Source: Actinomycetes bacterium (GTDB taxonomy: Bacteria; Actinomycetota; Acidimicrobiia; IMCC26256; PALSA-610). Taken from it: a stretch of DNA of 35,769 nucleotides. The notes beneath the pieces were generated by a model, which searched no databases, was not told where the DNA came from, and saw only the letters and a list, made by a program, of their open reading frames with translations. Location: NCBI GenBank assembly GCA_025463875.1, contig JAODBI010000185.1:1-35769 (forward strand), written 5' to 3'. Below, piece by piece: positions 1 to 35,769 of the stretch. Position 1 is the first letter of the stretch, and every line of letters begins with the position of its first letter. The position numbers and the translations under genes were made by a program.

Positions 1-153
1 TTTCGCGTCGACCGCCGAATAGACGACCTCACGAGTGTCGCCCGAGAGCGCGAAACAACACGGCAAGACATGCGGTCGTCCGTCGCTCGTGACCGTTGCC
101 AAGCGGGCGACACGCGCGTCCCGCACCCGGCGGCGCATCTGCTCGGGCTCCAT
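1..153 (-). CDS. PPOX-fold F420/FMN-dependent enzyme, N-terminal part
   Basis: The gene runs off the left edge of the window; only the first 51 codons are visible, starting at ATG 153-151 on the minus strand. The translation begins MEPEQMRRRVRDARVARLAT and continues with TSDGRPHVLPCCFAL. This is the typical opening of split-beta-barrel pyridoxamine-5-phosphate-oxidase-like proteins: the RVARLAT-x-TSDGRPHVLP strand pair lines the flavin or F420 site. The closest group I recognise is the actinobacterial PPOX-class probable F420-dependent family related to Rv0121c. Such enzymes reduce or oxidise small substrates with F420 or FMN, but the substrate cannot be told from this fragment. It diverges from the lipoprotein gene at 209 with only 55 bp between the start codons, so the two promoters must be compact or overlapping. 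The start is supported by a G-rich stretch (GGTGGGCC) just upstream. Confidence 0.72.
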   Translation of the reverse strand, partial: MEPEQMRRRVRDARVARLATVTSDGRPHVLPCCFALSGDTREVVYSAVDAK

Positions 154-208
154 CGGCCCACCGTAGGTCGGCCGCACGGTACGGATCGCACGTGCCAGAC
201 TCCCCCGA

Positions 209-1702
209 ATGCGCCGCAATTCATGTGTCATTCTCGCCGCGGCCGCGGCCGCCGTCATCGTGGCCGCCGCCTGTTCGTCGTCGTCGAAGTCGACGAATCC
301 TTCGTCGTCGACCACCGCGCCGCGGTCGACGCAATCGACCCCGTCGACCCGCGCACCCGCGCCGCCGGGCCCCGCCGCGACCTTGAGCGGACCGATCACG
401 GGGGGCAACGGCATCTCACTGTTGTCGGCAACCGCCGTCGACCTGAAGCAGGCGGCCTACACCGAGGCGGAGTATTTCGCGTCGGGCACCGCGCAGTCGT
501 TCAAAGCGGCCGGCCCACAGGGGACGGATGGGCGGTGGTCGGTCGCGCCCGACACGAAGGCGGCCTACCGCACGCGCATCATCGTGCGACGGCCCACGGC
601 CGCACACTTCAACGGCACGGTGCTGGTCGAATGGCTCAACGTCAGCGCGGGTTCCGACACCGCGCCCGACTTCTCCTCGGCGGCGAGCGAGATCACTCGG
701 AGCGGCTTCGCGTGGGTCGGCCTGTCGGCGCAGCAGATCGGCGTGTCGGGCGGAGCCGGCGTCGTTCCGGTCGCGGGGATACCGGCGGGCGGCCTGCGGG
801 GGAGCGATCCGGCGCGTTACGGATCGCTCCGTCATCCGGGAGACCGATACGCGCTCGACATCTTCTCGCAGATCGGACGCGCGGTTCGTAGCTCGTCCGG
901 CGGCGCGCTCGGAGGCCTGAAGCCCGCCCGCGTTGTCGCGCTGGGTGAGTCACAGTCGGCGTTCGAACTGACGACCTACATCGACGCGATCCAACCGAGA
1001 ACGCACATCTTCGACGGCTTCTTCGTCCACAGTCGCGGCGGCGGTGCGATCCCACTCGAGGGCGGCAACATCGGCAAGGGCATCAACGGCGGTATCCGCA
1101 TCCGCGACGACATCGACGTGCCGGTGTTCCTCCTCGAGACCGAGACCGACGAGGTCGCGCTCCGCTACTTCGACGCCCACCAGCCGGACTCCGATCATCT
1201 CCGGCTCTGGGACATCGCGGGCGCCGCGCACGCCGACACGTTCACCGTCGGCGGAAGTCCGTACGGCATCGGTTGCAAAAGCCTCATCAACAGCGCGCCG
1301 ACACACTTCGTCATCGCGGCCGCGCTGGCCCAACTCGACAAATGGATCCGCTCCGGCACACCTCCTCCGTCGGCACCCCGTATGGAGATCTCCCTCGCCG
1401 GCGACAAGGCGGTCATCCAGCGCGACGCGCTCGGGAACGCGATCGGCGGGGTGCGCACGGCTGCGAACGACGTTCCGGTCGCCGCACTGTCGGGCGCGGC
1501 GCCCGGCAGCTCCGACCTCCTGTGCAGCCTGTTCGGCAGCACGAAACCGTTCGACGCGTCGACGCTGGCCCGCCTGTATCCGAGTCGTGCGTCGTACCTC
1601 GGCCGGGTCGACAAGGCGACCGACAAGGCGATCGCAAGCGGCTATGTGCTCCCGGCTGATCGGGCTGCCATCATCGCCGAGGCGGCCAAGGCCAAGATCT
1701 GA
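209..1702 (+). CDS. Secreted alpha/beta-hydrolase-domain lipoprotein
   Basis: A 497-residue exported hydrolase. The N-terminus MRRNSCVILAAAAAAVIVAAAC is a lipoprotein signal peptide with lipobox AAAC, followed by a Ser/Thr/Pro-rich linker to about residue 60. The catalytic region contains a nucleophile elbow, LGESQSA, with Ser near residue 248. A later DIAGAAHADTF segment can supply the catalytic His, and an acidic stretch (LLETETDEVA) lies between them. Spacing and overall length match the large bacterial alpha/beta-hydrolase-domain family (Abhydrolase_10 type), whose substrates are mostly unknown; an ester is likely. The protein should be anchored on the outer face of the cytoplasmic membrane. 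Its stop lies 4 bp from the end of the convergent transglutaminase gene, so no room exists for a separate terminator. ATG 209 is chosen because it begins the signal peptide. Confidence 0.85.
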   Translation: MRRNSCVILAAAAAAVIVAAACSSSSKSTNPSSSTTAPRSTQSTPSTRAPAPPGPAATLSGPITGGNGISLLSATAVDLKQAAYTEAEYFASGTAQSFKAAGPQGTDGRWSVAPDTKAAYRTRIIVRRPTAAHFNGTVLVEWLNVSAGSDTAPDFSSAASEITRSGFAWVGLSAQQIGVSGGAGVVPVAGIPAGGLRGSDPARYGSLRHPGDRYALDIFSQIGRAVRSSSGGALGGLKPARVVALGESQSAFELTTYIDAIQPRTHIFDGFFVHSRGGGAIPLEGGNIGKGINGGIRIRDDIDVPVFLLETETDEVALRYFDAHQPDSDHLRLWDIAGAAHADTFTVGGSPYGIGCKSLINSAPTHFVIAAALAQLDKWIRSGTPPPSAPRMEISLAGDKAVIQRDALGNAIGGVRTAANDVPVAALSGAAPGSSDLLCSLFGSTKPFDASTLARLYPSRASYLGRVDKATDKAIASGYVLPADRAAIIAEAAKAKI

Positions 1703-1706
1703 GGAC

Positions 1707-2549
1707 TCAGGCGACGCGGCGGATCGTCACGCGGACGTCGCTCGAACGCGACGGCGGGCCGTTGTAGACGCCCTTGAGCGGCGTCACGTCGCCGTAGTCG
1801 CGCCCGCGTGCGACGAGGACGTGCTCCTCGCCGACGCGGGCGCCGTTAGTCGGGTCGACGCGTTGCCAGGACCCCGTCCACGCTTCGAGCCACGCGTGAC
1901 TTTGCGCGGTTACCGCCACGTCGACGGCGCCGTCGGCGTCGGGGTGGAGGTAGCCGGATGCGTATCGCGCGGGGATGCCTGCAGCACGCAGCACCGCCAG
2001 GGCGACGTGGACGAAGTCCTGGCAAACGCCGCGACCCAGCTCGAGGGCGGACCGCGCGTTCGTCGAGACGTCGGTCGCGCCTGTCTCGTACGCGAGGCTC
2101 TCGCGGACCCACGTGCTGACGGCCTCGACCGTCTCGCGCGGCGAACGGGAATCGGAGATCGCGGCCGCGACCTCGAGGAATGGTTGGTCGAGCGGAACGC
2201 GCGGTGACTCGTGGAGGTATTCGCAGAAGCGGTCGCGTACGTTTTCATCGGACAGGACCTCCCAATCTGTGTCAGTGACGTCGGGAATTGCTGCGACGGT
2301 TTCGACCAGTGAGCGGGCGGCGACGATGAGCCGGTCGTGCGGCTCGTGTACGTCGAAGGCGCTCACTTCGGTACCCCAATAGTCGACGTAGTGCATGACC
2401 GGAACACTCGGACGCACGTCGACGCGATGGTCGAGGACCATCTGCGTCGCCTCACGGGCCGGGCTCATACGCGCTTCGTTGTAGGACGCCAGTACCTCCC
2501 CTTCGTACTCGTAACTGGTGACGTGCTCGATCGAGAGTCGCCAGGCCAC
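1707..2549 (-). CDS. Transglutaminase-like cysteine peptidase-fold protein
   Basis: A 280-residue protein with the N-terminal beta domain typical of bacterial transglutaminases (residues 1-100, opening WRLSIEHVTSYEYEG) followed by the papain-like transglutaminase core. The catalytic triad is visible: Cys176 in GRGVCQDFVH, His218 in QSHAWLEAW and Asp232 in VDPTNG. Members cleave or form amide bonds on peptides. The GTG start at 2549-2547 is chosen because it overlaps the stop of the upstream alpha-E gene (TAGTG) and puts the conserved strand at the N-terminus; a longer reading frame to 2621 would overlap that gene. It is the last gene of the ATP-grasp / alpha-E / transglutaminase cassette and is almost certainly translationally coupled to it. 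It has no signal peptide, so it acts in the cytoplasm. Confidence 0.93.
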   Translation of the reverse strand: MAWRLSIEHVTSYEYEGEVLASYNEARMSPAREATQMVLDHRVDVRPSVPVMHYVDYWGTEVSAFDVHEPHDRLIVAARSLVETVAAIPDVTDTDWEVLSDENVRDRFCEYLHESPRVPLDQPFLEVAAAISDSRSPRETVEAVSTWVRESLAYETGATDVSTNARSALELGRGVCQDFVHVALAVLRAAGIPARYASGYLHPDADGAVDVAVTAQSHAWLEAWTGSWQRVDPTNGARVGEEHVLVARGRDYGDVTPLKGVYNGPPSRSSDVRVTIRRVA

Positions 2550-3484
2550 TACGCGCTCCACCGGATGGCGAGGGCACCGTTGAAGAAGCGGTTCGCAATC
2601 ACGTCGTGCGCGTGCGCGCACGCGCGTTCGAGACGCGCGAGATGCTCGGGTAGGGAGTGCTCGAGATCGGCGACGCGGATGAACTCAAGATCGGCGCTCG
2701 CCCGACCCACAACCCGGCGCGGCTCACTGGCGGCGCCGTGGCGATCCGACGCGGGGTCGAGATCGAAGAGCACTGTCTCGGCCACACCGAGCGCGTGAAA
2801 CACCGAACGCGGGAACAGCCGGTCGAGCAACAGGAATTCGAGCGCCCGGGAGCCCTCGACGCCGCGGCGGTAGGTGCGGAGGTACGACTCGTACGCCGCG
2901 CAGCAGCGCAGGGTCGCCACCCAGCCCGCGCTGCCCCACGCGTCTCCCAGCCGGGTCGAGAGCAGGCGAACGGTCAGGTCGACGCGTTCGAGCGAACGAC
3001 CCAGGACGATGAATCGCCAGGTGTCGTCGTGACTCATGGTCGCGTCGGCGAGACCGGAGACGATCGCCGCGCGATCGCGTACCCAGCCCAGGAACCCGTG
3101 CTGCGCGTACACCGATCGCCCGCGGCGGACGTCGAGCGCGGTGTGTGTCGCGTTGATGCTCGACCACATCTCCGACGACATGGCCTCGCGCGCGCCCCGC
3201 GCGTTCTCCCACATCGCTTCGAGCGAACGGACGACCGAACCGTCGAAGCGCGGATCATCGACGAAGAAGCCCACCAAGGACTCGATGTTCGTGCCGACCT
3301 CGACGCGCGCGGCCGGTTCGCTCGCACCCATCGCTTCGACGAGCCGGCGGCACGCCGACTCCTCGCCCCCCACCCGGTCCTCGAGCAGCGCGTGCGAGTA
3401 GACGTCGAGGATGCGCGCCGTCGTCTCCGCCCGCTCCGCGTAACGCCCGAGCCAGTACAGCGACTCCGCGATCCGGCTCAACAT
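2549..3484 (-). CDS. Alpha-E domain-containing protein (DUF403)
   Basis: A 311-residue, mostly helical protein that opens MLSRIAESLYWLGRYAERAE, the near-invariant signature of the alpha-E family. Further family blocks are WENARGAREAMSSEMW and VLGRSLERVDLTVRLLSTRL. The biochemical role is not established. The family is found almost always beside a circularly permuted ATP-grasp enzyme and a transglutaminase, exactly as here, and comparative genomics has proposed that the set makes and trims a peptide or amide-linked product. ATG 3484 is chosen because it begins the family signature and lies 13 bp after the stop of the ATP-grasp gene; an in-frame extension to 3655 would overlap that gene and has shadow-like composition. 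Its stop overlaps the start of the transglutaminase gene. Confidence 0.93.
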   Translation of the reverse strand: MLSRIAESLYWLGRYAERAETTARILDVYSHALLEDRVGGEESACRRLVEAMGASEPAARVEVGTNIESLVGFFVDDPRFDGSVVRSLEAMWENARGAREAMSSEMWSSINATHTALDVRRGRSVYAQHGFLGWVRDRAAIVSGLADATMSHDDTWRFIVLGRSLERVDLTVRLLSTRLGDAWGSAGWVATLRCCAAYESYLRTYRRGVEGSRALEFLLLDRLFPRSVFHALGVAETVLFDLDPASDRHGAASEPRRVVGRASADLEFIRVADLEHSLPEHLARLERACAHAHDVIANRFFNGALAIRWSA

Positions 3485-3497
3485 CGGCGGTTCACGA

Positions 3498-5060
3498 TCA
3501 CTGCTGCTGGGCCGCCTGCTCGCTCGCGGAGGGAACCATGCCGAACGGCTGACGCGCGAGCGGCTCGCACTCCACGCCATCGGCGACGCTCGTCTCCTCC
3601 TGCTCGACGTCGGTACCTTCGCGCGCGAGCACCCACGTGTCCTTCGACCCACCACCCTGACTCGAGTTGACGACGAGGCTGCCCTCGTTCAGCGCGACCC
3701 GGGTGAGTCCGCCCGGCACGACCCACACGTTCTCGCCGTCGTTGAGGGCGAAAGGCCGGAGATCGAGGTGGCGGGGTTGCATGCCGGTCTCCACATACGT
3801 GGGCGCGGTCGAGAGCGCGACCGGCTGCTGCGCGATCCACGAGCGGGGTTCGGCCTCGACTGCCAGCCGCACCGCGTCCAACGCTTCGGTTTCGGCGCAC
3901 GGCCCGATGACGATGCCACTGCCGCCCGATCCGTCGGCCGGTTTCCACACGAGCTGGTCGACCCGGTCGAGCGCCCACGCCCGCACGTCGACGTCGTCGA
4001 GCATGAACGTCTCGACGTTGGAGAGGATCGGCTTCTCACCGAGATAGAAGTCGATCATCGCGGGCACGTACGGATACACGGCTTTGTCGTCGGCGACGCC
4101 GTTGCCGAGGAAGTTCGCGATGGTGACATTGCCGGCGCGCGCCGCGTTGACGAGGCCCGCGCAGCCGAGCATCGACGTCGGCGAGAAGTGCAGCGGGTCG
4201 AGGAACTCGTCGTCGACCCGCCGGTACACCACGTCGACGCGCTCTTCGCCGCTCGTGGTCAGCATGTAGAGCACGTTGTCGCGACACACCAGGTCGCGGC
4301 CCTCGACCAGCTCGACGCCCATTTGGCGGGCGAGGAACGAGTGCTCGAAGTACGCGGCGTTGAAGACGCCCGGGGTGAGCAACACGACACGCGGATCAGT
4401 GACGCCGCGCGGCGCGGTCGCGACGAGCGTCTGCAGGAGGCGCGACGGGTAGTCGGAGACCGGCTGCACGCGGTGCGCGGCGAACAGCTCGGGGAATACG
4501 TGGGTCATCGCGCGCCGGTTCTCCACGACGTAGGAGATACCCGAAGGTATTCGCAAGTTGTCCTCGAGGACACACATCTTTCCCGCGCCGTCGCGCACGA
4601 GATCGATGCCGGCGACGTGCACGCGAACACCGCCGGGCGGCGACATACCGCCGCACGCGGCGCGGTGGTAGTGGGACGACGTGACCACCAGCCGGCGGGG
4701 AACGACCCCGGCGCGCATGATCTCGCCGGGTCCGTACACGTCGTCGAGAAAGCGCTCCAGGGCGCGGACACGTTGCGCGACGCCTCGCTCGACGAGCGAC
4801 CACTCGTTCGCGGAGATGACGCGCGGGACGAGGTCGAGCGGGAACGGTCGCTCCTCACCCGAGTGGGCGTACGTGATGCCCTGATCGCGGAAGACCCGGT
4901 CGCGCGTCGAGCAGCGTTCGTCGAAGTCGTGCTTCGAGAGGGTCTGTACGTGTTCGTAGAGTGAGCGATAGTCGACACGCGTCTCCCCGTCCGCGTCGAA
5001 CATCTCGTCCCACGCGTCGATCGGTTGATACGCGTCGAGCAGGTCGCCCACCGGTCCCAC
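3498..5060 (-). CDS. Circularly permuted type 2 ATP-grasp protein
   Basis: About 520 residues. The reading frame shows the family blocks in order: AWDEMFDADGETRVDYRSLYEH near the start, GMSPPGGVRVHVAGIDLVR, LEDNLRIPSGISYVVENR, VVYRRVDDEFLDPL, NFLGNGVADDKAVYPYVPAMI, VWKPADGSGGSGIVIG, and the terminal NSSQGGGSKDTWVL. These enzymes are predicted amidoligases that use ATP to join a carboxylate to an amine, with the substrate unknown. The start is uncertain: no in-frame ATG sits in the right place, and TTG 5084, GTG 5060 and GTG 5051 are all possible. GTG 5060 gives a protein of normal family length. The much longer open frame to 5753 overlaps the acyl-CoA dehydrogenase-like gene antiparallel in frame only and is not credible. 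It is the first gene of the three-gene cassette ending at 1707. Confidence 0.88.
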   Translation of the reverse strand: MGPVGDLLDAYQPIDAWDEMFDADGETRVDYRSLYEHVQTLSKHDFDERCSTRDRVFRDQGITYAHSGEERPFPLDLVPRVISANEWSLVERGVAQRVRALERFLDDVYGPGEIMRAGVVPRRLVVTSSHYHRAACGGMSPPGGVRVHVAGIDLVRDGAGKMCVLEDNLRIPSGISYVVENRRAMTHVFPELFAAHRVQPVSDYPSRLLQTLVATAPRGVTDPRVVLLTPGVFNAAYFEHSFLARQMGVELVEGRDLVCRDNVLYMLTTSGEERVDVVYRRVDDEFLDPLHFSPTSMLGCAGLVNAARAGNVTIANFLGNGVADDKAVYPYVPAMIDFYLGEKPILSNVETFMLDDVDVRAWALDRVDQLVWKPADGSGGSGIVIGPCAETEALDAVRLAVEAEPRSWIAQQPVALSTAPTYVETGMQPRHLDLRPFALNDGENVWVVPGGLTRVALNEGSLVVNSSQGGGSKDTWVLAREGTDVEQEETSVADGVECEPLARQPFGMVPSASEQAAQQQ

Positions 5061-5137
5061 ACTCGCCGAAGCGCGGTTCGCCAAGGTGTCCCGGCCATGA
5101 AACAGCGATATCGATTTCCTGCCTGTTATCTGACGCC

Positions 5138-6304
5138 TCAGATGATGGGCGCGCCGGGATCGAGGCCGAGCAGGACCCGCCCCGCGATCTCGAACCGGGC
5201 CGGCGACAGCACGACGTGTTGCGTCATCGTGTGCACGTCGCGCCAGCAGCGGTCGAGCACGGTGTCGCGGGCGACCGCGTTCATGCCGCTCGCGTCGTGG
5301 AGGAGGTCGATCGCGCGCGCCGACAGCTGTACCGCGGTCACAAGGCCCAGACGGCTCCGAGCGAGCGCCGCGTTGTCGAACGGCTCGTGCGCGACCCCAC
5401 GGTCCCAGCTCGAGTGCGCGGTCTCCATCAACACCGCGCGCGCCGCCTGATAGAGGCCCTGGGCCTCCCCCAGCGCGATCTGGGCGGGGGCGCGCTCGGC
5501 GAGGACGCTGAAGTTGCCGGTCGGGACCTTCACGGTCGCAAGCTCCGTGAAGCGCTCGATCATGTTGCGCGCCGCGCCGACGGCGCAGGCCGTGAGCGCC
5601 GGTCCGAGCTGGGCCCACAACGGGATCCAACTGAAGATGTCGGTTCCCCCGGTTTGCGGGCGCATCGGCTCGAAGGTCCAGTCGGCCGCGACCTCGACGT
5701 CGTCGAACTCGTAGTCGTTGCTCCCGGTGGCGCGCATACCGGTGACGTTCCACGTGCCGAGATCGCGAGCTCGTTCGACAGGGAAGATGGCGGAGCGGAT
5801 CTGGATCCCGTCGTCGGTGATCACGGGTTCGTCACCGTCGAACACGATCGCGGCGGCCAGGATCCAGCGCGCGTGCGCCGAGCCCGAGAGGTAGGTCGCG
5901 CGACCACTGAACAGGAAGCCGCCGTCGACGACGCGGGCTCGCGCGGTGACCGGGTTCAGCGTGCCCGCGACCAGGCCGCGCGGGTCACCGCAGATCGTCG
6001 TGAACGCCTCCGGCGACACCCGGCGGGCGAAGATCGCGCCGTCGGCGAGGATGGCGAGCGTCCAACCCGTCGACGAGTCGAGCGCGGCAACCCGTTCGAG
6101 GATCGCGATCGACTCCGGGATGGTGAGCCCAAGGCCGCCGAGCGTCTCCGGTACGAGCATGCGGAACAGGTCGGCCTCGTGCAGCGCGGCAACGACATCG
6201 GGCGCGAGGTAACCGAGATGCTCCGACTCGGGGGCCGCGTCCCGGATCACGTCGGCGATCGCGTCGACTTTGTCGATCAGCTTCTCGAGAGTTCCCGCGC
6301 TCAT
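5138..6304 (-). CDS. Acyl-CoA dehydrogenase-fold flavoprotein
   Basis: A 388-residue soluble protein of the acyl-CoA dehydrogenase superfamily. Visible blocks are the N-terminal helical domain (PESEHLGYLAPDVVAALHEADLFRMLVPETLGGLG split across residues 25-60), the SSTGWTLAI segment, the beta-domain run VDGGFLFSGRATYLSGSAHARWIL, GMRATGSNDYEFDDVEV, and a C-terminal helical bundle. The short C-terminus and the pattern SSTGW / SGSAHARW fit the subgroup containing flavin-dependent monooxygenases such as HsaA and HpaB-like hydroxylases, as well as true dehydrogenases, so I cannot choose between dehydrogenation and hydroxylation. The start ATG 6304 gives a standard N-terminus. It lies about 78 bp upstream of the ATP-grasp gene on the same strand and may share a transcript, although the functional link is unclear. 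Confidence 0.9.
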   Translation of the reverse strand: MSAGTLEKLIDKVDAIADVIRDAAPESEHLGYLAPDVVAALHEADLFRMLVPETLGGLGLTIPESIAILERVAALDSSTGWTLAILADGAIFARRVSPEAFTTICGDPRGLVAGTLNPVTARARVVDGGFLFSGRATYLSGSAHARWILAAAIVFDGDEPVITDDGIQIRSAIFPVERARDLGTWNVTGMRATGSNDYEFDDVEVAADWTFEPMRPQTGGTDIFSWIPLWAQLGPALTACAVGAARNMIERFTELATVKVPTGNFSVLAERAPAQIALGEAQGLYQAARAVLMETAHSSWDRGVAHEPFDNAALARSRLGLVTAVQLSARAIDLLHDASGMNAVARDTVLDRCWRDVHTMTQHVVLSPARFEIAGRVLLGLDPGAPII

Positions 6305-6361
6305 GACGCGGAGCCTACGAACTGCGGTCCGCTCGATCCAGGGGTGCCGCGGTCGATGCGC

Positions 6362-6988
6362 TCACGTCGCGATTGCCCACACCGCGTACAGCGGATCGCC
6401 GCCGGAAGGCGTCGGGCATTGACGCGCAATCGCGGTTTCGTAGCCGGCGGCGGCCGCGAAGTAGCCGGCCACGATGTCCTGATGTTTGGTGCTCTCCGAG
6501 TACAGCCAGCCTCGGATCGCCTTGGTCGGGAACAGTCGGTTCGAGAACGTGCACACGAAGAGACCGCCCGGACGCACGACCCGCGCCACGTCGCGGAACA
6601 CGTCGACGGGCCGGGTGAGGTAGTCGACGGAGACGCAGCACGTCGCATGATCGAAGGAGTCGTCGGCGAACGGGAGCACCGGATCGTTGTTGAGGTCGTG
6701 CACGACCCAGGCGCGCGCCTGCGGGTTGGCCGCAAGCTCGTCGGCGTTCATACCGAGCACCGTCAGCGCTACAGGGGTCTCCCGAAAATGCGAGACCCAG
6801 GAGCTCATGAGGTCGAGTACGGACCCGCGTATCCCGAGCTCGTCATAGAGCGCGCCGACCGCGTCGATCGCGCCGTCGTCGATGTGCGTGACGTAACGCG
6901 GAAACGAATAGAACTCGGCGTCGTCCGCTTCGTCGTCGCGCCCGAAGAAGCCGTCCGGATATTCATCGCCACTCGGTCCCGGCGCCAT
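6362..6988 (-). CDS. SAM-dependent methyltransferase, type 11-like
   Basis: A 208-residue class I methyltransferase-like protein. Motif I is present as GSVLDLMSSWVSHF, which lacks the usual GxGxG but is a known variant in a group of actinobacterial and cyanobacterial methyltransferases. It is followed by the acidic strand-2 end (VLGMNADELAANP), DLNNDPVLPFADDSFDHATCCVSVDYL as motif II/III, and VVRPGGLFVCTFSNRLFPTKA as the later beta strand. The substrate is unknown. The gene begins at ATG 6988 and diverges from the large phosphoesterase at 7149. The 160-bp intergenic region holds a perfect palindrome that could control either gene. Confidence 0.85.
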   Translation of the reverse strand: MAPGPSGDEYPDGFFGRDDEADDAEFYSFPRYVTHIDDGAIDAVGALYDELGIRGSVLDLMSSWVSHFRETPVALTVLGMNADELAANPQARAWVVHDLNNDPVLPFADDSFDHATCCVSVDYLTRPVDVFRDVARVVRPGGLFVCTFSNRLFPTKAIRGWLYSESTKHQDIVAGYFAAAAGYETAIARQCPTPSGGDPLYAVWAIAT

Positions 6989-7047
6989 CGCGGACGAACT
7001 CTAGACAGCGCGAAATCCGCGGTCCCGCCCGTTTGCCGTTCACGTAC

Positions 7048-7064
7048 TTCAGTGACACACTGAA
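7048..7064. promoter_or_regulatory. Perfect 17-bp palindrome, probable repressor operator
   Basis: TTCAGTG-ACA-CACTGAA is a 7-3-7 perfect inverted repeat in the region between the divergent methyltransferase and phosphoesterase genes. It lies 23 bp upstream of a GATAAT that could be the -10 box of the phosphoesterase promoter, so a bound dimer would cover the -35 area. Size and symmetry fit a TetR- or GntR-type dimer site. No regulator gene is adjacent, so the binding protein is unknown. Confidence 0.5.
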
Positions 7065-7086
7065 TCGAAAGGCCGCACAATCGGGG

Positions 7087-7092
7087 GATAAT
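7087..7092 (+). promoter_or_regulatory. Candidate -10 box for the phosphoesterase gene
   Basis: GATAAT matches the -10 consensus at five of six positions and lies about 57 bp upstream of ATG 7149. No good -35 hexamer is seen at 16-18 bp spacing, because the palindrome occupies the area just upstream, so an activator-independent strong promoter is not assured. Confidence 0.35.
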
Positions 7093-7148
7093 CGTGCGGA
7101 TCAATCGGCCTTTTCCCCGAATTCGCCGCGCGGACGGGGAGGAACGGT

Positions 7149-10016
7149 ATGCGCCGGTCTCACATCCGGCTGGATCCGGTACGTCGATATTTGCGCGCGC
7201 ACGTCAAGGCGTTTGTGATCATTCTTGTCGCCACAGGCGCGGGGACCGGGGCGGTGCAGTTCCCATTGGGCAGCAACCCCGCCGCCGCACTCACTGGTAT
7301 CCACAAGATTCAACACGTCGTCGTGATCATGCAAGAGAATCGATCGTTCGACCACTACTTCGGCACCTACCCGGGCGCGGACGGAATCGCGATGTCGAAC
7401 GGTTCGCCGACGGCGTGTCTGCCGCATGCTCAGGGCAGCGGATGCGTGCGTCCCTTTGTTGACCACCGCGACTACGAAGCCGGTGGACCGCACGCCGGGG
7501 CCAGCTTCAAGGCCGACGTCGCAAGCGGCCAGATGAACGGCTTTCTGGCCGACTCCGAAAATGCGACCTCCGGGTGCAAATTCACGGCGAACGCGGGCTG
7601 TCCCACGGACCCGACGAACGTCCTCGGCTATCACACTGCGAGCGACATCCCCAACTACTGGTCGTACGCGCAGAACTTCGTCCTGCAGGATCACATGTTC
7701 GAGCCGGATGCCTCCTGGAGCTTGCCCGAACACCTCTTCATGGTCTCGGGCTGGTCGGCGAACTGCTCGAAGCACAATGACCCGTCGAGTTGCGTCAACG
7801 AGCTCGACGCGCTGGAGCCGCGCCCCGACAACTTCCAGCCTCCCGCCCACGTCGCGCTCGCGCCGAACTCCCCCATCTACGCCTGGACGGATCTGACCTA
7901 TCTCCTCCACAAGAACAATGTGCCGTGGGGCTACTACGTGGTCGAAGGCACCGAGCCGGACTGCGCGAATGATGCCGCGCTTACGTGCGCGCCCGTCCAA
8001 CAACAGCCCTTCACACCGGGCATCTGGAACCCGCTTCCGTACTTCGACACCGTTCGCAACGACGGACAGGTCGGCAATGTTCAGGGCATCTCCGGACTCT
8101 TCAGTGCTGCGAAGAACGGGACCCTCCCCGCGGTTTCGTGGGTCGCGCCATCCGGTGACGTCAGCGAGCACTCACCCTTCCCCGTCAGCGCCGGTCAGTC
8201 GTACGTCACCAGTGTCGTGAACGCGATCATGAGCGGCCCCGACTGGGCTTCGACGGCCATATTTCTCGCCTGGGACGACTGGGGCGGCTTCTACGATCAC
8301 GTGCAGCCGCCCGTGGTCGACCAGAACGGCTACGGGCTGCGCGTCCCCAGTCTCGTCATCAGTCCGTACGCCAAGCGCGGCTACATCGATCATCAGACGT
8401 TGAGCTTCGACGCCTACCTGAAGTTCATCGAGGACGACTTCCTCGGCGGTCAACGGCTCGACCCCGCGAACGACGGTCGCCCGGATCCCCGTCCGGACGT
8501 TCGGGAGAACGCGACTGCCCTCGGCGATATCACGGCGGCATTCGATTTCACGCAGCAGCCACGACCCCCGGTCATACTCCCGGTCCATCCGACGACCACG
8601 TTGCGCAACACTCCGCCGTATCCCCCGAGGGCGCTCGCCGTGACGGGCGGAGACGGTCAGGCGACAGTGAAGTGGAGCGCGCCGTTGACCAGTGGCGGTT
8701 CGAAGATCCTCGACTATTCGGCGATCGTCCAAGACGGCTCGACCACGCTTCCGCCGGTGACCTTCGGCGCAACCGCGACCTCGGGCACCTTGACGGGTCT
8801 CACCAACGGCCACACCTATGCCATCCACCTCGTCGCCCGCAACGCGATCGGTGCCGGAATGCCATCAACCTCGATCTCCGTCAACATCGGAGCACCCAGT
8901 GCCCCGACCGCCGTCGCCGCGAGCCCCGGAAACGCGTCGGCGACGATTCGTTGGTCACCACCCGCCAATACCAATGGCTCGCCGGTCACCGGCTATATCG
9001 TCACTCCCTATTCGGGGTTCGTGCAGCTCACACCTCAATCGTTCCCCGCCGCCGCGCGGTCCGGCATCGTCACCGGCCTCGCGAACGGCCACAAGTACTC
9101 GTTCGGCGTCACGCCGACGAATGCGAGAGGGGCCGGGGTGCAAGCCCTCACAACGATCATCACCGCCGGTGCACCGACGGCGCCCACGGCGGTATCGGCA
9201 AGCCCCGGAAATGCATCGGCGACGGTTCACTGGTCGGCGCCGGCGAACAATGGTTCGGCGATCACGAAGTACGTCGTGACGCCATACTTCCGGACGAACG
9301 CGCTCAAACCCGTGGAAGTCCCGGCACCGCAAACCTCCGCCACCGTCCCCCTCATGAACGCGCAGCCGTACACGTTCACCGTCTCGGCGGTGAACGCCGT
9401 CGGCACCGGTCCCGAGTCGGCGCCGAGTGGTCTCGTCACGCCCGGTACGCCCACCGCGCCCACCACGGTCTGGGCGCGGCCGGGCAACGCGGCGATCACG
9501 GCGTACTGGACGGCACCGGCAAGCACCAACGGCCAACCCATCACCGGGTACGTCGTCACCCCGATCCTGAGCGGCGTGGAACAGGCGCCGCGGACGTTCG
9601 CGTCGACGGCAACGCATCAAACGCTGACGGGACTCACGAATGGTCGCATCTACTCGGTCAAGGTCGCGGCCAAGAACGCGGTCGGCACCGGTCCCCAGTC
9701 GTTGCCGCCCAGCGTCCCCGTCACGGCGGGGGCACCCTGGGGACCGACAGGAGTGACCGCAACTGCCGGTCATACCTCGGCAACCGTCCGATGGACCGCG
9801 CCCGCGACGAACAACGGATCAGCAGTCACGGCGTACATCGTCACGCCGTACCTCGGCGCCGTCGCGCAACCGGCGAGGCTGTTCAACTCGGCTGCCACGA
9901 CTGAGATCGTCGGCGCGCTCAGCACCGGCAAGGTGTATTCGTTCCGGGTCGCGGCCCAGAATGCCCGCGGCACGGGTCCCATTTCCCCCATGTCGAACGC
10001 GGTCACAGTCACCTGA
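7149..10016 (+). CDS. Secreted phosphoesterase (phospholipase C / acid phosphatase family) with five FnIII repeats
   Basis: A 955-residue exported enzyme. Residues 1-48 contain a basic stretch, a hydrophobic core ([15 protein letters not shown]) and a likely cleavage site near PAAA. Residues about 53-460 form the alkaline-phosphatase-superfamily phosphoesterase domain. Metal-site motif [15 protein letters not shown] lies at 63-77, [14 protein letters not shown] at 375-388, then [15 protein letters not shown]. Relatives hydrolyse phospholipids or phosphomonoesters outside the cell. Residues about 490-955 are five fibronectin type III repeats, each starting with an A/W-PTxVxA-type strand and containing a YIVTPY-like strand. 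FnIII tails on bacterial secreted hydrolases usually act as spacers or surface-binding modules. A strong ribosome site GGGGAGGA lies 5 bp before ATG 7149. A palindrome and -10 box lie upstream, and a hairpin follows the stop. Confidence 0.93.
8620..10013 (+). repeat. Five tandem fibronectin type III repeats within the phosphoesterase gene
   Basis: Units begin near 8620, 8896, 9169, 9442 and 9730, each about 270-290 bp. Units 2 and 3 both carry the string SPGNASAT, and units 2 to 5 share the GYIVTPY-type strand and the NARGxG or NAVGTGP turn. Unit 1 is the most divergent. The pattern indicates expansion by in-gene duplication. Confidence 0.85.
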
Positions 10017-10029
10017 GTCGGCCGTGCGG

Positions 10030-10047
10030 GGCGCGACCGATCGCGCC
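10030..10047. terminator. Hairpin between convergent genes, probable bidirectional terminator
   Basis: GGCGCGA-CCGA-TCGCGCC forms a perfect 7-bp GC-rich stem with a 4-base loop. It lies 13 bp after the phosphoesterase stop and 25 bp from the end of the convergent lipoprotein gene. No T-tract follows on either side, as is common for actinobacterial terminators. Confidence 0.5.
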
Positions 10048-10071
10048 ACCGAGATCCGAACGCGCGGGCTG

Positions 10072-10617
10072 CTATTTCCCGAGGCCGCTCGAGCCGTGGA
10101 AATCAGCCTGGATGACCGTGGCGCGGTCGAACACGATGCCGACATCGCGCTCGAATTGAATTGGCCATGGCCCGGTCGTGACCGTCTTCTGCGACGCGAG
10201 GTTGCGAAGGTCGACCACGAGTCGTCCGTTGGCAGTTACCAGCGCGTGGACATCGCGACCGAGCTTTCCCGGCCACGTCACTCCCAGAAGTTGCCGATCC
10301 GCCCGTTCGATCGCATCCGCGGCCGGACTTGCGAACTTCTCCGCATCGGCGCCGGTAGCGCCGACAGGAAGAGCCTTGAGCGCGGTGAAGAACTTTCCGC
10401 TCGCGGCGTCCGCAGGCCCGAGAAGCTGGAGATAGAGGTTCTCGAGCGGCGACGTGGGCGTAGTGGCCGTGGACGGTTGCGTCCGCGTCGTAGTCGATGT
10501 CGGCGACGGGTCGGGAGTCGCCTTCGACCCGCCCGAAGTGCACGCACCGAGTACGACGCCGAGGCATACGACGAAGAAAAGCGGGGACGACAGAGGGCGG
10601 CGCGGTACGCCCGGCAT
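10072..10617 (-). CDS. Unknown secreted lipoprotein
   Basis: A 181-residue protein I do not recognise. From ATG 10617 it begins MPGVPRRPLSSPLFFVVCLG and reaches a lipobox LGAC at residues 23-26, so it should be lipid-anchored outside the membrane. A Thr/Ser/Pro linker (residues about 30-55) leads to a helical domain with ENLYLQLLGPADAASGKFFTAL, EKFASPAADAIERADRQLL and a C-terminal strand GIVFDRATVIQADF. An earlier in-frame ATG at 10647 is possible but would move the hydrophobic core away from the N-terminus. It is convergent with the phosphoesterase and divergent from the dioxygenase operon that starts at 10758. The small helical domain is reminiscent of ligand- or heme-binding four-helix lipoproteins, but I see no decisive motif. 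Confidence 0.75.
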   Translation of the reverse strand: MPGVPRRPLSSPLFFVVCLGVVLGACTSGGSKATPDPSPTSTTTRTQPSTATTPTSPLENLYLQLLGPADAASGKFFTALKALPVGATGADAEKFASPAADAIERADRQLLGVTWPGKLGRDVHALVTANGRLVVDLRNLASQKTVTTGPWPIQFERDVGIVFDRATVIQADFHGSSGLGK

Positions 10618-10757
10618 CGGAGAGCTGTGGGGTTCGCCGTCCAACATGGCGGCCACGCTACGGGCGTACGAACGCCATGCGGCGCGCGGCCCGGTCCGGA
10701 ACGGCATGAATGACATTCGGCGGTCGGATGAGGACGAGCCGGCTTGGGATAGCGTCG

Positions 10758-11594
10758 ATGACGATGCGCTGGGCCCTGCATCCGTGGAATACGGACTTCG
10801 TCTGGTCCGACCACACGGGAGAGCCCTCGACGATCTCCGCCGAGCAGGCCCGCGCATTCGACGAGGTCGGCTACTTCGTGGTGGCGGACGCGTTCGACGC
10901 GTCGACGCTCGCTGAGCTCGAGGCCGAGCTCGGCCCGGGCGACGAACAGGCGAAGGAGTTCCTCGCCGGCCTTCCGGACGGACGGCTCGGCGTGACCGGT
11001 CTCGACTCGCAGACCGTGGCCCCGCACGCGGTGGCGCGCAGTGAGTTCGTGCGCCGATTCGTCGCCGACAAGATCTTCGCGGGTATCGCGCGCGATCTCG
11101 TCGGTCCCGACGTGCGGCTCTACTGGGATCAGTCCGTGTTCAAACAGCCCGACGGCGCCGAACCGGTGCTGTGGCATCAGGACAACGGGTACACGTACAC
11201 GGAACCGCAGGCGTATCTCACCTGCTGGCTCGCGATCACCGATGCGACTCCCGAGAACGGGTGTGTCGCGGTGATGCCCGGCGTGCACCGAGAGGGCACG
11301 CTCGCCCATCATTCGACGCCGGTCGGTGAAGAGTGCTGGGGTGACTGGTCGCGCGCGGTCGAAGTGCCGGTGCGCGCGGGAAGCGTCGTCGTGTTCAGCT
11401 CGCTCACTCCGCACGCGACGAAGCGCAACACGACGCGCGCGGTGCGCAAGGCCTACATCGTGCAGTACGCACCCGACGGCGCGGTTGCGCACTACGGCGA
11501 TCCGGCGATCGGGCCACCGGCCCGGACGCAGATCCTCGGCGACGAGAAGCGTCGTTACTGGATCGTGCGCGACGGCGTGCGCGTCGAACCGTGA
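10758..11594 (+). CDS. Phytanoyl-CoA dioxygenase (PhyH) family protein
   Basis: A 278-residue Fe(II)/2-oxoglutarate-dependent oxygenase. The iron-binding facial triad is visible: His140 and Asp142 in VLWHQDNGYTY, and His219 in SSLTPHATKRNTT, followed by Arg226 and Arg230 that can bind 2-oxoglutarate. AFDEVGYFVVADAFD near residue 33 is the usual N-terminal block. These enzymes hydroxylate aliphatic positions of acyl-CoAs or natural products. ATG 10758 is favoured because it begins next to the family N-terminus; ATG 10728 and ATG 10764 are alternatives in the same frame. It is the first of six closely packed genes ending at 16753, with 10 bp to the MOSC gene. The operon context suggests that it oxidises an intermediate later handled by the SDR and Gfo/Idh enzymes. 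Confidence 0.92.
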   Translation: MTMRWALHPWNTDFVWSDHTGEPSTISAEQARAFDEVGYFVVADAFDASTLAELEAELGPGDEQAKEFLAGLPDGRLGVTGLDSQTVAPHAVARSEFVRRFVADKIFAGIARDLVGPDVRLYWDQSVFKQPDGAEPVLWHQDNGYTYTEPQAYLTCWLAITDATPENGCVAVMPGVHREGTLAHHSTPVGEECWGDWSRAVEVPVRAGSVVVFSSLTPHATKRNTTRAVRKAYIVQYAPDGAVAHYGDPAIGPPARTQILGDEKRRYWIVRDGVRVEP

Positions 11595-11604
11595 GCGGGG
11601 ACTG

Positions 11605-12444
11605 ATGCAGATCGAAGCGCTCTACCGGTATCCCGTGAAGTCGATGCTCGGCGAGGAGATCGACGGCGCACAGGTGGGCGAACAAGGCCTGTTGGGCGAT
11701 CGCGCGTACGCCCTCGTCGACGAGGAGACGGGCAAGGTCGCGAGCGCGAAGCATCCGCGCCGCTGGAGCGCGCTGTTCGCGTGCCGCGCCGAATACCTGG
11801 CCGAACCGCAAGCCGGTGCCGGGCCCGCGCCGGCCCGCATGACGCTCCCCGACGGCGAGAGCGTCGACACCGACGATCCGCGGGTACACGAGGTGCTGTC
11901 ACGCACGTTCGGTCACGCAGTGCGGTTGGAGAACCGGCCACCGGACGGCGCCGTCTACGAGAGCTACACGCCGCGGCTCGTCGGCATTCCCGATCCCGAG
12001 AGCGACACGGTCCACGACTCCCCCGTCGGGATCGTCGCGCCCGGGACCTTCTTCGACGCGGCTCCGCTGCACGTGGTGACGTCTGCGACGCTCGCGCACC
12101 TCGCGGAGCTCGCGCCCGCCAGTTCGTTCCCGGCCGCGCGCTTCCGACCGAACATCGTGGTCACCGTCGACAACGAGACGGGTTTCGTCGAGAACGAGTG
12201 GGTGGGACACTCGCTCGCCCTCGGCCCCGAAGTGTCGGCGTCGGTGTTCCTCCCGGCACCGCGCTGCGTGATGACGACTCTCGCGCAGGCCGATCTTCCG
12301 CGCGACCTCGGAGTGCTCCAGACCATCGCCCGGAACAATCGTTTCGACATTCCCGGCCTCGGCCCGAGCTCGTGTGTCGGGGTCTATGCGCTCATCGCCA
12401 CAAGTGGCGCCGTCCGACGCGGCGACGCGGTTGCAATCTCGTGA
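11605..12444 (+). CDS. MOSC domain-containing protein
   Basis: A 279-residue protein with the MOSC N-terminal beta-barrel (MQIEALYRYPVKSMLGEE, residues 1-18, then GLLGDRAYALVDEETGKVASAKHPRRW) and the C-terminal MOSC domain. RFRPNIVV is the usual substrate-side motif, and Cys221 in LPAPRCVMTT is the conserved cysteine that binds molybdenum or sulfur in this family. Members include the mARC amidoxime reductases, which reduce N-hydroxylated compounds using molybdenum cofactor, and YiiM- or YcbX-like proteins. mARC/YcbX-like function is most consistent with the two-domain layout. The GTGA overlap with the next gene shows translational coupling. There are no molybdopterin genes in the window, so the cofactor would come from elsewhere. 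Confidence 0.9.
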   Translation: MQIEALYRYPVKSMLGEEIDGAQVGEQGLLGDRAYALVDEETGKVASAKHPRRWSALFACRAEYLAEPQAGAGPAPARMTLPDGESVDTDDPRVHEVLSRTFGHAVRLENRPPDGAVYESYTPRLVGIPDPESDTVHDSPVGIVAPGTFFDAAPLHVVTSATLAHLAELAPASSFPAARFRPNIVVTVDNETGFVENEWVGHSLALGPEVSASVFLPAPRCVMTTLAQADLPRDLGVLQTIARNNRFDIPGLGPSSCVGVYALIATSGAVRRGDAVAIS

Positions 12445-13721
12445 CGACCGAATACGTGCGCCGGCAACCGGACTTCTTCGCCGTCGGTCCCGCGTCGTCG
12501 CCTGCGGCGCTCGACGTCGGCGACGGCATCTGGTGCTCGCCGGGAATGTCGAGCAGCTACCTGATCACGACCGACGACGGCCGCATCGTCGTCAACACCG
12601 GGATGTGGTTCGAGGCCCGAACGCACAAGCGCAACTACGACGCGGTCACGACGGCGCCGACTCGATACATCGTGCTCACCCAGAGTCACACCGACCACAT
12701 CGGTGGGATCGACCGGTTCCGCGAGGACGGGACCCAGCTGATCGCGCAGGCGAACATCACCGCCTGCCAGGTCGACGACGTGCGGATCCATGGCTTCCGG
12801 ATCCGGCGGTCGCTACCGTTCTTCGCCGACGTCATGGGTCAACCCGGCTTCGCGCGCGGCGACGACGTCGAGATCCCGCCGTTGGCGAAGCCGGCCGAAC
12901 CCGACATCGTCTTCGACGACACCTATTCCTTCGCGTGCGGTACCCGGCGCGTCGAGTGCCTCAGCGTGCCCGACGGCGAGACGATCGACTCGCTCGTGGT
13001 ATGGCTACCCGACTGCGGCGTGGCGATCGTCGGGAACATCTTCTCCGCGCTCTTCGGCCACTTCCCGAACCTCGTGACCATGCGCGGCGACCGGATGCGC
13101 AGCGCCCTCGCGTTCGCGGAGTCGGTGCAGAAGATCATCGATCTCGCGCCCCAGACGTTGCTGCTCGGGCACCACGGTCCGGTGCGCGGCGAGGCGACCG
13201 TGCGGTCGGAATGCGAACGCATCCGCGACGCGACGTTGTATGTGCACGATGCGACGGTCGCGGCGATGAACAACGGGACAGACGTCTGGAGCGCGATGCG
13301 CGAGATCGCGCTGCCCGACAAGCTCGCCGTCGGTCAGGCGTACGGCCGAGTCGACTGGAGCGTGCGGGCGATCTGGGAGTCGTACGCGGGTTGGTTCCAC
13401 CAGCATTCGACACTGGAGCTCTTCGGCGCCGCGCCGGAGACAGGCGCCGCGCAGCTGGTTGAGCTCGCGGGCGGGGTCGGAGCGGTAGCCGAACGGGCGA
13501 CGGGCCTCGCAGCTCGAGAGCCACTCGCCGCGGTACGACTGTGCGAGCTGGCGCTCGCCGTCGACCCCGAGCATCGCGGCGCGCTCACCGCCTACCGGCG
13601 CGCTCACGAACAGATGCTCGCCGACCACGACCGTGCGAACTTCTGGATGACGCGCTGGCTCGAAGGCGAGATCCGGAGTGCGACGAATCGGATGGAACGG
13701 CTCCGACGCGAGTCGTCATGA
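12441..13721 (+). CDS. MBL-fold hydrolase with alkylsulfatase-like C-terminus
   Basis: A 426-residue metallo-beta-lactamase-fold protein starting at GTG 12441, which overlaps the MOSC stop. The metal loop reads LTQSHTDHIGG, residues 79-89. In the usual HxHxDH motif the first position is histidine; here it is Gln81, with His83, Asp85 and His86 kept. A later LLGHHGPVRGE provides another typical histidine. Residues 240-330 carry the alkyl-sulfatase dimerisation pattern (LYVHDATVAAMNNGTD and ESYAGWFHQHSTLELF), and the C-terminus is helical like the alkylsulfatase tail (LCELALAVDPEHRGAL). It is best described as a relative of the SdsA1/BDS1 sulfatase class, although the altered ligand makes the exact chemistry uncertain. 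It is placed directly before a sulfotransferase with an ATGA overlap. Confidence 0.88.
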   Translation: MTTEYVRRQPDFFAVGPASSPAALDVGDGIWCSPGMSSSYLITTDDGRIVVNTGMWFEARTHKRNYDAVTTAPTRYIVLTQSHTDHIGGIDRFREDGTQLIAQANITACQVDDVRIHGFRIRRSLPFFADVMGQPGFARGDDVEIPPLAKPAEPDIVFDDTYSFACGTRRVECLSVPDGETIDSLVVWLPDCGVAIVGNIFSALFGHFPNLVTMRGDRMRSALAFAESVQKIIDLAPQTLLLGHHGPVRGEATVRSECERIRDATLYVHDATVAAMNNGTDVWSAMREIALPDKLAVGQAYGRVDWSVRAIWESYAGWFHQHSTLELFGAAPETGAAQLVELAGGVGAVAERATGLAAREPLAAVRLCELALAVDPEHRGALTAYRRAHEQMLADHDRANFWMTRWLEGEIRSATNRMERLRRESS

Positions 13722-14983
13722 GCGCCCGGCGCGGAAGAGCCGTCCGCATCGACGACCTGCGATCGCCGCACCTCGACGCCGGCCAACAGTCGGCGCTCGC
13801 GTACGTCGCGACGCTCGACCTCACCTTCGACGAGGAGCGGCTCCTCGCGCGGGCGCGCGCCCGAACGGGATGCGACGACTTCGGCAGCCTCGACTTCCTC
13901 CCGCGCCTGCGCGCCATGATCGACGCGGTCGAATCCGACACGGGGCTCGGGCCGCTCGGACGACTCGCGATCCTGCAGCGCAGCGAACGGCTGCTCGCGG
14001 GCCGGCTGCTCGTCGAGGACATGGTGCGCCGTCGCCCGGAGATCCTGGAGATCCAGCTGGTCGCGCCGATTGTCGTGATCGGTCTGCCGCGCTCGGGCAC
14101 GACCCATCTCGTGAACCTGATCGCGTCCGACACCAGGCTGCGCTCACTCCCCTACTGGGAGAGTCTCGAACCGGTGCCCCGCCCGGGCGATGGTTCCACC
14201 CGCGACGGCATCGATCCGCGTTTCATGCGGTGTCGTCGCGACTACGACGCGCAGATGCGCATGGTGCCGCTGCTCAGCGCCATGCACCACCAGGAGCCGA
14301 CCGCGATCGAAGAGGAGATCGAGCTCGAGGATCTCGACTTCGCGTCGTACACCCTCGAATGGCTCGCACGCGTTCCGCAGTGGCGCGATTTCTACCTCGG
14401 TCTGGACCAACGCGTGCACTACGCGTACATGAAGAAGGTGCTCCAGGTCGTGACGTTCCTGCGCGGCCCGACGCGCTGGGTCCTGAAGTCGCCGCAGCAC
14501 CTCGAACAGATCCCCGCGCTGCTTGCGACATTTCCCGATGCGACGTTCGCGATCACCCATCGCGATCCGGTGTCGGTCATCCAGTCGGCGGCCACGATGC
14601 TCGCGTACGGCGACCGCATGCGGCGGGCCGCGATCGAACCCGAAGCGCTCTCCGAGTACTGGATCGATCGGGTCGATCGCCTCTTGCGGGCGTGCGTACG
14701 CGACCGCGACCTGCTGCCCGCCGACCGCACCGTCGACGTGCTCTTCCACGAGTTCATGAGGGACGACGTCGGGATGGTCGAACGTATCTACGGGCGGGCG
14801 CGCCTTCCTCTCACCGAGGACGCGCGCCGCGGGCTCGACGGATTCATGAGCGAGCACCCACGTGGGAAGCACGGAGCGCTCACCTACGACCTCCGGGGTG
14901 ACTTCGGCCTCGATCCCGAGGTCGTACGCGCCCGCTTCGACTACTACTTCGAGCGCTTTCCCATCGAGGTCGAGCCGACATAG
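13718..14983 (+). CDS. Sulfotransferase family protein
   Basis: A 421-residue cytoplasmic sulfotransferase of the Sulfotransfer_3 type common in mycobacteria and relatives. The 5-phosphosulfate binding loop GLPRSGTTHL lies at residues 122-131 and the 3-phosphate binding segment THRDPVSVIQS at 280-290. WVLKSPQHLEQIP (254-266) is the conserved central block. It should transfer sulfate from PAPS to a hydroxyl or amine of a small molecule. The start ATG 13718 overlaps the stop of the metallo-hydrolase gene (ATGA), so the two are translated together. A sulfate-adding and a sulfate-removing-type enzyme in neighbouring coupled genes suggest handling of a transiently sulfated metabolite. The acceptor cannot be inferred. 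Confidence 0.93.
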   Translation: MSARRGRAVRIDDLRSPHLDAGQQSALAYVATLDLTFDEERLLARARARTGCDDFGSLDFLPRLRAMIDAVESDTGLGPLGRLAILQRSERLLAGRLLVEDMVRRRPEILEIQLVAPIVVIGLPRSGTTHLVNLIASDTRLRSLPYWESLEPVPRPGDGSTRDGIDPRFMRCRRDYDAQMRMVPLLSAMHHQEPTAIEEEIELEDLDFASYTLEWLARVPQWRDFYLGLDQRVHYAYMKKVLQVVTFLRGPTRWVLKSPQHLEQIPALLATFPDATFAITHRDPVSVIQSAATMLAYGDRMRRAAIEPEALSEYWIDRVDRLLRACVRDRDLLPADRTVDVLFHEFMRDDVGMVERIYGRARLPLTEDARRGLDGFMSEHPRGKHGALTYDLRGDFGLDPEVVRARFDYYFERFPIEVEPT

Positions 14984-14993
14984 TGGAGATGGC

Positions 14994-16007
14994 ATGAGCG
15001 ACTCGGTGCGGATCGCGGTGGTCGGCTGCGGAGCGATCGCGCACTGGCACCTCGACGCCATCGAGCGCGCGGGAGTGCCGATGACGGTCGTGGCCGCGGT
15101 CGATCCCGCGCCCGCCAACGCCGCCCGGGTCGCGGAGCGTACGGGCGCCGCGCCCTACGTGTCGTTGGACGAAGCGTTGACAGTGGGCGGCTTCGACGCA
15201 GCCGTGGTCGCCGTGCCCCACGACCGCCACGAAGAGGTCGCAACTGTCGCGTTACGAGCCGGACTTCACGTGCTCCTCGAGAAGCCGCTTGCGCCGACGC
15301 TCGACGCGTGCGATCGAATTCTCGACGCGGCGGCCCGTTCCAGCCAACGCGTGTTCATGGTCGCCGAGAACGCGCAGTACTGGCCCGAGGTCGTCACGGT
15401 GCGCGCGCTGGTCGAGGAGGGCGCAATCGGCGAGGTCGTCACCGCGCGCGCCGCGACCTTCTTCCCCGCGCTCGGCGACTTCTACGGCGGCGACAGTCCC
15501 TGGCGATTCGATCGCGCCGCGGCCGGGGGCGGCGTGGTCATCGACACCGGTTCGCACTGGCTCCGGCCGCTGCGCATGTGGCTGGGTGAGGTCGACGAGG
15601 TGGTCGCCGCGCTGGGCCGCCCGCACCCGCGGATGGAGGGCGAGTCCCTGTGTCGCGCGCTCCTTCGTTTCCGCTCCGGCACGATCGCGGTCTTCGACGC
15701 GATGCTGACGACGGGTGCCATCGCGCCCCAGCCCCTCTTCACCGTGACGGGCACGACCGGCGAGCTCACGGTCGAGGGCTCCGGCTGGGTGAAGTTGTGG
15801 GACGGCCGCGACTGGAAAGGGCAGAAGGTGGGAGCACGGGGCGGCTACCTCCAGTCGTACGAAGCCGAGCTGACCGACTTCGCCTCGGCAGTTCTGCACG
15901 GAACCACGCCGGCCGCGCCGGCCGAGTATGCCCTCGGTGAGCTGCGGATCGCCCTCGCGACGTATCGATCCGCGGCGAGCGGCCGCTGGGAGAAGGTGTG
16001 GGAGTGA
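14994..16007 (+). CDS. Gfo/Idh/MocA family oxidoreductase
   Basis: A 337-residue NAD(P)-dependent oxidoreductase. The Rossmann start RIAVVGCGAIAHWHLDAI lies at residues 6-23, with the acidic end of strand 2 at VDPAPANA. EKPLAP at 96-101 carries the catalytic Lys97. GGVVIDTGSHWLRPLRMWLGE is the family segment with the substrate-site Asp and His. Members oxidise or reduce sugars, inositols and related polyols. ATG 14994 is preceded by GTGGAGAT at good spacing, 10 bp after the sulfotransferase stop. Its own stop overlaps the SDR start (GTGA). This makes the operon a sequence of oxygenation, sulfation-related and dehydrogenation steps. Confidence 0.92.
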   Translation: MSDSVRIAVVGCGAIAHWHLDAIERAGVPMTVVAAVDPAPANAARVAERTGAAPYVSLDEALTVGGFDAAVVAVPHDRHEEVATVALRAGLHVLLEKPLAPTLDACDRILDAAARSSQRVFMVAENAQYWPEVVTVRALVEEGAIGEVVTARAATFFPALGDFYGGDSPWRFDRAAAGGGVVIDTGSHWLRPLRMWLGEVDEVVAALGRPHPRMEGESLCRALLRFRSGTIAVFDAMLTTGAIAPQPLFTVTGTTGELTVEGSGWVKLWDGRDWKGQKVGARGGYLQSYEAELTDFASAVLHGTTPAAPAEYALGELRIALATYRSAASGRWEKVWE

Positions 16008-16753
16008 CCGGCGCGACGTTCGACTTCGGCGGCGTATCTGCGCTCGTCACCGGCGGAACGTCGGGCATCGGGCTGGCGATCGCCCGCGCGTTTCACGAGT
16101 CGGGCGCGCAGGTGACGGTGACGGGAACCCGCGCCGACGCCGCCGAATACGAGATCGATCTCGATCCGTTCTCGTACCACCGGTGCCGCATGACGGAGCC
16201 GGCCGAGATCGAGGCGATCGCGCGGAACTTCGCCGCGCTCGACGTACTGGTGAACAACGCGGGCCAGAACCTGCCCGGCGGACGCAGCGAGTACGAACCC
16301 GCGGTGTTCGAAGAAGCCGTCACGGTGAACCTGTTCGGCGCGTTCCGTATGGCGAGCGCAGTCCGCGATCTCCTCGCCGCCAGCTCGATCGACGGCGGCG
16401 CGAGCGTCGTCAATCTGGCGTCGATGGCGTCGTTCTTCGGCATCGAGATGGTGCCGGGATACGGCGCGGCGAAAGCCGGAGTCGTACAGATGACGAAGAC
16501 CCTGGCCGTCGCGTGGGCGAGGCGCGCCATCCGGGTGAACGCGGTCGCTCCGGGCGTTGTCGATACCGCGATGACGGCACCGATGATGGAATACGAGCAA
16601 CTCACGGCACCGCTCCTCGCGCGCACACCGCTCGGACGGTTCGCGCGCGCGGAGGACATCGCGCCCGCGGTGCTGTTTCTCGCGAGCCCGCAGGCGCGCT
16701 ACATCACCGGCCAGACGCTCGCCGTCGACGGCGGCTTCTCGGTCGCGGGCTGA
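16004..16753 (+). CDS. SDR-family oxidoreductase
   Basis: A 249-residue classical short-chain dehydrogenase. The cofactor loop TGGTSGIG is at residues 16-23, the NNAG motif at 84-87, and the catalytic Ser140 in NLASMAS is followed by Tyr153 and Lys157 in PGYGAAK. GQTLAVDGGF closes the fold as usual. The third position after strand 2 reads TGTRADA, so an NADP preference is possible but not firm. GTG 16004 is chosen because it overlaps the preceding stop (GTGA) and follows AGAAGG by 7 bp; GTG 15998 in the same frame is the alternative. It is the last gene of the six-gene operon and ends 26 bp before the convergent VOC gene. Confidence 0.93.
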   Translation: MTGATFDFGGVSALVTGGTSGIGLAIARAFHESGAQVTVTGTRADAAEYEIDLDPFSYHRCRMTEPAEIEAIARNFAALDVLVNNAGQNLPGGRSEYEPAVFEEAVTVNLFGAFRMASAVRDLLAASSIDGGASVVNLASMASFFGIEMVPGYGAAKAGVVQMTKTLAVAWARRAIRVNAVAPGVVDTAMTAPMMEYEQLTAPLLARTPLGRFARAEDIAPAVLFLASPQARYITGQTLAVDGGFSVAG

Positions 16754-16779
16754 TCGGCGACACCGGAGGGGAGATCGGA

Positions 16780-17259
16780 TCAGCGCCAGGGCATGAGCGC
16801 CATCATCATGGCGTCCGGATCCTCGACCAGCTCGACGTAGAGGCCCAACGCGTCCCAGGTGTCGAGATAGCAGAAGCGCAATGCACCGAACGTCGCGCCC
16901 TGGACGCGTTCGAATCCGAGGGCGCGGGCCGCGGCGACGTCGGCGTCGAGATCGTCGACGAGAAAACCAAGATGGTGCGCGCCCGGACCGTTGGACTCGA
17001 GGAACTCGGAGTGCAGCCCGATCCCGCGCACCGGGCGCAAGAGCTCGATCTGCACGTTTCCGCTGCGCGCGAAACCGATCTCCAACGCGCAGGTGCTTCG
17101 ACCGCCGCGGAAGTCGTATTCGATGTCGGTGGCCGGCAGCGTGACGAACTCACCGCAGCCCATCGTCGTCCGCAGCGCATACTGCGCGCCTGAGAAATCG
17201 TCGACGACGAAGGCCTGCTGGAACAGGCCGGCGCCGACCCGTTCGAGCAAGGCACCCAT
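16780..17259 (-). CDS. VOC (glyoxalase-fold) protein
   Basis: A 159-residue protein with two beta-alpha-beta-beta-beta modules. The first contains FQQAFVVDDFSGAQYALR, the second HHLGFLVDDLDADVAAARALGFERV and ends DALGLYVELVED. Metal ligands are plausible at Gln/His in the first module, His in HHLGF and Glu in YVELVE. This is the vicinal-oxygen-chelate arrangement of glyoxalase, dioxygenase and methylmalonyl-CoA epimerase relatives; the substrate is unknown. ATG 17259 gives a standard start; the in-frame open region further upstream has the arginine/proline composition of a shadow frame. It is convergent with the SDR gene and 46 bp downstream of the RsbW-like gene on the same strand. Confidence 0.85.
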   Translation of the reverse strand: MGALLERVGAGLFQQAFVVDDFSGAQYALRTTMGCGEFVTLPATDIEYDFRGGRSTCALEIGFARSGNVQIELLRPVRGIGLHSEFLESNGPGAHHLGFLVDDLDADVAAARALGFERVQGATFGALRFCYLDTWDALGLYVELVEDPDAMMMALMPWR

Positions 17260-17305
17260 GGGGCTCGGTTCCGGCACGGCGGGCACGGTAGCCGTCGGGA
17301 TCGGG

Positions 17306-17776
17306 TCACTTCCCGGACGGGAGCACGGAGACGAGCGCGGGAGCGGCGACGAGCGCGGGCGAGGCCGCGGCGGGCGGAGCGGGCTCGGCCGCGGGCATGG
17401 GCTCGGAAGCCACCGGCGTCGGGCGCGGGATCTCGGCCCAGATCGTCCGGCCGTCGGCACCCGAGACGGTCGACCAGCACACCGTATGCACGTCGAGGAG
17501 CCGCCGGCGATACTCGTCGAGATCGGAGTCCGGTAGGCCACGGTCGCGCACCATCAGCATTGTGGCGTCCGACTGAACGGTCACGACGACGAACACCTCG
17601 GACCGGTGGCTGCGCTTTCCGGAATCGGCACGCTCCCCGACGATGAGTCGTTCGACGACGGTCCCGACGAGCGCTGCATGTTCGTCGTCCACGTTCGCGC
17701 GACGACACTCGTGCGCGACCGACGCGCGCATCGCTGCGATGCGCTTCGCGTCGGCGTTGAGTCGAAGCTCGAGCAT
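17306..17776 (-). CDS. Degenerate RsbW-like (HATPase_c_2) protein with Ala/Pro tail
   Basis: A 156-residue protein. The start LELRLNADAKRIAAMRASVAHECRRANVDDEHAALVGTVVERLI resembles the first strand and N-box helix of anti-sigma-factor serine kinases, and VVVTVQSDATMLMVRDRG resembles the strands leading to the G1 box. The N-box, normally ExxxNAxxHG, reads VERLIVGERA, so the metal-binding Asn is missing and ATP binding is doubtful. After TIWAEIP the sequence becomes an Ala/Pro-rich tail of about 40 residues. Similar isolated ATPase-like proteins in actinobacteria often bind partner proteins in stress or sigma-factor control. I found no sigma factor or anti-anti-sigma factor beside it. The assignment to the fold is moderately sure; the function is not known. 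Confidence 0.62.
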   Translation of the reverse strand: MLELRLNADAKRIAAMRASVAHECRRANVDDEHAALVGTVVERLIVGERADSGKRSHRSEVFVVVTVQSDATMLMVRDRGLPDSDLDEYRRRLLDVHTVCWSTVSGADGRTIWAEIPRPTPVASEPMPAAEPAPPAAASPALVAAPALVSVLPSGK

Positions 17777-18110
17777 CGACGATCAGGCCCAGGAGGTCCG
17801 GTTGATTCGTCGGGTCGTTGGTGTCATCGGGAATCTCCGCGAGCGCGCGCTCGGACGGAGGTTTCGCCACTCGCTCGCTACCGCCGAGGCGACCAGATTC
17901 CAGGCGGCAGGTCAACGCGTCGTCCACCACCGGGAACGGTGGTGTTCATACATCGGAAGAAACGCGCCCGCGACTGAACGCACCGCGATTGCAATGTTGA
18001 CGTTGTCACAGTCCTTCGACCCGACGTGGGTCGGCACCGCCCAACCGGCCGGATCGTCGTCGCGCCCCGGCGGAGCGACGAGATCCGGAAGTCGGTGGAG
18101 TCGGAAACCG
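17777..18110. other. 334-bp stretch without a convincing gene
   Basis: This lies between the RsbW-like gene and the basic histone-like gene, both on the minus strand. Open frames here are shadows without a ribosome site. A 6-bp stem CGACCC-GACGT-GGGTCG at 18017-18033 lies about 78 bp beyond the end of the histone-like gene and might end its transcript. Otherwise I see nothing recognisable. Confidence 0.5.
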
Positions 18111-18470
18111 CTAGCGCTTCTTCGCGACCCGCTTGGTCGCCTTCTTGGCGGCCGGAGTGCTCTTCGTGCTGCGCTTGGTGGCCTTGGCCTTCGCCGCGCG
18201 GGCGGCGCGGGCCTTGACGAGATTCTGCGCCAGCTTGGCCCGGGCCTCGGGCGACAGCGGCCGTCGCTTCTTGGCAACCTTCTTCGTCGCCTTCGACGCG
18301 GTCGTCGCTCCGCCGCTCGAGGCCGACGGGCGACCGACGGCGGGAGAAACATCCGCGACTTCGACGCTGTCCCCGAAAAGGTCACGGGCGACGATTGCGG
18401 CCTGGTACTGGTTGCTGGCCTCGACGATTTCCACTGAGGATCGTCTCAAGGTGACTCGGTAGCGCGGCAT
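18111..18470 (-). CDS. Small basic protein with histone H1-like tail
   Basis: A 119-residue protein. Residues 1-42 (MPRYRVTLRRSSVEIVEASN opening, then AAIVARDLFGDSVEVADV) look like a small beta-alpha-beta domain with no family I can name. Residues 43-60 are a Ser/Ala/Gly linker. From about residue 60 to the end the sequence is Lys/Ala/Arg-rich with KKVAKKRR, a central SPEARAKLAQNLVKARAARA block, and repeats such as TKRSTKSTPAAKKATKRVAKKR. The SPEARAKxA block plus KK-AAKK repeats resemble eukaryotic H1-like tails and the C-terminus of mycobacterial HupB, which bind DNA non-specifically. I infer a nucleoid-associated or RNA-binding protein, but the N-terminal domain is not HU or Lsr2. AAGGGA lies 8 bp before ATG 18470. 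Confidence 0.8.
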   Translation of the reverse strand: MPRYRVTLRRSSVEIVEASNQYQAAIVARDLFGDSVEVADVSPAVGRPSASSGGATTASKATKKVAKKRRPLSPEARAKLAQNLVKARAARAAKAKATKRSTKSTPAAKKATKRVAKKR

Positions 18471-18575
18471 TTAGATTCCCTTCGGGTCGGTCGACTGGCC
18501 CACACCGTAAACGACCGACAGCATGAACTCGGACCCGGAACAACCTGCTCTCGGCAAGAATTTCTCTGCAAACGA

Positions 18576-18604
18576 ACTATCGCAGGATGCACCGGAGTGC
18601 GCAA
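18576..18604 (-). promoter_or_regulatory. Candidate promoter for the histone-like gene
   Basis: Read on the minus strand, TTGCGC and GATAGT are separated by exactly 17 bp, each matching the sigma-70-type consensus at four of six positions. The site lies about 106 bp upstream of ATG 18470, in a locally AT-richer 270-bp intergenic region. It is only a weak consensus match. Confidence 0.3.
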
Positions 18605-18743
18605 TCGCCTAAAACCCGTTGCCGGGTGGGTATCTGTGCGCGCGCTGAACGATCACGAGGCGCCGTTTTCCAATCAACGCCGGTATTAGCTCACCGTTAG
18701 CGGACGCAGGACTGCGGCGGCGAACGATCTGAGTGTGAGGTAC

Positions 18744-18989
18744 TTAGAGCCGTGCACGCGCGTCCGGTGCGTACTGCACCATGGGCAGTGGTTCGCCGGG
18801 TGCGACAACCGAACCATGGAGCCGGGCCGTCAACAGCCGCTCCCGATCGGGTTCCCGGATGCGACCGGTCCATGCGCCGTGTCGCTCCCAGACGGCAGCG
18901 CACGCGGCGCACGTGAGCAACAGCGAGCCACCCGGCGAGACTTCGACGTCGATCTGGGCGCCGTCGTACGGGCACTGGGTGAGGTTCAC
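18744..18989 (-). CDS. Small cysteine-motif protein, unknown
   Basis: An 81-residue protein beginning at GTG 18989. It has CPYDGA at residues 6-11 and CAACAAVWERHGAW from residue 27, so Cys6, Cys27, Cys30 and perhaps His37 could form a small metal site. The usual second Cys of a CxxC knuckle is replaced by Asp9. The C-terminus is REPDRERLLTARLHG. Short putative zinc-ribbon proteins of this sort are common in actinobacteria without known function. No in-frame upstream start exists, and GGAG sits immediately before the GTG, too close for normal spacing, so translation may be weak or leaderless. Confidence 0.6.
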   Translation of the reverse strand: MNLTQCPYDGAQIDVEVSPGGSLLLTCAACAAVWERHGAWTGRIREPDRERLLTARLHGSVVAPGEPLPMVQYAPDARARL

Positions 18990-19281
18990 CTCCGTACTCT
19001 CGGCAGGTGGTGCCCCAGGGTGAAGCGCCGTGCGCCAGGATCCGCGTCAATTCGACGGCCCGCGCTACAGAGATCGCGGGCGACGGCCGACAATGTTCCC
19101 GGCGCCCGCGACCCCCTCTACGCGCGGACGTTGGTACGACGCCTCCGGTTCACGCATTGCCATAGCCGCCGGAGGCGTCGTCGCGTCCGCATGCAGCCCG
19201 TGGGCTCTCTCCGCGCACATTCACAAGGCCGTCATCATGCGCTGGATCTCGCATGAGGGATTCGAGAAGTAGCCTCGGGTG

Positions 19282-19683
19282 ATGGCCGAGGCCGGGTATC
19301 TGGGCCGGAACCGATTCCTGCGTTGGTGGCCCAAACTGCTGTTGGGCTTGGGTGCGGTCGTGCTGTACTTCGACTCGAATCATGCGATCCAGTGGGCGAC
19401 CCTGTTCGCACTGGTCGCGTATGTACACGGCCGCTGGCTGCCATGGCAGTTCACGATTCGGGAAGACGGCATTGCGCTCGCCTTTCCCTTCGGCCGTCGC
19501 CTCTTCCTGCCGAGGAGCTCGTTGACGGTGCGCATCGAAGTCGTCGGCGCCATCGCGATGGTCGGCCGGCGTCGCCACTTCGGCTACCTGCTGATGGACC
19601 GCATCGGCTACGAACCCAACAGCGAAGGCCGACTGCGGGGCGCGTTCACCGGCTTCGGCTACACGTTGGTCGGCGACAGCTGA
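19282..19683 (+). CDS. Small membrane protein, unknown
   Basis: A 133-residue protein with a hydrophobic hairpin near the N-terminus: WWPKLLLGLGAVVLYF then the short loop DSNHAIQ and WATLFALVAYVHG. The rest, from REDGIALAFPFGRRLFLPRSSLTVRIE to the end, is a beta-rich soluble domain reminiscent of the PH-like domains in small bacterial membrane proteins, but I cannot assign a family. ATG 19282 is preferred over the overlapping GTG 19279. It converges with the secreted two-module gene, 8 bp separating their stops. Confidence 0.65.
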   Translation: MAEAGYLGRNRFLRWWPKLLLGLGAVVLYFDSNHAIQWATLFALVAYVHGRWLPWQFTIREDGIALAFPFGRRLFLPRSSLTVRIEVVGAIAMVGRRRHFGYLLMDRIGYEPNSEGRLRGAFTGFGYTLVGDS

Positions 19684-19691
19684 CCCGACTC

Positions 19692-21116
19692 CTACGCCGC
19701 GAGGATCTCCCACGCGATCTCGTGCCAGTGAATGTCGGAGGGCGCGGTCGCGTTCATCGTGACCGGGCCGGGAGCCGCGGTGGGCGCGGTTCGCGCCTGG
19801 AGCCAGTACGCGTCGCGATCGGCGTTGTTCTGCACGATCGATGTGACGACCTGGCCCGCGGGAACGGTCGGCGTCGTGGACGAATCCCAGTTGTCGAAGA
19901 CGGCGACGACCAAAGAGTTGGGAGCGGTCGTGGTAACGGTCACCGACGGCGCGCTCGTCCCCGCGACGTTCCACCCGATCCGGCTCGCCGCCGTCGCCTG
20001 GTTCGCCTGGGCGTGATCGACGACGAGTACCTGCAGAAGACCGACCGGTGGGACGACATTCTTTGTCCGGCTGTTGAAGCCGCCGGCCACCGTCATATTC
20101 GTCCGCGCGCCGGGGTTGTAGGCCCAGAAGACGTGGACGTATCCGCCGACGGTTGTGCCGTTCGTGTGGTTCTCGAGGTTCGTCTGATGCCAGGTCAGCT
20201 GGGTGCCGGAGTTGTACACGCCGGCCACGAACGAGTTCGACGTCGGGAGTGAATCCATCGAGAAGACCGCGTAGAGGACCGTGTTGGGCGGCGGCGAGAA
20301 CGACGGCGAGACCACCCACGCCGCATTGTTGGCGACGGGGGCGGGGGCGGGGGTCGACGGATCGAGGACGACGCCGGGGGAGGCGACGCGGGGACCGGTG
20401 ACCTCGATGCCTTCGAAGTCGAAGCGATCAGTCGCGGGCGCGGTGTCGTTGACGGTCACGACCTGGCCCGCGGTCGAGGTCGCGTCCAGGTGTTGCACCC
20501 AGTACGTGTCGCCGAGCCCGTCGACACTCTGCGCGTCGAGAGTCTGACGCCCGCCGATCGTGCGCGGCGTCGCGCTGTCGAAATCCATGCCGACCGCGCC
20601 GATCCACGATCCGCCGGCAACCGGCGACAACGACAGTGTGGGTGCCCCCTTGGCCGCCGACGCGCCGACGACCGAACCGATGCCGGCCGACCCGGTGAAC
20701 GTCATCACCGTCAACTGCGAGCTCCGCCCGGACTGCGCCGGGCTCACAGTGGCGGTGAATGCCGCGCCCACCGTCTTCGCCCACCAGATCTCCGCGTCGC
20801 CGCGCTGTGCGTTGGTGCGGCCCGCGAGATGCCACGCGAGGCCGCCACCCGACACAACCGCGGTCTGTCCCGCCACCACGTCGTCGAGCGACACGAACGC
20901 GACTGCAACCTCGCTCACCGAGTTCGGAATCGCCGGTGTGCTCACCGTTCCGACGCCGAACGCCTTTGCGATTCGATCCCGGGTCACAGTGCTCGTCGCG
21001 GCGGCCGCAGTCTTTGGAAGCGGCGAGATCGACGCGGGGACGAGGGCCGTCCCACCCAACACCAGGCCCACGACAACGCCGAGAACCCCGAGCCTTGCTC
21101 CACCAGCCCGCTTCAT
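19692..21116 (-). CDS. Secreted two-module beta-rich protein, unknown
   Basis: A 474-residue exported protein. Residues 1-40 are a signal peptide (MKRAGGARLGVLGVVVGLVL, cleavage likely near AAAA). The mature part is two copies of one module of about 170-190 residues. Copy 1 runs from SEVAVAFVSLDD (68) to RFDFEGIEV (239); copy 2 from NTVLYAVFSMDS (278) to HWHEIAWEIL (472). Corresponding strings include TYWVQHLDA / AYWLQARTA and VTVNDTAPATD / VTMNATAPSD. The copies are joined by a Pro/Ala-rich linker. Composition (Ser, Thr, Val, Gly) suggests jelly-roll-like beta sandwiches as in carbohydrate- or surface-binding proteins; no catalytic motif is evident. ATG 21116 begins the signal peptide; the longer frame to 21419 overlaps the NuoF-like gene. 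Confidence 0.8.
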   Translation of the reverse strand: MKRAGGARLGVLGVVVGLVLGGTALVPASISPLPKTAAAATSTVTRDRIAKAFGVGTVSTPAIPNSVSEVAVAFVSLDDVVAGQTAVVSGGGLAWHLAGRTNAQRGDAEIWWAKTVGAAFTATVSPAQSGRSSQLTVMTFTGSAGIGSVVGASAAKGAPTLSLSPVAGGSWIGAVGMDFDSATPRTIGGRQTLDAQSVDGLGDTYWVQHLDATSTAGQVVTVNDTAPATDRFDFEGIEVTGPRVASPGVVLDPSTPAPAPVANNAAWVVSPSFSPPPNTVLYAVFSMDSLPTSNSFVAGVYNSGTQLTWHQTNLENHTNGTTVGGYVHVFWAYNPGARTNMTVAGGFNSRTKNVVPPVGLLQVLVVDHAQANQATAASRIGWNVAGTSAPSVTVTTTAPNSLVVAVFDNWDSSTTPTVPAGQVVTSIVQNNADRDAYWLQARTAPTAAPGPVTMNATAPSDIHWHEIAWEILAA

Positions 21117-21204
21117 GCTCGCCCCGTCGCTCCGTCGATCCGCAGGCAGAGTACCCGGGCAACTCCTCATCTCTCGTAGTCGATGAGTTGTCCTCTCGCG
21201 AAAC

Positions 21205-22683
21205 TCACTCGTCGAGCGCGGCCGGATCGCGATGCTCGCCCAATCGGGCCGCGGGCGTCTTGCCCGAGTCGATGGCGTCGTACGTCCAATCGGGCTGCTT
21301 GTCGGCATGACGTTGGTCGATGTGCGCCACTCCGTCATCAATGGCAACGAGCTCGGCAACGATCGCGGGCTTTGTCGCGGGAGTCCGCCTTTCGACGTGG
21401 CCCTCGACATCGCCGGCATAACGCTCGAGCAGACTCAGCGCGATGACCTGCTGCTGGGTCGCGAGGGAACAGCGCGCACCGTCGGCGACCGTCGCGACGC
21501 GCGAACGAAGCTCGTCGACGTCGCTTGTAGCGGCGGCGCTGCCCGCCACCGCATCGAGGAGCTCGGAGATGCGCAAGCCGTCGAGCTTGCACGGCGTGCA
21601 CTGGCCACACGACTCGATGGCAAGGAACCTCGACGCCCCCGCAGCAACCGCGACGAGATCGTCGGCGTCGTCGAACACGACGAAGCCGGCCGACCCGAGG
21701 CCGGAGCCGATCGCGGCCAACGCTTCGTAGCTCACCGGAGTGTCGAGCGCGGACGCGTCGATGAACGCGCTCGACACGCCCGGGAGGACCGCGCGTATCC
21801 GGCGGCCCGGCCGTGCGCCCCCGCCGATCGTCTCGATGACCTCGCGCAACGGGGTGCCCATGATCACCTCGCCCACACCATGGCGTTGCGTCGCGCCGGT
21901 GACCGTACAGACGATCGTGCCCGGAGACTCCTCGGTTCCTTCCGTGCGGAACCACTCGGCCCCGCGGGCGAGGATGCGCGCGACGTTCGCCATGGTCTCG
22001 ACGTTGTCGACCAACGCCGGCGGCGCGTCGTTGTCGTCACCGGGTCCGGCCATCTCGACGTGTGCCGACAGGCCGCTTCCCGTTCCGATGTCGGCAGACG
22101 ACTCCACGACCTCGCGCACACCTCGCCGGTAAGGAGGCGCAATGCGCGGGAGCGGGTACCGCCCGTCGATCGTCTCCAACAACGCCGTCTCTTCGCCGTA
22201 CAGGTACTCGTTCGGGCCTTCGAAGAGCTCGACCTCGATGTCGTCGAGCCAGCCTGCGCCCTTGACCTCGTCGATCGCCGATCGCAGGCGCTCGACCTCG
22301 GCCGAGAACGACCGCTTGGTGGCAAAGATGATCTGGTCGGCCCGCACCGCATGCGCGGCGATCAGCGCGCCTTCGATCACCTGGTACGGATCGTTGCGCA
22401 AGATGGTGCGGTCCTTGTAGGTACCGGGTTCGCCCTCGGCGGCGTTGACGACCACCGACGTGCGTTCGAACGTCGAGCAGTAGTCGCGCACGGTGCGCCA
22501 CTTGCGGCCGGTCGGGAATCCCGCTCCGCCCCTCCCCCGCAATCCGGAAGCTTCGAGCTCGGCGATGATCTCGTCGGCGCTGAGCGCCCGAGCGGCCTCG
22601 ATCCCACGCCCACCACGTACCTTCCGATACTCCGCGAGCGATTCGATCGCCGTCGGATACAGCACTCGATGCACGAGCGTCAT
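21205..22683 (-). CDS. Stand-alone NuoF-like flavo-iron-sulfur protein
   Basis: A 492-residue relative of the NADH-binding 51-kDa subunit of complex I and of HydB/FdsB subunits. The NADH/FMN loop GRGGAGFPTGRKW is at 50-62, NAAEGEPGTYKDR at 80-92 and GEETALLETIDG at 163-174. The 4Fe-4S ligands are Cys359, Cys362, Cys365 (ESCGQCTPCKLDG) and Cys405 (GARCSLATQ). Residues from about 430 on form a charged tail not found in NuoF. It lacks the N-terminal thioredoxin-like NuoE domain and no partner subunit is nearby. It probably oxidises NAD(P)H and passes electrons to an unknown partner. ATG 22683 follows GGGGAG by 9 bp. The gene diverges from an Rrf2 regulator, which may control it. Confidence 0.92.
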   Translation of the reverse strand: MTLVHRVLYPTAIESLAEYRKVRGGRGIEAARALSADEIIAELEASGLRGRGGAGFPTGRKWRTVRDYCSTFERTSVVVNAAEGEPGTYKDRTILRNDPYQVIEGALIAAHAVRADQIIFATKRSFSAEVERLRSAIDEVKGAGWLDDIEVELFEGPNEYLYGEETALLETIDGRYPLPRIAPPYRRGVREVVESSADIGTGSGLSAHVEMAGPGDDNDAPPALVDNVETMANVARILARGAEWFRTEGTEESPGTIVCTVTGATQRHGVGEVIMGTPLREVIETIGGGARPGRRIRAVLPGVSSAFIDASALDTPVSYEALAAIGSGLGSAGFVVFDDADDLVAVAAGASRFLAIESCGQCTPCKLDGLRISELLDAVAGSAAATSDVDELRSRVATVADGARCSLATQQQVIALSLLERYAGDVEGHVERRTPATKPAIVAELVAIDDGVAHIDQRHADKQPDWTYDAIDSGKTPAARLGEHRDPAALDE

Positions 22684-22870
22684 GCGCAGATTCTCCCCAA
22701 CTCGCCGGCGGGACCGTCGCGGGCTCGACGGCCGCTCTACCCGCGATCGCGGGGCGGGCAACCCGTCGGCGGGAGCTTACGAGACGGACGGACGGCACCA
22801 ATCGTCCGGCGGTCGCCGGGCAAATGACCGGAGATCTTCAGGCACTCGCCCGGACCGACCCGCGTCATCT

Positions 22871-22900
22871 ACACTAATTCGATCCAGATACATTACATAG
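22871..22900. promoter_or_regulatory. AT-rich divergent promoter region
   Basis: A short AT-rich island in otherwise very GC-rich DNA between the NuoF-like and Rrf2 genes. It contains TAAT (22875-22878) and ATTA (22892-22895) as weak inverted halves and TACACT/TACATT hexamers that could serve as -10 boxes. It is a reasonable place for the promoters and for binding of the adjacent Rrf2 protein, but the symmetry is poor. Confidence 0.35.
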
Positions 22901-22906
22901 GCTCCC

Positions 22907-22942
22907 ATGGCTCGCAGCTCACCGGAAGCGGAATCGCGATGA
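22907..22942 (+). CDS. Candidate 11-residue leader ORF before the Rrf2 gene
   Basis: ATG 22907 opens MARSSPEAESR and stops at TGA 22940-22942, which overlaps the Rrf2 start codon as ATGA. This is the classical geometry for translational coupling. The ribosome site in front of it is weak (ATAGG), so expression is uncertain. It could also be a chance ORF. Confidence 0.35.
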   Translation: MARSSPEAESR

Positions 22943-23376
22943 CAGCAACAACACCGTTGGACCAGGGCGTGGGCCGTGGTGTGGCCTGGCCGCCCGCGAA
23001 GTCCATCTACGCGCTGCGCGCCTGCATCGCACTCGCTTCCGCAGCTCCGGGTGCGCGCATGAAGAGTGGTGAGATCGCGCAGGCGGCGGCCGTGCCGAAG
23101 GGTTTCCTCTCGAAGATCCTGGGTGAGCTCAGGGCGGCCGGACTCGTGTCGGCGCAACGCGGCTACCACGGCGGCTACCGGCTCACGAGGCCGGCCGGCG
23201 ACATTCGTATCGACGAGGTGCTGCGCGCAGTCGGCACCCGCGATCCGTTCGCGTCGATCTCGTGGGGAGACGCCACGTCGTTGCCCTTCATCGTCGACCT
23301 GCGCAGCCGGCTGCACGCGGTCGCGGTCGATGCACTTCACCGGGCGTCCCTCGCCGAGCTCGTCGTCGACGCCTGA
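22939..23376 (+). CDS. Rrf2-family transcriptional regulator
   Basis: A 145-residue winged-helix protein. The DNA-binding part is KSGEIAQAAAVPKGFLSKILGELRAAGLV (residues 42-70) followed by the wing SAQRGYHGGYRLTRPAGDIRIDEVLRAV, a textbook Rrf2 arrangement. Many Rrf2 proteins (IscR, NsrR) sense via an iron-sulfur cluster held by three C-terminal cysteines. Here the only cysteine is Cys29, so that cluster is absent and another signal, such as a ligand or a cysteine metabolite, is likely. It is transcribed away from the NuoF-like gene and followed by a rhodanese gene 46 bp downstream, which hints at a role in sulfur or redox control. Confidence 0.9.
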   Translation: MTATTPLDQGVGRGVAWPPAKSIYALRACIALASAAPGARMKSGEIAQAAAVPKGFLSKILGELRAAGLVSAQRGYHGGYRLTRPAGDIRIDEVLRAVGTRDPFASISWGDATSLPFIVDLRSRLHAVAVDALHRASLAELVVDA

Positions 23377-23422
23377 CCGCCGAGCGCCGCGCGCCGAGCG
23401 CCGACCAGTACGTTGGTCCGCG

Positions 23423-23809
23423 ATGCGTGGTCCGTGCTCGATCGACGAGCTGCTCGTCGAGGCCCGCGCCTCGCTGCGACGAGTGGGACCCACCGAAGCG
23501 CGGCGGGCCGTCGAAGCGGGCGCGCTCCTCGTCGACATCCGGCCGGCGGACCTCCGCGATCGCGACGGGACGATCCCCGGCGCACTGGTGATCGGGCGCA
23601 ACGTGTTGGAGTGGCGACTCGATCCGCTCAGTGCGGATCGCATCCCGGAGATGGTCTCGCATGACAAACACGTGATCGTGTTCTGTGACGAGGGCTACGC
23701 ATCGAGCCTCGCGGCCCGGTCACTCCAGCAACTGGGCATCGGTGCCGCAACGGATCTCGTCGGCGGATTCCAGGCGTGGAAAGCAGCCGGCCTCCCCGTC
23801 GAGCACTGA
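23423..23809 (+). CDS. Rhodanese-like sulfurtransferase
   Basis: A 128-residue single-domain rhodanese. AGALLVDIRPADLRDRDGTIPGALVI (residues 32-57) is the CH2A-type region, and the active-site loop is VIVFCDEGYASS with Cys88 as the persulfide-forming residue. The fold ends with DLVGGFQAWKAAGLPV. Single-domain rhodaneses move sulfur from thiosulfate or persulfides to acceptors such as cyanide or thiols. ATG 23423 gives a compact N-terminus. It follows the Rrf2 gene on the same strand, and Rrf2-rhodanese pairs are a recurrent arrangement in actinobacteria, supporting co-transcription. Confidence 0.9.
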   Translation: MRGPCSIDELLVEARASLRRVGPTEARRAVEAGALLVDIRPADLRDRDGTIPGALVIGRNVLEWRLDPLSADRIPEMVSHDKHVIVFCDEGYASSLAARSLQQLGIGAATDLVGGFQAWKAAGLPVEH

Positions 23810-23998
23810 CACACACCGCTCGAGGTGCAGAGCGGCGCCGAGCGCCTGTGTCAGCCGGCCCTCCTGCTCGAATTGCACCGACGCTGCGTCCGACCACGCG
23901 AAGTTGAGCACGATCGGAAGTCCCAGGAGCTCGGGCGCGACTACCAGCAGCGCGCTTCGCACCCCCACGATCGAATATGCACTCAGTGACCGACTCAT
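23720..23998 (-). CDS. Possible small protein, unknown, overlapping the rhodanese gene end
   Basis: A 92-residue open frame opening MSRSLSAYSIVGVRSALLVV and continuing ELLGLPIVLNFAWSDAASVQFE. Its codons are mostly G/C at third positions and its composition is protein-like rather than the Arg-rich pattern of shadow frames. GGGAG lies about 13 bp upstream. It overlaps the last 90 bp of the rhodanese gene in antisense. I recognise no family. If it is not real, the region 23810-24157 is simply an upstream region for the next oxidoreductase. Confidence 0.35.
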   Translation of the reverse strand: MSRSLSAYSIVGVRSALLVVAPELLGLPIVLNFAWSDAASVQFEQEGRLTQALGAALHLERCVSVLDGEAGCFPRLESADEIRCGTDAQLLE

Positions 23999-24157
23999 TC
24001 CGGACGCGGCTCCCGTTCACGAACAGAGTGTCATCCGCCGGCGCGCACAGTTTTGGTGCTTTTGTGAGCGCAAAGAGACCGTGGCTCAACAGGCAAGAAT
24101 CACGTACCTTTGCCGCACTCGACGGCTGACAGATCCAAGAAAATGAACAGGAGTGCG

Positions 24158-25141
24158 ATGACGCGCCTCGGCTATCAGATTCCCAACTTCACCTGCCCGG
24201 ATGTTGGGCCGGCCGAGCTGTTCGACATGGTGGCAAAGCAGGCCGCGGCCGCCGACCGCTCCGGTTTCGACACGGTGTTGCTGATGGATCACTTCTACCA
24301 ACTGCCGATGTTGGGCGATCCGTCCGCCTACATGCTCGAGTGCTACACGACATTGGGTGCGTTGGCGCGCGAGACCAAGAACGTACGGCTCGGCGCGCTG
24401 GTCACCGGCAACACCTACCGCAATCCGACGTTGCTGGCGAAGATCATCACCGCGCTCGACGTGGTGTCGGGTGGGCGCGCACAACTCGGCATCGGCGCGG
24501 GCTGGTTCGAGTTCGAGCACGACTCACTCGGCTTCGAATTCGGGACGTTCACCGATCGGTTCGAAAAACTCGAAGAGGCGCTGCAGATCGTCATCGGCAT
24601 GCTGCGCGACGAACGACCCAGTCTCGACGGCAAGCACTACCACGTGGAGAGCGCGATCAATCAACCGCCGCCGGTGGGTCGCGTTCCGATCATGATCGGG
24701 GGGGCGGGCGAGAAGAAGACGTTGCGGCTCGTGGCGCAGTACGCCGACGAGTCGAACCTCACGTCGCCGTCGAACGAGATTCCCCGCAAGCTCGACGCGC
24801 TCGCCGCGCACTGCCGGCGTCTTGGTCGGAATCGCGCCGAGATCAAGGTGAGCCAACACCTCAACGTCTGCATCGCGGACTCTCGCGACGAGGCGTACTC
24901 GGATATGACGCGCTTTCTGGCCGCGCGCGGCTTCGATGTCGACACGATGGACAAGCAGCTTCTCGACCAGATCCTGGCATTGGTGATCTGGGGCGGTCCG
25001 GACGAGGTCGGAGAACAGCTCGAAGCCGTGATGGCGAGCGGTATCGACGGCATCACCTGCTCGCTCCCCGGGAACGGATGGATACCGGAGCGAGTCGAGC
25101 TGCTCGGCGCGACTGCGGGCAAGGTGCTCGGAATCAACTGA
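24158..25141 (+). CDS. LLM-class F420-dependent oxidoreductase
   Basis: A 327-residue luciferase-like TIM-barrel oxidoreductase. Family blocks are LGYQIPNFTCPDVG at the start, AAADRSGFDTVLLMDHFYQLP, NVRLGALVTGNTYRNPTLLAK, LDVVSGGRAQLGIGAGWFEFEH and PIMIGGAGEKKTLRLVAQYAD. These enzymes transfer hydride to or from coenzyme F420, typically on alcohols, imines or aromatic compounds; the substrate is not evident. ATG 24158 is preferred because CAGGAG precedes it at 5 bp; an in-frame ATG at 24143 is possible. The C-terminus ends two codons inside an 8-bp direct repeat described separately. A second member of the family lies at 26017. Confidence 0.92.
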   Translation: MTRLGYQIPNFTCPDVGPAELFDMVAKQAAAADRSGFDTVLLMDHFYQLPMLGDPSAYMLECYTTLGALARETKNVRLGALVTGNTYRNPTLLAKIITALDVVSGGRAQLGIGAGWFEFEHDSLGFEFGTFTDRFEKLEEALQIVIGMLRDERPSLDGKHYHVESAINQPPPVGRVPIMIGGAGEKKTLRLVAQYADESNLTSPSNEIPRKLDALAAHCRRLGRNRAEIKVSQHLNVCIADSRDEAYSDMTRFLAARGFDVDTMDKQLLDQILALVIWGGPDEVGEQLEAVMASGIDGITCSLPGNGWIPERVELLGATAGKVLGIN

Positions 25142-25152
25142 GGCCAACTGAG
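25135..25152 (+). repeat. 8-bp direct repeat at a likely deletion junction
   Basis: CAACTGAG occurs at 25135-25142 and again at 25145-25152, separated by GC. The first copy spans the stop codon of the F420 oxidoreductase. It lies exactly where the missing 5' half of the next gene would be expected, so it may mark a deletion end, though such a short repeat can arise by chance. Confidence 0.4.
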
Positions 25153-25188
25153 TCGCGTGCGGCAGAATTGCTCGCATGCCGGCCCGCG

Positions 25189-25707
25189 GTGCGCTTCCCC
25201 TCTCCCGTGCAACCCGACGACGCGGGCTGGCACGCGGACGGCTCCTTTGTCGGTCCCGACGACACCTTCTGGGCCAACGTGCGCTCACGGGGGCGCGCGC
25301 TGCTGATGCTCCTCCTCTTCACCGACGTCGGTATCGACGACGCGCCCACGCGCATCCGGGTCGGATCGCATCTTGCGATCCCCCGGCTGCTGGAACCCGC
25401 CGGCGAAGAAGGGCTCTCGCTCCTCGAGCTCGCGCGCCGCTTGCCCGACTTCGACGCGCTCCCGCTCACCCACGCGACCGGGCGCGCCGGTGATGCGTAC
25501 CTGTGTCACCCCTTCCTCGTACACGCCGCCGATCGCCACCGCGGTTCGACACCGCGGATCATCGCCCAACCGCCCCTCGCACCCGGTGACGGCGAGCTGC
25601 ACCTCGAACGGCCGGACGGCGACTACTCACCCGTCGAACGCGCCGTCCGCATCGGACTGGGGCTGCCGGACGAGAGCGCGACGGCGGGAGCGGTCGGTGA
25701 ACGGTGA
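25189..25707 (+). pseudogene. PhyH-like dioxygenase lacking its N-terminal part
   Basis: The frame encodes the C-terminal two-thirds of a phytanoyl-CoA-dioxygenase-like protein. DAGWHADGSF supplies the first iron His and Asp, and TGRAGDAYLCHPFLVHAADRHRG the second His and the following Arg. NVRSRGRALLMLLLFTDVG and APTRIRVGSHLAIPRLL are typical of the actinobacterial subfamily, whose members run about 230-270 residues. Here only about 172 residues are possible from GTG 25189, because the F420 oxidoreductase gene ends 47 bp earlier. The N-terminal strands that precede WHADG in relatives are missing. The remaining core is intact with no internal stop, so the loss is either recent or the shortened protein retains some use. 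GTG 25189 has no good ribosome site. Confidence 0.65.
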
Positions 25708-25719
25708 TTGACTCTCGGT

Positions 25720-25971
25720 ATGAAGAAGCTCGCCGACTACGGCACCGACGACCATCCGGCCGACGACCCGGAACGGGTGAAGATCACGTGGATCGTCGCG
25801 GTTCTCGACGACTGCGAAGAGTGCGAGGACCCGCGCATCGAGCTCACCGTCGAGGAGCTCGGAGGGCAGGGCACCGGCCTCGTCGGCCACTTGAGTCCGT
25901 CGACCGCCCGCCGGTTGCGCGCCGCGCTGGCGACCGCGCTCAAAGAGATCGGCGAACCACTCGACGGGTAG
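25720..25971 (+). CDS. Small conserved-looking protein, unknown
   Basis: An 83-residue protein, MKKLADYGTDDHPADD at the start, with an acidic N-terminus, a central strand VKITWIVAVLDDCEECEDPRIELTVEELGGQGTGLVGHLS split across 24-60, and a C-terminal helix TARRLRAALATALKEIGE. The CEEC pair could bind a metal or form a disulfide. ATG 25720 is preferred over TTG 25708. It sits between the broken dioxygenase and the second F420 oxidoreductase on the same strand. I cannot name a family. Confidence 0.65.
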   Translation: MKKLADYGTDDHPADDPERVKITWIVAVLDDCEECEDPRIELTVEELGGQGTGLVGHLSPSTARRLRAALATALKEIGEPLDG

Positions 25972-26016
25972 TCGGCGTGTAGTCGACGCCTCGCGTTCTG
26001 AAATAGCGTGCGGGTC

Positions 26017-26862
26017 ATGCGCTTTGGGATCAAGACCGCTCCGCAACACACGACCTGGCAGGCCATGCTCGACGTGTGGCGCGTCGCCGACGACATCGAC
26101 CTGTTCGAGTCGGCGTGGAATTTCGACCACTTCTACCCGATCTTCTCCGACTCCGATGGTCCGTGTCTCGAAGCGTGGACCATGCTCGCCGCGATGGCGC
26201 AGGCGACGCGGCGCATCCGGATCGGCTGCCAGGTGACCGGAATGATCTATCGCCATCCGGCCGTGCTCGCGAACATGGCCGCTACCGTCGACATCGTCTC
26301 GGACGGCCGCCTCGACATCGGGCTCGGCGCGGGTTGGAACCAACAGGAGTGCGATGCGTACGGCATCGCGCTGCCGCCGCTCAAGGAGCGCTTCGACCGC
26401 TTCGACGAAGGCGTGGAAGCGATCGTCCTGTTGCTGTCGCAGGAACACAGCAACCTCGACGGCCGGTACGTGCATCTCACGAACGCGCGCTGCGAGCCGA
26501 AACCGGTGCAGCGACCTCATCCGCCGATCGTCATCGGCGGGAACGGCCCCACACGTACCTTGCGCACCGTCGCACGGTTCGCGCAGCAGTGGAACTCGAC
26601 GGCGGGCATCGAACACTGGCCCGCGATCCGCGACACGCTCGAGAAGCGGTGTGCTGAGGTCGGTCGGGATCCGGCGACGATCGAACGCTCGGTCAACCTG
26701 CGGTTCGATCCGTCGGCCGGCGTGTCGTCCATCGCCGACAACGCGTCGGAGTTCGCGGCAGCGGGCGCCGACATCGGGATCGTGTATCTCCCCGTCCCCC
26801 ACACCCCGGACGTTCTCGAACCCATCGCCCAGGCCCTGCGCACGGTCGCAGGCACCACGTGA
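26017..26862 (+). CDS. LLM-class F420-dependent oxidoreductase (TIGR03560-like)
   Basis: A 281-residue luciferase-like oxidoreductase opening MRFGIKTAPQHTTWQAMLDVW. Blocks include SAWNFDHFYPIFSDSDGPCLEAWTMLAAMAQ across residues 33-63, RIRIGCQVTGMIYRHPAVLANMAATVD, GRLDIGLGAGWNQQECDAYGI and PIVIGGNGPTRTLRTVARFAQQWN. The FDHF and GAGW motifs line the F420 pocket. This subgroup is abundant in mycobacteria and Acidimicrobiia and is of unknown substrate. Its stop overlaps the GTG start of the SnoaL-like gene (GTGA), so the two are translated together and probably act on the same or linked substrates. GTG 26008 is an alternative start three codons earlier. Confidence 0.93.
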   Translation: MRFGIKTAPQHTTWQAMLDVWRVADDIDLFESAWNFDHFYPIFSDSDGPCLEAWTMLAAMAQATRRIRIGCQVTGMIYRHPAVLANMAATVDIVSDGRLDIGLGAGWNQQECDAYGIALPPLKERFDRFDEGVEAIVLLLSQEHSNLDGRYVHLTNARCEPKPVQRPHPPIVIGGNGPTRTLRTVARFAQQWNSTAGIEHWPAIRDTLEKRCAEVGRDPATIERSVNLRFDPSAGVSSIADNASEFAAAGADIGIVYLPVPHTPDVLEPIAQALRTVAGTT

Positions 26863-27320
26863 GCGCGGACGGGAAGACAGACGTGATCGAGGAGGTGATC
26901 GTGAAGTGGCACTCCCATCTCCGTGGGCAGTTGCCGGGCGGGCTCGACGAACTGCTCGACGACGACGTGGTGTTCTACTCCCCGATCGTCTACACGCCCC
27001 AAGTCGGCAAGGCCGTCACGAAGATGTATCTGCAGGCGGCGGGGCAGACGTTGCCCGGTGATTCGTCGGCGACCCCTTCGAAACACGGCGAACCGGCCGG
27101 TGGGTTCCGTTACACGAAGAGCGTGCTCGCGGGCGACACCGCGGTGCTCGAGTTCGAGACGACGGTGGAAGGCAAGTACGTCAACGGCGTCGACGTCATA
27201 CGGTGCAACGATGCCGGTCGCATCGTCGAGATCCGTGTGATGGTCCGCCCGCTACAAGCGATCAACCTCGTCCACGCCCAGATGAAATCCGCGTTGGAAC
27301 GCATGAACCCGGGGACGTGA
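26859..27320 (+). CDS. NTF2/SnoaL-like fold protein
   Basis: A 153-residue protein with the cone-like alpha-plus-beta NTF2 pattern. An N-terminal helix (VIEEVIVKWHSHLRGQ) leads to the pocket strand LLDDDVVFYSPIVYTPQVGKAVTKMYL, then a sheet containing GDTAVLEFETTVEGKYVNGVDVIRCNDAGRIVEIRVMVRPLQA. Members of this fold are isomerases, hydrolases or simple binding proteins. VVFYSP-type motifs are common in actinobacterial SnoaL-like proteins. Its coupling with the F420 oxidoreductase (GTGA overlap) suggests that it processes or binds the product. It ends 17 bp before the convergent transporter gene. Confidence 0.85.
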   Translation: MSADGKTDVIEEVIVKWHSHLRGQLPGGLDELLDDDVVFYSPIVYTPQVGKAVTKMYLQAAGQTLPGDSSATPSKHGEPAGGFRYTKSVLAGDTAVLEFETTVEGKYVNGVDVIRCNDAGRIVEIRVMVRPLQAINLVHAQMKSALERMNPGT

Positions 27321-27328
27321 ACGCGGCG

Positions 27329-27346
27329 CCGACCAACCTAGGTCGG
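27329..27346. terminator. Hairpin shared by two convergent gene ends
   Basis: CCGACC-AACCTA-GGTCGG is a perfect 6-bp stem with a 6-base loop, extendable by C-G and two G-U pairs. It follows the SnoaL-like stop by 8 bp, and its loop contains the stop codon of the convergent transporter gene. No T-tract is present. Confidence 0.45.
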
Positions 27347-29101
27347 TGTGGGTTCGAACTCGTCGTCGGCTTCGGGTTCGGAGTCGCCGTCCCCCCAGGC
27401 TTCGGCCATGCCGGGTGCCAGTTCGTGTTCGGCGGGGATGTTCGGGACGAGGAGGGAGATCAGCGCGCCGAGCGTCACGACCGCACCCGCGAACGCGACC
27501 GCGGGCCGGGCGGCGTCGGCAACGCTGTTCGAGACGATCGTTGTGACGCGCCGTCCGACAGGTGTGTCCGACGCGCCGGCCGGCGCGCCGCCGCCGATCC
27601 CGTCCCCGACACCCTTCACGACCTGTACTTGCACCGCGGGCGGGATGTCGCTCGCCTGCGCCAGGTCGTGGCGCACATGACTGGTCGCCTGGGACACGAA
27701 GATGGCGCCGATGAGCGCGATCCCGAGCGCGGTGCCGACCTGACGCACCATGCCGGCCGCGCCACTCGCGGAGCCGGCCTTCTGAGGCGGGATGTCGCTC
27801 AGTACGACATTCGTGAGCTGACTGGTCGCGAACCCGATGCCGATGCCGTGCAGCATCAACGCCGGGAGCAGCGACCAGAAGGTCGTCGAAGTCGAGAACG
27901 CCGCGACGTAGAGCCAGATGCCGAGCGCCTCCAACGTCAGCCCGATGGTGATCACGTACTTCGGCCCGAAACGCCGGCTGAGCTGGCCACCGATACCGCC
28001 GCCGACGAACGCCATGATTCCCGCCGGTAGGAGCCACGTTCCGCTCCGTACCGCCGAGAGGTGGAGCCCGGCCTGGAGGAAGATCGGCAGGACGAAGAAG
28101 GCGCCGAACTCGCCCATCGCGAGAACGGTCGTGTTGATGAGTCCGTACCGGAAGCCGCGGTGTACGAGGTCGGTGAAGTCGAACACCACCGGCTTCCGGG
28201 CGCGCACGCGGCTGATCTCGATTCGAACGAACAGGGCGAGGATCACCACGGCGAGCGCCAGTGACACCGGGACGACCGACACCGAGTGCAACGGCCACGT
28301 CCAGCCGCCGATCGACTGACCACCGATCGGTTTCCACCAGCCGTAGCGCCCGGCTTCGATGATGCCGAACACGAGGGCGAACAAGCCGAGCGTGACCGTG
28401 ACCACTCCCGGGGGGTCGAGTCCGTTCGCGTGCTCGTCCTTCGACTCGTGCACGTAGAACACGCCGGCGAGCACCGCGAGCGGTGCGATCACGACGTTCA
28501 CTCGGAAGGCCCACCGCCACGAGTAGTAGGTGGTGAGGATGCCGCCGACCCAGGGACCGAGCGCACCGGCTCCGCCGGCCACCGATCCCCACACCGCGAA
28601 CGCCACCCCGCGTTCGCGCCCGCGGAACGTGGCCGAGATGATCGACAACGTGGCCGGCAGCATCATCGCCGCGCCGACGCCTTCGATGAGCGATTCGCCG
28701 ATGAACAATTGCACGACCGACTGCGACAGCGACGCGATCAGTGAGCCGACCGCGAAGAGCGAAGCGCCGATGAAGAACATCTTGCGGCGCCCGACGATGT
28801 CGCCCAGCCGTCCGAAGCTGATCAGGAGCGACGCGAACACGAGCGAGTAGCCCGAGATCACCCACTGCAGCGACGACACCTGCGTGTGGAACTCGCGGAT
28901 GATGGTCGGCACCGCGACGTTCAGGATCGTGTTGTCCAACACGATGATGAACAGCGTGCTCGACAGAATCACCAACGCGATCCAACGGAGCGGGTCGGGC
29001 TGCCCTGCGGGTGCACCCCATCCCCCGCCTCCGCCTGCGGCGGGAGCCGCGCCGGGCGTCGCGGACGGAGCTTCCCAACTCGATGAAGGCTGATCGGTCA
29101 T
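27338..29101 (-). CDS. MFS drug/proton antiporter, DHA2 family (14 helices)
   Basis: A 587-residue major facilitator transporter. After a Gly/Pro/Ala-rich cytoplasmic leader (residues 1-38), helix 1 begins WIALVILSSTLFIIVLDNTI and contains the DHA2 motif LDNTILNVAVPTI. Motif A is GRLGDIVGRRKMFF, and motif C of antiporters lies in helix 5 (GSVAGGAGALGPWVGGIL). Length and helix count fit the 14-TMS group of proton-driven exporters (EmrB/QacA type), which expel drugs, dyes or metabolites. The C-terminal tail is acidic. ATG 29101 is preceded by AAAGG at good spacing. It diverges from the SRPBCC gene across about 100 bp with no regulator adjacent. Confidence 0.94.
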   Translation of the reverse strand: MTDQPSSSWEAPSATPGAAPAAGGGGGWGAPAGQPDPLRWIALVILSSTLFIIVLDNTILNVAVPTIIREFHTQVSSLQWVISGYSLVFASLLISFGRLGDIVGRRKMFFIGASLFAVGSLIASLSQSVVQLFIGESLIEGVGAAMMLPATLSIISATFRGRERGVAFAVWGSVAGGAGALGPWVGGILTTYYSWRWAFRVNVVIAPLAVLAGVFYVHESKDEHANGLDPPGVVTVTLGLFALVFGIIEAGRYGWWKPIGGQSIGGWTWPLHSVSVVPVSLALAVVILALFVRIEISRVRARKPVVFDFTDLVHRGFRYGLINTTVLAMGEFGAFFVLPIFLQAGLHLSAVRSGTWLLPAGIMAFVGGGIGGQLSRRFGPKYVITIGLTLEALGIWLYVAAFSTSTTFWSLLPALMLHGIGIGFATSQLTNVVLSDIPPQKAGSASGAAGMVRQVGTALGIALIGAIFVSQATSHVRHDLAQASDIPPAVQVQVVKGVGDGIGGGAPAGASDTPVGRRVTTIVSNSVADAARPAVAFAGAVVTLGALISLLVPNIPAEHELAPGMAEAWGDGDSEPEADDEFEPTPT

Positions 29102-29202
29102 CGCAACCTTTCATTCCCACTGCAGGGCGGCAACCATAGAACCGACTCCCGGGACCGAGCGACGTTCTGCCCGGCACGCGACTCGGGTGGCAGGATGCGC
29201 AG

Positions 29203-29718
29203 ATGACCAACGAGACGAGCGATACGACCGGTACGCCCGAGACACCCGAGCTCATGCAGGTCGAACGCATGATCCCGGCCGACGCGGCGTCCATCTTCCG
29301 GGTGCTCGCAGACCCGCACGGTCACGTGGCGATCGACAGTTCGGGGATGCTGATGGACGCGACCGGCGAGCCGGTCAAGGCCGTCGGCGACTCGTTCGTC
29401 GTGCACATGGACCGCGAAGCGCTGAACGACTTCCCGATGGGGCGCTACGACGTGACGGTGACGATCAAGACCTTCGAACCCGACCGGGAGATCGCGTGGA
29501 CGATCCTCGGCGAGATCCGGCCGCCGATCGGCCACGTCTACGGCTACCGGCTCGCACCCGTCGAGGGCGGCACCCTCGTCACCTCGTTCTACGACTGGTC
29601 CGACATCGACCCCGTGTGGAAAGAGGCCGCGATCTTCCCGATCATCCCGGAGACGGCACTGCGCGCCACGCTCGGGATCCTCGCCCGTACCGTCGCCAAG
29701 AACAGCGCGGCGAAGTAA
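29203..29718 (+). CDS. SRPBCC (START-like) family protein
   Basis: A 171-residue protein with the helix-grip fold pattern. VERMIPADAASIFRVLADPHGHVAIDSSG (residues 20-48) is the typical opening strand and helix, YDVTVTIKTFEPDREIAWTIL the central sheet, and PVEGGTLVTSFYDWSDIDPVW plus a final long helix close the cavity. Actinobacterial members bind hydrophobic ligands or polyketide-like molecules and sometimes catalyse cyclisation; the ligand is unknown. AGGAT lies upstream of ATG 29203 at normal distance. Transcription is away from the MFS exporter, so shared regulation is possible. Confidence 0.9.
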   Translation: MTNETSDTTGTPETPELMQVERMIPADAASIFRVLADPHGHVAIDSSGMLMDATGEPVKAVGDSFVVHMDREALNDFPMGRYDVTVTIKTFEPDREIAWTILGEIRPPIGHVYGYRLAPVEGGTLVTSFYDWSDIDPVWKEAAIFPIIPETALRATLGILARTVAKNSAAK

Positions 29719-29736
29719 TCCGCATCGGTCGCGCGT

Positions 29737-30114
29737 TCAGCGAGCGGTCCAGTGCGGGTCGCGCCCGCTCAACGCGACGACCCGATCGAGGTACGAGAGG
29801 TTGTCGTCGTCGGTGACCGTGACCGGTTCCGCGTAGGCGTCGCCGCGCACTGCCGGGTCGGCACTCGCAATCTGCGCCACGAAGCCGTTGACGACGTCGA
29901 GCTCGGCATCGTCACACTCGTACGGCCGCCCAATCGCGCGCGCCACGTCCCAGCCGTGGATCACGAGCTTCCTGTGGTGTCCGCAGAGATATCGAGGGTG
30001 TGGACCGCCGACGGTCGCGAAACTCATCGGGGTCCCCCAGGTCATGCCCCAGGTAAGGCCTAGGTAAAGATCTCCCGCCCCGACCCGATAGCGCACCTTC
30101 TCGCGTCGCATCAT
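29737..30114 (-). pseudogene. Truncated TIGR03086/mycothiol-isomerase-like protein
   Basis: The frame encodes up to 125 residues. RKLVIHGWDVARAIGRPYECDDAELDVVNGFVAQ and the end YLDRVVALSGRDPHW match the C-terminal half of the actinobacterial TIGR03086 family (DinB-fold, mycothiol-dependent maleylpyruvate-isomerase-like proteins of about 190-200 residues). The N-terminal metal-binding helices that carry HT/HxxxH-type residues are absent. The first 30 residues, read from ATG 30114, look unrelated and overlap the upstream control region of the next gene. The GHHRKLVIHGW segment keeps one histidine set, so some metal binding may remain. It is most likely a remnant left when the neighbouring locus was inserted or rearranged, though a short functional form cannot be excluded. 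Confidence 0.5.
30051..30072 (+). promoter_or_regulatory. Direct-repeat operator 1, predicted response-regulator site
   Basis: AGGTAAGGCCT and AGGTAAAGATC are tandem 11-bp half-sites, the spacing used by OmpR/PhoB-family dimers. The site ends 48 bp before the start of the cytochrome-like gene. A third weaker half-site AGGTCATG lies just upstream at 30039. Nearly the same sequence recurs at 32911-32932 in the other orientation. Confidence 0.6.
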
Positions 30115-30119
30115 GAGGC

Positions 30120-30761
30120 GTGGACACTCGCTCCGGCCGGGACTCGATCCCCCCGGCGAACGTGACGGGCAACGCGCGCCTCACCGGTGCGTTGGGTGCG
30201 GTGATCTTCGTGCTCCTGTTCTTCGAAGGACTCACGATCCTGCGCGTGCAGAGCCTCATGTGGCTGCACGCGTTCCTCGGCATGCTGGTGGTGACGTTCG
30301 TGGTCGCAAAGATCGCGAGCACGAGCTACCGATTCGCTCGCTATTACCTCGGGCAACGCGACTATGTGGGCAAGGGTCCGCCGCCGGCATTCCTGCGGGT
30401 CCTCGGCCCGGTGGTGACGGTCACGACCATCGCTGTTCTCGCCACCGGAATCGGAGCACTCGTCGCGCGCCACAGCCATTGGCTCCAGCTCGCCCACAAG
30501 GCGAGCTTCGTCGTGTGGTTCGCCGCAATGACACTGCATGTGCTCGGTCACCTGCTCGAGACACCGGCACTTGCGTTGGCCGACTGGCGTCGCGCCCGTC
30601 GTCGCGAGGCACCGGGCGCACCGGCGCGCTTCTCGGTACTGATGCTCGCAGTCGTCACCGGGCTCGTGCTCGCCGTGCTGTCATTGCACTGGGCGCACCA
30701 GTGGCAACACGAGCGGGGCGCGCCCGCGAATCGTCGTCCCGCCACTGCCGTAGCCTCCTGA
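30120..30761 (+). CDS. Four-helix membrane protein, cytochrome b561-like
   Basis: A 213-residue integral membrane protein. Predicted helices are about 21-40 (GALGAVIFVLLFFEGLTIL), 46-66 (LMWLHAFLGMLVVTFVVAK), 92-116, 124-147 (LAHKASFVVWFAAMTLHVLG) and a last one at 172-190. Histidines inside or at the ends of helices are His50, His126, His140 and His144; His50 with His140 or His126 could ligate a heme as in cytochrome b561 and DUF4405-type proteins. Heme binding is inferred, not proven. The GTG 30120 start is used; GTG 30162 is an alternative. It begins downstream of the direct-repeat operator and is followed, 43 bp later, by the response regulator, so it probably heads that transcript. Confidence 0.82.
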   Translation: MDTRSGRDSIPPANVTGNARLTGALGAVIFVLLFFEGLTILRVQSLMWLHAFLGMLVVTFVVAKIASTSYRFARYYLGQRDYVGKGPPPAFLRVLGPVVTVTTIAVLATGIGALVARHSHWLQLAHKASFVVWFAAMTLHVLGHLLETPALALADWRRARRREAPGAPARFSVLMLAVVTGLVLAVLSLHWAHQWQHERGAPANRRPATAVAS

Positions 30762-30804
30762 GGAATCGCTCGACTACAGAGAGCGAGTTGGTCACCGCCA
30801 AGTC

Positions 30805-31506
30805 ATGCCTGCCGTTTCGGAACCTCCGGTCGCGATTCTTCTCATCGAAGACGACGACGCGATCGCCACGCCGCTCGCCGAGGGCCTGACCCGCGCCCAT
30901 TTCTCGGTGACGGTTGCGCGGAGCGGTACCGAGGGGCTCGCGGGTGCGGCCGATGCCGATCTCGTACTGCTCGATCTCGGGCTTCCCGACGTCGACGGTG
31001 CGGACGTCTGTCGTCTCCTGCTCGCCCGGTCCGACACGCCCATCATCGTCCTGACCGCGCGCGGCGACGAGCGCGACCGGGTTCGACTCCTCGAGATGGG
31101 CGCCGACGACTACGTCGTCAAGCCGTTCGGCTTCCGGGAGCTCGTCGCGCGCATCGGCGCCGTCCTCCGCCGATCGAACGCCGCGCTCGCGGGGGCAACC
31201 GATTCCGACCGCAAGGTCCAGGAATTCAACCGGCTTCGCATCGACCGTCGCTCTCGGCGCGTCGACGTGGACGGCCGGGAGATCGCACTCAGCCGCAAAG
31301 AATTCGATCTGCTCGCGCGGCTCGCCGAGACTCCGGGCGCGGTGGTGCGACGCGAGCGGATCCTCGAAGAAGTATGGGACGAACACTGGTGGGGATCTAC
31401 CAAGACCCTCGACGTGCACATCGCGGCGCTACGCAAGAAGCTCGGGGACGCGGCGTTCATCGCGACGATTCGAGGCGTCGGCTACCGGCTGGACGGTCAC
31501 CAATGA
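30805..31506 (+). CDS. OmpR/PhoB-family response regulator
   Basis: A 233-residue two-domain regulator. The receiver domain (residues 9-122) has the acidic cluster IEDDDA, the phosphoacceptor Asp57 in LVLLDLGLPD, Thr84 in IIVLTAR and Lys106 in VVKPFG. The winged-helix output domain occupies about 138-233, with ALSRKEFDLLARLAETPGAVV, TKTLDVHIAALRKKLGD as the recognition helix area, and GVGYRLD in the wing. It is cotranscribed with the kinase, whose ATG overlaps its stop (ATGA). Direct repeats of 11-bp spacing at 30051 and 32911 fit its expected binding mode, suggesting that it controls the cytochrome-like and ferric-reductase-like genes. Confidence 0.96.
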   Translation: MPAVSEPPVAILLIEDDDAIATPLAEGLTRAHFSVTVARSGTEGLAGAADADLVLLDLGLPDVDGADVCRLLLARSDTPIIVLTARGDERDRVRLLEMGADDYVVKPFGFRELVARIGAVLRRSNAALAGATDSDRKVQEFNRLRIDRRSRRVDVDGREIALSRKEFDLLARLAETPGAVVRRERILEEVWDEHWWGSTKTLDVHIAALRKKLGDAAFIATIRGVGYRLDGHQ

Positions 31507-32876
31507 CGCGGCGGCTGATCATCGCGTACGTGACACTGACGGCGCTCGCGCTCGCACTTCTGGCCACTCCGCTCGGCCTCACGTTCGCACACCGCGAACA
31601 TGATCGGCTCCTCTTCGACGCGGAGCGGGGCGCAAACACGATCGCGACCATGATCGACGACCCGCTCGAGGCACACAAGCCGATACCCGCCGAATCGATC
31701 AACGCGTCGGCGCGCGAGATGGGTGCGCACGTGGTCATCGTGAATCCGAAGGGCGTCGTCCTTCTCGATTCGGAGCAACCCGGAAGCCGGGGGCAATCGC
31801 TCGCTTCCATCAAGGACGTCCAGCTCGCGTTGCGGGGCGCGCGGGCATCCGGCCGGGGCGAGCTCCAGCCCAACGACGAGGTCGTCGCCTATGCGACCGT
31901 TCCGACAACCGGTGAAGGGGTAGTCAGCGGGGCCGTTCGCGTCACGTACCCGACCGCGACCCTCGACGAACGGGTGCGCGACGTCTGGATCCAGCTCGGT
32001 TTGCTGAGCCTCGGGGTGCTCGCCGCGGTCGTGCTTCTCGGTGCGGTGATCGCACGCAGTATCACGCGTCCGTTGCGGACGCTCGAGCACGCGACCGATC
32101 GCCTGGCCGAGGGAGACCTGACCGTGCGCGTCGACGAGACCGACGGACCTGAGGAGTTGCGCCGTGTGGCAGGGACCTTCAATCGGATGGCGGCGCAACT
32201 GAGTGACCTCATCGACTCCCAGACTCAGTTCGTCGCGAACGCGTCGCACCAGCTGCGTTCGCCACTCACCGCACTGCGACTGCGACTCGAGAATCTCGAC
32301 GCCGAGGCGAACGCGCGCGATCGCGAGTCCATTCGGGCGGCCGCGGCGGAGGTCACGCGCATGAGCCGGCTCGTCGACGGGCTGCTCCTGCTCGCGAACG
32401 ACGCCGCCCATCGAGACGATCTCGAGTTCGTCGACGTCGCCGCAGTCGCGCGCGATCGCGTGGCCGGCTGGAACGACGTCGCGCGCGAGAACAACGTCGA
32501 CATCGCCCTCGACGCACCGCCGACCGCGTTGGCCCGGACGCTCGCAAGCGCTCCCGAGCAACTGCTCGACAACCTCATCGACAACGCGCTCAGCGCCTCG
32601 CCCTCGGGCACGACCATCACCGTGGTCGTTCGCCACCAAGGTGCGACGGTCGAGGTCCGGGTACTCGACCGCGGGCCTGGCCTCGACGACGAATCGCGCC
32701 GGCGCGCGTTCGACCGCTTCTGGAGAGCCCCGGACGCGCAGCCGGGGGGCACGGGTCTCGGTCTCGCCATCGTTCGCCAACTCGCGGAGGCATCCGGAGG
32801 TACGTCGCGGTTGGCCGCGCGGGCCGGCGGCGGGCTCGCGGCCGAGGTCGCGCTTCCGGCCGCCGACGCCCGTTAG
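31503..32876 (+). CDS. Membrane sensor histidine kinase
   Basis: A 457-residue kinase. TM1 is about 5-28 and TM2 about 163-185, enclosing an extracellular sensor domain of roughly 130 residues that contains REMGAHVVIVNPKGVVLLDSE (a PAS-like or PDC-like strand pattern). A HAMP linker follows at about 186-238 (SITRPLRTLEHATDRLAEGDL). The dimerisation box is FVANASHQLRSPLTALRLRLE with His249; the ATP domain shows the N-box DNLIDNAL, G1 DRGPGLD and G2 GTGLGLAI. It forms a pair with the overlapping response regulator. The signal is unknown; the genes it flanks suggest a redox, metal or oxygen cue sensed outside the membrane. Confidence 0.96.
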   Translation: MTRRLIIAYVTLTALALALLATPLGLTFAHREHDRLLFDAERGANTIATMIDDPLEAHKPIPAESINASAREMGAHVVIVNPKGVVLLDSEQPGSRGQSLASIKDVQLALRGARASGRGELQPNDEVVAYATVPTTGEGVVSGAVRVTYPTATLDERVRDVWIQLGLLSLGVLAAVVLLGAVIARSITRPLRTLEHATDRLAEGDLTVRVDETDGPEELRRVAGTFNRMAAQLSDLIDSQTQFVANASHQLRSPLTALRLRLENLDAEANARDRESIRAAAAEVTRMSRLVDGLLLLANDAAHRDDLEFVDVAAVARDRVAGWNDVARENNVDIALDAPPTALARTLASAPEQLLDNLIDNALSASPSGTTITVVVRHQGATVEVRVLDRGPGLDDESRRRAFDRFWRAPDAQPGGTGLGLAIVRQLAEASGGTSRLAARAGGGLAAEVALPAADAR

Positions 32877-32910
32877 CCGGCGCCGATCCCGGCCAAACCG
32901 GGCCTCGGGG

Positions 32911-32932
32911 CGGCTTTCCCTATTCCTTACCT
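32911..32932 (-). promoter_or_regulatory. Direct-repeat operator 2, predicted response-regulator site
   Basis: Read on the minus strand, AGGTAAGGAAT is followed by AGGGAAAGCCG, an 11-bp-spaced tandem repeat. The first 19 bases agree with operator 1 at 16 positions. It lies about 76 bp before the ferric-reductase-like start and 40 bp before the leader ORF, inside a 131-bp intergenic region just after the kinase gene. Confidence 0.6.
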
Positions 32933-32972
32933 CGAGCCCAGGGACCCCACAGCGCATTCGGGGAGTCTTGCA

Positions 32973-33011
32973 ATGGTCCGGTCGCAGCCTTCCGGACGCC
33001 AACCGCCATGA
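32973..33011 (+). CDS. 12-residue leader ORF before the ferric-reductase-like gene
   Basis: ATG 32973 is preceded by a strong ribosome site, GGGGAG, at 7 bp. It encodes MVRSQPSGRQPP and stops at TGA 33009-33011, which overlaps the main start codon as ATGA. The main gene has only a weak ribosome site of its own, so its translation probably depends on ribosomes arriving from this leader. Whether the peptide itself senses anything is unknown. Confidence 0.6.
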   Translation: MVRSQPSGRQPP

Positions 33012-34399
33012 CGACTGCCACGCTCTCGAAGCCTCCCGCCACCACCCCGTCCTCAGCTCGTCCCGTGCGCCGGCCCAACCCGGCCGACCACGCCCGCATC
33101 GTCGGGTTCGCGATCGCGATCGGCGCGCTCGTGACAGTCGGGCTCTGGTTCCGACACGGTGGTATCTCCGCCGCCTCCGGACCAGGGGCGTTCGCAACCG
33201 CCGTCGGTCAGCTGACCGCCCTCGTCGGCACCTACGCGATCCTCGTCCAGATCCTCTTCATGTCGCGCATCGCATGGCTCGAACGCGCGATCGGTCTCGA
33301 CCATCTCGCCGTGTGGCACCGGTGGCTCGGATTCGCGACGGTGTGGCTCATCACCGGTCACGTCGTGTTCACGACGATCGGGTACGCACAGGCCGACAAG
33401 GTCTCACTGTGGGCGCAGACGCGCGACTTCGTCTCGCACTATCCCGACGTCCTCATGGCCTGGGCCGGGTTCTTGCTCTTCCTCGGCGTCGCGGTCACGT
33501 CGGTGCGGGCCGCGCGGCGCAAGCTGCAACGGGAGACGTGGTACTTCATCCATCTCTACGCCTATCTCGCGATCGCGCTGTCGTTCGCGCATCAGCTCGC
33601 AGTAGGAAACGACCTCAGCAGCGACCGCGCCGCACGCGTCTGGTGGATCGCGCTCTACCTGATCGTCGCCGGCTCGATCCTCTGGTGGCGAGTCATCGTG
33701 CCGGCCCGCCTCAACGCGCGACACCGCCTACGGATACGGGCGGTGAAACGCGAGGCGCCGGGCGTCGTTTCGATCTACCTGTCCGGGCGCGGGCTCGACC
33801 GCATCGGCGCCGAACCGGGCCAGTTCTTCCTGTGGCGCTTCTTCACTCCCCGCATGTGGTGGAAGACGCATCCTCTCTCGCTCTCGGCCGCACCGACGCG
33901 AAAGGGTCTGCGCATCACCGTCAAAGACCTCGGCGACGGCTCGAAGGAGATGCAGCGTCTCCGGCCCGGAACCCGCGTCATCGGTGAAGGTCCCTACGGC
34001 ACCTTCACGGACGCGCGCCGGACTCACCGGGGCGTGCTGCTCATCGCGGGCGGTATCGGGATCACGCCGCTGCGCGCCATGCTCGACGGCTTCGGTCCGT
34101 CCGACGACGTCGTGCTGTTGTATCGCGTCGCGACCGCCGAGGACGCCGTGTTCGTCGACGAGCTCCGCGCCTTCGTACACCAGCCGAACATCAGGATCCA
34201 CGTGATCGCCGGCAACGAGATCGGCGACGATCGAACCGATCTGCTCTCGGTGCCCGCGTTGCAGCGCGGAGTTCCCGACATACGCGAGCGCGACTGTTTC
34301 GTCTGTGGCCCTCCCGCGATGATCAGCGCGTTGAGCCGGCGCCTGAAGATGCTCGGCGTGCCTCCCGCCCACATCCACTACGAACGCTTCGAGCTCTAG
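33008..34399 (+). CDS. Ferric-reductase-like transmembrane protein with FAD/NAD(P)H domain
   Basis: A 463-residue membrane flavocytochrome of the NOX/FRE type. After an N-terminal extension, about six helices span 32-230. Two histidine pairs suit two stacked hemes: His104/His118 (WHRWLGFATVWLITGH) and His182/His195 (IHLYAYLAIALSFAH). The cytoplasmic part has the FAD motif HPLSLSAAP near 288, the NAD(P)H loop GGIGITPLRAML at 348-359, and CGPP at 433-436. It should pass electrons from NAD(P)H through FAD and hemes to the outer face. Its neighbours, an exported FMN-binding-domain protein and ApbE, suggest the acceptor is a flavin-linked protein rather than free iron. Translation is probably coupled to the leader ORF at 32973. 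Confidence 0.93.
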   Translation: MTTATLSKPPATTPSSARPVRRPNPADHARIVGFAIAIGALVTVGLWFRHGGISAASGPGAFATAVGQLTALVGTYAILVQILFMSRIAWLERAIGLDHLAVWHRWLGFATVWLITGHVVFTTIGYAQADKVSLWAQTRDFVSHYPDVLMAWAGFLLFLGVAVTSVRAARRKLQRETWYFIHLYAYLAIALSFAHQLAVGNDLSSDRAARVWWIALYLIVAGSILWWRVIVPARLNARHRLRIRAVKREAPGVVSIYLSGRGLDRIGAEPGQFFLWRFFTPRMWWKTHPLSLSAAPTRKGLRITVKDLGDGSKEMQRLRPGTRVIGEGPYGTFTDARRTHRGVLLIAGGIGITPLRAMLDGFGPSDDVVLLYRVATAEDAVFVDELRAFVHQPNIRIHVIAGNEIGDDRTDLLSVPALQRGVPDIRERDCFVCGPPAMISALSRRLKMLGVPPAHIHYERFEL

Positions 34400-34412
34400 G
34401 ACGCGTGTCGCA

Positions 34413-34916
34413 ATGAACCGAGCCATTCCCGGCGTCATCATCACCACCATCGGTCTCGGCGCGCTGGCGTCGTTCCGATCGTCGTCCGGCCTGCCCGTGA
34501 AGTCGTCGACCGCCGTCGTCGTTCCCCGGAAAACCGTTCCCGCGAGTACTGCACCGCCCTCCCGCGGGACCGCGGCCACGACGCCGACGACGACTCCCGC
34601 GTCGACGACTCCTGGCACGACGCCTGCCACCTCGACCCAGACTCGGACGATCACCGGAACCGCCGTCGACAATCAATACGGAACGGTGCAGGTGCAGGTC
34701 ACGCTGCACGGCACGCAGATCACCGACATCGTGGCGGTGCAGATGCCCAACAGTCACCAGCGTTCGATCGAGATCAGCCAGGGGGCCGAGCCGATTCTTC
34801 GTCAGGAAGCGCTGCAGTCCCAGTCCGCCCAGATCGACATCGTCTCCGGCGCCTCGTTCACCAGCCAGAGCTACGCGGAGTCGCTGCAGGGCGCGCTCGA
34901 CCAGGCCAATCGGTAG
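34413..34916 (+). CDS. Exported FMN-binding-domain protein
   Basis: A 167-residue protein. Residues 4-21 (AIPGVIITTIGLGALASF) form a signal anchor, then a Thr/Pro/Ser-rich linker (41-78) and a short FMN-binding domain. The domain shows TVQVQVTLHGTQITDIVAVQMPNSHQRS split across 91-118, and the flavinylation motif DIVSGASFTSQSY at 142-154. In NqrC/RnfG relatives the motif is D-x-x-SGAT, where Thr carries FMN attached through phosphate by ApbE. Here the residue after SGA is Ser148, so a serine-linked flavin or altered attachment is implied. It lies between the ferric-reductase-like gene and the ApbE gene, overlapping ApbE by TAGTG, and probably receives electrons on the outer face. Confidence 0.9.
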   Translation: MNRAIPGVIITTIGLGALASFRSSSGLPVKSSTAVVVPRKTVPASTAPPSRGTAATTPTTTPASTTPGTTPATSTQTRTITGTAVDNQYGTVQVQVTLHGTQITDIVAVQMPNSHQRSIEISQGAEPILRQEALQSQSAQIDIVSGASFTSQSYAESLQGALDQANR

Positions 34917-35716
34917 TGGTGACACGCGTCGGGCCCGGTGTCCGGAGAGCCGAAGAGCAATGGGGCACGGTCATCACGCTCGATGTCCGCGACGACATCG
35001 ACGAGGAAGTCATTGACGGGTGCTTCGACTGGTTTCGCCGCGTCGACGACCTCTTCAGCACCTGGCGCCCCGACACCGAGATCATGCGTATCGGCCGAGG
35101 AACGCTCCTCCCCGAGGACGCGAGTCCCGAGGTGCGAGAGGTTCTCGACCTCTGCGAGCAGATGCGACTCGAGTCGTACGGCGCGTTCGACATCAGCGTG
35201 GGCGCGAACCCCGACCTGCCCGCACGGCCGGGACGAGCGCCCCTCGATCCGTCCGGACTCGTCAAAGGCTGGGCCGTTGCAAAGGCCGGCGAGATGCTGC
35301 GGAACGCGGGCGCGTCGTCGTTCTTCGTCACCGCGGGCGGCTACCTCGTCGCGCGCGGCCGGCCGCAGCACGACGAGGCCGGGGGCTGGCGTGTCGGCGT
35401 GCAACACCCCTGGGAACGCGATCGCGTCGCAGCCGTCCTGTCGATCTCGGACCGGGCCGTTGCCACTTCCGGTAGGTACGAGCGGGGTGAGCACATCATC
35501 GATCCCCGCTCGGGGCGGCCCGCCGAAGGTCTCGCGTCGGTGACCGTCGTCGGCCGCGATCTCGCGGTCGCCGATGCTTACGCGACCGCCACGATGGTGC
35601 TCGGGCCCGTCGACGGGATGCCGTGGCTCGCGAGTCGGGTCGGCTACGAGGGCATGGCGATCGGTGACGACCGCGTCGTCACCACGACCGCCGGCTTCGA
35701 CCGCTACCGCATCTGA
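34916..35716 (+). CDS. apbE: ApbE-family FAD:protein FMN transferase
   Basis: A 266-residue flavin transferase. WGTVITLDVRDD near residue 16, FSTWRPDTEIMRI (47-59), GAFDISVGANPDLPARPG (89-106), DPSGLVKGWAVAKAGEML (111-128), HIIDPRSGRPAEG (193-205) and DAYATATMVLG (220-230) match the ApbE family in order; Asp220 in DAYAT is a usual Mg ligand. The box that usually reads NxGGD is TAGGY here (139-143). Unlike many proteobacterial ApbE proteins it shows no signal peptide or lipobox, so it is likely cytoplasmic or exported otherwise. GTG 34916 overlaps the FMN-binding gene stop. It should flavinylate that neighbour. Confidence 0.93.
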   Translation: MVTRVGPGVRRAEEQWGTVITLDVRDDIDEEVIDGCFDWFRRVDDLFSTWRPDTEIMRIGRGTLLPEDASPEVREVLDLCEQMRLESYGAFDISVGANPDLPARPGRAPLDPSGLVKGWAVAKAGEMLRNAGASSFFVTAGGYLVARGRPQHDEAGGWRVGVQHPWERDRVAAVLSISDRAVATSGRYERGEHIIDPRSGRPAEGLASVTVVGRDLAVADAYATATMVLGPVDGMPWLASRVGYEGMAIGDDRVVTTTAGFDRYRI

Positions 35717-35769
35717 CGGGCGCGGGTGGCGAACTGGAGCCGGGCGAGACAGAGTTGGGCATGACCCGT

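Follow-up and report, generated by a model that had tools for sequence, protein, structure and literature searches.

Which regulator acts through the two closely similar direct repeats that flank a two-component system in this actinomycete genome, and which genes would it control? The window, i.e. the whole stretch of 35,769 nucleotides that was analysed, contains at this locus six genes in the order cyt, RR, HK, FRE, FMN and ApbE, every one of them on the plus strand, together with the two repeat sites:

30051..30069, plus strand: left operator (putative), AGGTAAGG-CCT-AGGTAAAG, a pair of half-sites that repeat at 11 bp; the cyt start follows after about 50 bp
30120..30761, plus strand: cyt, multi-helix membrane protein of 213 aa, cytochrome-like by invariant histidines only; start uncertain, no in-frame ATG at 30113
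30805..31506, plus strand: RR, OmpR/PhoB-type response regulator (PF00072 and PF00486)
31503..32876, plus strand: HK, sensor histidine kinase (HAMP, HisKA, HATPase_c) adjoining the RR gene, its ATG overlapping the RR stop
32914..32932, minus strand: right operator (putative), AGGTAAGG-AAT-AGGGAAAG, 75 bp ahead of FRE, with FRE itself on the other strand
33008..34399, plus strand: FRE, MsrQ-like/ferric-reductase-like membrane protein with NAD-binding domain (PF01794, Ferric_reduct; PF00175, NAD_binding_1)
34413..34916, plus strand: FMN, FMN-binding-domain protein (PF04205) with the flavinylation motif DIVSGAS at residue 142
34916..35716, plus strand: ApbE flavin transferase (PF02424)

The short internal gaps suggest two operons, cyt-RR-HK and FRE-FMN-ApbE, and each presumed operon is preceded by one repeat site. 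As the left site precedes cyt-RR-HK, it also lies upstream of the regulator's own gene. On the comparisons described below, both repeats are very probably docking sites of the RR that is encoded between them, and we give a probability of about 0.87 to the reading in which they are operators of this RR, the left one serving its own cyt-RR-HK operon and the right one FRE-FMN-ApbE. The preliminary description had assigned the left site to the cytochrome-like gene, which holds insofar as the site precedes cyt, but it had missed the possible autoregulation of the whole cyt-RR-HK unit. Its designation of that gene as cytochrome-like agrees with four invariant histidines but not with any family match, as cyt matched no Pfam or NCBIfam family; the best PDB match of a fold search, carried out with a low-confidence model (pLDDT 66), was the NOX5 membrane domain (E 0.065, TM 0.36), and no match was significant.

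Rarity of the repeats and identity of the regulator

The two 19-mers are identical at 16 of 19 positions, each with the 11-bp half-site period, exactly as had been described, and the second half of the right site, GGGAAAG, is off consensus. With up to three mismatches, the two sites are the sole matches in the window, where 100 dinucleotide shuffles gave none, and this agrees with the earlier statement that a third strong copy is missing there. They are also the sole matches in the source genome, a draft of 4.6 Mb and 88% completeness, for which the reversed-pattern control gave three. As the pattern was derived from the same two sites, this search is circular and can demonstrate rarity but not function. 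Genome-wide specificity is gauged here by pattern searches, and the shorter pattern GGTAAKGNNNAGGNAAA, allowing one mismatch, has two matches in the source genome and two in the sister genome G053 (about 8.1 Mb in total), all four of them at orthologous places, while the reversed control matches once per genome.

The RR contains a receiver domain (PF00072) and a C-terminal winged-helix domain (Trans_reg_C, PF00486), both above the cut-off. An assignment to a named equivalog was rejected, as all NCBIfam bit scores were below their curated cut-offs (CseB 186/350, CreB 184/273, PhoB 183/296, MtrA 176/300). At E <= 1e-60, 86 of the 395 genomes of the class contain an orthologue, and at E <= 1e-50 this is true of 43 of the 58 genomes of the order; within the order, a clear gap divides orthologues, with about 54-70% identity or more, from paralogues near 50%. 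In 14 of 32 in-order loci, an apbE gene is found within about 5 kb of the RR gene, at least once also together with a Ferric_reduct membrane protein, so that the link between the regulator and flavinylation genes extends further than the source genus.

An operator motif learned from other genomes

The 32 in-order loci with RR orthologues made it possible to learn a motif independently of the window. An EM motif search in the 250 bp upstream of 30 RR genes, from which the window and its sister were excluded, returned the motif GGCCAAGAATCGGyAAAGATTC in 24 of the 30 upstream regions, at 24-90 bp from the RR start and with a log-likelihood of 245, as compared with 80-94 in ten shuffles. In a leave-one-out analysis, 22 of these 24 sites were the top position of their own entire locus of 3-19 kb. 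When both strands of the window were scored (about 71,500 positions), the right site obtained rank 1 (14.9) and the left site rank 3 (10.1), in the register of the preliminary description. Since random sequence of window length reaches a mean best score of about 10.7, the ranks and positions weigh more than the scores. Six of the 30 orthologues, including G049 and the second copy of G045, have no convincing site upstream, and the site at the own RR of the congener G051 is weak.

The frozen motif was then applied to the loci of 55 RR orthologues that belong to the class but to other orders, and in 43 of them the best position of the locus was on the coding strand and no more than 200 bp ahead of the RR, in most cases between -35 and -56; the chance expectation is about 1-2 of 55, which is an area-based estimate (200 bp over both strands per locus) and not a permutation result. 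Several of these out-of-order sites are near the form found in the window, e.g. AAGGTAAGGATCAGGTAAAGGTTC and CAGGTAAGGATTCGGCAAAGGTTC. A class-wide refit with 72 sites resulted in the half-site GGyAArGatTC, present twice at 11 bp. With this refit, the left site has rank 1 in the window (19.4) and the right site rank 3 (16.6), position 24958 reaches 16.8, and the next position drops to 8.9. Since position 24958 equals the two sites in score, the class-wide motif does not by itself give genome specificity. That position is remote from the system and seems to match by chance. Its counterpart in the sister L033 scores as well, which may reflect coding constraint.

No feature of this regulator family is more conserved than the site that precedes the RR. 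The RRs that have the motif form a supported clade, apart from the RRs that adjoin FRE cassettes in other taxa, and their recognition-helix region is near-invariant, HW(W/Y)G(P/S)TKTLDVH(I/V)ASLRKKLG, while it differs in RRs with other repeats. The earlier proposal that the RR at 30805 would control the genes beside both repeats thereby receives strong support from comparison, i.e. from the motif and from the relatives. It had also been considered that the repeats might be lost where the regulator is kept, or that many equal copies might lie at unrelated genes; the repeats are kept with the regulator, and not many such copies were found, both of which speak for the proposal.

Could the similarity of the two sites be due to chance, or to the duplication of a small segment? 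The pattern was originally spotted by eye and thus post hoc, but the 40-bp flanks on each side of the two sites are identical at just 18 of 80 positions and thus unrelated, so that the sites are not a copied segment, and the sites were recovered by the independent motif, in the sister species and in the out-of-sample test. Chance or segmental duplication is therefore ruled out as far as sequence can do so, and its probability is in our view negligible.

It is a more serious consideration that another OmpR-type or global regulator, encoded elsewhere, might use the repeats, with RR-HK being merely one of its targets. A site ahead of an RR gene alone is no proof that this RR binds there, and 11-bp repeats are also used by other regulators of the OmpR family. 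The PHO boxes of Streptomyces PhoP are such OmpR/PhoB-type direct repeats (PMC7866108), and like the window sites they are head-to-tail pairs of half-sites that recur at 11 bp and lie upstream of target genes, with a regulator of the Response_reg plus Trans_reg_C family. Moreover, the 86% complete draft genome G052, in which an RR orthologue was not found, keeps a degenerate version of the operator ahead of its reductase gene, where it is the best position of 7 kb. Against this stands that the motif follows the clade of the window-type RR over many families and orders, at positions between -24 and -90 relative to the RR start, that the sister genomes have only two sites, at the RR and at the cassette, which is unlike a global regulon, and that cassettes linked to other RR clades have other repeats. 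We therefore regard a foreign regulator as unlikely. The window system differs from the PHO boxes by its half-site, GGyAArGatTC, and by its regulon, which would comprise its own genes and those for flavin electron transfer. The operators would be of a known kind, namely OmpR-type, and their reach is class-wide.

Polarity of the two sites and their fate in close relatives

In the sister G053, the RR is 93% identical and the left site is kept with one change (AGGTAATGCCTAGGTAAAG). The reductase gene of this genome is preceded at 72 bp by AGGTAAGGACTAGGAAAAG, with the polarity of the window. In the congener G051, the cyt orthologue and the RR are on separate contigs, yet GGGTAATGCGCAGGTAAAA precedes cyt and scores higher with the motif than any other position in 18 kb. 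The reductase site of G051 and that of a second reductase gene copy elsewhere in the source genome, which is a weaker third version of the repeat, agree at 13/19 and 14/19 positions, respectively, in matching alignment columns, and they are not the best positions of their loci.

Such weak reductase sites, together with the off-consensus second half of the right site, could indicate that the two sites of the window have separate fates, with only the left one still at work as an autoregulatory operator, while the right one would be a decayed relic of an ancestral divergent operator. However, in G053 the right site keeps GGTAAGGnnTAGGnAAAG as well as its place and polarity amid nearby sequence that differs, and in the window it is the right site that obtains rank 1 with the independently learned motif. 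A relic is therefore very improbable, even more so than a foreign regulator.

Why should two operators of the same regulator be found on opposite strands? In G005 and G006, RR-HK is divergent from FRE-FMN-ApbE, and a single operator between them points toward the RR, which means that it is on the opposite strand as seen from FRE. The polarities in the window match this arrangement, with the left site on the same strand as cyt-RR and the right site opposite to FRE. Exactly such polarities would be expected from one ancestral operator shared by divergently oriented RR and FRE genes, and we infer that an operator of this kind was followed by a rearrangement after which each unit retained a copy of its own. 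The strands of the left and right sites would in this way preserve the polarity of the ancestral operator.

Mechanistically, a phosphorylated RR dimer would bind head-to-tail to the two half-sites (GGyAArGatTC), which are 11 bp and thus about one helix turn apart. Bound at the left site, the RR would control its own cyt-RR-HK operon, i.e. exert autoregulation, and bound at the right site it would control the FRE-FMN-ApbE operon. As to the direction of regulation, activation appears likelier. The sequences directly show the sites, how these are conserved, their place ahead of RR orthologues throughout the class and the families of the genes, and from them we infer the binding of the RR, its dependence on phosphorylation, the direction of regulation, the inducing signal, the operon structure and the electron-transfer role; the signal of the HK may, as a guess, be envelope redox or metal.

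The electron-transfer cassette and its regulators in other Actinomycetota

The predicted role of the cassette is the transfer of electrons from the cytosol to an extracytosolic flavin. FRE-FMN-ApbE would take electrons from cytosolic NAD(P)H and pass them via membrane haems to an exported protein with covalent FMN. FRE contains the histidines H104, H118, H182 and H195, which are invariant in eight homologues and have the number that two haems would need. The DIVSGAS sequence of the FMN protein fits the flavinylation motif D-x-x-[S/T]-G-A-[S/T] of FMN-binding proteins (PMC12052999). For MsrQ-like flavinylation clusters of Actinobacteria, the study of Meheust et al. (2021, PMC8238504) describes apbE and an FMN-binding gene next to a gene for a PF01794 membrane domain, which is often combined with PF00175. 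The window resembles these clusters in having PF01794 with a C-terminal PF00175, an FMN-binding protein and ApbE side by side, and it differs from the clusters as described there in that a specific two-component system and its operator go with the cassette; when the paper was searched by term, no statement about a response regulator or an operator of MsrQ-like clusters came up.

Related cassettes in other taxa show a comparable arrangement. Named genomes, most of them of Streptomyces and Amycolatopsis, provided 80 related FRE loci, 61 of which have a divergent OmpR-type system with an RR that is only about 36% identical to the RR of the window. The tandem repeat GACAG-N6-GACAG, again with 11 bp, is present in the shared promoter region of 59 of these 61 loci, compared with six occurrences in 1.06 Mb of surrounding DNA. 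A further repeat, TCTCAG-N5-TCTCAG (with variants), occurs six times in 1.79 Mb, and five of the six immediately precede FRE genes that have no RR nearby. The choice of pattern for this search was made after inspection. The Streptomyces and Amycolatopsis cassettes are like the window in that an OmpR-type system adjoins the cassette and a tandem repeat of 11-bp period lies within the shared promoter region, but they have another RR clade, another recognition-helix region and the GACAG repeat. By this comparison, the same cassette would be under the control of two-component systems that are unrelated and act via different operators of one geometry. Whether repeated captures of FRE-FMN-ApbE by unrelated OmpR-type systems took place across Actinomycetota, each system bringing along its own 11-bp tandem operator (GGyAArGatTC, GACAG-N6-GACAG and TCTCAG-N5-TCTCAG), is in our estimation an evenly balanced question.

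In the open-licence papers that were searched, we found none on the regulator or its site in this class, nor on a regulator of such cassettes. The comparisons provide a specific pair of RR and operator that holds across the class, and the motif can be used for predicting RR targets in other genomes. With a concrete regulon named, consisting of the own system and an operon for flavinylated transmembrane electron transfer, it becomes possible to test how these widespread cassettes are controlled. If the repeated capture is true, flavin electron export would be a standard output of envelope signalling, for which regulator and operator are swapped as a pair.

Motif matches and a gene remnant besides the predicted operators

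Beside the two predicted operators of the response regulator (RR), the window and its own genome hold the following features:

24958-24981 (-), a further position matching the class-wide motif
29737-30114 (-), a TIGR03086/maleylpyruvate-isomerase-type gene, present as a remnant
G000:C392:3851-5242 (locus L095), a second copy of the FRE-FMN gene pair, in the window's own genome

The first of these scores as high with the class-wide motif as both operators, and a similar sequence is found in the sister locus (L033:1452). In the remnant gene, the family match is confined to the C-terminal half, and the left operator falls within the N-terminal, non-homologous part; in the sister locus, this gene is reduced to a short trace. 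The second FRE-FMN copy is 69% identical and carries a degenerate operator at the corresponding place, and a further motif match (score 14.7) is located at L095:1345 (-).

The homologues of the cytochrome-like gene in genomes G027 (L104) and G028 (L105) each contain one in-frame TGA within the matched stretch, and they may therefore be broken or mis-bounded. Upstream of the G028 homologue, a strong motif (17.8) is present on the opposite strand.

Other tandem repeats at FRE genes

Among FRE loci of named Actinomycetota (L111-L190), 59 of 61 carry a GACAG-N6-GACAG tandem repeat in the stretch that separates FRE from a divergent two-component system, which is not orthologous to that of the window. 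Immediately upstream of FRE genes that have no adjoining RR, a third tandem repeat with an 11-bp period is seen, of the TCTCAG-N5-TCTCAG type.

Repeats upstream of FRE
GACAG-N6-GACAG (examples): L142, L160, L176
TCTCAG-N5-TCTCAG type: L097:9297, L098:9838, L109:7598, L110:4133, L169:6009

A small exported protein and ApbE

In many loci, a small exported protein is encoded divergently from the RR, and the operator region is common to both:

L037, L041, L047, L049, L050, L051, L056, L060: small exported protein, divergent from RR

Its sequence follows the pattern MxRRxxLAxAGAISLT...AANxGIL...VGxLSPV with a low-complexity tail, and the copies tested gave no Pfam match.

As judged by eye, an N-terminal signal peptide is not obvious in the ApbE protein (34916-35716), whereas its presumed substrate looks exported. 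Cytosolic ApbEs are already known (PMC12052999), and it is possible that flavinylation by the ApbE of the window precedes export of the substrate.
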